Source: Kiloniellaceae bacterium (lineage in GTDB: Bacteria; Pseudomonadota; Alphaproteobacteria; Kiloniellales; J153). From it: a stretch of 63,876 nucleotides of DNA. Location: assembly GCA_021776135.1 (NCBI GenBank), contig JAJFGL010000027.1:1-63876 (forward strand), written 5' to 3'. Each line of letters opens with the position of its first letter. Position 1 is the first letter of the stretch. Made by a program: the position numbers and the translations under genes. The notes beneath the pieces are model-generated. The model was not told the origin of the DNA. It worked only from the letters and a program-made list of their open reading frames with translations, and did no database searches. Of the stretch, positions 1 through 63,876 are shown in pieces.

Positions 1-1
1 A

Positions 2-1729
2 GAGTTCGCCGAGGAACGGGCCAGGATCGATAAGGATTTGGCCGCGCTCGAAGCGAGCGCCGATCCCGAGCAGGCGAAGCTGCTGGAGGGCATCCACGCC
101 GCAGTTATTGCCTATGAGGCCGAGCTCGACAAGATCGTCGATCTGGCCGAGGAGAACAGCGGTCTGGTTGCCCTCGACGGTGCCCAGCGCGAGATATTGG
201 AGGAGGTCAACAAGGCCGCGCACCAGGCCGAATCTTTGGAAGCCGCGCTTCAAGAGTATCTGCACTATACCGAGGGCAAGGAGCATGCGCTCGCCCAGAG
301 CGCGTCCGACACCTACATGACCGCGAGCATAGAGTTGGCGGCGGTCGCCGGCGTCGGCATTCTGGCCGGCCTGATCTTGGGCTGGCTGATCTCCCAGAAT
401 GGCGTCGTCGGGCCGATCCGCGCCATGACCGACAACATGTCCAGGCTCGCCGAGGGCGATACCAACATCGATATCGGCTATCAGGGCATGACCAACGAAG
501 TCGGTCAGATGGCGACCGCCATGCGCGCCCTGCGTACGGCGGTGTCGGACGCCTTCCGGCTCGGCGAAATGATCGAGGCCATGCCGACCGGGGTGATGCA
601 GTGCGATCCCGAGACCTTTGAGATCAACTATCTCAACAAGTTCTCGCGCGATAACCTGAAGGGCTTGGAGGAACATCTGCCGGTCAAGGCGGATCAGCTC
701 ATGGGCCAGTGCATCGATATCTTCCATAAGAACCCGTCGCATCAGCGCGCCCTTCTGGGCGATCCCAAGAACCTGCCCCATCGTGGGCGCATCCAGGTCG
801 GGCCGGAGTCTCTGGACATCCTCGTCAGCCCGATCATGGACAAGGCGGGTGCGTATATTGGCCCCATGCTGACCTGGTCGCTGATTACCGACCGGGTGCG
901 TCTGGCCGACGATTTCGAGACCAATGTCGGCAATATCGTCGAGGCGGTATCGGCGGCCTCGACGGAGATGCAAGCGACCGCGCAAACCATGTCGGCGACC
1001 GCCGATGCGACCAACAACAAGGCGTCGTCCGTGGCGGCGGCGTCCGAGGAAGCCTCCACCAATGTGCAGACCGTGGCCAGCGCGGCGGAAGAGTTGTCGA
1101 GTTCGATCGGTGAGATCAGCCGCCAAGTCGCCGAATCCTCGCGCAGCACCACACAGGCCTCGGAGCAGGCGCGCAAGACCAACGCACAGGTCGAACAACT
1201 CTCGGAAGCCGCGCAGAAGATCGGCGAGGTGGTCAGCCTGATTTCGGACATCGCCGAGCAGACCAACCTGCTGGCCCTCAACGCCACCATCGAGGCGGCG
1301 CGCGCCGGCGAGGCGGGCAAGGGCTTCGCCGTGGTGGCCTCCGAGGTCAAGTCCCTGGCCAATCAGACCGCCAAGGCGACCGAGGAAATCTCGGCCCAGA
1401 TCGGCGCCATCCAGGGCGCGACCACCGATGCGGTCGGCGCGATCCGGGAAATTAGCACCACTATCGAGTCGGTCAACGAGATCGCTTCCGCTATTGCGTC
1501 CGCGGTCGAGGAACAGGGCGCGGCGACCCAAGAGATCGCGCAAAACGTCCAGCAGGCTTCGGCCGGCACCGACGAGGTCTCCAGCAACATTGCGGGCGTG
1601 ACCCAGGCCGCGAGCGAGACCGGAAGCGCGGCCCAGGAAGTGCTCAGCGCCGCTTCGGAGCTCTCCCAGCAGTCCGAACAGATGCGGGTGCAGGTCGATA
1701 GCTTCTTGGCCCAAGTGCGAGCCATATGA
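2..1729 (+). CDS. Methyl-accepting chemotaxis protein with internal PAS domain (5' end cut off)
   Basis: This is a transmembrane chemoreceptor that would signal to CheA/CheW. The frame is open to the left edge, so the N-terminus and first membrane segment are missing. A TTG at 38 is only an internal codon. What remains is a helical, probably periplasmic part, a membrane segment near bases 326-394, a HAMP domain ([19 protein letters not shown]), a PAS-like domain around bases 550-905 (with [11 protein letters not shown]), and a long coiled-coil signalling domain. The signalling hairpin tip carries the conserved [20 protein letters not shown] near base 1250. A PAS between HAMP and the signalling domain suggests a cytoplasmic ligand or redox input as well; that is inference. 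A strong terminator follows. Confidence 0.93.
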
Positions 1730-1773
1730 CCGACTGAGGCGGCCTGACGGCCGGGCGAAGCTAGCAATAAGAA

Positions 1774-1799
1774 GGGAGCCGTATCGGCTCCCTTTTTTT
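1774..1799 (+). terminator. Rho-independent terminator after the chemoreceptor
   Basis: A perfect 7-bp stem, GGGAGCC with GGCTCCC, around a 5-base loop is followed directly by seven T residues. It lies 45 bases after the chemoreceptor stop codon. Confidence 0.9.
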
Positions 1800-1841
1800 G
1801 TCCTCAGCCTGGCGCGCCACGGTGTATAAGGCGTTATTGGT

Positions 1842-1871
1842 CAATATTATGACGGAAAAAATCAAATATTG
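1842..1871. promoter_or_regulatory. Inverted repeat upstream of the MttB-family gene (possible operator)
   Basis: CAATATT (1842-1848) and AATATTG (1865-1871) form an inverted repeat with 16 bases between the arms, in an AT-rich stretch about 65 bases before the methyltransferase start. The spacing of two DNA turns would suit a dimeric regulator. A link to the AraC-type regulator encoded at 6012 is speculative. Confidence 0.3.
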
Positions 1872-1933
1872 CCTCTTTGTTGGTTTAGCGTGCGGACTAC
1901 GGTGACCTAAGCCGCTGAATTTGGAGAAAATCC

Positions 1934-3499
1934 ATGAGCGAAGCCCAGGCCAAGGCGCCACGCCGGCGCGGCCGCAGCGCCCGGCGCGAGGAACGGGCGG
2001 CGGAGCTGCCTCCAGAAATGCGGCCCGTGCGTCCCGGCCTCGAGGGCGGGCTGTATAAGCCCTTGGGCGACAACGACTTGAAACGAATTCACGAGGCCGC
2101 CCTCGATGTCTTGGCGCGGGTTGGCCTGAGCGAAGCGATTCCTTCGTGCATCGAACTGGTCACCGCCGCTGGCGGTACGCTAAGCGATGACGGGCGGCTC
2201 CTGTTCCCCCGCGCGCTGGTCGAAGACACCATCGCCAAGGCGGGGCGGCGCTTTGTCTTGCATGGGCAGGACCCAAGCCACGATTTCGAACCCTGGGGTA
2301 AGAAGGTGCATTTCGGCACCGCCGGGGCCGCCGTGCATATGGTCGATGCCATGACCGGCGAATACCGGGAGTCGACCCTGGCCGACCTCTACGATATCGC
2401 CCGCGTCGTCGATCGCATGGACCATATACATTTCATGCAACGCTCGATCGTATTGCGCGATTTAGAAGTGACGCGCGAACTCGATATTAACACCTGTTAC
2501 GCGGCCGTCTCCGGCACCTCGAAACATGTCGGCACCAGTTTCTTTCAGCCCGAGTATGTGGACGAGGCCGTGCGGATGCTACACATGATCGCCGGCGGCG
2601 AAGATAAGTGGCGGGCGCGGCCCTTCGTCAGCATGTCGTGTTGCTTCGTGGTTCCGCCCTTGAAGTTCGCCGAGGATGCTTGCTTGTGCATGGAAGCCGG
2701 CGCGCGGGCGGGCATGCCGATTCTGTTGTTGGCGGCAGGGCAGGCGGGCGCGACCAGCCCGGCTTCTCTGGCCGGGGCCGTGGTGCAGGAGGTCGCGGAG
2801 GTTTTGGCCGGCCTGGTCTACGTCAACCTGATCGTGCCGGGCCACCCTTGTATGTTCGGGGCCTGGCCCTTCGTCTCCGACCTGCGCACCGGGGCCATGA
2901 GCGGCGGCAGCGGCGAACAGGCGGTGCTCATGGCGGCCTGCGCCCAGATGGCGCAGTTCTACGATCTGCCCGGCGCGGTGGCCGCCGGCATGACCGATTC
3001 CAAGGTGCCGGACGCGCAAGCCGGCTACGAAAAGGGCATCACCACGGCCCTGGCGGCGCAAGCGGGCGGCAACATGATCTACGAATCGGCCGGTATGCAC
3101 GCCAGTTTGCTTGGCTTTTGTTTGGAAAGCCTGGTCATCGACAACGATATCCTAGGCAGTGTCTTGCGCACCGTGCGCGGGATTGAAATGAGCGACGATC
3201 ACTTGTCGGTGGAAACCATACGCGAGGTCAGCACTCAAGGGCCGGGTCATTATCTCGGCCACGCACAGACTCTCGACATGATGCAGAAAGACTATATTTA
3301 TCCCGAGGTCGGCGACCGGACGAGCCCCAAGGAATGGATAGAGCAAGGTTCCACCAACGTGGTCGACAAGGCCCGCAAGCGCACCCGGGAGATATTAAGC
3401 GAGCATTTCCCAAGCCACATCGACGTCGCCATGGATGCGCGAATCCGCGCGGCGTTTCCAATTAAGTTGCCGCGTGGAACTATGCGCCCGCGCCCTTGA
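1934..3499 (+). CDS. MttB-family (trimethylamine methyltransferase superfamily) protein, non-pyrrolysine type
   Basis: Members of this family transfer a methyl group from a quaternary or tertiary amine to a corrinoid protein. The 521-residue frame has no internal TAG, so it belongs to the non-pyrrolysine branch. Known members of that branch act on glycine betaine and related quaternary amines. Typical family stretches are GMTDSKVPDAQAGYEKG and ESAGMHASLLGFCLESL. The N-terminus is a basic, low-complexity tail (APRRRGRSARREERAAEL). The start ATG follows GGAG at a spacing of seven. The gene is followed 40 bases later by a dimethylglycine-dehydrogenase-like gene, which fits stepwise betaine demethylation. 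No corrinoid protein or RamA-type activase lies in the window, so the methyl acceptor must be elsewhere. The exact substrate is unknown. Confidence 0.88.
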   Translation: MSEAQAKAPRRRGRSARREERAAELPPEMRPVRPGLEGGLYKPLGDNDLKRIHEAALDVLARVGLSEAIPSCIELVTAAGGTLSDDGRLLFPRALVEDTIAKAGRRFVLHGQDPSHDFEPWGKKVHFGTAGAAVHMVDAMTGEYRESTLADLYDIARVVDRMDHIHFMQRSIVLRDLEVTRELDINTCYAAVSGTSKHVGTSFFQPEYVDEAVRMLHMIAGGEDKWRARPFVSMSCCFVVPPLKFAEDACLCMEAGARAGMPILLLAAGQAGATSPASLAGAVVQEVAEVLAGLVYVNLIVPGHPCMFGAWPFVSDLRTGAMSGGSGEQAVLMAACAQMAQFYDLPGAVAAGMTDSKVPDAQAGYEKGITTALAAQAGGNMIYESAGMHASLLGFCLESLVIDNDILGSVLRTVRGIEMSDDHLSVETIREVSTQGPGHYLGHAQTLDMMQKDYIYPEVGDRTSPKEWIEQGSTNVVDKARKRTREILSEHFPSHIDVAMDARIRAAFPIKLPRGTMRPRP

Positions 3500-3539
3500 A
3501 CCCGAAGCGGCGATAACTGGTAAGAAGGAAGGTCGAAAA

Positions 3540-5966
3540 ATGCAATCGCACGCCCGCGTAGTAGTGATCGGCGGCGGCATGATGGGCGCTGGCCTATTGT
3601 ATCACTTAGCGCAAGAAGGTTGGACCGATTCCCTTCTGATCGAGAAGGGGGAACTGACCTCTGGCTCGACTTGGCACGCGGCCGGGCAGTGCCCCAGCTT
3701 CATCGCCGACTACAACATGGCCAAGATTCACGACTATGGCGTGCGCTTGTATCCGCAACTGGAGGAACTAACCGGGCAATACGTGAGTTGGCACGGCTGC
3801 GGCGGCATCCGCTTCGCGCGCACGCCCCAGGAGGTCGAATGGTTCCGCCATGTGGCCGGCGTGGCAAAGCTGATCGGCTTCGAGATGGAAATCATCGACC
3901 CGGACAAGATCAAGCAGATCAACCCCTTCGTAACCACCGAGGGAGTTCTGGCCGGGGCCCTGACCTTCGCCGACGGCCATGTCGATCCGGCGGGGTGCTG
4001 CAGCGCGCTCGCCAAGGGCGCGCGCAACATGGGCGCTGCGATTGAACTGCGAACACGGGTCAAGGATGTAAAACCGCGCGCTTCGGGCGAATGGGAGGTC
4101 TTCACCGACCAGGGTTCCGTGCTGTGCGAACATGTGGTCAACGCGGCCGGATGCTATGCCCGCCAGATCAGCCGGATGGTGGGCACGGATGTGCCGATCA
4201 CCAACATGGAACACACCTATATCGTCACCGAGCCGATCAAGGAGTTCATAGAGCGCGATACCGAAATACCGGTCATGCGCGACCCCTACGCCTCGGCTTA
4301 CTTCCGCCAGGAGCAGAAGGCCGGCCTGATCGGTATCTACGAGACCGCGGACTCGGCGGAATGCTGGACTCACCGCGAGGGATGGCCCGAGTGGGAGTCG
4401 GAAAACGAATTGTTCTCCGGCGATCTCGACCGCTTGGCGCCCTACGTCGAACGGGTCATGGAGCGCATGCCGATCTGGGCCGAGTCCGGCATCAAGCGCA
4501 TCGTGTGCGGCGCCATTCCCCATACCCCCGACAACAACCCGCTGCTCGGACCGGCCGCCGGCTTGGCCAACTTCTGGCAATGCAACGGCTCGGCCATCGG
4601 TATCGCCCAGGGCGCGGGCTGCGGCAAGTATCTGGCCCAATGGATGATCCACGGCGATGCCGAAATCAACATGGCCGGTTTCGACCCCCGGCGTTTCGGG
4701 GCTTACGCGCCGGGCGCTTATACCAAGGCCAAGTCGCACCAAGACTACGAACACATGTACGCTCTGCACTTGCCCGGCGAGGAGCGCCCGGCGGCGCGTG
4801 GCGCGCGCACCACGCCGCTGTACGAAAAGTTGGCGGCCAAGGGCTGCGTCTATACCGAAGGCAACGGCTGGGAGCGGCCCAAGTGGTTTTCCCTGGATGG
4901 GCGGCGGGAAGAACCGGGGTTCGGCCACCGGAATACCTTCGAGGTCGTGGCCGCCGAATGCCGCGCGGTGCGCGAGCGGGTTGGCCTGCTCGATCTTTCG
5001 AGCTTCGCCAAATACGACGTGACCGGCCCCGGCGCCGAGGCGTTTCTCAACCGGGTCTGCGCCAACCGCATGCCCCGGCGCCAGGGCGGCATCGTCTTGG
5101 CGCACTATCTTTCGGAAGAGGGCCGCATCCGGGGCGAATCCACCATCACCAAGCTGGCCGAGGACCGCTTCTACGTTCTTTCCGGCACCGTGGCCCAGGA
5201 CCGCGATCTCGACCTCCTGCGCCAGCGGATCGGCAAGGACGAGCGCGTCGAGGTGACGGAGGTAACCGATGCCTGGGGCACCCTGGTCTTGGCCGGCCCT
5301 AAGTCGCGCGAGGTCTTGGCGCAAGTCACCGGCGAAGACTTGAGTTCCGCGTCCTTCCGCTGGCTGACCGGTAAGGAAATCGAAGTTGCCGGAATTCCCC
5401 TGCGCGCCCTGCGGGTCAACTACGTCGGTGAGCTTGGTTGGGAGCTGCATTGCCCCATGGACCGCCTGGCGGCCCTCTACGACGCCCTTTGGGCGGCGGG
5501 CGAGACCCATGGCATCGCCGATTTCGGAACCTATGCCGTCGATTCCCTGCGCTTGGAAAAAGCCTATAAAGGATGGGGCGCGGAATTGACCAACGAGATC
5601 ACCATGATCGAAGCGGACCTGGAACGCTTCTTCGCCATGGACAAGGACGGCTTCATTGGCCGCGCGGCGACCCTCAAGGTCAAGCAGGCGGGCATCGCGA
5701 CCCAACTGGTTTACCTGGAGGCCGAGCCTGGCGAGAGCGATATTCATGGCGGCGAACCGGTCATGGCCGAGGGCCGCATCGTCGGCGTCACCACCTCGGG
5801 CGGCACTGGACACTTCACGGGCAAGAGCCTGGGCTTCGCCTATGTCGAGCCGGCCCAGGCCGCGCCGGGCACGCGCCTCGCGGTCGATATCCTGGGCGCG
5901 CCGCGAGGGGCGACAGTCCTGGCCGAAGCGGTGTACGATCCCGGGAACGCGCGCTTGCGGGCCTGA
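3540..5966 (+). CDS. FAD-dependent dimethylglycine/sarcosine dehydrogenase-like protein with GcvT domain
   Basis: The 808-residue protein would oxidatively remove N-methyl groups from dimethylglycine or sarcosine and hand the one-carbon unit to tetrahydrofolate. The N-terminal half is a DAO-type flavin domain with the dinucleotide motif GGGMMG (residues 11-16) and TWHAAG. His46 of that motif matches the residue that binds FAD covalently in dimethylglycine dehydrogenases. From about residue 425 to the end is a GcvT/aminomethyltransferase domain. The frame is open further upstream to 3435, inside the previous gene, but the ATG at 3540 follows AGAAGGAAGG and begins the flavin fold directly. Substrate assignment rests on family and neighbours. 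Alternative names in this family include sarcosine dehydrogenase and GcvT-fused FAD oxidoreductase. Confidence 0.88.
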   Translation: MQSHARVVVIGGGMMGAGLLYHLAQEGWTDSLLIEKGELTSGSTWHAAGQCPSFIADYNMAKIHDYGVRLYPQLEELTGQYVSWHGCGGIRFARTPQEVEWFRHVAGVAKLIGFEMEIIDPDKIKQINPFVTTEGVLAGALTFADGHVDPAGCCSALAKGARNMGAAIELRTRVKDVKPRASGEWEVFTDQGSVLCEHVVNAAGCYARQISRMVGTDVPITNMEHTYIVTEPIKEFIERDTEIPVMRDPYASAYFRQEQKAGLIGIYETADSAECWTHREGWPEWESENELFSGDLDRLAPYVERVMERMPIWAESGIKRIVCGAIPHTPDNNPLLGPAAGLANFWQCNGSAIGIAQGAGCGKYLAQWMIHGDAEINMAGFDPRRFGAYAPGAYTKAKSHQDYEHMYALHLPGEERPAARGARTTPLYEKLAAKGCVYTEGNGWERPKWFSLDGRREEPGFGHRNTFEVVAAECRAVRERVGLLDLSSFAKYDVTGPGAEAFLNRVCANRMPRRQGGIVLAHYLSEEGRIRGESTITKLAEDRFYVLSGTVAQDRDLDLLRQRIGKDERVEVTEVTDAWGTLVLAGPKSREVLAQVTGEDLSSASFRWLTGKEIEVAGIPLRALRVNYVGELGWELHCPMDRLAALYDALWAAGETHGIADFGTYAVDSLRLEKAYKGWGAELTNEITMIEADLERFFAMDKDGFIGRAATLKVKQAGIATQLVYLEAEPGESDIHGGEPVMAEGRIVGVTTSGGTGHFTGKSLGFAYVEPAQAAPGTRLAVDILGAPRGATVLAEAVYDPGNARLRA

Positions 5967-5973
5967 ACCGGCG

Positions 5974-6001
5974 TCTCAAGCAAGCCGCGCTTTGCTTGAG
6001 A
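5974..6001 (+). promoter_or_regulatory. Perfect inverted repeat overlapping the ribosome binding site of the AraC-type regulator
   Basis: TCTCAAGCAA (5974-5983) and TTGCTTGAGA (5992-6001) pair perfectly around an 8-base loop. The right arm runs into the ribosome binding site GAGAGGA just before the start at 6012. It may be a hairpin that masks the site, a weak terminator or attenuator, or an operator. The sequence alone does not decide. Confidence 0.5.
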
Positions 6002-6011
6002 GGACACCGGC

Positions 6012-7073
6012 ATGGCATGGCCGCAATCGGAATACCCGGAGCGTATCGGCTTCTTGTCGCTGCCCCGCTTTTCGATGATGGCTTTTCTCTCTGCGGTCGA
6101 ACCCTTGCGGGTCGCCAACCGCCTGCATGGGAGCGAGCTTTATAGCTGGCACGTATTCTCGGTCGATGGCCGGCCGGTCGAGGCGAGCAACGGCATGACC
6201 GTGGCCGCGGAGGCTTCTCTGGCCGATATCAAGAAATTCCCAACCGTGTTCGTGAACGCGAGCTTCGAGCCGGAGCGCTATGAAACCAAGCCGGTCTTGG
6301 CGTGGCTGCGGCGGCTCGACCGTCAAGGCGCCCGCCTAGGCGGACTGGAGAACGGTACGTTTCTTCTGGCCCGAGCGGGCTTGCTCGACGGCTGCAAGGT
6401 CGCGGTTCATTGGGAGAACGCGCCGGCCTTCATGGAACGCTTTCCCCGCGTCGAAGCGACTGAAGCCCTGTTCCAGGTCGATCGCGGCCGTTGGACCTGT
6501 TCCGGCGGAACCACGGCTATCGATTTGATGTTACGGCTTATCGAGTCCCGCCATGGCCGCGATTTGGCGGTGCGCGTGTCCGAATCCTTGCTGCACGCCC
6601 GTATGCGCACGCCCGGCGATCCCAGGAGTCCAGCCTTGGGCCGGCACATGGGTGTGGGTCATCCGCGCCTGGTGAAAATCGTCGAGGCCATGCATCGCAA
6701 CATTGAAGAGCCGCTCAGCCTTGAAAACCTGGCATCTCTTGGCGGCATTTCGCGGCGGCAACTTGAGCGCCTGTTCCGCACCCACATAAAGGAGACTCCA
6801 GCGGGGTTTTATCTAAAGCTTCGCTTGGACCGGGCGCGGCAATTTCTGGAACAGACCGATATGCGCGTCGTGGATGTTTTGCTGGCTTGCGGGTTTACCT
6901 CGGCGGCACATTTCTCGCGGGCCTATCGTATGCAGTTCGGATTGGCGCCGCGCGAAGACCGGCGCGGTTTGCGCGCGCAAGGCGCGCGCACGGGTTTCTT
7001 CGGCCGCTACGCCGAATCGCCGACCGAGACCGAAAGCGTGCCAACGCCTTCGATGGCGGCGTCGAGCCGCTGA
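6012..7073 (+). CDS. GlxA/GbdR-like transcriptional regulator (DJ-1/PfpI domain plus AraC HTH)
   Basis: This 353-residue protein has an N-terminal DJ-1/PfpI-like (amidotransferase-like) sensor domain up to about residue 190 and a C-terminal AraC double helix-turn-helix at about 215-316 (LSLENLASLGGISRRQLERLF and VLLACGFTSAAHFSRAYR). This layout and the stretch HWENAPAFMERFP are those of GbdR and CdhR, which activate glycine betaine, dimethylglycine and carnitine catabolism. Its place just downstream of the methyltransferase and dehydrogenase genes supports a role as their activator. AGAGGA precedes the ATG. The last 67 bases overlap, in the opposite direction, the end of the FAH-family gene. 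Confidence 0.88.
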   Translation: MAWPQSEYPERIGFLSLPRFSMMAFLSAVEPLRVANRLHGSELYSWHVFSVDGRPVEASNGMTVAAEASLADIKKFPTVFVNASFEPERYETKPVLAWLRRLDRQGARLGGLENGTFLLARAGLLDGCKVAVHWENAPAFMERFPRVEATEALFQVDRGRWTCSGGTTAIDLMLRLIESRHGRDLAVRVSESLLHARMRTPGDPRSPALGRHMGVGHPRLVKIVEAMHRNIEEPLSLENLASLGGISRRQLERLFRTHIKETPAGFYLKLRLDRARQFLEQTDMRVVDVLLACGFTSAAHFSRAYRMQFGLAPREDRRGLRAQGARTGFFGRYAESPTETESVPTPSMAASSR

Positions 7074-7702
7074 CCCGGCAGCACCGGGCCGACACCGGCC
7101 GGGGTGCCGGTGTAGATCAGGTCGCCGGCGCGTAGGGTAAACAAGCGCGACAAGTGCCCGACAATCTCGGGCACCGACCAGATCATGTCCGCCAAGTCGC
7201 CGCTTTGCCGCCGCTCGCCCTCGACATCGAGAACGATCGCGCCTGTTTCCGGGTGACCGATACGGGCGGCGGGGGCGAGATCGCCGCAAGGCGCGCCGGA
7301 ATCGAACGACTTGCCCGTGTCCCAAGGCCAGCGCCGGTCCTTGGAAATTTGCTGCAAGTCGCGCCGGGTCAAGTCGAGCCCAACCGCATAGCCATAGATA
7401 TGATCCCTGGCGGCTTCCGGCGCGATCTCGGCGCCGTCTTTTCCGATCGCCGCGACCAATTCGACTTCATGGTGCAGATTGGCGGTCGCGGGCGGGTAGG
7501 GAATCTTAGCGCCGTTGGCCGCCAGGCTATCGGCGGGCTTCAAGAAGAAGAACGGCGGTTCGCGATCCGGATCGTTGCCCATTTCGCGCGCGTGCTCGGC
7601 GTAATTGCGCCCGACGCAGTAAATGCGCCGGACCGGAAAGCGGCCGGCCTCACCTTCAACCGCTAGAGAGGGTAAGTCCCACGAAGGTATAACGTATTGC
7701 AT
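7007..7702 (-). CDS. Fumarylacetoacetate hydrolase (FAH) family protein
   Basis: The family comprises metal-dependent hydrolases, isomerases and decarboxylases of 2-oxo acids. The 231-residue length is that of the small bacterial type, such as fumarylpyruvate hydrolase. Family features include YCVGRNYAEHAREMG at the N-terminus, FFFLKPADSL, the metal-binding acidic stretch HHEVELVAAIG, and GDLIYTGTPAGVGPV. The start is preceded by AAAGGAT. It begins only 3 bases after the pabBC stop, so it is the last gene of the leftward suf transcript. Its 3' end overlaps the AraC-type regulator by 67 bases. The substrate cannot be named from sequence. Confidence 0.85.
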   Translation of the reverse strand: MQYVIPSWDLPSLAVEGEAGRFPVRRIYCVGRNYAEHAREMGNDPDREPPFFFLKPADSLAANGAKIPYPPATANLHHEVELVAAIGKDGAEIAPEAARDHIYGYAVGLDLTRRDLQQISKDRRWPWDTGKSFDSGAPCGDLAPAARIGHPETGAIVLDVEGERRQSGDLADMIWSVPEIVGHLSRLFTLRAGDLIYTGTPAGVGPVLPGQRLDAAIEGVGTLSVSVGDSA

Positions 7703-7705
7703 TTT

Positions 7706-9505
7706 TTATCCTTTGGGTTCGCCCGGAAGGGCCCGAACCAGGCCGCGCACGGAATTACCTAGATATACCGCCGCCGCGTCCCGCAGGTCCTCAGGATACA
7801 ACACACGGACCTCGGCCGCCCGCTCCGGTTCGTCGAGCAGGGACCGGCGCAAGGTGCCGTCGAGCAAGCCGCAATCGAGAGGCGGGGTCAAGAGGCGGCC
7901 ATGGCGTTCGATGAAAAGATTTGTCCAGGTTCCCTCCGTGAGTTCGCCGCGCTCATTGACCAGGATGACCTCGTCGCAGTTGCTGGCGGCTTGGGCAAGC
8001 GCCAGTTCCCGGTCGAAAAAGCCGCGCCGCGTGGTCTTGTGATAGAAAAACGGGCTGTCCCTGTCGATCGGATTTTCGCCGACGGCGTAGCGCAGGACCG
8101 CCTTGGGATCGGGCCGGGGCAGGGGCGTCTCCTCGACCTCGATGTCGCCGTCCTCGCCTAAGGTTAGGCGCACCCTCATGTCCTGATTGCGGTATTCCCG
8201 CGCGCGTTCAAGCAAGGCCCGGCGCACGCCGGCGATGCCGCAAGGAAAACCGAAGTACTTTGCCGAGGCCGCCAAACGCTCCAGGTGGAAATCCAGGAGA
8301 TCGTGGCCGCCATGGGGGCGCCACGCCATGGTCTCCAAGAGCCGGAAGGGGTCGAAGGGATCGGTCAGGAAGCGTGCTTTGAGCAGGCATTCCTCGTATT
8401 CGGCTTCCGCTTGCGAATCGTAAACGACGCCGCTGCCGATCCCCATCTCACCCCGGCCATCGCGGTGGAGCATCAAGGTACGGATGGCGACGTTAAACTC
8501 GGTCTGCCCCTCCGGCCCCAACATGCCGATGGCGCCGGTGTAGATGCCGCGCGGCGCGGGTTCCAACTCGCGGATGATCTCCATGGCCCGGTGCTTGGGC
8601 GCGCCGGTCACGGAACCGCAGGGAAATAGGCACTGGATCAAGTCGCGTAACCCCGTAGCGGGGCGTAAGGCCGCGCGCACGCTAGAGGTCATCTGGTGGA
8701 CGGTTTGGTAGGTTTCGACCTCGAATAGGCTTGGCACCTCGAGCGAGCCGATTTCGGCGGCCCGGCTCAAGTCGTTGCGCAGCAAGTCCACGATCATCAG
8801 GTTCTCGGCCCGCGACTTTTCGTCGCCGCGCAACCAGTCCCGCTCCGCCGCGTCCAGTGCCGCCGTCGGCCGCCGCCGCGCGGTGCCCTTCATGGGTTTG
8901 GCTAAAATTTTACCCTCGCGCACCGAGATGAACAACTCAGGCGACAGCGACAAAACATCGAAGTCCTCGCCGTGGATCACCGCGCCATGGGCCACTCTCT
9001 GCTTGCGGCGCAGTTCGTCATAGAGCGAGAGCGGATCCCCGGCGAAGTTGAAAAGGTATTTGAAGGTGAGATTGATCTGATAGACGTCGCCGGCGAGAAT
9101 GTAGTCCTTTACCCGGGCAAGGGCGCGCAGATACTCGGCGCGGGTAATGGAAAGCCGTTGATCCGACATACGATGACCGCCGCCGCGCCGTGCGGCGAGA
9201 AAGCTATCCACCGCCGCCTGGTCCAGGTATCGCGGCTTGTCGAAGATGCCCATCCAGATAAGCGGCTGATCGCGCCGGGCTGGGAGCAGCGGCGCCAACT
9301 TGGGTTCCAAGAGATAGCCCAGTTCGTAGGACAGGAACCCGGCGGCGCTAAGCCCGCGCTCCAGGGCGGTTTTCAGATCGTCCAATACCCCTTCGGCGCT
9401 TTCCGGATCGTCGCAGCGCAGGATATCGACGGGGTTTTCGAAAACAACGCTCGATTTGCCGGGCGTCAAGCGGTCGTCGAGCAGGACGAAGGGCGGCGCG
9501 GTCAC
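7706..9505 (-). CDS. pabB: Aminodeoxychorismate synthase component I fused to aminodeoxychorismate lyase (PabB-PabC)
   Basis: The protein would turn chorismate and ammonia into 4-amino-4-deoxychorismate and then into p-aminobenzoate for folate. The first two thirds are the chorismate-binding domain, with KPMKGTARRR, PCGSVTGAPKHRAMEIIREL and FNVAIRTL. The last third is a fold-type IV PLP lyase domain, with HKTTRRGFF carrying the likely PLP lysine and GELTEGTWTNLF. The frame is open up to 9619, inside sufA, but a GTG at 9505 has GGGGAAGG seven bases upstream and starts just after the sufA stop. I chose it, giving 599 residues. PabA (glutaminase) is not in the window. The placement behind suf genes is odd but the reading is clear. 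Confidence 0.9.
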   Translation of the reverse strand: MTAPPFVLLDDRLTPGKSSVVFENPVDILRCDDPESAEGVLDDLKTALERGLSAAGFLSYELGYLLEPKLAPLLPARRDQPLIWMGIFDKPRYLDQAAVDSFLAARRGGGHRMSDQRLSITRAEYLRALARVKDYILAGDVYQINLTFKYLFNFAGDPLSLYDELRRKQRVAHGAVIHGEDFDVLSLSPELFISVREGKILAKPMKGTARRRPTAALDAAERDWLRGDEKSRAENLMIVDLLRNDLSRAAEIGSLEVPSLFEVETYQTVHQMTSSVRAALRPATGLRDLIQCLFPCGSVTGAPKHRAMEIIRELEPAPRGIYTGAIGMLGPEGQTEFNVAIRTLMLHRDGRGEMGIGSGVVYDSQAEAEYEECLLKARFLTDPFDPFRLLETMAWRPHGGHDLLDFHLERLAASAKYFGFPCGIAGVRRALLERAREYRNQDMRVRLTLGEDGDIEVEETPLPRPDPKAVLRYAVGENPIDRDSPFFYHKTTRRGFFDRELALAQAASNCDEVILVNERGELTEGTWTNLFIERHGRLLTPPLDCGLLDGTLRRSLLDEPERAAEVRVLYPEDLRDAAAVYLGNSVRGLVRALPGEPKG

Positions 9506-9530
9506 GCCGCTGCCTTCCCCGGCAGTCTGT

Positions 9531-9866
9531 TTAGACGTGGAAGCTTTCGCCGCAGCCGCAGCGGCCTTTTTCATTGGGGTTCGTGAAGACGAAACCCTTG
9601 TGGAACTTGTCCTCGACATAGTCCATCTCAGAGCCGATCAGGAACATCACCGCCGTGGGGTCGATGAAGATCTTGATCCCCTTGTCTTCGATCACGTCCT
9701 CGAAGCGCTTTTTCTCCTCGGCGTACTCGACGATGTAGCTTAGACCCGAGCAGCCCTTGGTGTTAACCCCGACCCGCAGTCCCAGGACCGGGCTGTCGCT
9801 TTTTTCGATCAAGTTTTTCGCGCGCGCGGCGGCGCTGTCGGTCAAGGTTATCAGGGGAGGTGCCAT
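9531..9866 (-). CDS. sufA: HesB/IscA-family iron-sulfur assembly protein (SufA-like)
   Basis: A-type carriers receive Fe-S clusters from the SufBCD scaffold and deliver them to target proteins. The 111-residue protein has the three family cysteines, Cys39 in NTKGCSGLSY and Cys103/Cys105 in the C-terminal CGCGESF. It is encoded within the suf operon, 50 bases after sufT, which favours SufA over IscA or ErpA, although sequence alone does not separate these. Confidence 0.9.
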   Translation of the reverse strand: MAPPLITLTDSAAARAKNLIEKSDSPVLGLRVGVNTKGCSGLSYIVEYAEEKKRFEDVIEDKGIKIFIDPTAVMFLIGSEMDYVEDKFHKGFVFTNPNEKGRCGCGESFHV

Positions 9867-9916
9867 GTTCGTCTCTCGTTTCCAGTTATACTACATGGGG
9901 CCTGGTTAAGGCCGTT

Positions 9917-10315
9917 TCAAAGAAAACCCAGGGCCAGGCGGGCATCTTCCGACATGCGTTCCGGCGTCCAGGGCGGCTCCCAAACCAGGGTTACCGTGAC
10001 TTCGCCGGTGCCCGCCACCCCGGCCACCGCGCGGGCCACGTCGCCAGGCATCTCTCCGGCTACCGGGCATCCAGGCGCGGTCAAGGACATATCAATCTTT
10101 ACAGTACCATCCTTGGCGATGCTTATCTCATAGATTAGACCGAGATCGTAAAGATTCACCGGGATTTCGGGATCGAAAACCTCGCGCAGGGCCTCGACGA
10201 TATGGGCCTCCGTCGCCACCGGGCCGTGGCCCGGGGCCAGGGCCGTGCCCGCCGTGGCGCTAAAACCCTCTTCCACATTGGGCATGAAGTCGTGAAGGCC
10301 GGGTTGGTCCGCCAT
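9917..10315 (-). CDS. sufT: SUF system Fe-S assembly protein SufT (DUF59/MIP18 family)
   Basis: SufT proteins help in Fe-S cluster maturation of a subset of targets. The 132-residue protein has an N-terminal extension of about 30 residues and then the DUF59 domain, with EALREVFDPEIPVNLYDLGL and the conserved cysteine in MSLTAPGCPVAGEMP. Its start overlaps the sufU stop as TAATG, so translation is probably coupled. The cellular target is not known. Confidence 0.9.
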   Translation of the reverse strand: MADQPGLHDFMPNVEEGFSATAGTALAPGHGPVATEAHIVEALREVFDPEIPVNLYDLGLIYEISIAKDGTVKIDMSLTAPGCPVAGEMPGDVARAVAGVAGTGEVTVTLVWEPPWTPERMSEDARLALGFL

Positions 10316-10794
10316 TATACGCCGCTTCCTTCAGCTTCGGTGGTGACTTGGTCTTTTCGGGCCATGGCGGCGCTCATGGTGTGCCAGGCCAGGGTCGCGC
10401 ATTTCACCCGCATGGGGAAATCGCGTACCCCGGCCAGGACTCTCATGCGCTCCAGGGCGTCTTCGTCGACGCCGTCCGAGACTTTGGCGTCGTCCTTGGT
10501 ACACATCTCTTGAAAAGTCTCGAACAGGGCCTTGGCCTGAGCCTCGGTCTTGCCCATCAGTTCTTCCGTCATTAAGGAAGCGGAGGCGACCGAAATGGCG
10601 CAACCCTTGCCCTCGAAGGCGACATCCTCGATCACGCCTTGGCCGTTGATTTTCAGATGGACTTCGACCGCATCGCCGCAAATGGGATTGTGGCCGTGGG
10701 CATGGCGGTTGGCGTCCGCCGGCGTGCGTTTGTTACGCGGGTGCTTGACGTGTTCCAGGATTACTTCCTGATAGAGTTCGCGCAGATCGTCCAT
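10315..10794 (-). CDS. sufU: SUF sulfur-transfer protein SufU
   Basis: SufU accepts persulfide sulfur from the cysteine desulfurase SufS and passes it to SufB. The 159-residue protein shows the zinc site expected of this family: Cys39 and Asp41 in ICGDAVEV, Cys65 in GKGCAIS and Cys132 in KCATLAWH. It lies directly after sufS with a gap of only 6 bases. SufU rather than SufE is therefore the sulfur acceptor used here. Confidence 0.92.
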   Translation of the reverse strand: MDDLRELYQEVILEHVKHPRNKRTPADANRHAHGHNPICGDAVEVHLKINGQGVIEDVAFEGKGCAISVASASLMTEELMGKTEAQAKALFETFQEMCTKDDAKVSDGVDEDALERMRVLAGVRDFPMRVKCATLAWHTMSAAMARKDQVTTEAEGSGV

Positions 10795-10800
10795 AACGTC

Positions 10801-12068
<1,268 letters not shown>

Positions 12069-12072
<4 letters not shown>

Positions 12073-13391
12073 GGCGCCTCTCCCGTGGCCGCGTCGGAAA
12101 GCCAATGGCCGACGGAGGCCATGAGCGCCGGGCACAGGCCCTCAGCCGCGAGGTTGTTGATGGTGTCGGCCAGAAAAGCCTCGATCAGCATGTGCCGGGC
12201 GCTGGCCTCAGGGATGCCGCGCGCACGCAGGTAAAACAGGGCGTCGGGATCCAGGTCGCCGGCGGTCGCGCCGTGGCTGCACTTCACGTCGTCGGCATAG
12301 ATTTCCAATTCCGGCTTGGCGTCCATCTCGGCGCGGTCGGAGAGCAGCAGGACCTTGCTGAGCTGATGGCCGTCGCTTTTTTGCGCATCTTTATGAACCA
12401 CGATCTTGCCTTGGAACACGCCGCGCGACCGGTCGTCGAGCACGCCCTTGAAGACCTCGCGCGAAGATGTTTCCGGCGCCAAGTGCTCGACCGTCGTGGT
12501 GTTGTCGCAGTGCTGATCGCCGCGCAGCATGTAGATGCCGTTCAGATGACATTCAGCGCCCGGCGCTTCCAGACGCACGCTGACCTCGTTGCGCGATAGG
12601 CGCGCGCCGCGCGCCAGGACGAAGCTGTCGTAAATACCGCCGGCCTCCACCTTCACCCGGACATTGGCCAGGTGGATGGCGTCGTCCGCTTCGGCTTGAA
12701 CTTTGTAGTGGCGTAATTGCGCCTGCGCGCCGATGCTGATCTCGCAGCCATGATTGGCGAAATAGGCGCCGCCGCCAAGGCCGTCATGATGCTCGACCAC
12801 GATGGCGCGGCTGTTTTCTTCCATGATTATGAGGCCGCGCGGGTGAAACGCTTGCCCGGCGCCCAAGTAGATCGCTTCGATGGGCTGGTCGAGTTGCACG
12901 CCGGCTTCGACATGGAGGAAAAAGCCGTCACTCATCAAGGCCGTGTTCAGGTCCATCATGGCCTGATCTTCGCCGCCGGCTATCCGGCCCAGATGGCCCG
13001 CTAAATCGAAGCCGCCGCCCCCGTCCAAGGCCTCGGCCAAGCTGCCGGCGCGCACCCCTTCGGGCAAATCGGCGCAGGCGGAAAGCCCGGCGTTAAACCG
13101 GCCGTTGACGAACACCAACCGCCGCGCGCTTTGGCCTTGGGGTAAAAGACTGGGCAAGCGTTCGGCGCCGATTTGCCCGGGGCTTGGGGTTCCGAAAGCC
13201 AGTTTTTCCAGGGGCCGCAGATTGGTGTATTTCCAAGTTTCCTGCCTGGGTGTCGGCAGTCCGGCGGCGGCGGCGCGCGCGCGGGCCCCGGCGCGCAGGC
13301 TTTCCAGCCAGGGCAGGGCGGGGGAGGCCGGCGGCGCCGCGCCGGCGCCGTAGGTTTCCAGGATGTCGCTTGCCGCCACTGCTTCGCTCAT
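12069..13391 (-). CDS. sufD: Fe-S cluster assembly protein SufD
   Basis: SufD pairs with SufB on the SufC ATPase to form the SufBC2D scaffold. The 440-residue protein has the beta-helical SufB/D core with the typical stretch CSHGATAGDLDPDALFYLRARGI and the C-terminal ARHMLIEAF. The frame extends another 37 codons upstream into sufC. The ATG at 13391, 4 bases after the sufC stop, gives the normal start MSEAVAASDILETYG. The segment at residues 15-40 is rich in Ala and Pro. Confidence 0.94.
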
Positions 13392-13395
13392 GGTC

Positions 13396-14145
13396 TTAGG
13401 CGGCCTCGCCGGTGAAGGCGGCATAGCCGGTCTTTTCAAGTTCCCGCGCCAGCTCCTTGCCGCCGGAGCGCACGATGCGGCCATGGGCCAGAACGTGGAC
13501 ATGATCCGGCACGATGTAATCGAGCAAGCGCTGGTAATGGGTGATGACCAGGACCGAGCGGTCGGGCGAACGCATGGCGTTCACGCCGTCGGCCACGGTT
13601 TTTAGGGCATCGATATCCAGGCCGCTATCGGTTTCGTCCAGGATCGCCAGGGTCGGGTCGAGCAAGGCCATTTGCAGAATCTCGTTGCGCTTTTTCTCGC
13701 CACCGGAAAACCCGGCATTGACCGCGCGCTTGATCAGATCGTCGGGGACTTGCAACTCTTTGATCTTGGCGCGCAGCACCTTCATGAAGGCCATGGGGTC
13801 GAGGCCTGGTTCGCCCTTGTATTTGCGCACCGCGTTGACCGCTTCGCGCAGGAAGGTCGTGTTGGGCACGCCGGGAATCTCCACCGGGTATTGGAAGGCC
13901 AGGAAGATGCCGGCGCCGGCGCGTTCTTCCGGTTCCATGGCCAAGAGATCGCGGCCTTGGTAGGTGACCGTGCCTTCGGTCACCTCATAGCCCTCGCGCC
14001 CGCTCAAGACATAGGACAGCGTGGACTTGCCGGAGCCGTTGGGCCCCATGATGGCGTGAATCTCGCCGGGTCCGATCTTCAGATCGAGGCCTTTTAGAAT
14101 CCCCTTGCCGCCGACGGTGGCGTGCAGGTTTTCGATTTTAAGCAT
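13396..14145 (-). CDS. sufC: Fe-S cluster assembly ATPase SufC
   Basis: This is an ABC-type ATPase that drives conformational change in SufBCD during cluster assembly. It is soluble and has no transport partner. The 249-residue protein has Walker A GPNGSGKST (34-42), the signature SGGEKK (147-152) and Walker B LAILDE (166-171). It sits between sufB and sufD, in the usual order. Confidence 0.96.
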   Translation of the reverse strand: MLKIENLHATVGGKGILKGLDLKIGPGEIHAIMGPNGSGKSTLSYVLSGREGYEVTEGTVTYQGRDLLAMEPEERAGAGIFLAFQYPVEIPGVPNTTFLREAVNAVRKYKGEPGLDPMAFMKVLRAKIKELQVPDDLIKRAVNAGFSGGEKKRNEILQMALLDPTLAILDETDSGLDIDALKTVADGVNAMRSPDRSVLVITHYQRLLDYIVPDHVHVLAHGRIVRSGGKELARELEKTGYAAFTGEAA

Positions 14146-14163
14146 GACTGACCTTTACGTTCA

Positions 14164-15615
<1,452 letters not shown>

Positions 15616-15630
15616 TGTTCGCGTTCCCCC

Positions 15631-16095
15631 TCAGGCTATCCGCTTTGCGTGCCGGTCCGCGATATCCGGGGCGCCGGGCAGGAAGTTACCGGGGCCCGGC
15701 AGCATGTCGGCCAGGCTGACCTCAGATAGCGCCCCGTGAATGGCTTTGTTGACCTTGTCCCAGTTGCCCCGCATGGGACAGAAGGATTCGGACTCGCACC
15801 CGCCGGCCGCGCCATCGACGCAGGCGGTCAGGGCGATGGGTCCTTCCATGGCCTGGACGATCTCGGCGATCGAGATATCCGTGGCCGGCCGATTCAGGTT
15901 ATAGCCGCCGGCGGCGCCCCGATGCGAGGCGACCAGCCCGGCATGGGCCAGGACGTTCAATAGCTTCGCCACCGTGGGCAAGGGAACGCCGGTTTCCTGG
16001 GCGATGGAGGGCGCCGTGCACAGGCCGTCCTGGGCGCGTGTCATCTGGCTCATGGCCACCACTGCGTAATCCGTCAAACGATTGAGTTTGAACAT
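15631..16095 (-). CDS. Rrf2-family SUF system regulator
   Basis: Rrf2 proteins sense Fe-S status and control cluster assembly genes. The 154-residue protein has a winged helix (LTDYAVVAMSQM, VPLPTVAKLLNVLAHAGLV) and three cysteines, C92, C100 and C106 (CVDGAAGGCESESFC), followed by NWDKVNKAIHGAL. The CX7CX5C spacing matches the SUF-system regulators rather than the CX5CX5C of E. coli IscR. A TTG at 16107 is in frame, but the ATG at 16095 has GGAG six bases upstream and starts at the family's usual MFKLNRLTDY, so I chose it. It is first in the suf operon and divergent from the cytochrome P460 gene at 16335. Confidence 0.92.
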   Translation of the reverse strand: MFKLNRLTDYAVVAMSQMTRAQDGLCTAPSIAQETGVPLPTVAKLLNVLAHAGLVASHRGAAGGYNLNRPATDISIAEIVQAMEGPIALTACVDGAAGGCESESFCPMRGNWDKVNKAIHGALSEVSLADMLPGPGNFLPGAPDIADRHAKRIA

Positions 16096-16112
16096 CCCGA
16101 TCTCCAAATCGG

Positions 16113-16123
16113 ACTAATCTAGT
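16113..16123. promoter_or_regulatory. Possible Rrf2 operator in the suf promoter
   Basis: ACTAATCTAGT is an interrupted palindrome (ACTA/TAGT with a 3-base centre) located 18 bases before the regulator start. On the minus strand it partly overlaps TATACT (16121-16126), a fair -10 element. This position would suit autorepression by the regulator. The match to an Rrf2 consensus is only partial. Confidence 0.4.
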
Positions 16124-16334
16124 ATAGTATCTTAGATATATGGTTTTCGCAGCCAATCAAGGCATTTAGCACGGAATACTGCTCTGGCGCGGGCGATTCC
16201 TTGGTTCCGGGATTGGGCTTCAAGGGGACGTGAACATTCGTGACCCCCCTGGGGCCGGGACAGGTTCAATATAAACGTCAGGGCATGTTCGCGGAGAGAT
16301 CGATTCTGTAACTGAAAAACCAAGGATTATCAAT

Positions 16335-16979
16335 ATGTTATTCTATTCGAGGGCCAAGCGCAGTGTCTTTTCCACGGCCTTTCTTCTGGCATTTGTGGCG
16401 GCGCCCGCTTGGGCGCAAACGGATGTCGATCCCAGCAAGCCGAAGAAGCATTTCACGGTCTCGCGGCCCGCCGGCCTGAGCGGCGCCGACGCCCAGGATA
16501 TCTACGACCGAATCGAGGACGACATGGTGGCGGGCTATCGCCTCTCGCTGGAGCCCAGCGCACGATCCTATGGCCGCTGGCCGCGTTACAATACCGCGCC
16601 CTACCGTTCCGCCCAACACGGCGAGCGTTTCGTAAATAACTATGCCAACGACCTGGCCCAGGACTACCGTTTGTACGAGCGCTCCGGCCCCATGCCGGCC
16701 GGCTCTATCCTGGTCAAGGACAGCTTCGCAGTCACGAAAAAGGGCGATGTCTTCAGCGGCCCGCTTTTCATCATGGAGAAAATGGCGCCCGGATTCGAGC
16801 CGGCGAGCGGCGATTGGCGCTACACCGCGATCATGCCCGACGGCAGCCTTCTGGGCACGACCAAGGGCAGCGGCTCGCAGCGCATGGAATTCTGCGTTTC
16901 CTGTCACGCCCAGGTCGGGGACAACCAAGACCACATGTTTTATGTGCCCGAGGCCTACCGTCTCGGCGCCGCTGACTGA
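16335..16979 (+). CDS. Secreted cytochrome P460 family protein
   Basis: Cytochromes P460 are periplasmic c-type haem enzymes that oxidise hydroxylamine or bind NO in characterised cases. The 214-residue protein has a signal peptide (cleavage probably after AWA, residue 27) and one haem-binding motif, CVSCH (187-191). The region before it contains the family pattern SGDWRYTAIMPDGS. The conserved lysines in KDSFAV and MEKM are candidates for a haem cross-link, but I cannot assign one. The start follows AAGGAT. It shares the whole domain with the C-terminal half of the next gene ([24 protein letters not shown]), so the two arose by duplication. It is divergent from the Rrf2-suf operon. Confidence 0.82.
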   Translation: MLFYSRAKRSVFSTAFLLAFVAAPAWAQTDVDPSKPKKHFTVSRPAGLSGADAQDIYDRIEDDMVAGYRLSLEPSARSYGRWPRYNTAPYRSAQHGERFVNNYANDLAQDYRLYERSGPMPAGSILVKDSFAVTKKGDVFSGPLFIMEKMAPGFEPASGDWRYTAIMPDGSLLGTTKGSGSQRMEFCVSCHAQVGDNQDHMFYVPEAYRLGAAD

Positions 16980-17118
16980 GGGTTCATCACGAGAACGTGA
17001 AAGACCTTGATTCTGCGAATCTTTTACCGATCCGCTAGATTGGGCTGTGTCGCCGTGGCCGAAAGGCCGGGCATTTCATTATTTGCGATAAAAATATAAA
17101 TCTGGGGAGGGAGAATAA

Positions 17119-18405
17119 ATGATCTCAACTAAACGGGCGCTGCTTTCGAGCACTGTCATGCCGTTCGTATTGTTCGCTGGCGTCGCGGCGCTTGGCGTGG
17201 GGCTGACCGCCGGAATGGCAAGCAAACCCGCCATGGCGACGTGCAACCCTTGCGCGGCGAAGAAAAAGAAGAACCCTTGCGCGACGGCGAAGAATCCCTG
17301 CGCGGCGGCGAAGTGCAACCCTTGCGCGGCGGCGTGCAACCCGTGCAATCCGTGCGCGGCCAAGAAGTGCAATCCATGTGCGGCGAAATGCAATCCCTGC
17401 AATCCCTGTGCGGCCAAGGGCTGCAATCCCTGTAACCCCTGCGCGGCCAAGGGCTGCAATCCCTGCAACCCCTGTGCGGCCAAGGGCTGCAATCCTTGCA
17501 ACCCCTGCGCGGCGGGTGCTTGCAACCCGTGCAATCCCTGTGGGGCGGGCGGCGGTTCGGCCAGCAAGGCATGTTATGTACCGCGCTTACATGCGGCGGC
17601 GTGCAACCCGTGCAACCCTTGCGCGGCTAAAAAGTGCAATCCCTGCGCGGCCAAGGGCTGTAACCCCTGTAACCCCTGTGCGGCCAAGGCGTGCAACCCA
17701 TGCAATCCTTGCGCGGCCAAGGGCTGCAATCCTTGCAACCCCTGTGCGGCCAAGGCGTGCAACCCGTGCAATCCATGCGCGGCCAAGGGCTGCAATCCTT
17801 GCAATCCCTGTGCGGCCAAGGCGTGCAATCCCTGCAACCCCTGCAACCCCTGTGCGGCGGGCGCTTGCAATCCTTGCAACCCCTGCGGGGCGGGCGGCGG
17901 CTCGGCAGAGCTGACGGATGCCGAGGCGGTGAAGGTTTACGATTGCCTGCTGAAGGACCTGAAGGCCGCCTATGCGAAGTCGGGCAACAAGGTCGCGGTG
18001 TCTTATTCGTCTTGGCCCCGCTACTCCAAGCGGGCCTATGTGTCCGACACCCACGGCGGCCGCTTCGTGCAGAACTACGCCAACAAGAAGGGCCGCGCTT
18101 ACGGCGCCTTCGAGAACGCGGGCACTTTCCCGGCCGGCACGGCGCTGGCCAAGGACAGCTTCGCCGTTTCGGGCAAAGGCAAGGTTACCGCCGGACCCCT
18201 GTTCATCATGGAAAAGATGCGCGCGGGCTTCAATTCGGAGAGCGGCGATTGGCGCTATACCATGGTCATGCCCAATGGCTCGGTCTTCGGCACCACCAAG
18301 GGCAAGGGCGCGGGTAACGTCGAATTCTGCATCGGTTGCCACATCTCCGTGGCGCCGGACCAGGATTCGGTCATGCTCCTGCCGGAGGAGTACCGGGTCC
18401 GCTAG
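17119..18405 (+). CDS. Cysteine-rich CNPC-repeat protein fused to a cytochrome P460 domain
   Basis: The 428-residue protein has a signal peptide (cleavage probably after PAMA, residue 40). A repeat region follows at residues 41-256, and then a cytochrome P460-like domain from about 264 to the end with the haem motif CIGCH (404-408). The repeat region holds about 54 cysteines and 35 NPC tripeptides, mostly in an 11-residue unit [11 protein letters not shown]. It falls into two blocks, each ending [14 protein letters not shown], joined by a short non-repeat linker ([13 protein letters not shown]). There are no acidic or hydrophobic residues within the units, but there are regular lysines. This suggests a disordered thiol-rich, metal-binding or redox-buffering arm on a haem protein in the periplasm. 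I recognise the haem domain, but not the fusion or the function. GGGGAGGGAG precedes the ATG. Confidence 0.85.
17239..17886 (+). repeat. Tandem coding repeat, 33-bp unit with a 66-bp higher-order period
   Basis: The DNA encoding the CNPC region is a tandem repeat with a 33-bp unit (11 codons). In the second block the units alternate AAKG and AAKA versions, giving a 66-bp higher-order period repeated three times. Many units differ only by synonymous changes (TGCAATCCC, TGCAACCCC, TGTAACCCC). Unit number is likely to vary between strains through slippage or recombination, and short-read assembly could misjudge it. Confidence 0.9.
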
Positions 18406-18429
18406 CGCCCTGAAGACAAAGGATCGTAT

Positions 18430-18936
18430 TTGAGTCGCCTCCGCACCGCAGCCAGGGACTCGGTAACCGCGCTTCAAGGGCTTCGGCTTTGTGCGGTTAC
18501 TGTCTGGCTGTCGGTGTTGGGGGCCCCGGTCCTGGCCGACTTCACCGACGGACTGGCCGCCTACGACGGCGGCGACTACGCCACCGCCTTCGAGGAATGG
18601 CGCGGCTTGGCCGAGGCCGGGGATACCGAGGCCCAGGTTGCTTTGGCCGAGCTCTACCTGACCGGCCAAGGGGTGCGCGCCAACGCAGCCACCGGCATTT
18701 CCTGGTACCGCCGCGCCGCCGAGGCCGGGCACCCGGTCGCGCAATTGAACCTGGGCGATTTCCATGCCCGCGGCGCCGGGGTGCCGCGCGATATGACCAC
18801 AGCCTATGTCTGGCTCAGCCTGGCCGCCGAACAGGGCAGCGTCTGGGCCGAAGAGCGGCGCGGCGAAATAGCCCGCGCCATGAACCCGGCGCAAATAGCC
18901 GAGGCCGAAACGCGGATCCAGGCGTTGCGTCCCTAA
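18430..18936 (+). CDS. Small secreted Sel1-repeat protein
   Basis: Sel1 repeats are TPR-like helical pairs that mediate protein contacts. This 168-residue protein has a likely signal peptide (LRLCAVTVWLSVLGAPVLA) and at least three Sel1-like units (ATAFEEWRGLAEAGDTEAQVALAELYLTG, ISWYRRAAEAGHPVAQLNLGD, AYVWLSLAAEQGSVWAEERRG). The start appears to be TTG at 18430, with AAAGGA six bases upstream. It follows the CNPC-P460 gene by 24 bases, so the two are probably cotranscribed. It may be a periplasmic partner of that protein, which is inference from position only. Confidence 0.8.
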   Translation: MSRLRTAARDSVTALQGLRLCAVTVWLSVLGAPVLADFTDGLAAYDGGDYATAFEEWRGLAEAGDTEAQVALAELYLTGQGVRANAATGISWYRRAAEAGHPVAQLNLGDFHARGAGVPRDMTTAYVWLSLAAEQGSVWAEERRGEIARAMNPAQIAEAETRIQALRP

Positions 18937-18944
18937 GCCCCCAA

Positions 18945-19112
18945 GGCAATCGAATAAGGCTTGGCAGCCCCGTGGTTACGTCCTTCGACAAGCTCAGGAT
19001 GAGGACGATCTTTTGTGGCATAAAGAAAAATCCTCATGCTGAGCTTGTCGAAGCACGCACGGCGCCAATCCAAATCATGTGCCGGCAGCGAAATTTTCAT
19101 TAGCGATAGTCC
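18945..19112 (+). repeat. MITE-like palindromic repeat, copy 1
   Basis: The core is an inverted repeat with 27-bp arms at 18979-19005 and 19031-19057 (left arm begins CGTCCTTCGACAAGCTCAGG, with 2 mismatches between arms). Outside the core it shares flanks with copy 3: GGCAATCG plus TTGGCAG on the left and a GGCGCCAATCC/GTGCCGG segment on the right. The left terminus GGCAATCGAATA is the reverse complement of the right terminus of copy 3. The gap between the Sel1 gene and livF consists mostly of this element. Confidence 0.8.
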
Positions 19113-19126
19113 TGCCAAAGCCCCGC

Positions 19127-19828
19127 CTAAACCCCCAAATACCGCTCGCTCAAACTAGGGTCGGCGCTGAGTTCGGCGGAGGTGCCGTGCCAGACCGCGC
19201 GGCCCTTTTCGATGATGGTGTGGCGGTCGGCGAAGCGGGCCAGGGCGGCGACGTTCTTGTCGATGATCAGGATCGCCAGGCCCGCCGCCTTGAGGGTGTC
19301 CAGGGTCCGCCAAATCTCGGTTCGCACCAGGGGCGCCAGGCCCTCGGTGGCCTCGTCCAGGATCAGCAGCTTGGGATTGGTCATGAGCGCCCGGGCGATG
19401 GCAAGCATCTGTTGCTCGCCGCCGGAAAGCTGATTGCCCATGGCTTGCAGGCGTTCTTGCAGGACCGGGAACAGGGCCAAAACCCGCGCCAAATCCCAAG
19501 CCTCGGCGCCACCCTGGGCCGGACGGGCGGTAGCGATTAGGTTTTCGCGCACGCTTAGATTGGGGAATATCTGGCGGCCCTCTGGCACCAGGCCCAGGCC
19601 CGCGCGGGCGATGCGGAAGGGGGCCAGGCCGGTCATGTCCCGGCCCGCGAAACACACCCGCCCGGCCTGGGCCGGCACCAGGCCCATGACCGCGCGCACG
19701 GCGGTGGTCTTGCCCATGCCGTTGCGGCCCAGCAAAGTCACCGCCTCGCCCGCGCCGACGCGCAGATCGAGACCGAAGAGAACCTGACTGTCGCCGTAAA
19801 AGACTTCGAGGCCCTCGACACTCAGCAT
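19127..19828 (-). CDS. livF: Branched-chain amino acid ABC transporter ATP-binding protein LivF
   Basis: This is one of the two ATPases of a LIV-type (HAAT family) importer. The 233-residue protein has Walker A GRNGMGKTT, the signature LSGGEQQMLAIARAL and Walker B LLILDEATEGLAP. The EATEGLAP form is typical of LivF. The start overlaps the end of livG by 7 bases. It is the last gene of the leftward livH-M-G-F set. Confidence 0.92.
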   Translation of the reverse strand: MLSVEGLEVFYGDSQVLFGLDLRVGAGEAVTLLGRNGMGKTTAVRAVMGLVPAQAGRVCFAGRDMTGLAPFRIARAGLGLVPEGRQIFPNLSVRENLIATARPAQGGAEAWDLARVLALFPVLQERLQAMGNQLSGGEQQMLAIARALMTNPKLLILDEATEGLAPLVRTEIWRTLDTLKAAGLAILIIDKNVAALARFADRHTIIEKGRAVWHGTSAELSADPSLSERYLGV

Positions 19829-20583
19829 GGCTCGGCCCCGTCCTCGCCCAGGTAGGCGCGCCGGACCTGAACATCGGCGCGGATTTCCGCCGGCGTGCCG
19901 GTGGCGATGACCCGGCCGCCGAGCATGACGCTGATCCGCTCGGCCAGGGCGAAGACCGCGTCCATGTCGTGTTCAACCAGCAACATGGCGACCTCGCCCC
20001 TGAGACCGGCCAGCAGGGCGACCATGCGGGCGCTGTCCTCGCGCCCCATGCCGGCGGTCGGCTCGTCGAGCAGGACCAGGCGCGGCTTGGACGCCAGGAC
20101 CATGGCCAGCTCAAGTTGGCGCTGTTCGCCGTGAGCCAAAACCCGCGCCGGAATTTCGGCGCGGGCGCCCAGGCCGACCCGTTCCAGGCACGCCAGCGCG
20201 GGCGCGCGTAAGTCCGCATCCTGGCGCGCGTCTCGCCAGGAGCCGAAGTTGCCGCCAGCCTGGGCCTGAACCGCGAGGGCGACATTGTCGAGGGCGCTAA
20301 AACGCGGAAACACGCTGGTGATCTGGAACGAACGCGCCAGGCCCAGGGCCGGGCGGTCCTGGACCGGCAAGCGGGTTATGTCCCGGCCGGCGAATTTTAT
20401 CCACCCGCTATCGGGACGCAATTCCCCCGCCACCATGCCGATAAGGGTGGTCTTGCCGGCGCCGTTGGGGCCGATCACCGCATGGGCCTCGCCGGGCGCG
20501 ATTTGAAGACCGGCCCCGTTGCAGGCCACCACGGCGCCGTATGATTTGGTCAGGCCATCGAGGGACAGCAGCGGCTCAATCAT
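19822..20583 (-). CDS. livG: Branched-chain amino acid ABC transporter ATP-binding protein LivG
   Basis: This is the second ATPase of the LIV-type importer. The 253-residue protein has Walker A GPNGAGKTT, the LivG-type insert FARSFQ-like segment LARSFQITSVFPRFSALDN, a degenerate signature AHGEQRQLELAMVLA and Walker B LVLLDEPTAGMGRED. The signature lacks the standard LSGG, which is common in this family. It overlaps livM by 8 bases. Confidence 0.92.
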   Translation of the reverse strand: MIEPLLSLDGLTKSYGAVVACNGAGLQIAPGEAHAVIGPNGAGKTTLIGMVAGELRPDSGWIKFAGRDITRLPVQDRPALGLARSFQITSVFPRFSALDNVALAVQAQAGGNFGSWRDARQDADLRAPALACLERVGLGARAEIPARVLAHGEQRQLELAMVLASKPRLVLLDEPTAGMGREDSARMVALLAGLRGEVAMLLVEHDMDAVFALAERISVMLGGRVIATGTPAEIRADVQVRRAYLGEDGAEPC

Positions 20584-21565
20584 GGCGGGCCAACTTCTGC
20601 GCCGCCAGGCCCCAGAGGCCCTGCTTGGCGAAGAGGACCGCCAACACCAGCAAGGGCCCGAAGACGATCATCCAATGCTGGGTCCATTGCGACAGCACTT
20701 CCTCCAGCACGAAGAAGACGACCGCGCCCACCACCGGGCCGAAGACCGTGCCCAGGCCACCCAGGACCACGATCGCCAGGATCTCGCCGGAACGCTGCCA
20801 GCTTAGGAATGAGGGGCTGACGAACTCCGTGTGATTGGCCATGAGCGCCCCGGCTAGCCCGACGATGGCGCCTGAGATCACGAAGGCGGCGAGCTTGGTG
20901 CGCGTCGTGGCGAAGCCGAGCGCGCGCATGCGCCGCTCGTTATCGCGAATACCTTGCAGCGCCAGGCCGAAACGCGCCCGCGACCAGCGCGCCGTGACCG
21001 CGAGGGCGAGCAGAACGATAGCCAAAACCAGGAAATAAAACTGCGCCGGGTCATGCAGGTCAAGCGGCCCGGCGCTGGAGCGCGCCAAGAGACTAAGGCC
21101 GTCGTCGCCGCCGTAAGTCTCCAGCGACACGAAGAAGAAGAACAGCATCTGCGCGAAGGCCAGGGTGATCATGATAAAGGACAAGCCGCCGGTACGCAGG
21201 CTGATGGCGCCGATAACCAGGGCCGCCAGGGCGCAGACCGCCATGGCCAGGGGCCAGGCCAGGATTGCCGCGACCGTGCCGCCGATCTCGAACGGCCAGG
21301 TGGCGAATGCCTCGCCGGTCATGTCGTGATGGCTCAGGATCGCCACCGTATAAGCGCCGAGGCCGAAGAAGGCGGCGTGGCCGAAGCTGACCATGCCGCC
21401 GAAACCGAGAATCAGGTTCAGCCCGATTCCGGCCAGGGCCAGGATCAGAATCCGGGTCGCGATTCCAACCGCGTAATCAAGGCCCAAGACCCCGGCCAGT
21501 AAGGGCAGGGCCAGCGCGAAGGCAAGGCCGGCGAACAGGACTGCGCGATACGGCGGCACGCTCAC
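20576..21565 (-). CDS. livM: Branched-chain amino acid ABC transporter permease LivM
   Basis: The 329-residue inner-membrane protein has many hydrophobic segments and the LivM family stretch LNLILGFGGMVSFGHAAFFGLGAYT. The start is GTG at 21565, with GGGGAGG six bases upstream. A gap of 222 bases carrying repeat copy 2 separates it from livH, so a separate promoter or processing site is possible there. Confidence 0.92.
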   Translation of the reverse strand: MSVPPYRAVLFAGLAFALALPLLAGVLGLDYAVGIATRILILALAGIGLNLILGFGGMVSFGHAAFFGLGAYTVAILSHHDMTGEAFATWPFEIGGTVAAILAWPLAMAVCALAALVIGAISLRTGGLSFIMITLAFAQMLFFFFVSLETYGGDDGLSLLARSSAGPLDLHDPAQFYFLVLAIVLLALAVTARWSRARFGLALQGIRDNERRMRALGFATTRTKLAAFVISGAIVGLAGALMANHTEFVSPSFLSWQRSGEILAIVVLGGLGTVFGPVVGAVVFFVLEEVLSQWTQHWMIVFGPLLVLAVLFAKQGLWGLAAQKLARHD

Positions 21566-21616
21566 GCCAAACCTCCCCTAAGATCCCCTTCCCCTCGAGT
21601 GGGGAGGGAGAAGCGG

Positions 21617-21752
21617 AAGTATCGTTCCGCTAGTTTATCTCGCTCCATAGCAAAAGCTTGGGTTGGCGTCGTGCGTCCTTCGACAAGCTCAGTATGAGGT
21701 TCTTTATTTATGCCATTCGCGATACCCCTCATCCTGAGCTTGTCGAAGGACG
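21617..21752 (-). repeat. MITE-like palindromic repeat, copy 2 (inverted orientation, one end diverged)
   Basis: The core arms (CGTCCTTCGACAAGCTCAGT at 21674 and its partner ending 21752) match copies 1 and 3. The left flank (CGCTCCATAG to GGTTGGCGTCGTGC) matches the right flank of copies 1 and 3 read on the other strand, so this copy is inverted. The opposite end has decayed and runs into the livH stop region. Confidence 0.75.
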
Positions 21753-21787
21753 AGGGCGGGCGCTGCTCTGGCTGGCATGCCACGCGG

Positions 21788-22702
21788 CTACCCATGGGCG
21801 GGGAACAGCCCGCGCGGGCGCCAGATCAGGACCGCGGCCATGAGTATGTAGATGGCCATGGAGGCGAGCGCGGCGCCGGCGCCGCTGGCCGCCGCCGGGC
21901 CCAGGAAGGCGCCAATGATCCCAGGCAGGAAGGCCCGGCCCAGGGTATCGGCAATGCCGACCAGAACCGCGCCGGCCAGGGCGCCGCGTATTGAGCCGAT
22001 GCCGCCGATGACCACGACCACGAAGGCGGGGATGAGGATCTGCTCGCCCATGCCGGCCTCGACCGCGTAGATAGGTCCGGCCATGACCCCGGCCAGGGCC
22101 GCCAACATGGCGCCGAGGCCGAAAACCAAGGTGTAGAGCCGCTTTATATCGATCCCCAGGGCCCCGGCCATTTCCCGGTTCGAGGCCCCGGCGCGGATCG
22201 TCATGCCCAGGCGGGTGCGCGCGACCAGCCAATAGAGGAAGCCCGCGACCGCCAGGCCAATACCCAGAATCGCCAAACGGAAGGCGGGGTAGGGCACGCC
22301 GGGCAGAATCTCGACCGCGCCCGACAGCCAGGACGGCGGATCGATAAACAGGGCGCGCGGGCCCCAGATCATGGCCACGGCCTCGTTGAAGAACAGGATC
22401 AAGCCGAAGGTCGCCAGAACCTGATCCAGGTGGTCGCGTTCGTAGAGATTGCGCAGGGCGATCACCTCGACCGCGATTCCCACCAGGGCGGCCGCGGGCA
22501 GGGCGATCAAGAGGCCGAGCAGGAACGATCCCGTCCACTGGGCGGCGCTGGCGGCAATGAAGGCCCCGACCATGTAGAGCGAGCCATGGGCCAGGTTGAC
22601 CAGGTTCATGATCCCCAGAACCAAGGTCAAGCCGGCCGCCAGCAGAAACAGCATGACACCCAGTTGGAGCCCGTTCAGAACTTGTTCGAGGATCAGGAGC
22701 AT
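21788..22702 (-). CDS. livH: Branched-chain amino acid ABC transporter permease LivH
   Basis: The 304-residue inner-membrane protein has the LivH stretch NGLQLGVMLFLLAAGLTLVLGIMNLVNLAHGSLYM right after the start, and GIDIKRLYTLVFGLGA further on. The frame is open to 22843, but the ATG at 22702 gives the normal family start. No good ribosome binding site is visible before it. It is divergent from the alanine racemase gene at 22863. With livM, livG, livF and the binding protein at 25488 it makes a complete importer. Confidence 0.9.
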   Translation of the reverse strand: MLLILEQVLNGLQLGVMLFLLAAGLTLVLGIMNLVNLAHGSLYMVGAFIAASAAQWTGSFLLGLLIALPAAALVGIAVEVIALRNLYERDHLDQVLATFGLILFFNEAVAMIWGPRALFIDPPSWLSGAVEILPGVPYPAFRLAILGIGLAVAGFLYWLVARTRLGMTIRAGASNREMAGALGIDIKRLYTLVFGLGAMLAALAGVMAGPIYAVEAGMGEQILIPAFVVVVIGGIGSIRGALAGAVLVGIADTLGRAFLPGIIGAFLGPAAASGAGAALASMAIYILMAAVLIWRPRGLFPAHG

Positions 22703-22862
22703 GGAGGTGTCTGGGCCTAGATGAGGCGGCGGGAGCGGGCGATGAATGTGCCCCAATTCGCGCCCAAGTCTAACCACCGGCGGGCCTTGCGCAATGAAAA
22801 GACCGGGGGTTTTAAGGTTTTCGGTCTTGGCCCAAGGCGTCAAGCCCGGCTACCATCCCGCC

Positions 22863-24053
22863 ATGCCCGAGGATTTTTTCGCCGATCAGCCCACTCCCGA
22901 GGACATCGAAGACCGCATGGCCGGCTTTGGCGGCTGGTTCGAGATCGACCTCGATTGCCTGGGCCATAACCTGGCCGAAATCCGCAAGCGCACCGGCGTC
23001 GAGGTCATGCCGGTGATCAAGAACGACGCCTACGGCCATGGCTTGATCCCCATCGCGGCGGCGCTGGCCGGCGAAGGCGTCAAGTGGCTGATGGTGGCCA
23101 AGACCGTGGAGGCCCTGGCCATCAAGGACCGTCTGCCGGACTGCCAAGTGGTCAACATGGATGCGCTCTATACCGACGCTCAGGCGCGCGAGGTGGTGAA
23201 GCGCGGCATCGCCCAAGTTATTTATACGCATGAGGGTGCGGCGCGCCTGTCCCGTGCCGCCAAGACCCTGGGGCGCAAGGCCGGGGTCTTCGTCAAGATC
23301 GACACCGGTCTGCACCGCATTGGGGTGCCGAGCGAAGAAGCGGTTGCCTATATGGAGACCCTGGACGCCGACCCGGACCTGGAAATTCGCGGCACCTTCG
23401 CGACCTTCATGCAGGAACGGGAACAGGACGAAGCCATGTTCGCCCGCTTCCAGGGCGTGCTGGACGGCTTGGCCGTCAAGGGGATCGACCCGGGTCTGCG
23501 TTCCATGGCCAGCAGCTACGCGGTCTTTCATTATCCCCATACTTGGCTCGACATGGTGCGCCCGGCCATGTCTCTCTTCGGTATTTATACCGAACCGCGC
23601 GAGCGGGAAGCGGGCATGGACTTACGGCAATGCCTGACCTTCAAGGGACGGGTCGAACACATCAAGTGGGTCGAGGCCGGCCAAAGCGTGACTTACTCAG
23701 GCCGCTTCACCACGCCTGAGCGCATGCGCATCGCGACCCTGCACCTTGGCTTCTACGACGCCATCCCGCGCGAATTGACCAACAAGGCCCGTATCCGCAT
23801 CGGCGACACCCTCAAGACCTCGCTCGGTTCGATCTCCCTCAACCACATGCTGTTCGATGCGACCGGTATTTCGCTGGAAGTCGGCGACGTGGTCGAGGTC
23901 TATAGCCGCGAGGGCGAAAACGATCTGGCCCACATCGCCGAGGGGGCCGGCTGGATGGTTTATTCCGTGCTCAACCACCTGAACCCCACCCTGCCGCGTG
24001 TCTATACCCGCGGCGGCAAGTCCGTGGCCTTGCTGGAACGCTCGGTGGCGTGA
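22863..24053 (+). CDS. alr: Alanine racemase (PLP-dependent)
   Basis: The enzyme interconverts L- and D-alanine, for cell wall precursors or for alanine catabolism. The 396-residue protein has the PLP lysine in VIKNDAYGHG and the second catalytic tyrosine region in SVTYSGRF. A long in-frame extension to 22746 exists, but the ATG at 22863 gives the usual N-terminus followed by GGWFEIDLDCLGHNL. It is followed 3 bases later by an FAD oxidoreductase gene and is flanked by LIV transporter genes. A catabolic (DadX-like) role or activity on other amino acids is therefore plausible. Confidence 0.88.
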   Translation: MPEDFFADQPTPEDIEDRMAGFGGWFEIDLDCLGHNLAEIRKRTGVEVMPVIKNDAYGHGLIPIAAALAGEGVKWLMVAKTVEALAIKDRLPDCQVVNMDALYTDAQAREVVKRGIAQVIYTHEGAARLSRAAKTLGRKAGVFVKIDTGLHRIGVPSEEAVAYMETLDADPDLEIRGTFATFMQEREQDEAMFARFQGVLDGLAVKGIDPGLRSMASSYAVFHYPHTWLDMVRPAMSLFGIYTEPREREAGMDLRQCLTFKGRVEHIKWVEAGQSVTYSGRFTTPERMRIATLHLGFYDAIPRELTNKARIRIGDTLKTSLGSISLNHMLFDATGISLEVGDVVEVYSREGENDLAHIAEGAGWMVYSVLNHLNPTLPRVYTRGGKSVALLERSVA

Positions 24054-24056
24054 GTC

Positions 24057-25370
24057 ATGCCTAAAGCACCGCAAGTCGAAGGGCTGAAACTAACACCCTA
24101 TTGGTGGGAATCGGCGCCGCGTCCTGAAAACGCCCAGGCCGATATACCAAGCACGGCCGATGTGGCGATAGTGGGGGCCGGTTTCGCCGGTTTGACGGCG
24201 GCCCTCACCCTGGCGCGGGCCGGGCGCGGCGTCGTTGTCTTCGATGCCATGAGGGCGGGCGAGGGGGCGAGCAGCCGTAACGGCGGCATCTGCAGCGGCA
24301 ACATCAAGTTCAGCTTTTCCGCCTTGATCGATAAGTACGGGCTGGGCCAAGCCAAGGCCATCGTCGCCGAAGGGGTTGCCGCCAGGACCGCCCTGGCCAC
24401 CATGATCGAAGAGGAAAACATCGGCTGCGGGTTCCAGATGGTGGGACGTTTCGACGGCGCCAATAGCCGGCACGATTTCGACGTCATGGGCCGGGAAACC
24501 GACCTCTTGAACAAGCATCTCGATCTAGGCACCTACATGGTGACGCGCGATCGACAGCGCGAAGAACTGGGCAGCGATTTTTACCAGGGCGGACGGGTTC
24601 GGCCCGATATCGGCGGGGTCCATCCGGCGGAACTGCACCAGGGAATTTACGAACGCGCGCTAAGCGCCGGCGTCAAGGTGATCGACCGCACCGAAGTAAC
24701 CGGGATCGCGCGCAACCTGGATGGCTTCACCCTGGAAACCCCGCGCGGGTCCATGGCGGCCGGGGACTGCATTGTCGCCACCAATGGCTACACCGACCGG
24801 GTAACCGCCTGGCTCAGGCGCCGCGTTATTCCCATCCCCAGTCAGATTATCGCCACCTGCCCGCTCGACCCCGAACTCATGACGCGGCTCATGCCCAAGC
24901 GCCGCATGGTGGGCGATACCCGCAATCTCTATAATTACTACCGGCCCTCGCCCGATGGCACCCGGATCGTCTTCGGCGGGCGGCGGGGCGCCGATACCGA
25001 CGACGAGAGGCGCAAATGCCTGCATCTTTATTATAACCTGGTGGAGATTTTTCCGGAACTGGAGGGCGTGCGGCTCAGCCATTCCTGGTGGGGCTATACC
25101 GGCTATAGCTTCGATATGATTCCGCACCTGGCGGTTCACGACGGCATTCATTACGCCACCGCCTTCTGCGGCTCCGGCGTCGTCTGGGCGCCCTGGCTGG
25201 GCCGCAAGGCCGCCAACATGGTCCTAGGCAAGGAAGAGGCCGCGCAAACCTTCTTCGCGCAATCCCCGTTCCAGACCCGCCCCCTTTACAACGGCAAGCC
25301 TTGGTTCCTCCCCGCGATCATCAAATGGTACGCCCTGAAAGACCGCTTCAAGTACGGGCGCAAGCATTGA
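24057..25370 (+). CDS. FAD-dependent amino acid/amine oxidoreductase (DAO family, PuuB/OrdL-like)
   Basis: The 437-residue protein has an N-terminal dinucleotide-binding motif VAIVGAGFAGLTAALTLARAG and the GEGASSRNGG stretch typical of gamma-glutamylputrescine oxidase/OrdL-type enzymes. The C-terminal FAD region is WGYTGYSFDMIPHLAVHDG. It starts 3 bases after the alanine racemase stop, so the two form one transcript. By analogy with dadX-dadA it may oxidise the D-amino acid made by the racemase, but its subfamily also oxidises amines. The substrate is not determined. Confidence 0.85.
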   Translation: MPKAPQVEGLKLTPYWWESAPRPENAQADIPSTADVAIVGAGFAGLTAALTLARAGRGVVVFDAMRAGEGASSRNGGICSGNIKFSFSALIDKYGLGQAKAIVAEGVAARTALATMIEEENIGCGFQMVGRFDGANSRHDFDVMGRETDLLNKHLDLGTYMVTRDRQREELGSDFYQGGRVRPDIGGVHPAELHQGIYERALSAGVKVIDRTEVTGIARNLDGFTLETPRGSMAAGDCIVATNGYTDRVTAWLRRRVIPIPSQIIATCPLDPELMTRLMPKRRMVGDTRNLYNYYRPSPDGTRIVFGGRRGADTDDERRKCLHLYYNLVEIFPELEGVRLSHSWWGYTGYSFDMIPHLAVHDGIHYATAFCGSGVVWAPWLGRKAANMVLGKEEAAQTFFAQSPFQTRPLYNGKPWFLPAIIKWYALKDRFKYGRKH

Positions 25371-25410
25371 AGTGTGGGGGGAGCGGCCACTCCGTGATCC
25401 TAGATTGTAG

Positions 25411-25436
25411 GGCGGGTTAGCGAAGCGTAACCCGCC
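25411..25436. terminator. Palindrome between convergent genes (possible bidirectional terminator)
   Basis: GGCGGGTT (25411-25418) pairs with AACCCGCC (25429-25436) around AGCGAAGCGT, within a TAGGGCGGGTTAGCG sequence of a kind that I recognise as dispersed in many proteobacterial genomes. It lies between the converging oxidoreductase and binding-protein genes, so it may end both transcripts. There is no T run. Confidence 0.45.
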
Positions 25437-25487
25437 GGCACGAATTTCGATCTCTCACCATCCTACGCCATGAATTCCCTCATCTAA

Positions 25488-26651
25488 CTACATCTTGCAG
25501 TCGGCGGCGTAAGCGTCCTGGTGGTCCTTGAACGCCGTGGCAACGATTTTGTTGGTGAGCACGTCGCCCTCTTTCACCACTTGGCGGACGTAGATGTCCT
25601 GGATCGGGTGGTTGTTGTTGCCGAAGCGGAAGGCGCCGCGCACGGAGTCGAACTTGGCCGCCTTGAGGGCGGCGCGGAAGGCGTCCTTATCGCCGGCCTT
25701 GCCGCCGGTCGCCGCCAGCGCGCTGCCGATCAACCGGGCGGCGTCGTAGCCCTGGCTGGCGTAGAGCGAGGGCAGGCGGCCGTGGGCCTTTTGGAAATCG
25801 GCGACGAAGGCCTTGTTGGCGGCGTTGTCTATGTCCTTGTTCCATTGGGAGGAGTTGATGACCCCCAGGGCCGCGTCGCCGACCGCGCCGAGGATGGTCT
25901 GATCGAAGGAGAAGGCCGGGCCGAAGACCGGGATATCGCCGGTCAGGCCGGCCTGGTCGTACTGCTTCAGGAAGCTGATGCCCATGCCGCCGGGCAGGAA
26001 GAAGAACACCGCGTCCGGCTTGGCGCCGCGCAGGGCCGCGATCTCGGCGGCGTAGTCCTTTTGCCCCAGCTTGGTGTAAACCTCGCCCGCCACGGTGCCG
26101 GTGTAGAAACGCTTGAAGCCTTTGAGCGCGTCCTTTCCGGCCGGATAGTTGGGGGCCATGATATAGACCTTCTTGAAGCCCTTGTCGTTGACGTACTGGC
26201 CGACCGCTTCGTGCAGGTTATCGTTCTGCCAGGCGACGTTGAAGTAGTTGGCGTCGCAGCCCTTGCCGGCGAGCAGGGACGGCCCGGCGTTGGGGCTGAT
26301 GTAGAAGGCGCCCGCCCGCGTGACCTTGGGCACCACGGCGATGGCCAGGTTCGACCAGACGATGCCGGTCAGGATATCGGCCTTGTCCCGGTCCAGCATG
26401 CGCTTGGCCAGTTCGACCGCCCTTTCCGGCTTGCGGCCGTCGTCCTCGACGATCAGCTCGACCGCGTGACCGCCCAGCTTGCCGCCGCCCTGATCGAGCG
26501 CGAGCTTGAAACCGTCGCGGATGGCGATGCCCAGGGCGCTGCCGCCGCCCGATAACGTGGTGATCATGCCGATCTTGACCGGCTCTGCCGCCAGGGCCGG
26601 GGCGGCCAAAAAGGCGCCCAGCGCCGCTAGTGTTAAAATCCGCGATTTCAT
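25488..26651 (-). CDS. ABC transporter substrate-binding protein (LIV/HAAT family)
   Basis: The 387-residue periplasmic protein would bring substrate to the LivHMGF importer. It has a signal peptide (ILTLAALGAFLAAPALA) and a type I periplasmic binding fold that opens with VKIGMITTLSGGGSALG. A GTG nine bases upstream is in frame, but the ATG at 26651 has GGGAG eight bases before it. It is separated from the other liv genes by the racemase/oxidase pair on the other strand, so it has its own promoter. The substrate is unknown; the family also includes amide, urea and aromatic binders. Confidence 0.9.
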   Translation of the reverse strand: MKSRILTLAALGAFLAAPALAAEPVKIGMITTLSGGGSALGIAIRDGFKLALDQGGGKLGGHAVELIVEDDGRKPERAVELAKRMLDRDKADILTGIVWSNLAIAVVPKVTRAGAFYISPNAGPSLLAGKGCDANYFNVAWQNDNLHEAVGQYVNDKGFKKVYIMAPNYPAGKDALKGFKRFYTGTVAGEVYTKLGQKDYAAEIAALRGAKPDAVFFFLPGGMGISFLKQYDQAGLTGDIPVFGPAFSFDQTILGAVGDAALGVINSSQWNKDIDNAANKAFVADFQKAHGRLPSLYASQGYDAARLIGSALAATGGKAGDKDAFRAALKAAKFDSVRGAFRFGNNNHPIQDIYVRQVVKEGDVLTNKIVATAFKDHQDAYAADCKM

Positions 26652-26790
26652 AGTCTTCACTCCCTGACTTAATCTTTTATCCGAGGGTCGTCCCCGTGCT
26701 TGACGCGATCCTAGCGCAAGCGGACGGCGGGCGCCACTCCCGGCGGAAGTACATTAGGCGGTGCCCCTTAGGGCGCTAAAAATATAATTC

Positions 26791-26880
26791 ACCACGACGG
26801 CGCGAAGACACGAAGGAGCCGCGAAGATGGCCTAAATTTCTTACTTAGCGGCTCCTTCGTGTCTTCGCGCCTTGGTGGTT
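26791..26880. repeat. Large palindrome with 32-bp arms
   Basis: The arms 26791-26822 and 26849-26880 are reverse complements with two mismatches (GGCGCGAAGACACGAAGGAG in the left arm) and enclose 26 bases. It lies in the gap after the small RAM-domain gene and before the binding-protein gene. It could form a very stable hairpin or cruciform and may end or protect a transcript. It is a different family from the CCTTCGACAAGC repeats. Confidence 0.85.
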
Positions 26881-26923
26881 ATTCTTCTTTTCTCAGCGGA
26901 GTCGCCGAAGTCGGCCGTACGCC

Positions 26924-27166
26924 CTAGGTGAAGGCCTTGAAGGCGATGATGGTGAAGGTGTCCTTGACCCCTGGCAGGGTCTGGAGCTGCTCGGTCACGA
27001 AATGGCCGATATCGCGGTCGTCGGGCAGGTAGCACTTGATCAAAAGGTCGTATTCGCCCGAGGTCGAGTGAACCTCCGAGATTTGCTCGATCGACTGCAC
27101 CGCCGCGTCAGCGACCTCGTAGGCGCGGCCGAGCTCGCACTTGGTCATAACGAAAATAGTTTGCAT
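26924..27166 (-). CDS. Standalone Lrp/AsnC-type ligand-binding (RAM) domain protein
   Basis: RAM domains bind amino acids and oligomerise in Lrp-family regulators. This 80-residue protein is the RAM domain alone (FVMTKCELGRAYEVADAA, SGEYDLLIKCYLPD, LPGVKDTFTIIAF) with no DNA-binding helix-turn-helix. Such standalone RAM proteins exist and may modulate full-length Lrp proteins or act as amino-acid sensors. It lies between the amino acid binding-protein gene and the helicase gene, and its stop precedes the large palindrome. Confidence 0.85.
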   Translation of the reverse strand: MQTIFVMTKCELGRAYEVADAAVQSIEQISEVHSTSGEYDLLIKCYLPDDRDIGHFVTEQLQTLPGVKDTFTIIAFKAFT

Positions 27167-27231
27167 GGGAACCGCCCGCTTAGCCGATCAAGGCGTCATG
27201 ATAGCGCAAACGCGCCAGCCGCCAAAGGGCT

Positions 27232-28752
27232 CTAGGCGACCTTGACCGGGCGCAGGATGAAGGCCGGGGTGTGCTCGCCGAAGGAGGCTTCGCTGGCGTC
27301 CGCGCCGGTTTCGCTCTGGTCCTTGCCGCTCCGGCGCCGGGGTTTCGCGGCCCTGGGTTTTGGGGTCGCGACCGAACCGCCGGTGGGTCCGTCGATTGGC
27401 GTGGGCGAAGTCTCAACGGCTTCGGCGGGGGCTTCGGCGGGGGCGGGGGGAGCCGCTTCGGTCTCCACCGGTTTCGGCTTGGGCGCCTCGCGTTCCTTCT
27501 TTTCCAGTGGCGGGCGGGCGGCTTTCTTGGCCGGCCCGCGCGCGCGCGCGGGCTTGTCGTTGTTATTTCGTTCGCGGCCGCGGCCGCCGCGTCCACGCAC
27601 GGGAATGTCTTCCTCGCTCCAGGGTTCGAAACCCTCAAGCGCCATGGCCTCGATTTCCTTGCCGAGCATGCGGTGCACCGCGTCGAGGCCCTTGGCCTCC
27701 TCGGCCAGGGACAGGGTCAGGGCCCGGCCGCTGCGCCCGGCGCGTCCGGTGCGACCGATACGGTGGATGTAATCCTCGGCATGGACCGGCACGTCGAAAT
27801 TGAAGACGTGGGAGACCTTTGGAATATCGAGCCCGCGCGCCGCCACGTCGGAACACACCAGAAGCGGAAACTCGCCGGCCTTGAAGCTGGCCAGGGTCTC
27901 AGTCCGGGCCGGCTGAGACATATCGCCGTGCAGGGCCGCGACGTGATGGCCGTGACGCTTCAGCGACTTGTAGAGGATGTCCACGTCCTTCTTGCGGTTG
28001 CAGAAGATCAAGGCGCTCGCCACGTCTTCGCTTTTCAGCAAGGCGCGCAGGGCGTCGCGCTTGCCTTTTTGGTCGCCGCGCAGCTTGATCAGGAGCTGGA
28101 CTACGTTTTCGGCGGCGGAAGAGGGCGGATCGACCGAGATCGCCTTCGGGTTCATGAGGAAGGCATCGGCCAGGCGCCGGACTTCGGGCGGCATGGTGGC
28201 GGAGAAGAACAGGGTTTGGCGAATCTTGGGCAGCAGGCCGACGATCCGCTCGACATCGGGAATGAAGCCCATGTCCAGCATGCGGTCGGCCTCGTCGATC
28301 ACCAGGATCTTGACGTCGGCCAGAAGGATGCGGCCGCGCTCGTACAGATCAAGCAGCCGCCCCGGAGTCGCGATCAGCACATCGACGCCACGCACCAGTT
28401 TACGCTCTTGTTCGGCCAGGGAAGTGCCGCCGGTCAGAAGCGCCATGGAAAGCTTGCTGTACTTGCCGTAGAGTTCGAAGTTCTGCGATACCTGCGCCGC
28501 CAATTCCCGGGTCGGCGCCAGGATGAGCGAGCGTGGCATGCGCGCCTTGGCCCGGCCGCTGGACAGGATATCGATCATGGGCAGGGTGAAGGACGCGGTT
28601 TTGCCGGTCCCGGTCTGGGCGCAACCTAGTATGTCGCGGCCCATGAGGACGAAGGGAATGGCTTGGGCCTGAATGGGTGTGGGTTCGGAATAACCGACCT
28701 CATCCACCGCCTTCAGGACTTCAGGGCTAAGCCCTAAATCAGTGAAGTTCAT
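27232..28752 (-). CDS. rhlE: DEAD-box ATP-dependent RNA helicase (RhlE-like)
   Basis: This helicase remodels RNA, probably in ribosome assembly or mRNA decay. The 506-residue protein has motif Q (YSEPTPIQAQAIP), Walker A AQTGTGKTASF, the DEAD box VIDEADRMLDMGF, SAT (FSATMPPEVRRLAD) and motif VI HRIGRTGRAGRSG. After residue about 375 there is a basic, then a Pro/Ala/Glu-rich low-complexity tail typical of RhlE-type proteins. No clear ribosome binding site precedes the ATG at 28752. The 197 bases upstream show no other gene. Confidence 0.92.
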   Translation of the reverse strand: MNFTDLGLSPEVLKAVDEVGYSEPTPIQAQAIPFVLMGRDILGCAQTGTGKTASFTLPMIDILSSGRAKARMPRSLILAPTRELAAQVSQNFELYGKYSKLSMALLTGGTSLAEQERKLVRGVDVLIATPGRLLDLYERGRILLADVKILVIDEADRMLDMGFIPDVERIVGLLPKIRQTLFFSATMPPEVRRLADAFLMNPKAISVDPPSSAAENVVQLLIKLRGDQKGKRDALRALLKSEDVASALIFCNRKKDVDILYKSLKRHGHHVAALHGDMSQPARTETLASFKAGEFPLLVCSDVAARGLDIPKVSHVFNFDVPVHAEDYIHRIGRTGRAGRSGRALTLSLAEEAKGLDAVHRMLGKEIEAMALEGFEPWSEEDIPVRGRGGRGRERNNNDKPARARGPAKKAARPPLEKKEREAPKPKPVETEAAPPAPAEAPAEAVETSPTPIDGPTGGSVATPKPRAAKPRRRSGKDQSETGADASEASFGEHTPAFILRPVKVA

Positions 28753-28949
28753 TTATGTTGAGTCTATCGATCTTTTGTTTTTAGGGAGTTGACGATGAGT
28801 CGCGGTTAATTTGGTGCTTCGCGAGCTATTGTCAACGGTCGTTATGGGGTAAAACCCCTTATAAACTGTGTATTTCCTTTTTAGGCGGCTGTCACGTAAT
28901 AAAATATACGGAAATTGGGGGATTTATTGGTTTTATTTCGCGGGTTGAA

Positions 28950-29513
28950 ATGGATGCGGTCATGTCCGGCGGTCTAATCGCGGTGGGGACTTCCTGTCTT
29001 ATCGCCATCGATTTTCAGGAACGCCTGGCCCCGGTTATCTCCGGACGGGAAGAAATCCTGCGCAAGGCGGCTCTCTTGCTGCGCGCCGCCGCCCGCCTGG
29101 AGGTGCCGGTTCTCTTGACCGAGCAGTACCCCAAGGGCCTGGGTCCGACCTTGCCGGAAATCGCCCAACTCGCGCCCCAGGCGGAGACCCTGGAGAAGGC
29201 CGCGTTTTCCGCCTTGGCCGAGCCGGGGATCGAAGCGCGCTGGCGGGCGTTGGACCGGCGCCAGGCGGTGCTGTTGGGCACCGAGGCGCATGTGTGCGTG
29301 TTGCAGACCGGCCTCGATATCTTGAAACATGGCGGGGATCTGTTCGTGGTGGCCGACGCTGTCGGCTCGCGCGGCCCGGCCGATGCCCGGGCCGCCCTGG
29401 GGCGGCTGGAGCAGGCGGGGGCGACGATCGTGACCGCCGAGATGGTTGTGTTCGAGTGGCTGCGCCGCGCCGGAACTCAAGCCTTCCGCGACCTGTTGCC
29501 GTTTATAAAGTAA
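28950..29513 (+). CDS. Isochorismatase-family hydrolase
   Basis: The family includes isochorismatase, nicotinamidase and N-carbamoyl amidohydrolases. The 187-residue protein has the expected catalytic triad: Asp in LIAIDFQERL, Lys in LEKAAFSAL and Cys in GTEAHVCVLQTGLDIL. The short length fits the YcaC-like group. An in-frame ATG at 28962 is an alternative start. The substrate is unknown. It is followed by an alpha/beta hydrolase gene 32 bases later. Confidence 0.85.
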   Translation: MDAVMSGGLIAVGTSCLIAIDFQERLAPVISGREEILRKAALLLRAAARLEVPVLLTEQYPKGLGPTLPEIAQLAPQAETLEKAAFSALAEPGIEARWRALDRRQAVLLGTEAHVCVLQTGLDILKHGGDLFVVADAVGSRGPADARAALGRLEQAGATIVTAEMVVFEWLRRAGTQAFRDLLPFIK

Positions 29514-29545
29514 TCGCCACTCCTCATGAATGCCGGAGCCACCGC

Positions 29546-30253
29546 ATGACCCAAAAAGTGCCGCTTGCCTTGCTGCCGGGATTACTGCTCGACGCCGGTC
29601 TTTGGCGGGCCCAAGTTCAAGACCTGGCGGATATCGCCGACTGCCGGATCGGCGATTTTTCGACTCAGGACACTGTCGGCGACATGGCGCGGTCGGTTCT
29701 GGCCGTCATGCCGGAACGCTTCGCCCTGGCCGGTCTGTCCATGGGCGGCTACGTGGCCTTGGAGATCATGCGTCAGGCGCCGCACCGGGTGGCCTTGCTG
29801 GCGCTCCTGGACACCATGGCGCGCTTGGATACGCCGGCGCAGACCAGCCACCGCCGTGGCCTCATCGAACTGGCGCGAAAGGGTAAGTTCCGGGGCGTGA
29901 CCCGTATGCTCCTGCCCACGCTGATTCACGAAGACGCGCTCAACGACGAGGCCGTGACCGGCGAAATCATGGCCATGGCCGGGCGTTGCGGCCGCGACGT
30001 CTTCCTGCGCCAGCAAGCCGCGATCATGTCACGGCCCGATAGTCTGCCGGGCCTGGGGCGCATCGCTTGCACGACTCTGATCCTATGCGGCCGCGAAGAC
30101 GCGCGCACGCCGCTCGACTGTCACGAGGAAATGCATCGCGGCATTCACAGCGCCAGTCTTACCGTCATCGATAGCTGTGGTCACCTGCCGCCCTTGGAAA
30201 AACCGGCGGCGGTGACCGCGGCGCTTCGCGCTTGGCTTGGCGCTTGGGGTTAA
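29546..30253 (+). CDS. Alpha/beta hydrolase
   Basis: The 235-residue protein has the nucleophile elbow GLSMGGYVALE, an acid in LCGREDARTP and the catalytic histidine in IDSCGHLPPLEKP. The oxyanion region is LLPGLLLDAGLW. The frame is open upstream to 29294 over the previous gene. The ATG at 29546 has GGAG eight bases before it and starts at the fold's first strand, so I chose it. It probably shares a transcript with the isochorismatase-like gene. The substrate cannot be predicted. Confidence 0.87.
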   Translation: MTQKVPLALLPGLLLDAGLWRAQVQDLADIADCRIGDFSTQDTVGDMARSVLAVMPERFALAGLSMGGYVALEIMRQAPHRVALLALLDTMARLDTPAQTSHRRGLIELARKGKFRGVTRMLLPTLIHEDALNDEAVTGEIMAMAGRCGRDVFLRQQAAIMSRPDSLPGLGRIACTTLILCGREDARTPLDCHEEMHRGIHSASLTVIDSCGHLPPLEKPAAVTAALRAWLGAWG

Positions 30254-30261
30254 CTTTAGCT

Positions 30262-30819
30262 CTAGCTGTTGAAATCCCCGCCGCCGTTCGGGTCGGAGTT
30301 GTTGTTCGGGAATAGCTGAACCGTCATCTGGCGGATCAAGTCCCTGAAGGCGGGATCGTTGGGATCCGTGACGCCTTGCAAGCGGCCGCTGACCGAGGTT
30401 TCGTACTCGCTGGCTGAACAAAACGCCATGGTGACCCGCATTTCGCCGGTTGTTTCGCGGCTTGGCTGCTGGGCGTCTTGGCACAGTTTGTTCGGGTTCG
30501 CGGTCCGGCTTGGATTGAAAACCACGACCACCCGGTAGGGCGAGGTATTGTTAGGATCGTGCGTGGTGCTGAAGCGGACTGGTTGACCGAAGTGCGCCCC
30601 GAACATGGTGCCGGTAACCGCCGAATCGAGCCGGCCTTTCGGCACCTTGAAGGGATTGCCGACGATCTGCGTGTAGAGCGAAGACTTGGTGGCGATGTAG
30701 TTGAGAGTGAAGGGGTCGTAACCGCCGCCGACTTGGACCGGGCCGACGGCGCCGCCGGCGCAAGCGCCCAAGCCCGCGGCGAGCGCCGCCGCGAGCGGCC
30801 ATGAAAATAATTTCCTCAT
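30262..30819 (-). CDS. Hypothetical lipoprotein
   Basis: The 185-residue protein has a lipoprotein signal peptide (MRKLFSWPLAAALAAGLGAC) with lipobox LGAC, Cys20, so it would be anchored at the outer or inner membrane. The rest has no domain I recognise. It ends in an Asn/Gly/Asp-rich tail (NNNSDPNGGGDFNS). The ATG at 30819 follows GAGGTGG. A frame extension to 30861 gives no signal peptide at the start. It is convergent with the hydrolase gene, 8 bases apart. Confidence 0.75.
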   Translation of the reverse strand: MRKLFSWPLAAALAAGLGACAGGAVGPVQVGGGYDPFTLNYIATKSSLYTQIVGNPFKVPKGRLDSAVTGTMFGAHFGQPVRFSTTHDPNNTSPYRVVVVFNPSRTANPNKLCQDAQQPSRETTGEMRVTMAFCSASEYETSVSGRLQGVTDPNDPAFRDLIRQMTVQLFPNNNSDPNGGGDFNS

Positions 30820-30934
30820 GCCATCCACCTCTGTTCGATCGCACCTCTCCACCTCAAACACTTAGTGCGGCTCAGGGCGCAGGCAAGTCACATTCGTGCG
30901 ATACCGGCGTGAGAATTTTCGGTTGGAATAGATC

Positions 30935-32947
30935 TTAGATGTCGAGTTCGGAGACGAACTTGGCATTTTCCTGAATGAAGGCGAAGCGCAGTTCCGGCTT
31001 CCGGCCCATGAGGCGCTCGACCAGGTCGTCGGCCTCCTTGCGCTGGGTCTTGATCTTGGCTTGGGACTCGGCGTCCTTGCCGCGCACGTCGGTCAGGGAA
31101 ATGCGCAGCAGGGTCCGGTTGCCGCGGTCCATGGTGGTTTCCTTGAGCTGTTTCGCGGGCATCTCGCCCAGGCCCTTGAAGCGGCTGATTTCGATCTTGC
31201 CGCGGCCCTTGAAGTGGTTTTCGAGCAAGTCGGCCTTGTGTTTTTCATCGCGCGCGTAAACCGACTCGCCGCCCTGGGTTAGGCGGTAAAGCGGCGGCAG
31301 GGCCAGGAACAGGCGACCTTCCTCTATCAGACCCGGCATCTCCCGGTAAAAGAATGTGATCAGTAGCGACGCGATGTGGGCGCCATCGACATCGGCGTCG
31401 GTCATGATGATGACCCGCTCGTAGCGCAGCTTTTCGACATCGAATTGCTGGCGCAGGCCGCAGCCGAGCGCCTGTGTGATATCGGAAATTTCCTGATTGG
31501 CGCGCATCTTGTCCTGGGTCGCGCTGGCCACGTTGAGAATTTTGCCGCGCAGGGGCAGGACCGCTTGGGTTTCGCGGTTGCGGGCTTGTTTGGCCGAACC
31601 GCCAGCCGAATCGCCCTCGACCAGGAAGACCTCGGTACCTTCGGCGCGCGAGCGCGCGCAGTCGGACAGCTTGCCGGGCAGACGCAGCTTGCGGGTCGCG
31701 GACTTGCGTTTGAGGTCTTTTTCCTGGCGCCGGCGCAGGCGGTCGTCGGCGCGTTCCAAGACCCGCTCCAACAATATCTTGGCGCGCTCGGGATGGCCCG
31801 ACAGCCAGTGGTCGAAGTGATCCTTTATGGTGGTTTCGACCAGCTTGGCGGCCATGGGCGCGGCCAGCCTTTCCTTGGTCTGGCCCTGGAATTGCGGATC
31901 CTTGATGAAAACCGAGAGGATGATGCAGGCGCCGCCCATAATGTCATCGGCGGTGATCTGGGCGACCTTCTTCTTGTTGCCGGCCAACTCGCCATGGGCC
32001 TTCAAGCTCTTGGTCAGGCCGGCGCGCAGGCCTTGCTCATGGGTGCCGCCGTCGGGGGTCGAGACGGTGTTGCAGTAGGAGCTCAAGAAACCGTCTTCGT
32101 CGGCGGGCCAGGTCATGGCCCACTCCATGCGCCCATCGCCATCTGGAAAATCGGCGTGGTCGACGAAAGGATCCGGGGTCAGGGTCTTGCGTCCGTTCAG
32201 GATGATTTCGAGATAATCCTGCAATCCGTTGGGGAAATGCAGGGTTTCCTCGGCCGGGGTCGAAGATTTCTTGGCGATCTGGCCGGCGTCGCAGGCCCAG
32301 CGTATCTCCACGCCACGGTAGAGGTAAGCGCGCGAGCGCGCCATGCGGTAAACCTGATCGGGCTGAAACGCGGCCTCCTTGCCGAAGATCGAGACATCGG
32401 GCCGGAAGGTCACGGCGGTGCCGCGGCGGTTGGGCGCGGCTCCGGCCTGCTTCAGCTTGCCTTGCGGCTTGCCGCGTTTGAATTCCTGGCGATAAAGTTT
32501 CTTGTCGCGCGCCACCTCGACGCTCATGTTTTCGGACAGGGCGTTGACCACCGAAATACCGACGCCGTGCAAGCCGCCGGCGGTGGCATAGGTCTTGTCC
32601 GAGAACTTGGCCCCCGAATGCAGGGTCGTCATGATGACTTCGAGGGCCGACTTATCCTTGAACTTGGGATGCGGATCGATCGGAATCCCGCGCCCGTTGT
32701 CGCGCACCGTGACCAGATTATCCGGGCCAAGGGACAATTCTATCCGGGTGGCGTGGCCGGCGACCGCCTCGTCCATGGCATTGTCGAGCAACTCGGCCAC
32801 CAGGTGGTGCATGGCCCGCTCGTCGCTGCCGCCGATATACATGCCCGGGCGGCGCCGAACCGGCTCCAGGCCCTCGAGGACCTCGATGTCCTTGGCAGAA
32901 TAACTGCCCTGCGCGCGTGCGGTGTTAGTGTCGAAAAGGTCCGCCAT
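30935..32947 (-). CDS. parE: DNA topoisomerase IV subunit B (ParE)
   Basis: ParE is the ATPase half of topoisomerase IV, which unlinks daughter chromosomes; ParC lies elsewhere. The 670-residue protein has the GHKL ATPase motifs (ELLDNAMDEAVAGHATRI, DNGRGIPID, GGLHGVGISVVNALS) and the TOPRIM region EGDSAGGSAKQARNRETQAVLPLRGKILN. A start at 32947 with AAGGATCGGAG upstream is favoured over an extension to 33028. ParE is preferred over GyrB because of its length and the absence of the GyrB insert; this is good but not certain. Confidence 0.93.
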   Translation of the reverse strand: MADLFDTNTARAQGSYSAKDIEVLEGLEPVRRRPGMYIGGSDERAMHHLVAELLDNAMDEAVAGHATRIELSLGPDNLVTVRDNGRGIPIDPHPKFKDKSALEVIMTTLHSGAKFSDKTYATAGGLHGVGISVVNALSENMSVEVARDKKLYRQEFKRGKPQGKLKQAGAAPNRRGTAVTFRPDVSIFGKEAAFQPDQVYRMARSRAYLYRGVEIRWACDAGQIAKKSSTPAEETLHFPNGLQDYLEIILNGRKTLTPDPFVDHADFPDGDGRMEWAMTWPADEDGFLSSYCNTVSTPDGGTHEQGLRAGLTKSLKAHGELAGNKKKVAQITADDIMGGACIILSVFIKDPQFQGQTKERLAAPMAAKLVETTIKDHFDHWLSGHPERAKILLERVLERADDRLRRRQEKDLKRKSATRKLRLPGKLSDCARSRAEGTEVFLVEGDSAGGSAKQARNRETQAVLPLRGKILNVASATQDKMRANQEISDITQALGCGLRQQFDVEKLRYERVIIMTDADVDGAHIASLLITFFYREMPGLIEEGRLFLALPPLYRLTQGGESVYARDEKHKADLLENHFKGRGKIEISRFKGLGEMPAKQLKETTMDRGNRTLLRISLTDVRGKDAESQAKIKTQRKEADDLVERLMGRKPELRFAFIQENAKFVSELDI

Positions 32948-33058
32948 CCGACTCCGATCCTTGCCCCCGTATTCCGTCATGCGGCCATAAATTGGTCCTA
33001 TGATGTAGGCTATAGGTAGGATATTCACAACATATAGTTAACTTTTCAGGAGCCCGTC

Positions 33059-33508
33059 ATGGCCCGATCGAAAAAAAACCCATCCGGTGCGCAATCGCAG
33101 GAGTCCGGCGGGACAGCGCAGGAATCGCCAAGGGGCGACCTCGCCATCCGGACCCTGGCCATGCCCGCCGACGCCAACCCCAGTGGCGACATTTTCGGTG
33201 GTTGGGTTCTGGCGCAGATGGATATCGCCGGCGGTATCGCGGCCGGACAGCGCGCCCGGGGCCGCGTCGCCACGGTTGCGGTCACGGCCATGACCTTCCA
33301 CCTGCCGGTTTACGTTGGCGATGTCCTATGCGTCTATGCCGATATCGCGCGGGTCGGGCGGACCTCGATCGGCATCCATCTCGAGGCTTGGGCCTTGCGC
33401 CGCCGTTTGAGCGAGAGGGTCAAGGTCACCGAAGGTCAATTCGTGTTCGTGGCCCTGGACGAGAAAGGCCGGCCGCGGACCGTGGCGCAGGAGGAAATTG
33501 AGGTATGA
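33059..33508 (+). CDS. Acyl-CoA thioesterase (YciA-like hotdog fold)
   Basis: The enzyme would hydrolyse acyl-CoA to free acid and CoA. The 149-residue protein begins with a Ser/Gly-rich tail, then the hotdog domain with ANPSGDIFGGWVLAQMDIAGG (catalytic Asp) and VTAMTFHLPVYVGD. This is typical of YciA. AGGAG precedes the ATG. It is divergent from parE and overlaps the next gene by 4 bases (ATGA). Chain-length preference is unknown. Confidence 0.88.
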   Translation: MARSKKNPSGAQSQESGGTAQESPRGDLAIRTLAMPADANPSGDIFGGWVLAQMDIAGGIAAGQRARGRVATVAVTAMTFHLPVYVGDVLCVYADIARVGRTSIGIHLEAWALRRRLSERVKVTEGQFVFVALDEKGRPRTVAQEEIEV

Positions 33509-33912
33509 AGACATTCGCCCGCTTGGCGCCAATCGCCAGTCTCATGCCGCTCGTTATTTGGACCCTGCCGGCCCTTTTCGTATTTTGGGCCTTGCAGGCC
33601 CGGGCCGGCGAGGCCGATGTGGTGGGCGCGCAGGCGGTGCGCGACGGCGCGGGCATCTATCGCTTCCATGTCAGCGTGGCGCACGCCGATTCCGGCTGGG
33701 ACCATTATGCCGACAAGTGGGATGTTCTAGCGCCCGACGGTAGCCTGCTCGGCACCCGGATCTTGGCCCACCCCCACGAACACGAACAGCCCTTTACCCG
33801 TTCCCTGGGCGGGGTCGCCATTCCGGCGGGCGTGGACCGGGTCACCCTCCGGGCGCACGATTCCCTCCACGGTTACGGCGGCAAGGAATTCACGGTGGAG
33901 ATAAAGCGCTAA
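33505..33912 (+). CDS. Conserved-looking secreted protein of unknown function
   Basis: The 135-residue protein has an N-terminal hydrophobic segment (LMPLVIWTLPALFVFWALQARAG) that is a signal peptide or anchor. A compact domain follows with several His and aromatic residues (HVSVAHADSGWDHYADKWDVL, LAHPHEHEQPFTRSL, VTLRAHDSLHGYGG). The His-rich loop HPHEHEQPF hints at metal binding, which is inference. Its start overlaps the thioesterase stop, so expression is coupled. I do not recognise a named family. Confidence 0.75.
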   Translation: MKTFARLAPIASLMPLVIWTLPALFVFWALQARAGEADVVGAQAVRDGAGIYRFHVSVAHADSGWDHYADKWDVLAPDGSLLGTRILAHPHEHEQPFTRSLGGVAIPAGVDRVTLRAHDSLHGYGGKEFTVEIKR

Positions 33913-33917
33913 GAGTT

Positions 33918-34790
33918 TTATTCGGCGGCGTCGCTGAGTGAACTTGCAGCTACGTCGGCGAGGCCTCTCATGGCGTGACCGGAGCCTTGGTTCTCGCGCT
34001 GGGCCGCGTCGTCGCGGCCTCTGGTCCGGCCCTTGATGAAGATTGTGCCCTTGGAAAGATCGTCGAAGGCCGCCGCCGTCTCGGCCGCGTCCTTCGGCGA
34101 GATAAGTCCAGTGGCCCCCATGATCGCCTGAAGATGGGACAGGAACGCATCCTTGGGGGCGCCATTGGCCGCCGACCAGGATTCGATTATACCGGCGATA
34201 TATCCCGCAAGGAATTGCTTTTGCTCGGGCGTCTTGCCGAATCGCGGACCGGCGGCATTAAGCGCCTCGAGGACCAAGGACAGGAGGCAGGCCAAATCCG
34301 CCTCGTTTTCTTGCGATGGCGCCCCCCGGTCTTTGAACATATTGGCGCTTCCGCAGTCGGGATCGTTCCGCAAATCCTCGAGCAGTTTCGCGCGCCTGGC
34401 GATCAAGCCTTGGCGCTTCGCGGGGCGCATCCAGGCCCTGATCCTGGCGATCAGGGAGGCGATGCTATCGGACTTGATCAGGTAATCGTCGCCCCCGGCG
34501 GCGAGGCAGCCTTGCAGGATGTCGAAGCGGTCCAAGGCGCTTAGAAATAGGATCGGAACGCTGCTGCCGATGATCTTGCGAGCGCGCTTGCAGGTCTCGA
34601 TGCCGTTGAGATTGGGCATCATGATATCGAGGAGTACCAAACGCGGCGTGACCTTGGAGATGATATCCAGCGCCTCGTGACCGTCGCAAGCCGACTTGAC
34701 GTTGAAGCCGGCGACACACAAGGCGTCGTCGTACAACCGCCTCATGAGCGCATCGTCTTCCGCAAGTACTATGATGTCGCCACTTGCCAT
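33918..34790 (-). CDS. Response regulator with an uncharacterised C-terminal region
   Basis: The 290-residue protein has an N-terminal receiver domain (residues about 5-120) with the acidic pocket AEDD, the phospho-acceptor Asp in LVLLDIMMP and the lysine in DDYLIKSDS. The C-terminal 165 residues lack a recognisable DNA-binding or enzymatic motif. They are helical, and they end in a charged, low-complexity tail. It is a single gene with no histidine kinase next to it. It is convergent with the small secreted-protein gene, 5 bases apart. The output mechanism is unknown. Confidence 0.85.
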   Translation of the reverse strand: MASGDIIVLAEDDALMRRLYDDALCVAGFNVKSACDGHEALDIISKVTPRLVLLDIMMPNLNGIETCKRARKIIGSSVPILFLSALDRFDILQGCLAAGGDDYLIKSDSIASLIARIRAWMRPAKRQGLIARRAKLLEDLRNDPDCGSANMFKDRGAPSQENEADLACLLSLVLEALNAAGPRFGKTPEQKQFLAGYIAGIIESWSAANGAPKDAFLSHLQAIMGATGLISPKDAAETAAAFDDLSKGTIFIKGRTRGRDDAAQRENQGSGHAMRGLADVAASSLSDAAE

Positions 34791-34873
34791 CCCGGCCTCA
34801 TCATCCAGTAGTTACAATCGTGAGTTCGGCTACTAGGGCTTGATACCTAACCGAAACTTCTTAACGATTCGTA

Positions 34874-35134
34874 TTAAAAATCTTCTTCGCCGAGGAGCTT
34901 GCGCCACTCGCCAAGCCAGCTCAGCTCGTCCAGAAAAACCATCATCCTTACGCACATGGCGGCCGGGTAGGGGACCGGCGAGGCGCCTGCCGCCCAACGC
35001 CGCACGGTCCTGTCGTTAACCATCAATTCCCGCGACAGGGCGGTTTGCCAGCGATGTGCGCCGTAAAGGCGGCTGGCGTGACGGCGAAGCTCCTCCGCGG
35101 TCATGGGACGCGGTTCGCTGGGATCGATGGCCAT
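34874..35134 (-). CDS. Small helix-turn-helix protein
   Basis: The 86-residue protein has a helix-turn-helix-like stretch, WQTALSRELMVNDRTVRRWAAG, which resembles the DNA-binding part of Cro/C1-type or transposase-associated regulators. Nothing else is recognisable. It may form a short operon with the response regulator downstream, 83 bases away. The upstream region is unusually AT-rich. A DNA-binding role is inferred from the motif only. Confidence 0.65.
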   Translation of the reverse strand: MAIDPSEPRPMTAEELRRHASRLYGAHRWQTALSRELMVNDRTVRRWAAGASPVPYPAAMCVRMMVFLDELSWLGEWRKLLGEEDF

Positions 35135-35429
35135 ATTCGGAATCCGCTAAAGTGATTTCAGGATACTAGGGCGCTCGGTCCTAATTTTCCCTTATTCGAG
35201 AGGCAAATCCCAGGCGTTTCCTAGGGATAAATGGAGGTAAGGAATTGTTAATTAATGTAAATAAATTATAAATATTAATGTAGTATTAATGAAAAAATTG
35301 AAATAATTCGAAAATTTAATACAAATTACTATTGATATTTGCGGAGATGGCCTATAAAATCCCTTCATTGCTTTCTCAGGTAGCTGTAGCGCGATTTCCT
35401 CCTCACTTAGCGCAGTCTCCAAAAGAAAC
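35135..35429. other. AT-rich intergenic region without a gene
   Basis: This 295-base stretch between the HTH gene and the glnA terminator contains a block at about 35240-35340 that is far richer in A and T than the rest of the window (for example TTAATTAATGTAAATAAATT). It includes TATTAATG twice within 20 bases. No convincing coding frame, tRNA or named motif is visible. It would hold the promoter of the leftward HTH gene. Confidence 0.7.
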
Positions 35430-35455
35430 GGGAGGCCGGAACATTCCGGCCTCCC
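35420..35455 (-). terminator. Rho-independent terminator after glnA
   Basis: Reading leftward, GGGAGGCCGGA and TCCGGCCTCCC pair around a 4-base loop (35430-35455), and then a T-rich stretch (GTTTCTTTTGG) follows. It lies about 30 bases after the glnA stop. Confidence 0.85.
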
Positions 35456-35485
35456 GAATTTCTTTGGCGCCTCTCCCGAAACGCT

Positions 35486-36895
35486 TCAGGACGAGTAATA
35501 CATCTGAAACTCGATCGGATGCGGGGCTTGCTCGAAGCGGGAGATTTCCTCCCATTTCAGATCCAGGTAGGCGTGGATCTGGTCCTTGTTGAAAACATCG
35601 CCGGCGAGCAGGAATTCGTGATCCTCGACCAAGGCATTGGCCGCCTCGCGCAGGGAGCCGGCGACCGTGGGCACGTCTTTCAGTTCCTCCGGCGGCAGGT
35701 CGTAGAGATTCTTGTCGATCGGATCGCCTGGATGTATCCGGTTTCGGATACCGTCGATGCCGGCCATGAGCATGGCGGCGAAGGCCAGGTAGGGATTGGC
35801 GGTCGCGTCCGGGAAACGAACCTCGACCCGCTTCGCCTTGGGGCCGGCGCCGTAGGGAATCCGGCAAGAGGCCGAGCGGTTGCGGCCTGAATAGGCCAGG
35901 AGAACCGGGGCCTCGAAGCCCGGAACCAAGCGCTTGTAGCTGTTGGTGGAGGGGTTGGTGAAGGCGTTGAGCGCGCGCGCGTGCTTGATAATACCGCCGA
36001 TGTAATAGAGGGCGGTTTCGGACAGCCCGGCATAACCGTCGCCGGCGAACAGGGGTTTGCCGTCCTTCCAGATCGACTGGTGAACGTGCATCCCCGAACC
36101 GTTGTCGTTGTGAACCGGCTTGGGCATGAAGGTCGCCGTCTTGCCGTAGTTATGGGCGACGTTGTGCACCACGTACTTGTAAATCTGCATGTTGTCGGCG
36201 GTGCGCACGAGAGTATCGAAGACGATACCTAGTTCATGCTGAGACGGGGCCACTTCATGGTGATGCTTTTCCACGTTCAGGCCCATTTCGGCCATGACCG
36301 TGGTCATCTCCGCGCGCAGGTCGGTACCGGCGTCGACCGGCGGCACAGGGAAGTAGCCGCCCTTGGCCTGGGGCCGGTGCCCGGTATTGCCACTTTCCAT
36401 CTTCTCGCCCGACATATAGGGGCCTTCCTCGTCGGAAAGATGGAAGTAGGAATGGTTCTGCTCGACCTTGAAACGCACGTCGTCGAAGACGAAGAATTCG
36501 GCCTCGGGGCCCATGTTGACGGTGTCGCCGACGCCGGAGGCCATAATATAGGCTTCGGCCTTCTTGGCGGTCGAGCGCGGATCGCGGTCATAGGGCTGGC
36601 CGGTGGCCGGCTCGGTGACGTCGCAAAACAGGATCAGCTGCGGCTGGGCCGCGAAGGGGTCCATCACCGCGGTCGAGAGGTCGGGCACCAGGGTCATGTC
36701 CGATTCGTTGATCGCCTTCCAGCCGGCGATCGAGGAGCCGTCGAACATGATGCCTTCAGTGAGTTCGTCCTCGCCCACGGCCTGGGCCGCCATGGCTAGG
36801 TGCTGCCATTTGCCGCGCGGATCCGTGAAGCGGTAATCGATGTACTTGACGTCGTTTTCCTTGATCTGTTCGAGAATTGTTTTTGCGTCGGCCAT
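35486..36895 (-). CDS. glnA: Glutamine synthetase, type I
   Basis: The enzyme makes glutamine from glutamate, ammonia and ATP. The 469-residue length is that of the GSI dodecamer. Family stretches are [51 protein letters not shown] and [11 protein letters not shown]. The adenylylation tyrosine lies in [10 protein letters not shown], so activity is likely under GlnE control. It is downstream of glnB in the same direction, with 57 bases between them, the common alphaproteobacterial glnBA pair. Confidence 0.97.
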
Positions 36896-36952
36896 TGTTA
36901 GTATTTCCTATTTTGGGGTTGTGTGTTGGATGCCTTTGACGGTCCCTGGGGA

Positions 36953-37453
<501 letters not shown>

Positions 37454-37509
37454 TTAAACTTGTGGATGTGCCTAATTATTGGGCAATAGCCTAAGTTTTC
37501 ACCAAGCCT

Positions 37510-38715
37510 TCAGGCGCTTTTCCGCGCCGCGAGCCAGGCGCCCATGCGCTCGATGGCGGTGCGGATATTGTCGATCGAGTTGGCGTAGGACAGGCGCAGA
37601 TAGCCCTCGCCGTGGCGGCCGAAACTGGTTCCGGCGATGGTCGCGACCCCGGCCTCTTCCAGCAAGCCGGTTTCCATCTCCTTGGCCGCGATGCCGGTCT
37701 TGGAGATATTAGGAAAGGCGTAGAAAGCGCCGCCGGGCTCGATGCAGGACAGGTCTGGGATGGCGTTCAATTCCTCGACCACGATCCGGCGCCGGGCGTC
37801 GAAGGCGGCGACCATCTCGCGGACCCGGTCTTGCGGTCCTTCAAGGGCGGCGATGCCGGCGAACTGGGCCGGGGCGTTGACGCAGGAATGGCAATTGATC
37901 GCCAGGCGGGTCGCGCTCTCGATCAAGCTCTTGGGCCAGACGGCATAGCCCAGGCGCCAGCCGGTCATGGCGTAGGTCTTGCTCCAACCGTCGAGCAGGA
38001 TGACCCGGTCGCGCAAATCCGGGTACTGAAGCAGGCTGGCGTGCTCGCGCCCGTCGTAGAGCATCTGGCCGTAGATTTCGTCGGATAGGATGGCGACGCC
38101 GGGATGCTTGGCCAGGCCGGCGGCGAGCTTGTCCACCTCGGCTCGGGGCGTGACGCCGCCGGTCGGGTTGGCCGGGCTGTTAAGGATAATCAAACGGGTC
38201 TTGGGGGTTATTCGGGCGAGCACGTCCGCGGCCGAAAAGGCGAAGCCGTTTTCCTCCAAAAGCGGGATTGGCACCGGGGTCGCGCCGCTGAAGGCGATGA
38301 CCGACTCGTAGATGGGAAAACCCGGATTGGGATACATGATCTCGGCCCCGGCCTCGCCGAACATCAGGACCGCGAAGAACATGGTCACCTTACCGCCGGG
38401 GACCGCCAGGACCAGGCCGGGATCGACCTCGGCCCCGAGACGCCGGTGCAAATCGGCGGCGACCGCTTCGCGCAACTCTGGAATGCCGCCCGCCGGGGTA
38501 TAGCCGTGGTGGCCATCGCGCAGGGCCTTGACCGCGGCTTCGACGATATGATCCGGGGTTTGAAAATCCGGCTGGCCGATGCCCAGATTGATGACCGAAC
38601 GGCCCGCCGCTTCCAGGGCCTTGGCCCGGGCCAAAACCTCGAACGCGCTCTCGGTGCCGATCCGCCCGATGGCCTTGGCGGGGGTCAGGGCGCTGGGGGC
38701 CATGCTAGGTGCCAT
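37510..38715 (-). CDS. Class I/II aminotransferase (PLP-dependent)
   Basis: The 401-residue protein belongs to the aspartate aminotransferase-like fold type I group. The PLP lysine is in LDGWSKTYAMTGWRLGY, and INLGIGQPDFQTPDH and ILNSPANPTGG are typical. The substrate binder near the C-terminus is GEGYLRLSYANSIDNI. The ATG at 38715 has AAGGA seven bases before it; another ATG lies at 38703, and a longer frame goes to 38793. It could act on aspartate, alanine or aromatic amino acids, which I cannot decide. It is divergent from the tRNA-His gene. Confidence 0.88.
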   Translation of the reverse strand: MAPSMAPSALTPAKAIGRIGTESAFEVLARAKALEAAGRSVINLGIGQPDFQTPDHIVEAAVKALRDGHHGYTPAGGIPELREAVAADLHRRLGAEVDPGLVLAVPGGKVTMFFAVLMFGEAGAEIMYPNPGFPIYESVIAFSGATPVPIPLLEENGFAFSAADVLARITPKTRLIILNSPANPTGGVTPRAEVDKLAAGLAKHPGVAILSDEIYGQMLYDGREHASLLQYPDLRDRVILLDGWSKTYAMTGWRLGYAVWPKSLIESATRLAINCHSCVNAPAQFAGIAALEGPQDRVREMVAAFDARRRIVVEELNAIPDLSCIEPGGAFYAFPNISKTGIAAKEMETGLLEEAGVATIAGTSFGRHGEGYLRLSYANSIDNIRTAIERMGAWLAARKSA

Positions 38716-38772
38716 GCTAGTATCCTTCGTGGCGGTTTCAGGTATAAGCCGCGCGCTTGACGAGTCCAGTGC

Positions 38773-38790
38773 CCGGTGTTTTAACACCGG
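38773..38790. repeat. Perfect inverted repeat upstream of tRNA-His
   Basis: CCGGTGTT (38773-38780) and AACACCGG (38783-38790) pair perfectly with only 2 bases between them, in the divergent gap between the aminotransferase and tRNA-His. A short perfect palindrome in this position may be an operator for either gene. No function is visible. Confidence 0.6.
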
Positions 38791-38814
38791 CACTTGATCG
38801 TGACGAGCATCGAT

Positions 38815-38892
38815 GGTGGCTGTAGCTCAGTTGGTTAGAGCATCGGTTTGTGGTACCGAGGGTCGGGGGTTCAAGTCCCCTCAGCCACCCCA
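38815..38892 (+). tRNA. tRNA-His (GTG), with encoded CCA
   Basis: The cloverleaf is complete. The acceptor stem GTGGCTG/CAGCCAC has the extra G(-1) at 38815 paired with C73, which is diagnostic for tRNA-His. The D arm GCTCAGTTGG, anticodon loop with GTG and T arm GGTTCAAGTCC are intact. The CCA end is encoded (38890-38892). Confidence 0.97.
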
Positions 38893-38996
38893 TTTCTCCA
38901 ACAATACGCCATAAATCCCGGACAAGATTTCGGCGGCAAGATGGCGCATAGTGGGTTATGGTCCCTGATTCGCAAATAGCACGGCGTAGTATTCCC

Positions 38997-40277
38997 ATGA
39001 ATATAAGACTGTCTGTGGCGTTTTTTTCGTGTCTGATTCTGAGCGCGGCTCTGCTTTTCGGCCCCGGATTGGCGCGGGCGCAAGATTACGGCGCCGGCAT
39101 GGCCGCCTTCGATGCCGGTGATTTCGAGCGCGCGGTCAGGATCTGGAACCCCCTGGCCTTGGCCGGCGACGCGACCGCCCAGTATAGCCTGGGCAAGATC
39201 TACGAGACCGGGAACATAGACCTTGAGCGCGATTATGGGCGCGCGGTCGAGTGGTATCGCCTGGCGGCGGCGCAGGGCGTGGCGGCGGCGCAAAACAACC
39301 TGGGCCTGATGTATGCGCAAGGCCGCGGCGTTGCCCGCGACGCCGGCCGGGCGGCGGAGTTATGGAGCGCGGCGTCCAAACAGAACCATGCCATGGCGCA
39401 GTTCAATCTCGGCTTGGCGTATTTTCGTGGCGAAGGGCTCGCCGAGAATAAGCAAGAGGCCGAATCGCGGTTCCGCCAGGCGGCGGAACTCGGCCTCGCC
39501 GAGGCGCAGTATGCCCTGGGACAGGTCCGGCTTCATGGCCTGACCGCCGAGGCCGACCGGGGCGAGGCGCTCGCCTGGTATCAGCTTGCCGCCGCCCAGG
39601 GGCACTCGAAAGCCAGGGACCAGGCTAAAATCCTGCGCGACGATGGGGTGAAACCGCAGCTGGATGTTGCCCTCGACACGCCAAAAAGCACGGCCCCCGC
39701 CGCACCCGCGAAGACCCAAGGCGCGCCAGCGCCCTCTAATCAACAGGCCGCGCCAGCGCCCGCTAAACAACAGACCGCGCAAGCGCCATCCAAACAACTG
39801 GCCGCGCCAGCGCCAGAACAACAAAATACGACGGCCGCGGAACCGGCGGTAAAGACGGCGAAAACCGACCCATCCCCTAAACCGGCAATGGCAAGCGCGA
39901 AACCGGAAAAGCCGGTCGAGCCCGCGTCCAAGACGTCGGCGGCGCCGCCCACGCCCGCTCCGCAAATCAAGACCCAGATCGCGCGCGCCGGGACCGGGGC
40001 GGTGCCTAGCGGCGCCGGCGGCAAGGTGAAGGCGTGGCTGTACTCGGCCGATAGCGAAGGCGAGGCGGTTCTCTTTCTACGCCGCATGGAGAATCGCTTG
40101 GCGCCGCTTCTGGCCGGAATCGACAGCGCCGTCGCGCCTGTGCGCTTCAGCGGCGGCAAGGTTTTTTACCGCGTGGTCGCCGGCGGCTTCAACACCTGGG
40201 GCGATGGGAAATCTTGGTGCGATCGGGTGACGTCCAGGGAACCGGATACCTTTTGCAAGGTCTTGCCAACACCATGA
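38997..40277 (+). CDS. Secreted Sel1-repeat protein with C-terminal SPOR-like domain
   Basis: The 426-residue protein has a signal peptide (FFSCLILSAALLFGPGLARA) and about five Sel1 units (for example AVEWYRLAAAQGVAAAQNNLGLMYAQG). A long Pro/Ala/Gln/Lys-rich linker follows (residues about 230-340), and then a C-terminal segment resembling SPOR (KVKAWLYSADSEGEAVLFLRRM and YRVVAGGFNTWGDGKSWCDRV). SPOR domains bind denuded peptidoglycan, so it may act at the cell wall or septum. The ATG at 38997 begins the signal peptide. The stop overlaps the next start (ATGA). Confidence 0.83.
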   Translation: MNIRLSVAFFSCLILSAALLFGPGLARAQDYGAGMAAFDAGDFERAVRIWNPLALAGDATAQYSLGKIYETGNIDLERDYGRAVEWYRLAAAQGVAAAQNNLGLMYAQGRGVARDAGRAAELWSAASKQNHAMAQFNLGLAYFRGEGLAENKQEAESRFRQAAELGLAEAQYALGQVRLHGLTAEADRGEALAWYQLAAAQGHSKARDQAKILRDDGVKPQLDVALDTPKSTAPAAPAKTQGAPAPSNQQAAPAPAKQQTAQAPSKQLAAPAPEQQNTTAAEPAVKTAKTDPSPKPAMASAKPEKPVEPASKTSAAPPTPAPQIKTQIARAGTGAVPSGAGGKVKAWLYSADSEGEAVLFLRRMENRLAPLLAGIDSAVAPVRFSGGKVFYRVVAGGFNTWGDGKSWCDRVTSREPDTFCKVLPTP

Positions 40278-41041
40278 GCGCTAAACAGTCCTTCAAGGAC
40301 CGCCTGGCGCCGGGCCGGGCCCGCTTCGGCTGCTGGCTTCATATGTTTAGCCCGATCGCCGCAGAAGTGGTCGCCCAAGCCGGCTACGATTGCGTTCTCA
40401 TCGACCTGGAGCACGGGCCGGGCTGGTACCAGGACATGATCCCCTTGATCCACGCCATTCAGGGCCGGGACTGCGCGACCCTGGTGCGGGTGCCCTCGAA
40501 CGACCCGGTGGCCATGAAGAAGGTTCTGGATATCGGGGTCGCCGGGGTCATGGTGCCGGCCGTCGATACGGTGGAACATGCAGAAGCGGCGGTGGCCGCC
40601 TGCCGCTATCCGCCCAAGGGGATGAGGGGCATGGCGATCGGTATCGCCCGGGCCGCGGACTACGGCGCCCGCGCCGAGGACTACCTCGCCGGGGCCGACA
40701 GCGCCCTCCTGGTCATGTGCCAGATCGAAAGCGCCGAGGCGGTGGCCAATGTGCACGGGATCGCCGCTGTCGAGGGCGTCGATATGCTGTTTATCGGACC
40801 CTACGATCTATCGGCGAGCCTGGGATATCCGGGCGAGCCCGACCGCCCCGAGGTCCGCGCCGCCATCGCCAAGATCGAAGCGGCGGTGAAGTCGGCCGGT
40901 AAGATGCTCGGCACCATACCGACCCCGGGACATAGCGCGGCCGACTTGGCGAAAGCAGGCTACGCGCTGGTGATCGCCGATTCCGACGTGCTCTTATTGC
41001 GCGACGCGGCGCGGTCCAGCCTCGCGGCGTTAACCGCCTGA
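40274..41041 (+). CDS. HpcH/HpaI family aldolase/citrate lyase-like protein
   Basis: These are class II, metal-dependent aldolases that cleave 2-keto-3-deoxy acids or 4-hydroxy-2-oxo acids to pyruvate and an aldehyde. The 255-residue protein has CVLIDLEHGPGWYQDMIPLIHA and the metal ligands Glu and Asp in MCQIESAEAV and MLFIGPYDLSASLG. It starts at an ATGA overlap with the Sel1/SPOR gene. The last 12 bases overlap the convergent secreted-protein gene. The substrate is unknown. Confidence 0.88.
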   Translation: MSAKQSFKDRLAPGRARFGCWLHMFSPIAAEVVAQAGYDCVLIDLEHGPGWYQDMIPLIHAIQGRDCATLVRVPSNDPVAMKKVLDIGVAGVMVPAVDTVEHAEAAVAACRYPPKGMRGMAIGIARAADYGARAEDYLAGADSALLVMCQIESAEAVANVHGIAAVEGVDMLFIGPYDLSASLGYPGEPDRPEVRAAIAKIEAAVKSAGKMLGTIPTPGHSAADLAKAGYALVIADSDVLLLRDAARSSLAALTA

Positions 41042-41530
41042 AACCAGCTCGCCTTCAAGGATGAAGCGGCGGGCCTTGGGGCCGGCGGGTTTGATTTGCA
41101 GGGCGCCCGCTCCCTTCATGCCGTCGTATTGTCCGGTGCCGCCAACCAACTCCCAGAATCCGTAATCGATCAGCTTGGGTTTGCCGCCTTGGCCGGGCAC
41201 GAAAATGGCGCGGACCAGCCACTTCACATAGGCCTTGCCGCCCTTGGCATCGGTGATTTCCAGATATCCGCGCGGGTCGCCGGCGACGCCTGGGATTATG
41301 TCGTGCATGCCGTATTCCGTGACCGCGGCGCCGCTGAAGGGGCCGCTGCCTTCAGCCTTGCCCTCGCGCCGGACAAAGAGGACGAAATGCTTCGATCCGT
41401 CCTCGAAATTCAGGCGCATTTGCTCCATGGGGATCAGGACCGCTTCGACCTTCATGGGCTCAGCCCGCGCGGCCGCCAGTCCAAGCCCCAGTACGAGCAT
41501 CGCGCCAAGCGTGATTTTTACGAGTTTCAT
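41030..41530 (-). CDS. Secreted protein of unknown function
   Basis: The 166-residue protein has a signal peptide (MKLVKITLGAMLVLGLGLAAARA) and a small mature domain with no motif I recognise (KVEAVLIPMEQMRLNFEDGSKHFVLFVRREGKAEG, YGFWELVGGTGQYDGMKGAG). The ATG at 41530 has GGGAG six bases upstream. It ends by overlapping the aldolase gene by 12 bases and is divergent from the NAD(P)HX repair gene. Confidence 0.75.
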   Translation of the reverse strand: MKLVKITLGAMLVLGLGLAAARAEPMKVEAVLIPMEQMRLNFEDGSKHFVLFVRREGKAEGSGPFSGAAVTEYGMHDIIPGVAGDPRGYLEITDAKGGKAYVKWLVRAIFVPGQGGKPKLIDYGFWELVGGTGQYDGMKGAGALQIKPAGPKARRFILEGELVSGG

Positions 41531-41636
41531 GCCATCTCCCTTGGGTTCTGTTTTCTTGCCTTCGCTAATATTCACGCATAGCGCGCCCTTGCCCAAAAGT
41601 GATGTCACTTTGGCGTGATCGAATTAGGATGATCCC

Positions 41637-43118
41637 ATGCAGACCAAGGAGTCCTTAGCCGTCCTGAGCACCGGGGAGATGGGCCGGGCGGATGCCGCCG
41701 CCGTGGCCGGGGGTATCCCCGGCGCCGTGCTTATGGAAAACGCCGGCCGCGCGGCCGCCACGGCGATCCTGGCCCGCTTCGCGCCTGGGCCGGCGCTGGT
41801 GCTCTGCGGTCCGGGCAATAATGGGGGCGACGGTTTCGTGGCCGCCCGACATTTGCGGGAGGCCGGCTGGCCGGTTCGTCTGGCGCTCCTGGGAGCGCTG
41901 GAAAATCTCAAGGGCGACGCCGCCCATCACGCCAAACTGTGGCAAGGGCCGGTTGAGGCCCTGACCCTGGACGGGATTCCGGCCTTGCTTCAAGGCGTTG
42001 AGCTGATCGTCGATGCCCTTTTCGGCGCCGGTCTCGACCGGCCGCTTGAAGGCGCCGCGCGGGCGGCGGTTGCGGCGGTGGAGGCGGTGCCGGTGCCGCT
42101 GGTTGCGCTCGATGTCCCAAGCGGCCTGTCCGGTGATAGCGGCGCGGTGCTGGGGAACGCCGCTTTCGAGGCCGCGCTGACCCTGACCTTCTTTCGCAAA
42201 AAACCCGGCCACCTTCTTCTGCCTGGACGATCCTTATGCGGTGAGCTCGTGGTCGCGGATATCGGCATACCGGACGGCGTTCTGTCCGGGATCGCGCCGG
42301 CGTGCTTCGAGAACGCGCCGCCCTTGTGGCTTGACGGTTATCCCTGGCGCGGGCCTGCCAGCCATAAATACGATTTCGGCCAGGCGCTGGTCCTGGGCGG
42401 GGGAGTCATGACCGGGGCCGGGCGCTTGGCGGCCAGGGCGGCGCTGCGGGTTGGGGCCGGGCTGGTCAGTGTGGCCTGCCCGCGCGCGGCGGTGGCGATC
42501 TATGCCCAGTCTTGCGCCAGTCTGATCGTCGCGCCCGCCGATACCGGCGCGGAATACGCGGCGCTTTTGGCCGATTCCAGGCGCAACGCGGTCCTGATCG
42601 GCCCCGGCCTGGGGTGCGGCGAAACCAGCCGGGAGCGGGTCTTGGCGACCCTGGGGGCCGGAAAGGCGGTGGTTCTGGATGCCGATGCCCTAACCTCATT
42701 CCAGGACCGGCCCGCTGACCTGTTCGGCGCCATCGTGGGGTCCTGCGTGCTGACCCCGCACGAAGGCGAATTCGCCCGCCTGTTCCCGAATATCCCAGGC
42801 TGCAAGGTTCAGCGGGCCAGGGCCGCCGCGGCGCTGAGCGGCGCCGTGGTGCTTCTGAAAGGCGGCGATACGGTCATCGCCGGCCCTGACGGACGGGCTG
42901 CGATTACGGGGAACGCCCCCCCGGCCCTGGCGACTGCCGGGGCGGGCGACGTTCTGGCCGGCTTGATCGTGGGACTCATGGCGCAAGGGCTGGAGGGTTT
43001 CGAGGCCGCCTGCGCCGCCGCCTGGTTGCATGGGGAGGCCGGGGCCGCCCTGGGGCCGGGCCTGATCGCCGACGACCTGCCGGAGGCCCTGCCTCGGGTT
43101 TTGGCGGGTTTGCGTTAA
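41637..43118 (+). CDS. nnr: Bifunctional NAD(P)H-hydrate epimerase / ADP-dependent NAD(P)H-hydrate dehydratase
   Basis: The enzyme repairs hydrated, damaged NADH and NADPH. The N-terminal half is the YjeF_N epimerase domain (GPGNNGGDGFVAARHLREAG). The C-terminal half is the carbohydrate-kinase-like dehydratase (RNAVLIGPGLGCGE, LTPHEGEFARLF, ATAGAGDVLAGLIVGLMAQG). The 493 residues form an intact fused protein. AGGAT lies seven bases before the ATG. Confidence 0.93.
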   Translation: MQTKESLAVLSTGEMGRADAAAVAGGIPGAVLMENAGRAAATAILARFAPGPALVLCGPGNNGGDGFVAARHLREAGWPVRLALLGALENLKGDAAHHAKLWQGPVEALTLDGIPALLQGVELIVDALFGAGLDRPLEGAARAAVAAVEAVPVPLVALDVPSGLSGDSGAVLGNAAFEAALTLTFFRKKPGHLLLPGRSLCGELVVADIGIPDGVLSGIAPACFENAPPLWLDGYPWRGPASHKYDFGQALVLGGGVMTGAGRLAARAALRVGAGLVSVACPRAAVAIYAQSCASLIVAPADTGAEYAALLADSRRNAVLIGPGLGCGETSRERVLATLGAGKAVVLDADALTSFQDRPADLFGAIVGSCVLTPHEGEFARLFPNIPGCKVQRARAAAALSGAVVLLKGGDTVIAGPDGRAAITGNAPPALATAGAGDVLAGLIVGLMAQGLEGFEAACAAAWLHGEAGAALGPGLIADDLPEALPRVLAGLR

Positions 43119-43264
43119 TTCAAAAGTTGTAGATTATTACTTTAACACCCTCATAAGGTTACGAGATAATTTAACCTGGCTTTAAGTGCGATACGCCATA
43201 ATTCGACCCTAGGAGTAAAGCTATCCAGACCGCAGGAAGCGGATCGCGGCGAAAGGTATTCAGG

Positions 43265-43528
43265 ATGTTCGCGCTACAAGTCGATAAATGGTTCAAAAAC
43301 GGCGCCCGTCCCAACGAGGTAAAAGTTGGGGCCGAATTCCGTAAGGAACGCCGGGGCAACGTGATCGAAATCGCCAAGGTTTTGGAGATCGTGCCCGATC
43401 CCATGGGCGTGCCTCATGTCCACTACAAAGTGTCGATCCAAAGCTCACACCACGAGTGCTTCGAGGAGCAGCGGACCCTTGGCCTCGACAGTTTCGCGGA
43501 GCGTTTCGGCAAGGCCCTGGCCTGCTAG
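43265..43528 (+). CDS. Small hypothetical protein
   Basis: The 87-residue protein starts MFALQVDKWFKNGARPNEVKVGAEFRKERRGNVIEIAKVLE, with AAAGG before the ATG. It looks like a small beta-rich cytosolic protein; a cysteine lies in HHECFEEQRT and another at the C-terminus. I recognise no family. It is convergent with the dienelactone hydrolase gene, 24 bases apart. Its coding status rests on a good ribosome binding site and unbroken coding-like composition. Confidence 0.7.
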   Translation: MFALQVDKWFKNGARPNEVKVGAEFRKERRGNVIEIAKVLEIVPDPMGVPHVHYKVSIQSSHHECFEEQRTLGLDSFAERFGKALAC

Positions 43529-43552
43529 GCTCCGCTTCTAGCGTTCATTTTC

Positions 43553-44305
43553 TCAATCGCTTCTCAATCGCCGTTCGAAGAGCGCGAACAGGCGTTCCCA
43601 GTGCCGTTCTGCGGCCGCTTTATTATAGGCCGGGCGCTGGGGGAAGGCGAAGCCGTGATCTGTGTCCGGGTAAATCTCGATCCGGTGATCGGTTCCCGCG
43701 CCGGTCAAAATTTCGGGCAGGGCATCGACCACGGATTGCGGTACGTGAACGTCTTGCGACGCGAAAGCCAGATAGACTTCGCCGGTTATCTCGCCGGCTT
43801 TCAGATGGGGCGAATCTCCGGCATCGGTGACGATTCCGACGCCGTAGTAGGAGGCGATGGCGGCAAAGTCGCCGGGGTAGGCGGCGGCGGCCGACATCAC
43901 GAACCTTCCCGACATGCAGTACCCGACACAGCCCAAGGGACCGGCGGCGGCCTGATCCTCGCCGCGCACGGCGTCCAACAACGGCCGCGTATCGGCGACA
44001 ATATCGGCATTGCTTAGCGAGTTCATGATGTTGTGCATCTTCTTGTATTCGCCCTCATCGCTGCGGATGCGGTTCAAGTCGAAGCCGTACTCGCCTTCGC
44101 GGCCCCGGCGGTAATACAGATTGGGCAGCAAGACGAAGTAGCCCACGGTGCCGATGCGCCGGGCCATGTCCCGCAATTCCTCGCGTATGCCGGGGGCGTC
44201 CATATACATGACGACGACCGGGAAGGGACCGTCTTCTTCCGGATGGCAGATAAAGGTGTCCATGGTCCCATCCGCGGTCTGGATGGCGATTTCGCGTTCC
44301 CGCAT
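43553..44305 (-). CDS. Dienelactone hydrolase family protein
   Basis: The 250-residue alpha/beta hydrolase has the DLH-type nucleophile cysteine in GYCMSGRFVM, the Asp in FASQDVHVP and the His in YPDTDHGFAFPQRP. The start ATG at 44305 follows GGAGAATGG; a longer frame goes to 44404. Family members hydrolyse dienelactones, but many have other ester substrates. It is divergent from the transketolase-like gene. Confidence 0.87.
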   Translation of the reverse strand: MREREIAIQTADGTMDTFICHPEEDGPFPVVVMYMDAPGIREELRDMARRIGTVGYFVLLPNLYYRRGREGEYGFDLNRIRSDEGEYKKMHNIMNSLSNADIVADTRPLLDAVRGEDQAAAGPLGCVGYCMSGRFVMSAAAAYPGDFAAIASYYGVGIVTDAGDSPHLKAGEITGEVYLAFASQDVHVPQSVVDALPEILTGAGTDHRIEIYPDTDHGFAFPQRPAYNKAAAERHWERLFALFERRLRSD

Positions 44306-44466
44306 TTTCCATTCTCCTACAAGCGCGGCGATTTTAGCGGCGGGCGGGAAGCTTACCCGGAACCCTAATGGGGTTCCAGGCGGGTCTTCGGCGGGCGGCG
44401 TCACCGGGCTTGAGCGCGCTTCGTTTCTTGGCGATCATGCGGTCGATTTCGAGGAGAGTCGAAACC

Positions 44467-46902
44467 ATGACGACATCATCGTCCAGGCGGCAAGACCGCG
44501 CGCGGTCGGCCGATCCGGCGCATCTGGCTTGTCTGCGGGCGCTGGAGCGGAAGATCCTATGGCTCGCGTCCTGGATCGTCCATAACGCCAATCATGTCCG
44601 GCCCAGCCGCGACGGCCTGAAAGTCGGCGGCCACCAGGCCTCCAGCGCCTCCATGGCGACCTTGATGACGGCCCTGTACCTGGACGTGCTGCGGCCCCAG
44701 GACCGGGTCGCGGTCAAACCCCACGCCAGCCCGGTCTTTCACGCCATCCAATACCTCCTGGGCCAGCAAAGCCGCGAAAATCTGGAGCTGTTCCGCTCCC
44801 TCGGCGGGGCGCAGTCCTATCCCTCCCGGACCAAGGATCTGGACGACGTGGATTTTTCCACCGGCTCGGTCGGCATGGGGGTCGCCATGACCAGTTTCGC
44901 GGCCCTGGCCCAGGACTATGTGCGCCTGAAGGGCTGGGCGCCGGAGGACCTGCCGGCGGGGCGCATGGTCGCCCTGGTCGGCGACGCCGAACTGGACGAG
45001 GGCAACGTCTACGAGGCCCTGTTCGAGGGCTGGAAACACGACATCCGCAACGTCTGGTGGGTGATCGACTACAACCGGCAAAGCCTGGATGCGGTGATTA
45101 CCGACCGCCTGTTCGGGCGCATCGACGAGATGTTCTCGAACCTGGGCTGGCGGGTCGTGACCTTGAAGTACGGCGAGCGTTTGCAGGCGGCGTTCGAGGA
45201 ACCGGGCGGCGGCGCCTTGCGCCAGTGGATCGACGATTGCCCGAATTCCCTGTTCTCGGCCCTGGTGTTCCAGGGCGGAAAGGCTTGGCGCCGGCAACTG
45301 CTGGCCGATATCGGCGATGCCGCCGGTGTGCGAGGTTTGCTCGGCGATTACGGCGACCAGGCCTTGGCGGCCCTGATGACCAACCTGGCCGGGCACGATT
45401 TGGTTTCCGTGCTGGATGCGTTTCACGGTGTCCAGGACGACCGGCCGGTCTGCTTCATCGCCTACACCATCAAGGGCCTGGGCCTGCCTTTCGCCGGCCA
45501 CAAGGACAATCACGCCGGCCTGATGAACCCGGACCAGATGGCTGAGTTCCAGCGCCTCAACAATATTCCCCAGGGCGCCGAATGGGACCGCTTCGCCGGC
45601 CTGGATCTGCCGCCGGACCGGCTTCAAGGCTTTCTCGATAAAGTGCCCTTCGCCGCCCAGGCGGTGCGCCGCACCCAGGCGCCGCCGGTCGCGGTCCCGC
45701 GCGATTTCCCGCGACCCAAGGCTGAGGTCATGGCGACCCAGGAGGCTTTCGGGCGGATCATGGGCGAGCTGGCCCGCGATGGCGGGGCCCTGGCCGAGCG
45801 TATCGTGACCGCCTCTCCGGACGTGACCGTCTCGACCAACCTGGGCGGTTGGGTTAATCGCCGGGGTATCTTCGACCGCCACCGGCGCGCCGACGTGTTC
45901 AAGGAGCAAAAGGTCATCTCGGCCCAGCGCTGGGCCATGTCCCCTGACGGCCAGCATATCGAACTGGGCATCGCCGAGAACAACCTGTTCCTGCTGCTCG
46001 GCGCTCTCGGCCTTTCCCATTCCTTGTTCGGGGCCCGGCTGCTGCCGGTCGGCACCCTCTACGATCCCTTCATTCAGCGCGGCCTGGATGCCCTGAACTA
46101 CGCCTGCTATCAGGATGCCCGCTTCATGGTCGTGGCGACGCCGTCTGGGATTACTCTAGGCCCGGAGGGCGGGGCGCATCAGTCGATCTCGACTCCGCTG
46201 ATCGGCATGGCTCAGGACGGTTTGGCCAGCTTCGAACCGGCCTTCGCCGACGAATTGGCGGCGATCATGGCCTGGGCCTTCGACTACATGCAGCGCGGCG
46301 GCGAGGCGGAAAGCGGCCCGGCGCCGGACCCGGTAAGCTGGCTGCGCGATGCCGGCGGCGGCTCGGTCTATCTGCGCCTCTCCACCCGCGCCTTGGCGCA
46401 GCCGGCGAGGGCCATGGCGGCGGCCTTGGAAAGCGCCGTCATCGCCGGCGGCTATTGGCTGCGCGAACCGGCCGAGGGGGCTGACTTGGCGATCGTTTAC
46501 ACTGGCGCCATCGCGCCCGAGGCCCTGGCCGCCCATGCCGGGATCGCCGGGGAGATTCCCGGCGCCGGGCTTCTGGCCGTGACCTCGGCCGACCGCTTGA
46601 ACGCCGGCTGGCACGCGGCCGGGCGGGCGCGCCGGGCCGGGAACGCGGGCGCGCGGAGCCATATCGAGCAGCTCTTGGCGCCCCTGAGCCCCGGCGCCGG
46701 TCTGGTCACGGTTCTGGACGGCCATCCCGCCGCCCTGTCGTGGCTGGGCGGGGTGCGCGGGCACCGGGTCCAGGCCCTGGGCGTCGAGCATTTCGGCCAA
46801 TCCGGCGACCTGCCCGATCTGTATCGCACCTATGGAATCGACGGCGGTGCGATCCTCGACGCCTGCGCGGCGGCGTGTCTGGCCCTGGGCAAAACGCGCT
46901 AG
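44467..46902 (+). CDS. Transketolase-like / homodimeric 2-oxoacid dehydrogenase E1-like TPP enzyme
   Basis: The 811-residue protein is a thiamine-diphosphate enzyme. The TPP-binding motif is VALVGDAELDEGN...DYNRQSLD, and the pyrimidine-binding region is around ELGIAENNLFLLLGALGLSHS. Length and layout (an N-terminal, a middle and a C-terminal transketolase domain) resemble AceE-type pyruvate dehydrogenase E1 more than the 660-residue classic transketolase. No lipoyl E2 or E3 gene is adjacent, so I do not assign a reaction. The ATG at 44467 has GAGGAGAG upstream. It is followed by tRNA-Leu. Confidence 0.85.
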   Translation: MTTSSSRRQDRARSADPAHLACLRALERKILWLASWIVHNANHVRPSRDGLKVGGHQASSASMATLMTALYLDVLRPQDRVAVKPHASPVFHAIQYLLGQQSRENLELFRSLGGAQSYPSRTKDLDDVDFSTGSVGMGVAMTSFAALAQDYVRLKGWAPEDLPAGRMVALVGDAELDEGNVYEALFEGWKHDIRNVWWVIDYNRQSLDAVITDRLFGRIDEMFSNLGWRVVTLKYGERLQAAFEEPGGGALRQWIDDCPNSLFSALVFQGGKAWRRQLLADIGDAAGVRGLLGDYGDQALAALMTNLAGHDLVSVLDAFHGVQDDRPVCFIAYTIKGLGLPFAGHKDNHAGLMNPDQMAEFQRLNNIPQGAEWDRFAGLDLPPDRLQGFLDKVPFAAQAVRRTQAPPVAVPRDFPRPKAEVMATQEAFGRIMGELARDGGALAERIVTASPDVTVSTNLGGWVNRRGIFDRHRRADVFKEQKVISAQRWAMSPDGQHIELGIAENNLFLLLGALGLSHSLFGARLLPVGTLYDPFIQRGLDALNYACYQDARFMVVATPSGITLGPEGGAHQSISTPLIGMAQDGLASFEPAFADELAAIMAWAFDYMQRGGEAESGPAPDPVSWLRDAGGGSVYLRLSTRALAQPARAMAAALESAVIAGGYWLREPAEGADLAIVYTGAIAPEALAAHAGIAGEIPGAGLLAVTSADRLNAGWHAAGRARRAGNAGARSHIEQLLAPLSPGAGLVTVLDGHPAALSWLGGVRGHRVQALGVEHFGQSGDLPDLYRTYGIDGGAILDACAAACLALGKTR

Positions 46903-46952
46903 CTGTTGCACCTGCGTCCGCTATGGTATAGCACGGGCGCGCCGCCATATTC

Positions 46953-47037
46953 GCGGGCGTGGCGGAATTGGCAGACGCGCTGGCTTTAGGTGCCAGTGGA
47001 GCGATCCGTGGGGGTTCGAGTCCCTCCGCCCGCACCA
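46953..47037 (+). tRNA. tRNA-Leu (TAG), with encoded CCA
   Basis: The acceptor stem GCGGGCG/CGCCCGC, anticodon loop TTTAGGT (anticodon TAG), the long variable arm of a class II tRNA and the T arm GGTTCGAGTCC are all present. The CCA end is encoded. It lies about 60 bases before tig. Confidence 0.96.
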
Positions 47038-47100
47038 AAAAACACGCGGCGCGAGTGCCGATACCCTTGAAACGGGCAAGACAGAAAGGCCGGGCGGGTC

Positions 47101-48528
47101 ATGCAAGTTACAGAGACGCACACCGAAGGACTGAAGCGGGAATACAAGGTTCTCATCAGCGCCAAGGACATTGACGAGAAGGTGACCGGAAAGCTGGAAG
47201 AACTGGGCGCCAAGGTCAAGGTGCCGGGCTTTCGCCCCGGTAAGATACCCATGCAGGTGCTGCGGCAACGCTTCGCCAAGTCGGTCATGGGCGAGGTCTT
47301 GGAAGGCGCGGTCAATGACAGCTCCAACCAGGCCTTGAGCGAACGCGGCTTGCGCCCGGCGGTTCAGCCCAAGATCGAGATCACCGCCTTCGACGAGGGC
47401 AAGGATCTGGAATACACCATGGCGCTGGAGATTTTACCCGATATCGAGCCCATGGATTTCGCCGCTATCGAACTGGAACGCATGGCGATCGATGTCGAGG
47501 ACAATGCCATCGAGGAAACCCTCGCTGACCTGGCCAAGGCCCACAAAACCACCATGCCGCTGGACAAGCCGCGCGAGGCCAAGCCGGGCGATGTCCTGGT
47601 CCTCGATTTCAAGGGAACGGTCGATGGCGAGGCCTTCCCCGGCATGGAAGGCGAGGATCACCATCTGGAACTCGGCTCCAACACCTTCATCGCCGGTTTC
47701 GAGGAACAGTTGATCGGCGCCGGCGCCGGCGACAGCCGCGAGGTCAAGGTGACCTTTCCCGAGCAATACGCCAACGACAAGCTGTCCGGTCGCGACGCTA
47801 TCTTCGCCGTGACCGTCAAGGAGGTCCTGGAATCGGTCCCGGCGGAACTCAACGACGACTTCGCCGTCAAATTGGGCGAAAAAGACCTGGCCGGCGTGAA
47901 GCAGCGGGTGCGCGAGCGCCTGGCGTCCGAATACAAGGATTTCGGCCGCGGCCGCATGAAGCGTCATCTCCTGGACCAATTGGCGGAGGGGCACGATTTC
48001 CCGGTACCCCTGGCCATGGTCGACAGTGAGTTCGACGGAATATGGAAGCAGATCGAGGAAGACCGTAAGGCCGACCGCCTGGATGCCGACGATGCCGCCA
48101 AGAGCGAAGAGGACTTAAAGACCGAATACCGGGATATCGCCGAGCGCCGTGTCCGCCTCGGTCTGCTGATCTCGGAAGTGGGGCAGCGCAACCAGATCGA
48201 AGTGACCCAGGAAGAACTGAACCGGGCCTTGTTACAGGAGGCGCAGCGCCACCCGGGACAGGAACGCGAAGTCTTCGATTTCTTTCAGCGTACACCCGAG
48301 GCCATGGCCAATTTGCGGGCGCCGATCTACGAAGACAAGGTCGTCGACTTCATCGTCGATCTGGCGATGGTTTCGGAGCGCAAGGTGACGCCGGCGGAAT
48401 TGCGTAAGGAAATGGACGCGGAGGCCGCCGGTGAAAGCGCCGGCCGGGCCAAGAATACCAAGGCCAAGGCGGGGGCCAAGAAGGCCGGCGCCAAGGCCAA
48501 GAAAACCGCCAAGCCAAAGAAGGACTAG
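47101..48528 (+). CDS. tig: Trigger factor (ribosome-associated chaperone/peptidyl-prolyl isomerase)
   Basis: Trigger factor binds near the ribosome exit tunnel and folds nascent chains. The 475-residue protein has the N-terminal ribosome-binding motif region (VKVPGFRPGKIPMQVLRQRF), the FKBP-like domain (KPGDVLVLDFKGTVDGEAFPG, GSNTFIAGFEEQLIGAGAGD) and a C-terminal chaperone part. It ends in a Lys/Ala-rich tail. It is next to clpP and clpX, the usual order. Confidence 0.95.
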   Translation: MQVTETHTEGLKREYKVLISAKDIDEKVTGKLEELGAKVKVPGFRPGKIPMQVLRQRFAKSVMGEVLEGAVNDSSNQALSERGLRPAVQPKIEITAFDEGKDLEYTMALEILPDIEPMDFAAIELERMAIDVEDNAIEETLADLAKAHKTTMPLDKPREAKPGDVLVLDFKGTVDGEAFPGMEGEDHHLELGSNTFIAGFEEQLIGAGAGDSREVKVTFPEQYANDKLSGRDAIFAVTVKEVLESVPAELNDDFAVKLGEKDLAGVKQRVRERLASEYKDFGRGRMKRHLLDQLAEGHDFPVPLAMVDSEFDGIWKQIEEDRKADRLDADDAAKSEEDLKTEYRDIAERRVRLGLLISEVGQRNQIEVTQEELNRALLQEAQRHPGQEREVFDFFQRTPEAMANLRAPIYEDKVVDFIVDLAMVSERKVTPAELRKEMDAEAAGESAGRAKNTKAKAGAKKAGAKAKKTAKPKKD

Positions 48529-48534
48529 GTCCAG

Positions 48535-48710
48535 GGCAATCGCTTTTGTCTTGGCAGTCCCGCCGGCGCTTCCTACGTCCTTCGACAAGCTGAGGATGAG
48601 GACTTTTCTTTCTGCCACCCACGGGTCTTCCTCATCCTGAACTTGTTGAAGGACGCAACCGCGCCGATCCAAACCTTGTGCCGGGAGCGATATTTCCATA
48701 TTCGATTGCC
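48535..48710 (+). repeat. MITE-like palindromic repeat, copy 3 (with terminal inverted repeats)
   Basis: This is the best-preserved copy, 176 bp, with perfect 8-bp terminal inverted repeats GGCAATCG (48535-48542) and CGATTGCC (48703-48710). The core arms 48576 onward (CGTCCTTCGACAAGCTGAGG) and 48629-48655 are palindromic. The flanking segments TTGGCAG and GCGCCGATCC/TTGTGCCGGGAGCGA match copy 1. It fills most of the tig-clpP gap. The termini suggest mobilisation in trans by a transposase encoded elsewhere. Confidence 0.8.
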
Positions 48711-48789
48711 GTGGGGCCGGTTCAGTGGATTAATCCGACCTTAGGACTTGTGGCCCAGGCTTCGGAAAAATTAGGAAAACGGAAATCCC

Positions 48790-49428
48790 ATGAGCGACGC
48801 AAAAGACTTGGCGATGAACACCCTGGTGCCCATGGTGGTCGAGCAGACCAACCGCGGCGAGCGCGCCTACGATATTTTCTCCCGTCTACTCAAGGAGCGC
48901 ATCATCTTCCTGACCGGCGGGATCGACGATGGGGTGGCCAGCCTGATCTGCGCGCAGTTGCTGTACCTGGAATCCGAGAATCCGAAAAAGGACATTTCGT
49001 TTTACATCAACTCGCCCGGCGGGGTCGTGACCTCCGGCTTGGCCATCTACGACACCATGCAATATATCCGCCCCGAGGTTTCGACCGTCTGCATCGGTCA
49101 GGCGGCCTCGGCCGGTTCGTTGTTGCTCATGGCCGGCGCCAAGGACAAGCGCTACGCGCTGCCGAACGCCAAGATCATGGTCCATCAGCCTTCCGGCGGT
49201 TTCCAGGGCCAGGCCACGGATATCGAGATCCACGCCCGGGAAATCATCAAGACCCGGGGCCGCCTGAACGAAATATACGCCGAGCACACCGGCCAGACGA
49301 TCGCGGTCATCGAGGACGCCATGGAGCGGGACCGCTTCATGAACCCGGATGAAGCGAAGGATTTCGGCCTGATCGATACCATCGTGGATAAACGCCCCCC
49401 TGTCGACGACAACGCCAAGAGCGACTAG
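48790..49428 (+). CDS. clpP: ATP-dependent Clp protease proteolytic subunit ClpP
   Basis: ClpP forms the 14-mer protease chamber and works with ClpX or ClpA. The 212-residue protein has the catalytic triad Ser107 (QAASAGSLL), His132 (IMVHQPSGG) and Asp181 (MERDRFMN). The spacing between them equals that of E. coli ClpP. It is followed by clpX after a gap of about 317 bases. Confidence 0.96.
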
Positions 49429-49745
49429 AAACCACCGAATCCCGGTCCGGTGGCGCCGGCGCCAAGCGAAAAACACACCTATCGCCCTTTGCCGATTGAC
49501 TTTTTCCGTTTCGTTAACCAAATCGTAAGGAAGATCACCGGATATGGTTAATCGAGTCCGAATCTTCCGGCGTTAAGGGAAATTTGAAGCGTATATCCTA
49601 CACTTTCCCCTGACCCGAGGGCTTAATGGTCGCGATCCGCGGACTGCCGGAAAAGCGCTGGAAGCTGCGGATTTTAACATTGTATGCAGGCGGTGCGTAC
49701 GTCTAACATGACTATGCCGAACATGGGGTTTGAGGCATTGGGACT
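49429..49745. other. clpP-clpX intergenic region
   Basis: This is a 317-base gap without a gene. It contains no convincing tRNA, repeat or terminator. A promoter for clpX is likely, but I see no strong consensus. A short GGGACT before the clpX start serves as a weak ribosome binding site. Confidence 0.6.
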
Positions 49746-51008
49746 ATGAGCAAATCTAGCGGCAACGATTCGAAAAACACTCTCTACTGCTCGTTCTGCG
49801 GAAAGAGCCAGCACGAGGTCCGCAAGCTTATTGCGGGGCCGACGGTCTTTATCTGCGACGAGTGCGTCGAGCTGTGCATGGACATTATCCGGGAAGAGCA
49901 CCGGACCACCCTGGTAAAGTCCAACGACGGCGTGCCGACGCCGCACGATATCTGCTCGGTCCTGGACGACTATGTCATCGGCCAGGAAAAGGCCAAGCGG
50001 GTTCTCTCGGTCGCCGTCCATAACCACTATAAGCGCTTGGCGCACAGCGCGAAGTCGTCGGATGTGGAACTGTCGAAGTCGAATATACTCCTGGTCGGCC
50101 CGACCGGCTGCGGCAAGACGCTGTTGGCCCAGACCCTGGCCCGGATTCTGGATGTTCCCTTCACCATGGCGGACGCCACGACCCTGACCGAAGCCGGCTA
50201 TGTTGGCGAGGATGTCGAGAACATCATCCTGAAGCTTCTGCAGTCGGCCGACTATAACGTCGAGCGCGCGCAACGCGGCATCGTCTATATCGACGAGGTC
50301 GACAAGATCAGCCGCAAGTCGGACAATCCCTCGATCACCCGCGACGTCTCGGGCGAGGGCGTGCAGCAGGCGCTCTTGAAGATCATGGAGGGCACGGTGG
50401 CTTCCGTCCCCCCCCAGGGCGGGCGCAAGCACCCGCAGCAGGAGTTCCTGCAGGTCGACACCACCAACATCCTGTTTATCTGCGGCGGCGCCTTCGCTGG
50501 CCTGGAAAAGATTATATCCCTGCGCGGCGTGGGCACCTCGATCGGTTTCGGCGCCGATGTGATCAGCCCGGACGATCGTAACGCGGGTCAGATCTTGAAG
50601 GATGTCGAGCCGGAAGACCTGCTCAAATTCGGTTTGATCCCGGAATTCGTCGGCCGTCTGCCGGTGGTCGCCACCCTTGGCGACCTCGATGAGGAAGCCT
50701 TGGTCGAAATTCTCACCCGGCCCAAGAACGCCCTGGTCAAGCAGTACCAGCGCTTGTTCGAAATGGAGGATATCAGCCTCGATTTCAGCGAGGAGGCGCT
50801 CAAGGCGATTTCCGAAAAGGCGATCGCGCGCAAGACCGGCGCCCGTGGCCTGCGTTCGATCATGGAGGCGATACTCCTGGAATCCATGTACGAGCTGCCT
50901 GGCCTGGACGGGGTCGAGGAGATCGTCATCAACCGGGAGGTGGTCGAGGGCCGGGCCCAGCCGCTGCAAATCTATACCGACCGCCGCGAGGACGCGAGCA
51001 GCGCTTAG
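49746..51008 (+). CDS. clpX: ATP-dependent Clp protease ATP-binding subunit ClpX
   Basis: ClpX unfolds substrates and feeds them to ClpP. The 420-residue protein has the N-terminal zinc-binding domain (Cys15, Cys18, Cys37, Cys40 in YCSFCGKS and [10 protein letters not shown]), Walker A GPTGCGKT near residue 118, Walker [11 protein letters not shown] near 180 and the pore loop region. The start is an ATG after GGGACT. Order tig-clpP-clpX-lon is conserved in many proteobacteria. Confidence 0.96.
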
Positions 51009-51036
51009 CTCCAGCGGTTTACTTCGGTGCCCCGGT

Positions 51037-51065
51037 CTTGAATTGACCCGATTCCGTCCCGACTT
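51037..51065 (+). promoter_or_regulatory. Possible heat-shock (sigma-32) promoter of lon
   Basis: CTTGAA (51037-51042) is followed, after 15 bases, by CCCGACTT (51058-51065), a partial match to the heat-shock -10 element CCCCATNT. It lies about 85 bases before lon. The -10 is not a good match, so this is tentative. Confidence 0.3.
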
Positions 51066-51150
51066 CTAAAGGGCCGGGGGTTCGAAGAACGAAACGCCAG
51101 ACTGCCGGTTCGCGGCCCAGGTCCGGGTCACAAATAAATGAAGAGGTCAT

Positions 51151-53562
51151 ATGCTCGAGATTCCAGGCGGTAATTTGTTTCCAGTCCTTCCCTTACGCGA
51201 CATCGTGGTCTTTCCCCATATGATCGTGCCGCTTTTCGTCGGGCGCGAGAAGTCCGTGCGCGCGCTTGAAGACGTCATGAAGGACGACAAGCAGATACTT
51301 CTGGTCACCCAAAAGAGCGCGGCCCAGGACGATCCCAAGACCGAGGATATCTTCACCGTCGGCACCATAGGCACGGTGCTGCAACTGCTGAAGCTGCCCG
51401 ACGGCACGGTCAAGGTTTTGGTCGAGGGCCAGCAGCGCGCGAGCATCGATCGCTATACCGAGGTCGAGGATTTTTTCCAGGCCTATGCCACAGTTGTCGA
51501 AGACAACGTGGGCGACGACCGCGAGATCGAGGCCCTGGCGCGCACCGTCATCAATCAGTTCGAGCAGTACATCAAGCTGAACAAGAAGATTCCGCCCGAG
51601 GTGCTGGTGTCGATCAATCAGATCGACGAACCCAGCAAGCTGGCCGATACCATCGCCTCGCACCTGACTCTCAAGATACCGGAAAAGCAGGAACTGCTGG
51701 AGGCCGAAACCATCTCCGCGCGCCTGGAAAAGGTGTTCGGCTTTATGGAGGCCGAGATCGGTGTCCTGCAGGTCGAAAAGCGCATCCGCAACCGCGTTAA
51801 GCGGCAGATGGAAAAAACTCAGCGCGAGTACTACCTCAACGAACAACTCAAGGCGATCCAGAAGGAACTCGGCGAGGGCGAGGAGGGGCGCGACGAACTG
51901 GCGGAGCTCGATGAGCGGATCGTCAAGACCCGCCTATCCAAGGAAGCGCGCGAAAAGGCCCAGGCCGAGGCGAAGAAGCTTCGCCACATGAGCCCCATGT
52001 CGGCCGAAGCCACGGTCGTGCGCAATTATCTGGACTGGCTGCTCGGCATCCCTTGGAAAAAGCGCAGCAAGGTCAAGAAAGACATTCAACTGGCCGAAGA
52101 CATCCTCAACGCCGACCACTACGGACTTGAGAAGGTCAAGGAACGGATTCTCGAATACCTCGCGGTGCAGCAGCGCATCGGCAAGGTCAAGGGCCCGATT
52201 CTATGTCTGGTCGGCCCCCCCGGCGTCGGTAAAACCTCGCTCGGCAAATCGATCGCGCGGGCGACCGGGCGTAATTTCGTGCGCATGAGCCTGGGCGGAG
52301 TCCGCGACGAGGCCGAGATCCGCGGTCACCGGCGGACCTACATCGGCTCCATGCCCGGCAAGGTCGTCCAGGGCATGAAGAAGGCCAAGACCTCGAACCC
52401 GCTGTTCCTGTTCGACGAGATCGACAAGCTGGGCGCCGATTGGCGCGGCGACCCCTCGTCGGCCCTGCTTGAGGTTCTCGACCCGGAACAGAACGGCACC
52501 TTCAACGACCACTATCTGGAGGTTGACTACGACCTTTCGGACGTGATGTTCGTGACCACGGCGAACACTTTGCGCATGCCGCAACCCTTGCTCGACCGCA
52601 TGGAGATCATTCGCATCCCCGGCTATACCGAGGATGAGAAGGTTCAGATCGCGCGCCGCCACCTGATGGGCAAGCTAATGAAACAGCATGGCCTGAAGGA
52701 TGAGGAATGGTCGATCTCGGATAAGGCCTTGCGCGCCTTGGTGCAGCTTTATACCCGTGAAGCGGGGGTGCGCAGTCTAGAGCGCGAACTGGCGGGCTTG
52801 ATGCGCAAGGCGGTTAAGGAAATCGCGATCAAGAAAATCGAAAAGGTCGTCGTGACCAACCGCAACTTGCGAAAATACGCGGGCATCGTTCGCTTCAGCC
52901 GCGCCGAGACGGAACAGGAAGATCTGGTCGGCGTCGCCACCGGCCTTGCCTGGACCGAGGTCGGCGGCGAGCTGCTCTCGATCGAGTCCCTGACGGTGCC
53001 CGGCAAGGGCAAGGTCACCTCGACCGGCAAGCTTGGCGATGTCATGAAGGAATCGATTCAAGCGGCTGAATCCTACGTCAAGAGCCGGGCCGTCGAGTTC
53101 GGAATCGACCCGAGCCAGCTCGACAAGAAGGACATCCATGTTCATGTGCCCGAAGGCGCGACGCCCAAGGACGGGCCTTCCGCCGGTATCGCCATGGTGA
53201 CCGCCATCGTATCCACCTTGACCGGCACGCCGGTGCGCTGCGACGTGGCCATGACCGGCGAGGTAACCCTGCGCGGCCGGGTCTTGCCCATTGGCGGCTT
53301 GAAAGAGAAATTGCTCGCCGCCCTGCGCGCCGGGATCAAGACCGTCATCATTCCCAAGGAGAATGAAAAAGACCTGGCGGATATTCCCGATAACGCCAAG
53401 CGGGCCATGGAAATCATTCCCGTGAGTTTGGTCGACGAGGTTCTGCACATCGCCTTGGCTACGCCGCCCGCTTTAAAAGACTGGAGCGAAGGACGCGAGG
53501 AAGTCGAAGTGGCGCCCAAGGTCCCGGAGGGCCAAGGACGCAGCGGTCTCCTGACCCATTGA
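51151..53562 (+). CDS. lon: ATP-dependent protease Lon
   Basis: Lon degrades misfolded and regulatory proteins. The 803-residue protein has the N-terminal substrate-binding LON domain (FPVLPLRDIVVFPHMIVPLFVGR), Walker A GPPGVGKTS near residue 355, Walker B NPLFLFDEIDKLG and the Ser-Lys catalytic dyad Ser677 (DGPSAGIAM) and Lys720 (GGLKEKLLAA), the same spacing as in E. coli. AAGAGG lies before the ATG. Confidence 0.97.
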   Translation: MLEIPGGNLFPVLPLRDIVVFPHMIVPLFVGREKSVRALEDVMKDDKQILLVTQKSAAQDDPKTEDIFTVGTIGTVLQLLKLPDGTVKVLVEGQQRASIDRYTEVEDFFQAYATVVEDNVGDDREIEALARTVINQFEQYIKLNKKIPPEVLVSINQIDEPSKLADTIASHLTLKIPEKQELLEAETISARLEKVFGFMEAEIGVLQVEKRIRNRVKRQMEKTQREYYLNEQLKAIQKELGEGEEGRDELAELDERIVKTRLSKEAREKAQAEAKKLRHMSPMSAEATVVRNYLDWLLGIPWKKRSKVKKDIQLAEDILNADHYGLEKVKERILEYLAVQQRIGKVKGPILCLVGPPGVGKTSLGKSIARATGRNFVRMSLGGVRDEAEIRGHRRTYIGSMPGKVVQGMKKAKTSNPLFLFDEIDKLGADWRGDPSSALLEVLDPEQNGTFNDHYLEVDYDLSDVMFVTTANTLRMPQPLLDRMEIIRIPGYTEDEKVQIARRHLMGKLMKQHGLKDEEWSISDKALRALVQLYTREAGVRSLERELAGLMRKAVKEIAIKKIEKVVVTNRNLRKYAGIVRFSRAETEQEDLVGVATGLAWTEVGGELLSIESLTVPGKGKVTSTGKLGDVMKESIQAAESYVKSRAVEFGIDPSQLDKKDIHVHVPEGATPKDGPSAGIAMVTAIVSTLTGTPVRCDVAMTGEVTLRGRVLPIGGLKEKLLAALRAGIKTVIIPKENEKDLADIPDNAKRAMEIIPVSLVDEVLHIALATPPALKDWSEGREEVEVAPKVPEGQGRSGLLTH

Positions 53563-53568
53563 CGATTT

Positions 53569-53600
53569 GGCCGGGCGGCGGCGCCGTCCGGCCGATTTTC
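53569..53600 (+). terminator. Likely terminator after lon
   Basis: GGCCGG (53569-53574) and CCGGCC (53588-53593) pair, with further GGCG/CGCC pairing inside, and GATTTT follows. It begins 6 bases after the lon stop. The T run is short. Confidence 0.6.
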
Positions 53601-53643
53601 CGCCAATAGCGCGCAAATCCCGCGTTTTTTCCGTTGTCATTGA

Positions 53644-53673
53644 TTGACTGCGCCGGATTGACCGATCTAGTAT
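53644..53673 (+). promoter_or_regulatory. Likely promoter of the HU gene
   Basis: TTGACT (53644-53649) and TAGTAT (53668-53673) are separated by 18 bases, close to the sigma-70 type consensus, about 90 bases before the GTG start. Confidence 0.5.
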
Positions 53674-53763
53674 TCGCTGCGTCTTCAAGAATCGCTTATC
53701 TGTCTCCGTGCGTCTGATTGCATTTCAGAGCACCTTACTTTTTCCACTTTAGGGGGTTTTATC

Positions 53764-54042
53764 GTGAACAAGAACGAATTGATCGGCGTCGTCGCGGACA
53801 AGACTGGGTTGTCGAAGGCGGACAGCACGAACGCGGTCGATAGTGTCTTCGACGCAATTTCCGATTCGCTCAGCGGCGGTGGCGAGGTTCGGCTCGTCGG
53901 CTTCGGAACGTTTTCCGTCAGCCTGCGCCGGGCATCGGAAGGGCGCAATCCGCGTACCGGCGAGAAAATTCAGATCCCGGCATCCAAGCAGCCGAAGTTC
54001 AAGGCCGGCAAGGGCCTGAAGGATTTGGTCAACGGCAGATAG
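53764..54042 (+). CDS. hup: DNA-binding protein HU
   Basis: HU is a small histone-like protein that bends and compacts DNA. The 92-residue protein has the family pattern NKNELIGVVADKTGLSKAD and GFGTFSVSLRRASEGRNPRTGEKIQIPA, including the DNA-binding arm RNPRTGEKIQIPASKQPKF. The start is a GTG at 53764 after GGGGG. It is followed by a strong terminator. Beta subtype (HupB) is likely next to lon, as in E. coli, but alphaproteobacteria often have one HU. Confidence 0.95.
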   Translation: MNKNELIGVVADKTGLSKADSTNAVDSVFDAISDSLSGGGEVRLVGFGTFSVSLRRASEGRNPRTGEKIQIPASKQPKFKAGKGLKDLVNGR

Positions 54043-54066
54043 GACCGTTCCTGCTAGAGAGATACG

Positions 54067-54107
54067 AACCGGCCGCCCGCGATTCTTGCGTGGCGGCCGG
54101 TTTTTAT
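54067..54107 (+). terminator. Rho-independent terminator after HU
   Basis: A 9-bp stem CCGGCCGCC (54069-54077) with GGCGGCCGG (54092-54100) is followed by TTTTT. It sits 25 bases after the HU stop. Confidence 0.9.
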
Positions 54108-54141
54108 TGCCGCCTGGCAGATTGTTTTGCCGCCCGGCAGG

Positions 54142-54217
54142 GGGCGATTAGCTCAGTTGGTAGAGCGTCTCGTTTACACCGAGAAGGTCGGCGGTTCGAC
54201 CCCGTCATCGCCCACCA
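54142..54217 (+). tRNA. tRNA-Val (TAC), with encoded CCA
   Basis: The acceptor stem GGGCGAT/ATCGCCC, D arm GCTCAGTTGGTAGAGC, anticodon stem TCTCG/CGAGA with loop TTTACAC (anticodon TAC) and T arm are complete. The CCA end is encoded (54215-54217). Confidence 0.96.
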
Positions 54218-54296
54218 AAATCGAATAAACTCAGCGTTCTAGGGCCTGTTGACACTTTGGATCCCGCCTCGGCGGCAGCCTTATTGTCCACCGGCC

Positions 54297-54719
54297 CTAG
54301 GCGATGCGTTCCCACAGGGCGGTTTCGTCGTCCAGCCTTGCTTTCTCGCCGCCATGGAAATCGCGGCGCGATACCAGGCCCACGACACGCCCACCGTCCA
54401 CCACCGGTAAATGACGATAGTCGCCGTCTTGCATGAGGCGCAGGGCGGCGATGGCCGTGGTATCGCGATTGACCGTGTCCGGGCCGGGGGTCATGACTTC
54501 CGCCAGGGAAGTCGTGTCCGGGTCCAACCCGGCGGCCATCACGCGGTAGGTCATGTCGTTTACCGTGAGGATGCCTATCAAGGCCTCATCCTCGATAATC
54601 AACACGGCCCCGACATTATGCTTACGCATGAGTTTCGCCGCCTGCCGCGCGGTGGTCCGGCCTTCTAGGGCGACCACCTGCTGCCCGAGTATCACATCGG
54701 GGATAATTTTGCGGAGCAT
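54297..54719 (-). CDS. CBS-domain protein
   Basis: The 140-residue protein is a tandem pair of CBS domains that bind adenosyl ligands and sense energy state. The halves are DVILGQQVVALEGRTTARQAAKLMRKHNVGAVLII and GPDTVNRDTTAIAALRLMQDGDYRHLPVVDGGRVVGLVSRRDFHG. The ATG at 54719 has AAGGAGAAAGAG upstream. No catalytic domain is attached, so it probably acts by partner contacts. It is a single leftward gene between two tRNA genes. Confidence 0.9.
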   Translation of the reverse strand: MLRKIIPDVILGQQVVALEGRTTARQAAKLMRKHNVGAVLIIEDEALIGILTVNDMTYRVMAAGLDPDTTSLAEVMTPGPDTVNRDTTAIAALRLMQDGDYRHLPVVDGGRVVGLVSRRDFHGGEKARLDDETALWERIA

Positions 54720-54846
54720 TTCTCTTTCTCCTTCATGGCCAGGCATTTAACGCCATGGTGTGCCTCTTATTCTCCTACGCTTGAAATGCCTGGCCCGCAT
54801 TGATCCATGACAAGCTGGCGTGGCCTCTAATCAGGCCCTAGGCTGC

Positions 54847-54875
54847 TTGACACTCCCAGGGCCCTGGAGTACATG
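54847..54875 (+). promoter_or_regulatory. Possible promoter of tRNA-Asp
   Basis: TTGACA (54847-54852) and TACATG (54870-54875) are 17 bases apart, upstream of tRNA-Asp at 54923. The -35 is perfect, the -10 only fair. Confidence 0.4.
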
Positions 54876-54922
54876 ACGGCGGGCCCTGTATGAAGGATTC
54901 TCGGCACTTTCGGGGCGTTCTT

Positions 54923-54999
<77 letters not shown>

Positions 55000-55093
55000 T
55001 TTTCCCGCCGTTGGTTGACGGGCCGGTCATGGCCATGGAGACCGGCGAAACGGCGCGGCACGGACCGGAAACCGGGGGGCAAATGGGACAGCA

Positions 55094-55459
55094 ATGGCGC
55101 AACTCCTAGCCGAATACCTGCCGATCTTGATGTTTCTTGGCATCGCCATGGCCTTGTCCACCATGATGGTCATGGCTTCCTACATGATCGCGCGCCAGCG
55201 GCCGGATTCGGAAAAAGTCTCGGCCTACGAATGCGGATTCGAGGCTTTCGACGACGCACGCAGCAAGTTCGATGTCCGCTTCTATCTGGTCGCCATTCTT
55301 TTCATCATCTTCGACTTGGAAGTGGCGTTCCTTTTTCCCTGGGCCGTATCCCTGGGCGATATCGGATTGCTCGGGTTTTGGTCCATGGTCGTGTTTTTGC
55401 TCATCTTGACCGTCGGCTTCGTTTACGAGTGGAAAAAGGGAGCCTTGGAATGGGAATAG
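55094..55459 (+). CDS. nuoA: NADH-quinone oxidoreductase subunit A
   Basis: NuoA is a small membrane subunit at the quinone-site interface. The 121-residue protein has three hydrophobic segments, with the family stretch [39 protein letters not shown]. It is the first gene of the operon. The last 10 bases overlap nuoB. Confidence 0.95.
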
Positions 55460-55995
55460 GCCAAAGCCTGGACGGGGCGCCGGTGCCGCCGGGGGCGGCC
55501 CAGGACGTTATCCTCAGGCGCGCGGGCGAGGAGCTTCAAGACAAGGGCTTCATTGTCGCGCAGATGGACAAGCTGGCGGCCTGGGCCCAGGCCGGCTCCC
55601 TCTGGCCCATGACCTTCGGTCTGGCCTGCTGCGCCGTCGAAATGATGCACACCGCCTGCAGCCGCTACGACATGGACCGTTTCGGGGTCGTGTTCCGGCC
55701 CAGCCCGCGCCAATCGGACGTGATGATCGTCGCCGGCACCTTGACCAATAAGATGGCGCCCGCCCTGCGCAAGGTTTACGACCAGATGGCGGAGCCGCGT
55801 TGGGTCATCTCCATGGGGTCCTGCGCCAACGGCGGCGGCTACTATCATTATTCCTACGCCGTGGTGCGCGGCTGCGACCGCATCGTGCCGGTCGATATCT
55901 ATGTGCCCGGGTGCCCGCCGACCGCCGAGGCGCTGTTGTACGGAATCCTGCAATTGCAGAAGAAGATAAGACGCGAAGGCGGCATCGCGCGCTGA
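55450..55995 (+). CDS. nuoB: NADH-quinone oxidoreductase subunit B
   Basis: NuoB carries the [4Fe-4S] cluster N2 that passes electrons to quinone. The 181-residue protein has the cysteine ligands in [20 protein letters not shown] and [16 protein letters not shown] long upstream frame extension to 55015 exists. The ATG at 55450 inside the nuoA end gives the normal N-terminus [10 protein letters not shown]. Confidence 0.95.
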
Positions 55996-56651
55996 TGACG
56001 GGTTCTCAGCATACGGAACCGATGATCGAAGCCCTGAGGGATCTGGGCGAATACATCAGCCTTGCCTTGGCGGACGCCTCGGCCGGCGCCCATGTTCAGG
56101 GCGGGGAGCTGGTGCTGCGGGTCAGCCGCGAGTCTATCGTCAAAGTCCTGACCTATCTGCGCGACGATCAGAATTGCCAGTTCAAGCAACTCATGGACGT
56201 GACCGCGGTCGATTATCCGGAACGCGAAGAGCGTTTCGATCTGGTTTACAACCTGCTGTCGCTCACCCAGAACCATCGTATCCGGGTCAAGGTTTCCTGC
56301 GACGAAGCGGCGCCGGTGGCCAGCGCCGCGTCCGTGTTCTCCTCGGCCATATGGTACGAACGCGAAGTGTGGGACATGTACGGCGTGATGTTCACCGGCC
56401 ATCCCGACCTGCGCCGCATCTTGACCGACTACGGCTTCGACGGGCATCCCCTGCGCAAGGACTTTCCGCTGACCGGCTATGTCGAGGTCCGCTACGACGA
56501 GGATCTAAAGCGCGTGGTTCACGAGCCGGTGAAGTTAACCCAGGAATTCCGCCAGTTCGATTTCGTCAGCCCCTGGGAAGGCATGTTGCATATGCCGGAG
56601 AGCGAAAAGCCGGAAGAGGGCAAGGCGGAAGACGGCGAGGGTGCTACCTAG
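55995..56651 (+). CDS. nuoC: NADH-quinone oxidoreductase subunit C
   Basis: NuoC is a peripheral arm subunit next to NuoD. The 218-residue protein has the family 30-kDa stretch [40 protein letters not shown]. The start overlaps the nuoB stop as TGATG. The C-terminal tail is acidic ([15 protein letters not shown]). Confidence 0.95.
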
Positions 56652-57830
56652 ATGGCCGGGATGGAAAGCAAGCCGCTTACCCTCAACTTCGGGCCGCAGC
56701 ATCCCGCCGCGCACGGGGTCTTGCGTCTGGTCATGGAATTGGACGGAGAAATAATCGAACGCGCCGATCCGCACATCGGCCTGCTGCATCGCGGCACCGA
56801 AAAGCTCATCGAATACAAAACCTATTTGCAGGCGGTGCCGTATTTCGACCGCCTGGATTATGTCGCGCCCATGAACCAGGAACACGCCTTCGCCTTGGCG
56901 GTGGAGAAACTCCTGGGCATCGAGGTGCCGCCGCGGGCCCAGTACATCCGCGTTCTCTATAGCGAGATCGGGCGCATCCTGAACCACATCCTGAATATCA
57001 CCACTTTCGCGATCGATGTCGGCGCCATGACCCCCTTGCTTTGGGGTTTCGAGGAACGAGAAAAGATGATGGAGTTTTACGAGCGCGCGTCCGGCGCCCG
57101 GCTTCACGCGGCTTATTTCCGTCCCGGCGGCGTGCATCAGGATTTGCCGGCCGGTTTGCTCGACGATATCGGCCGTTTTTGCGACACCTTTCCCCAGCAC
57201 ATCGAAGACTTCGAAGGCTTGCTGACCAACAACCGGATTTTCCGCCAGCGGACCGTGGATATCGGCACGGTCAGCCGCCGGGAAGCCATGGACTGGGGCT
57301 TTAGCGGCGCCATGTTGCGCGGCTCCGGCGTGCCCTGGGATTTGCGCAAGTCGCAGCCCTATGAATGCTACGAGGATTTGGAATTCGATATTCCGGTGGG
57401 TAAGAAAGGCGATTGCTTCGACCGCTACCTGGTCCGGGTCGAAGAGATGCGCCAGAGCATTAGTCTCATACGCCAATGTATCGAGAAAATGCCCACCGGC
57501 CCGGTCGCGGTTGAAAATAACAAGGTCACCCCGCCCAAGCGCAGCCAGATGAAGCAATCCATGGAAGCCTTGATCCACCACTTCAAGCTCTATACCGAGG
57601 GCTATCATGTGCCCCCCGGCGAGACCTACACGGTGATCGAGGCGCCCAAGGGCGAATTCGGTGTGTTCCTGGTTTCTGACGGTGGCAACCGGCCTTACAA
57701 ATGTAAGATCCGGGCGCCGGGCTTTGCCCACTTGGCGGCCATGGATCACATGTGCCGGGGCCACATGCTGGCCGATAGCGTCGCCATTCTGGGGTCCATG
57801 GATATTGTGTTCGGCGAGGTCGACCGATGA
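56652..57830 (+). CDS. nuoD: NADH-quinone oxidoreductase subunit D
   Basis: NuoD is the 49-kDa subunit forming the quinone pocket with NuoB. The 392-residue protein starts directly after the nuoC stop. Typical stretches are [41 protein letters not shown] and [44 protein letters not shown]. Confidence 0.96.
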
Positions 57831-58450
57831 AAATCACCAGCTACCGCCGCGATCCCGCCAAGGAATTTTCCTTCACGCCCGAGAACGCGATCAAGGCCAA
57901 AGCTTTTATCGCGCGCTACCCCGAAGGGCGGCAGGCCAGCGCGGTCATTTCGCTGTTGTATCTGGCCCAGGCCCAGAACGGCGGCTGGGTATCGCCGGCG
58001 GCAGTCGAACATGTGGCCGAGGTGCTCGACATGGCGCCGATCCGGGTTCATGAGGTTTCGACCTTCTACACCATGTTCAACCTCAAGCCCGCCGGTAAGC
58101 ACTTGATCCAGGTGTGCCGGACCACGCCGTGCTGGCTGCGCGGCGCGGCGGAGTTGACCCGCGCGTGCCAGGAGAAACTTGGCGTCGGTTTCAAGGAAGT
58201 GACCGGCGACGGTGAGTTCAGCATCATGGAGGTCGAATGCCTGGGCGCCTGCGCCAACGCCCCCATGGTGCAGATCAACGACGACTATTACGAGGATCTG
58301 ACGCCCGAACGCTTGTGCGAGATCATCGACGATTTGCGCGCCGGCAAGGAGGTGCCCATCGGGCCGCAGTCGGGCCGGACATGCTCGGCGCCCGAGGGCG
58401 GGCCGGCGACTCTCAAGGACGTGCCGGATCCGGCGGGGAAGGGCGCGTGA
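57827..58450 (+). CDS. nuoE: NADH-quinone oxidoreductase subunit E
   Basis: NuoE holds a [2Fe-2S] cluster near the FMN site. The 207-residue protein has the four ligands in [12 protein letters not shown] and [11 protein letters not shown]. It overlaps nuoD by 4 bases (ATGA). It has a longer C-terminus ([20 protein letters not shown]) of the kind common in alphaproteobacteria. Confidence 0.95.
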
Positions 58451-59739
58451 TGCTGCAGGACAAGGACCGCATCTTCACCAACCTCTACGGCCTCCACGAT
58501 TGGGGCTTGAAGGGCGCGCGTCAACGCGGCGTCTGGGACGGCACCAAGAAGCTGCTGGAGCTGGGCCGCGACGGCATCGTTCAGCAGATCAAGGATTCAC
58601 AGTTGCGCGGGCGCGGCGGCGCCGGCTTTCCGGCCGGCCTCAAGTGGTCCTTCATGCCCAAGGAAAACGACGGCAGGCCCCATTACCTGGTGGTCAACGC
58701 CGACGAGTCCGAACCGGGCAGTTGCAAGGACCGGGAAATCCTGCGTAACGATCCCCACCGCTTGCTAGAAGGCTGCCTGGTGGCCGGCTTCGCCATGGGC
58801 GCCGAGGCTTGCTACATCTACATCCGGGGCGAATACGTTCTGGAATCCCAGCGCCTGGAAGCGGCCATCGAGCAGGCTAACGAGGCCGGACTGCTGGGCA
58901 AAGATGCCTGCGGTTCGGGCTGGCCCTACCATATCCACGTGCATCGCGGCGCCGGGGCCTATATCTGCGGCGAGGAAACCGCCTTGCTGGAAAGCATGGA
59001 GGGCAAGAAAGGCCAACCGCGCCTCAAGCCCCCGTTCCCGGCCGCCATGGGCTTGTACGGCTGCCCGACCACGGTCACCAATGTCGAGACCATCGCCGTG
59101 TCGCCGGAAATACTGCGCCGGGGCGCCGATTGGTGGGCCGCCCTGGGCCGCCCCAACAACACCGGCACCAAGATTTTCAGCATCTCCGGCCACGTCGAGA
59201 CACCGTGCAACGTGGAAGAAGTCATGGGCATCCCCATGCGCGAGCTGATCGAGAAACACGCGGGCGGGGTGCGCGGCGGCTGGGACAACCTGCTCGCGGT
59301 CATTCCGGGCGGGTCGTCGGTGCCCTGCCTGCCCCGGCCGACCTGCGGCTCCGTGCTGATGGATTTCGATTCCCTGCGCGAAGTGAAGTCGGGCCTCGGC
59401 ACGGCGGCGGTCATCGTCATGGACAAGTCCACGGATATCGTGGCCGCGATCGCCAATCTGTCGCATTTCTACATGCATGAAAGCTGCGGTCAGTGTACCC
59501 CATGCCGCGAAGGCACCGGCTGGATGTGGCGGGTCATGGAGCGCCTGGTGCGCGGCGACGCCAATATCGAAGATATCGATGCCCTGCTCGAGGTTACCTA
59601 CGAGGTCGAGGGGCACACCATCTGCGCCCTTGGCGATGCCGCGGCCTGGCCCATTCAGGGCTTGATCCGGCATTTCAGGCCGGAAGTTGAAAAGCGGATA
59701 CTTGACGCGAAGAAACGCGGTCAAGTGGCTGCGGAATAA
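58450..59739 (+). CDS. nuoF: NADH-quinone oxidoreductase subunit F
   Basis: NuoF binds NADH and FMN and holds [4Fe-4S] cluster N3. The 429-residue protein has the FMN/NADH motif [18 protein letters not shown] and the cluster ligands [11 protein letters not shown]. The ATG at 58450 overlaps the nuoE stop as TGATG. A longer frame upstream lies inside nuoE and is not used. Confidence 0.96.
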
Positions 59740-59750
59740 GAGGAAGGGCC

Positions 59751-61817
59751 ATGCCAAAGCTCACCATCGACGGCCAGGAGATTGTGGTCGAGAACGGCAT
59801 GACCGTCTTGCAGGCCTGTGAGCAGGCCGGGGTCGAGATTCCGCGCTTCTGTTATCACGAGCGCCTGTCGGTGGCCGGCAATTGCCGCATGTGCCTGGTG
59901 GAGATGGAACGCTCGCCTAAGCCGGTGGCGTCCTGCGCCATGCCGGCCGGGGAGGGCATGGTGATCCGCACCGATACGCCCCTGGTGAAAAAGGCCCGCA
60001 AGGGGGTGATGGAGTTCCTGCTTATCAATCACCCGCTGGATTGCCCGATCTGCGATCAAGGCGGAGAGTGCGATTTGCAAGATCAGGCCATGGCCTACGG
60101 CTTCGACCGCAGCCGCTTCGAGGAGAACAAGCGCGCGGTGAAGGAAAAATACATGGGGCCCCTGATCAAGACGATCATGACCCGCTGTATTCACTGCACC
60201 CGTTGCGTGCGCTTCGCCACCGAGATTGCGGGGGTCGAGGAAATCGGCGCCCTTGGCCGGGGCGAGCATCTGGAAATCAGCACCCTGGAGCACGCGGTAA
60301 ATTCCGAGCTTTCGGGCAATCTGGTCGATGTCTGCCCGGTCGGCGCCTTGACCTCGCGGCCCTATGCCTTCACCGCCCGGCCGTGGGAATTGCGCAAGAC
60401 CTATTCCGTGGATGTTCTGGACGCGGTCGGCGCCAACATCCGCGTCGACACCCGCGGGCGCGAGGTCATGCGCGTCCTGCCGCGCCTGCACGAGGACGTG
60501 AACGAAGACTGGCTGGCGGACAAGTCCCGCTATGCCTGCGACGGCTTGAGCCGTCAGCGTCTCGACCGGCCCTATTTGCGCCGCGGCGGCAAGCTGCAAG
60601 AGGCGTCCTGGGACGAGGCCTTCGGCGCTACCCGTGCACGCCTGGATGGCCTGTCCGGCGATAAAATAGCGGCCTTGGCCGGCGACCAGTGCGATGCTGA
60701 ATCCATGTTGGCGCTCAAGGACTTGATGGCTGGTCTTAAGTCGCCGAATCTGGATTGCCGTCAGGACGGGGCCAAGTTGGATCCCAGCCAAAGGGCGGGC
60801 TACCTCTTCAACACCGGCATCGCCGGGATAGAGGAAGCCGACGCGATCCTGCTGGTGGCCACCAACCCGCGTTGGGAAGCGCCCTTGATCAACGCGCGGA
60901 TCCGCAAGCGCTTCCTCCTGGGCGGCCTGAAAGTCGGCGCCATCGGCGTTCCGAAGGATCTGAGCTATCCGGTCGCGCAGCTTGGGACGGGACCGCAAGA
61001 CCTGGCCGAACTGGCGGCGGGCAAGGGCGATTTCGCGAAGATTTTGAGCGCCGCCGAGCGGCCCATGATCGTGCTTGGCATGGCCGGGTTGACCCGCGCC
61101 GATGGGGCGGCGGTGCTGGCCTTGGCGCGTCAAGTAGCCGAGAAATTCAAGATGGTGCGCGAGGGCTGGAACGGCTTCAACGTGCTGCACACGGCGGCGG
61201 CGCGGGTCGCCGGACTCGATCTCGGTTTTGTGCCGGGGCCGGGCGGGCGCGATACGGTCGGTATTCTGGACGGCGCCGCCAAGGGCGATATCGAGGTTCT
61301 GTATCTTCTCGGCGCCGACGAGATCGACATGAGCCGCCTGGGCGATAAGGCCTTCGTCATCTACCAGGGCCACCACGGCGACGCCGGCGCCCACCGCGCC
61401 GATGTCATCTTGCCGGGGGCCGCCTATACCGAAAAGAACGGCACCTACACCAACACCGAAGGCCGGGTGCAGCTTGGCCGCCTGGCCGCCTTCCCGCCCG
61501 GCGAGGCGCGGGAGGATTGGACCATCCTGCGGGCGCTGTCGGAAGTTACCGGGACGCCCTTGCCTTACGATAATCTCGGCGAATTGCGTCAGCGTTTGGT
61601 TGCGGTCAATCCGGTTTTCGCGGCTCTCGATACACGCACCCCGGCGGCCTGGGGCGCGTTCGGCGCGGCCGGTAAGGGCGATGCCGCTCCCTTCGGCGAA
61701 ACGGTTGGGAATTACTACATGACCGATCCCATCAGCCGGTCTTCGGAAACCATGGCCAAGTGCAGCGCGGAACTGGGCCTCGGCCCGCAAGCACAGGCGA
61801 CCGGCACCCATGGTTGA
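59751..61817 (+). CDS. nuoG: NADH-quinone oxidoreductase subunit G
   Basis: NuoG carries several clusters of the peripheral arm. The 688-residue protein has the N1b [2Fe-2S] ligands ([15 protein letters not shown]), the N5 region [18 protein letters not shown], the N4 ligands [10 protein letters not shown] and a C-terminal molybdopterin-oxidoreductase-like domain without a cofactor. AGGAAGGG precedes the ATG. It overlaps nuoH by 8 bases. Confidence 0.95.
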
Positions 61818-62853
61818 GCCCTGGATGATCGAGTTTTGGGAAGGCTACGCCCTGCCGGGCGTTATTATCGTCGGGCAAATTTTGGCGATCACGGTGCCCT
61901 TGCTGCTCTCGGTCGCCTATCTGACTTACGCCGAGCGCAAGGTCATCGGCGCCATGCAACTGCGCAAGGGTCCCAACGTGGTTGGCCCCTTCGGCCTGCT
62001 GCAACCCATCGCCGACGCGGTCAAGCTGCTGTTCAAGGAAACCATCGTGCCGGCCGGCGCGAACCGCGTGATTTTCATTTTGGCGCCCATGTTGATCTTC
62101 ACCCTGGCCTTGATCGGCTGGGCCGTGATTCCCTTCGGCGCCGGTTTGGTGTTGTCCGATATTAACGTCGGTATTTTGTATCTCTTCGCGATCTCGTCGC
62201 TAGGGGTGTACGGCGTCCTCATGGCGGGCTGGGCCTCCAATTCGAAGTATCCCTTCCTGGGGGCCTTGCGCTCGGCGGCGCAGATGGTGTCCTACGAAGT
62301 CTCCATGGGTTTTGTCATCATTACCGTGCTGCTGTGCGCCGGTTCCCTGAACCTTAGCGAAATCGTGCTGTCCCAACAGGGCGATTACGGGATGTTCTCC
62401 TGGTACTGGTTGCCGCTGTTTCCCATGTTCATCGTGTTTTTCATTTCGGTTTTGGCGGAGACCAACCGCTCGCCCTTCGATCTGCCGGAAGGCGAATCGG
62501 AATTGGTGGCCGGGTTCTTCCTGGAATACTCGGCCTTTCCCTTCGCCCTGTTTTTCCTGGGCGAATACGCCAACATGATCCTGATGAGCGGGATAACCAC
62601 CATCCTGTTCCTGGGCGGCTGGCTGCCGCTGTTCGACTTCGCGCCTTTCACCTGGATACCGGGCCCGGTCTGGTTCGCCGGCAAGGTGGCCTTCGTTCTG
62701 TTCTTTTTCTTGTGGGCCCGGGCGACCTTCCCGCGCTACCGCTACGATCAGCTTATGCGCCTGGGGTGGAAGGTGTTCCTGCCCCTGTCGCTGTTCTGGG
62801 TCGTAGCCACGGCGGGCTTCTTGATCGCCTTCGATCTGGTGCCGGGCACATGA
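61810..62853 (+). CDS. nuoH: NADH-quinone oxidoreductase subunit H
   Basis: NuoH is the membrane subunit that joins the two arms and shapes the quinone channel. The 347-residue protein has about eight hydrophobic segments and conserved [33 protein letters not shown] and [25 protein letters not shown]. It starts inside the nuoG end. Confidence 0.96.
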
Positions 62854-62890
62854 CGGCATCGCGCACAGACAAGGCGGAGGGCTAGGGGCC

Positions 62891-63379
62891 ATGGCATTAC
62901 TGGAACGCGGCGCCTACGGGTTTTGGCTGGGCGAGATCGTTGGGGGCATGGCCCTGACCCTGCGCTATTTCTTCAAGCGCAAAGTGACCCTCAATTACCC
63001 TTACGAAAAGGGGCCGCTATCCCCGCGCTTTCGCGGCGAACATGCCTTGCGCCGTTATCCCAACGGCGAGGAACGCTGTATCGCCTGCAAGCTGTGCGAA
63101 GCGATCTGTCCGGCCCAGGCGATCACCATCGAGGCCGAGCCGCGCGACGACGGCAGCCGGCGGACGACGCGCTACGACATCGACATGACCAAGTGCATCT
63201 ATTGCGGACTGTGCCAGGAGGCGTGCCCGGTCGATGCCATCGTCGAGGGGCCGAATTTCGAGTTCGCCACCGAGACGCGCGAGGAATTGATGTACGACAA
63301 GGCCAGACTGCTCGGTAACGGGGATCGTTGGGAAGCTGAAATCGCCGCCAATCTTGCGGCGGACGCGCCGTATCGCTAA
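62891..63379 (+). CDS. nuoI: NADH-quinone oxidoreductase subunit I
   Basis: NuoI carries two [4Fe-4S] clusters (N6a and N6b). The 162-residue protein has the two ferredoxin motifs [16 protein letters not shown] and [22 protein letters not shown] lies upstream of the ATG. It follows nuoH after 37 bases. Confidence 0.96.
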
Positions 63380-63469
63380 AACCAGACAAGCCCTTCGGGG
63401 CGTTCGGGGAATTGTTCTGAAACCGTTTAATAACAAATACATAGCCGGAATATTGGCAGGGGAGGCCGC

Positions 63470-63876
63470 GTGATCGTCCAGGCGCTCGCCTTCTATCTGT
63501 TTGCCGCGATCCTGATCGCCTCGGGGGTGATGGTGGTGGCGGCGCGCAATCCCGTGCATTCGGTGCTGTTCCTGATCCTCGCCTTCTTCAATTCGGCCGG
63601 GCTGTTCGTGCTGATGGGGGCGGAGTTCCTGGCGATGGTGCTGGTCATCGTCTATGTCGGCGCGGTCGCGGTGCTTTTCCTGTTCGTCGTCATGATGCTC
63701 GATATCGACTTCATCCGTCTGCGCGAAGGCGTGCTGCAGTACCTGCCGATCGGCGGGCTGATCGGATTGATCCTGCTGGTCGAACTGATCCTCGTCGCCG
63801 GCACCTGGGCGCTGGCCCCCGAAGCGGGCACGCTGGCGGCGCCGACCGCGAAACCCGGAGGCCCCAGCAACACCGT
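63470..63876 (+). CDS. nuoJ: NADH-quinone oxidoreductase subunit J (3' end cut off)
   Basis: The frame starts at a GTG (63470) with GGGGAGG four bases upstream and runs off the right edge after 135 codons. The protein begins MIVQALAFYLFAAILIASGV and has hydrophobic segments with VHSVLFLILAFFNSAGLFVL and VLVIVYVGAVAVLFLFVVMMLDID, typical of NuoJ. A 90-base gap separates it from nuoI, longer than the other junctions in the operon. The downstream genes nuoK-N would lie outside the window. Confidence 0.93.
   Translation, partial: MIVQALAFYLFAAILIASGVMVVAARNPVHSVLFLILAFFNSAGLFVLMGAEFLAMVLVIVYVGAVAVLFLFVVMMLDIDFIRLREGVLQYLPIGGLIGLILLVELILVAGTWALAPEAGTLAAPTAKPGGPSNT

Follow-up and report, generated by a model that had tools for sequence, protein, structure and literature searches.

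Enzymes of the FGE family act on the substrate tag CxPxR and have a canonical copper-binding pair of cysteines, and metallothioneins are Cys-dense, Lys-rich chains with almost no aromatic residues. Bufferins are described in the accessible text of PMC12452194 as Sec-exported, Cys-rich RiPPs made by MNIO and DUF2063 proteins, and a rare Buf1-cytochrome c-FGE fusion is also mentioned there. In the P460/c'-beta superfamily, the haem cross-link residue is Lys78 in McP460, whereas c'-beta proteins have Phe or Met at this position (Phe61 in TtCP-beta), according to a P460 review whose accessible main text uses neither "repeat" nor "fusion" (PMC11928373).

Here we describe a gene in a 63,876-nucleotide stretch of DNA from a Kiloniellaceae bacterium, hereafter the window. 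Its product shares with the P460/c'-beta superfamily the fold, a CxxCH motif, and a lysine at the cross-link position, but adds two Cys-repeat blocks, a Cys152-Cys276 pair, and companion genes. In common with bufferins, the system has a Cys-rich chain, a signal-like N-terminus (judged by eye in the window protein), and an adjoining partner gene. By contrast, its partner is DUF6969 rather than MNIO (PF05114), for which the window genome gave 0 matches. By the criterion of the MNIO gene, the window system is therefore not a bufferin. Among related genomes, 16 of 32 contained MNIO (20 matches), and two of these matches had a known DUF6969 place at a distance of about 7 kb or less. The likeness of the arm to metallothioneins is one of composition alone; unlike them, the window protein has a signal-like N-terminus, repeats of a short unit, and a fusion to haem domains. 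A second partner is an FGE-like protein that shares Pfam (PF03781) and PDB matches with the FGE family and has an invariant CGxC close to its C-terminus (13 rows), which may take the place of the canonical Cys pair. As a polythiol family marked by a dedicated gene, these proteins would be a new player in periplasmic metal, sulfur, or redox handling.

The arm-bearing gene and its locus

The features of the gene and its surroundings are as follows.

15631..16107, minus strand: Rrf2 regulator heading divergent SUF genes (Pfam)
16335..16979, plus strand: armless P460 paralogue, 214 aa (Pfam E 6.8e-7; 51% identity to the window domain)
17119..18405, plus strand: NPC-arm cytochrome P460 protein, 428 aa (start codon ATG at 17119; stop codon ends at 18405)
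17119..17238, plus strand: signal peptide-like N-terminus, residues 1-40 (AMA/TC, judged by eye)
17242..17547, plus strand: first half-arm, Cys repeat, about residues 42-143 (composition; AlphaFold pLDDT about 30)
17572..17589, plus strand: CYVPRL, residues 152-157, the C-x-[VIA]-P-R segment within the arm (conserved; AlphaFold strand 148-153, helix 155-162)
17605..17895, plus strand: second half-arm, Cys repeat, about residues 163-259 (composition and AlphaFold model)
17902..18402, plus strand: P460-fold haem c domain, residues 262-428 (Pfam and P460/c'-beta structure matches)
17944..17946, plus strand: helix 1 cysteine Cys276, putative disulfide partner of Cys152 (co-variation)
18151..18153, plus strand: Lys345, position of the haem cross-link lysine (aligned with McP460 Lys78, counted along the alignment)
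18328..18342, plus strand: CIGCH haem c attachment motif (sequence; FCIGCH is residues 403-408)
18430..18936, plus strand: Sel1-repeat protein, 24 bases past the stop of the NPC-arm gene

The original prediction had placed the gene at 17119-18405 with about 54 cysteines and 35 NPC tripeptides in its arm, and our reading of the frame and our counts agree. The arm (residues 42-259, 218 aa) contains 54 Cys, 50 Ala, 36 Pro, 35 Asn, and 21 Lys, with 0 Asp or Glu, 1 His, and 1 aromatic residue; the whole protein has 57 Cys, 35 NPC, and 33 CNPC. The dense cysteines bear out the claim of a near-pure repeat at 41-256, except that a conserved segment interrupts it at about residues 145-162. In the AlphaFold model, the arm is disordered, with a pLDDT of about 30. 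The window protein matched no NCBIfam profile and, in a sequence search, no PDB sequence.

The 35 NPC units are encoded in 11 distinct ways, with variation confined to third codon positions. This indicates that selection keeps the peptide and not a DNA repeat, and a DNA-level repeat as the origin of the arm was ruled out because the codings differ. The same variation, together with an arm in 9/9 family genomes, excludes a sequencing artefact, the outcome that would have undone the original claim; the arm is real and occurs in many genomes. An antisense ORF over the arm (17587-18894, minus strand, 435 aa) was read as the shadow of the repeat and not as a gene. Elsewhere in the window, a 27-bp tandem repeat occupies 39722-39814 (3.4 copies).

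The armless P460 paralogue and the NPC-arm gene probably belong to the same operon. All 9 family genomes, the window's included, gave an arm match, an adjoining armless P460-type match, and a separate short arm-like match, where the arm gene ends at the contig end in two genomes (G005, G008) and the short form was read as an ORF in the window genome. There, this stand-alone CNPC protein (97 aa) adjoins a pyridine nucleotide-disulphide oxidoreductase, a VTT-domain protein, and a histidine kinase. Across the window's order, the domain was matched at E <=1e-10 in 45 of 61 genomes. The Sel1-repeat cluster occurred in 6 of 71 loci, window included, and Rrf2 and SUF genes also lie near arm-P460 genes in L155, L417, L418, L419, and L422.

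The haem domain and the CxVPR segment

The claim that a c-type haem domain carries a polythiol arm held up: in addition to the CxxCH motif, the signal-like N-terminus, and the recurrence in many genomes, Cytochrome_P460 (PF16694) matched residues 296-416 above the Pfam cut-off (E 1.5e-7). The AlphaFold model of the domain has pLDDT values by block of 65 to 90 up to residue 390, falling below 50 at 405-415. When model residues 286-428 were compared with solved structures by VIA, the first 17 rows were all P460 or c'-beta (Z 6.7-9.6). Because a lysine rather than Phe or Met aligns at the Lys345 position, the domain looks like P460 proper and not c'-beta, and the cross-link itself is predicted. 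McP460 Asp102, the distal carboxylate of hydroxylamine oxidation, aligns to a gap, next to which the window protein has PLFIME.

The two half-arms are split by KACYVPRL, within a conserved segment that spans about residues 145-162 and that the original prediction did not mention. Residues 149-163 are the sole stretch of the arm with a pLDDT above 50 (mean 77 over 151-160). The C-x-[VIA]-P-R motif was present in 44 of 56 arm-bearing P460 rows, in which a cysteine at the Cys276 position of helix 1 was found without exception. This helix cysteine was also present in both rows with a variant segment (CTVPLL in L311, CYVERL in L420), absent from all 22 armless rows, and absent from all 5 arm rows plainly without the segment (L024, L362, L392, L393, L394). 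The 12 motif-less arm rows consist of these seven, three that begin at contig edges (L116, L128, L139), one that begins inside the arm (L302), and one short frame (L070); among them, the helix cysteine is present in L116, L128, L302, L311, and L420 and missing in the other 7.

From this co-variation we infer that a Cys152-Cys276 disulfide would staple the first strand onto the haem domain. One half-arm would then sit before the stapled strand and the other between that strand and helix 1. Armless paralogues carry HFxVxxPA ahead of helix 1, which is perhaps the same strand as the CxVPR segment. In L024 and in L362, L392, L393, and L394, the last four of one lineage, NPC blocks instead occur before helix 1 and in the loop preceding GPLF, so disordered Cys repeats sit at more than one site of one haem fold. 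A quick tree of 78 domains requires 5 changes among the labels N-arm (51), loop (5), and none (22). Arm length also varies, from 4 to 43 NPC across the 44 motif-bearing rows, some of which end at contig ends.

Related Cys-repeat proteins and their partner genes

The repeat unit of relatives may be CGAC, CDPC, CAAC, CSPC, or single NPCs five apart. The CNPC pair, originally put forward as the defining ligand unit, therefore does not define the group, since relatives keep Cys while changing the N and P or using single NPCs. Unlike repeat units occur both near DUF6969 and on P460, and thus Cys density is kept while the intervening letters vary. Cys-repeat arms were found fused to P460, to SoxA/TsdA-type cytochrome c, or to YceI, as well as alone, with stand-alone NPC proteins in, for example, Aestuariispira insulae (L123) and Pelagibius (L110); the stand-alone and cytochrome c-fused forms had no place in the original prediction. 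NPC arms on SoxA/TsdA-type cytochrome c occur in Marinobacter mobilis (L066), a Granulosicoccaceae genome (L108), and others, with the domain above the Pfam cut-off in L066 and in 4/4 more and just below it in L108. The Marinobacter protein had no match among PDB sequences at E 0.1. A pattern scan of genome contigs for NPC returned at least 116 stretches, many of which contain no NPC ORF. A search of the accessible literature returned no description of these Cys repeats, and the window protein is apparently one member of a family of Cys-repeat proteins with signal-like N-termini that has yet to be described.

Several individual proteins illustrate this range. In a Poribacteria genome, a YceI domain protein has NPC repeats on either side (L097 4221-5108). 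CGAC arms stand on P460 with CVVPR near DUF6969 in L466 and L480. At L453 6682-7020 and L454 7388-7867, CCAAEGCC and CAACAAGCAAC repeat proteins that contain no NPC adjoin DUF6969. The P460 protein at L420 3588-5006, which has the CYVERL segment variant, carries an acidic CDPCAPCDPC arm, and the absence of acidic residues is therefore not general.

The commonest neighbour, likewise absent from the original prediction, was DUF6969 (PF22308), a His-rich protein with no signal by eye that accompanies P460 and cytochrome c forms alike. We treated the DUF6969 and NPCNPC searches as one draw of class genomes (385 each, with identical handles where listed). DUF6969 was found in 90 of these and NPCNPC in 50: 38 genomes had both, 12 NPC only (9 with a single match), 52 DUF6969 only, and 283 neither (Fisher p 1.2e-17). 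Requiring at least 2 NPCNPC matches gave 34, 3, 56, and 292 (p 5.5e-21), although related genomes are not independent and both p values thus serve as a guide.

In a draw across the phylum, DUF6969 was present in 20 of 398 genomes. Of the 20 places with DUF6969 that lie outside the window genome, 14 had a Cys-repeat ORF nearby, 13 of them called by the rule and one (L445) recognized by eye, two genera contributing three places each, and the repeat units there were NPC, CAAC, CCAAEG, and CGAAKCGAK. A second batch, 20 genomes picked non-randomly from the 52 that have DUF6969 and lack NPCNPC, had a Cys-repeat ORF in 8/20 loci. Overall, 18 of 40 DUF6969 loci were without one, including a locus at a contig edge. 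On controls, the rule was positive in 5 of 44 eight-kb loci, a lenient comparison because NPC-ORF loci had been removed from the 44, and in none of the 37 overlapping chunks into which the window was cut. In the window genome itself, DUF6969 and an FGE-like gene are paired on another contig (L383 8559-10262), where no Cys-repeat ORF was found over 18 kb; a third contig (L384) carries another DUF6969, again with no Cys-repeat ORF found.

The association with Cys repeats would be the first functional context for DUF6969, on which a search of the accessible literature returned nothing. Residues H76, H78, E90, H93, and H95 were invariant in an alignment of 14 rows, and comparison of the fold with solved structures gave no clear match (best Foldseek E 0.57, best VIA Z 3.0). 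The invariant H, H, E, H, H and the partnership with Cys repeats of unlike sequence fit a reading that we consider speculative and rather unlikely, in which DUF6969 would be a new cytosolic metalloenzyme that, prior to export, chemically modifies the cysteines of Sec-exported Cys-repeat proteins, and the FGE-like protein would act on them at a later stage. Such a pathway would be an MNIO-free, protein-sized counterpart of bufferin biosynthesis, with the modified polythiol built into haem enzymes.

The FGE-like protein (PF03781, Pfam E 3.3e-46), also unmentioned originally, has a signal-like N-terminus, and its PDB relatives in a profile search include ToxD, CalU17, and FGE. Its gene was present in 40 of 70 genomes searched and in 9/9 family genomes. 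It was found in none of 4 genomes with segment-less NPC-P460 (G541, G637, G719, G789), in none of 5 congeneric genomes whose P460 frame is ~210 aa long (armless on reading in G436 and G437, and presumed so from frame length in G438, G441, and G442), and in none of 12 control genomes free of arm-P460 (G016, G032, G040, G075, G147, G323, G411, G412, G413, G418, G453, G454). Because FGE-like genes partly track CxVPR, we considered the segment as an FGE substrate tag. We rejected this idea, as gene and motif mismatch both ways and the Cys152-Cys276 staple fits better: the gene is missing despite the motif in G455, G553, G577, G756, and G691, present where no arm was read in G421, G422, and G446, and accompanied by no CxVPR motif at L069 and L150. 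G024 and G603 have Cys-repeat proteins and no FGE-like gene.

Possible roles of the arm

Sulfur and redox functions stand out among the neighbours of 71 clustered loci, with cytochrome c at 18, YedE-type at 9, DUF302 at 5, and rhodanese at 4; an ELTQ protein (9) and DUF3179 (6) are further neighbours. These counts are not unbiased because the loci were picked around NPC or DUF6969 places, and they include duplicate DNA (L110/L416, L096/L408). The YedE-type match is above the general Pfam cut-off but does not reach the YedE/FdhT and TsuA cut-offs of NCBIfam. The ELTQ protein matched Cupredoxin_1 in 4 of 8 cases, below the Pfam cut-off, and gave one chance-like PDB row (E 0.04). Among the 49 clusters common to at least 4 of the 71 loci, part of which were Pfam-searched, we recognized no transporter for copper or any other metal.

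The original prediction offered metal, sulfur, redox, or matrix roles for the arm, and a putative hazard of its cysteines to haem attachment. We tentatively favour, at somewhat less than even confidence, a putative exported polythiol that, next to a haem, buffers either a soft metal, at a first guess Cu(I), or species that react with thiols. Sec would secrete the arm as an unfolded chain, its thiols would bind the soft metal in the periplasm or take up the thiol-reactive species, and the tethered haem domain would provide redox chemistry. Consistent with such a buffer are the metallothionein-like composition, the retention of Cys while N and P change, the disordered arm, the partnership with DUF6969, the FGE-like gene in every family genome, and the pair of DUF6969 and a Cys-repeat ORF beside a copper-buffering bufferin operon in L445. 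Counting against it are the lack of a recognized metal transporter among the shared clusters, the prominence of sulfur and redox neighbours, the Cupredoxin_1 match of the ELTQ protein being below the cut-off, the acidic arm of L420, and the DUF6969 loci without a Cys-repeat ORF; moreover, periplasmic cysteines may simply be oxidised. The copper link, through the L445 operon and the Buf1-cytochrome c-FGE fusion mentioned in the accessible text of PMC12452194, is indirect, as is a sulfur link through YedE, rhodanese, and SoxA/TsdA domains.

We regard as unlikely a sulfane sulfur relay, in which the arm thiols would carry persulfides from or to haem enzymes of the periplasm and an importer of sulfur. 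NPC arms fused to SoxA/TsdA-type domains and the YedE/YeeE-type transporter and rhodanese genes near 9 and 4 of the 71 loci point this way, yet some cytochrome c arm proteins match CCP_MauG about equally, the YedE match falls short of its NCBIfam cut-offs, and the window locus has neither gene alongside. Slightly more doubtful is a sink or matrix in which the arm oxidises to random or intermolecular disulfides and serves as a sacrificial reductant or scaffold. A disordered arm behind a signal-like N-terminus, with many cysteines, little else, and a length free to vary, would suit that role, but the fixed CxVPR segment, like the recurrence of partner genes, hints at something beyond bulk, and a matrix has no obvious need for a partner that stays in the cytosol. 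The kept position of the cross-link lysine in a P460 fold, and the presence of an Rrf2 regulator close to the gene in 6 of 71 loci, could instead reflect a haem that binds or oxidises NO and hands it to arm thiols as S-nitrosothiol. This is improbable in our view, as Cys-repeat arms also occur on cytochrome c, on YceI, and alone, and the Rrf2 gene heads SUF genes, so that its product need not be an NO sensor.

At L445 3138-6659 (G374), a bufferin operon of MNIO, DUF2063, and DoxX, with a BufA-like ORF recognized by eye, is followed by a CGAK-type Cys-repeat ORF with a signal-like start and a divergent DUF6969. Arm-P460 in L386, L395, L400, L410, and L411 has as neighbours genes recognized by eye as those of a TRAP-type transporter and a universal stress protein.
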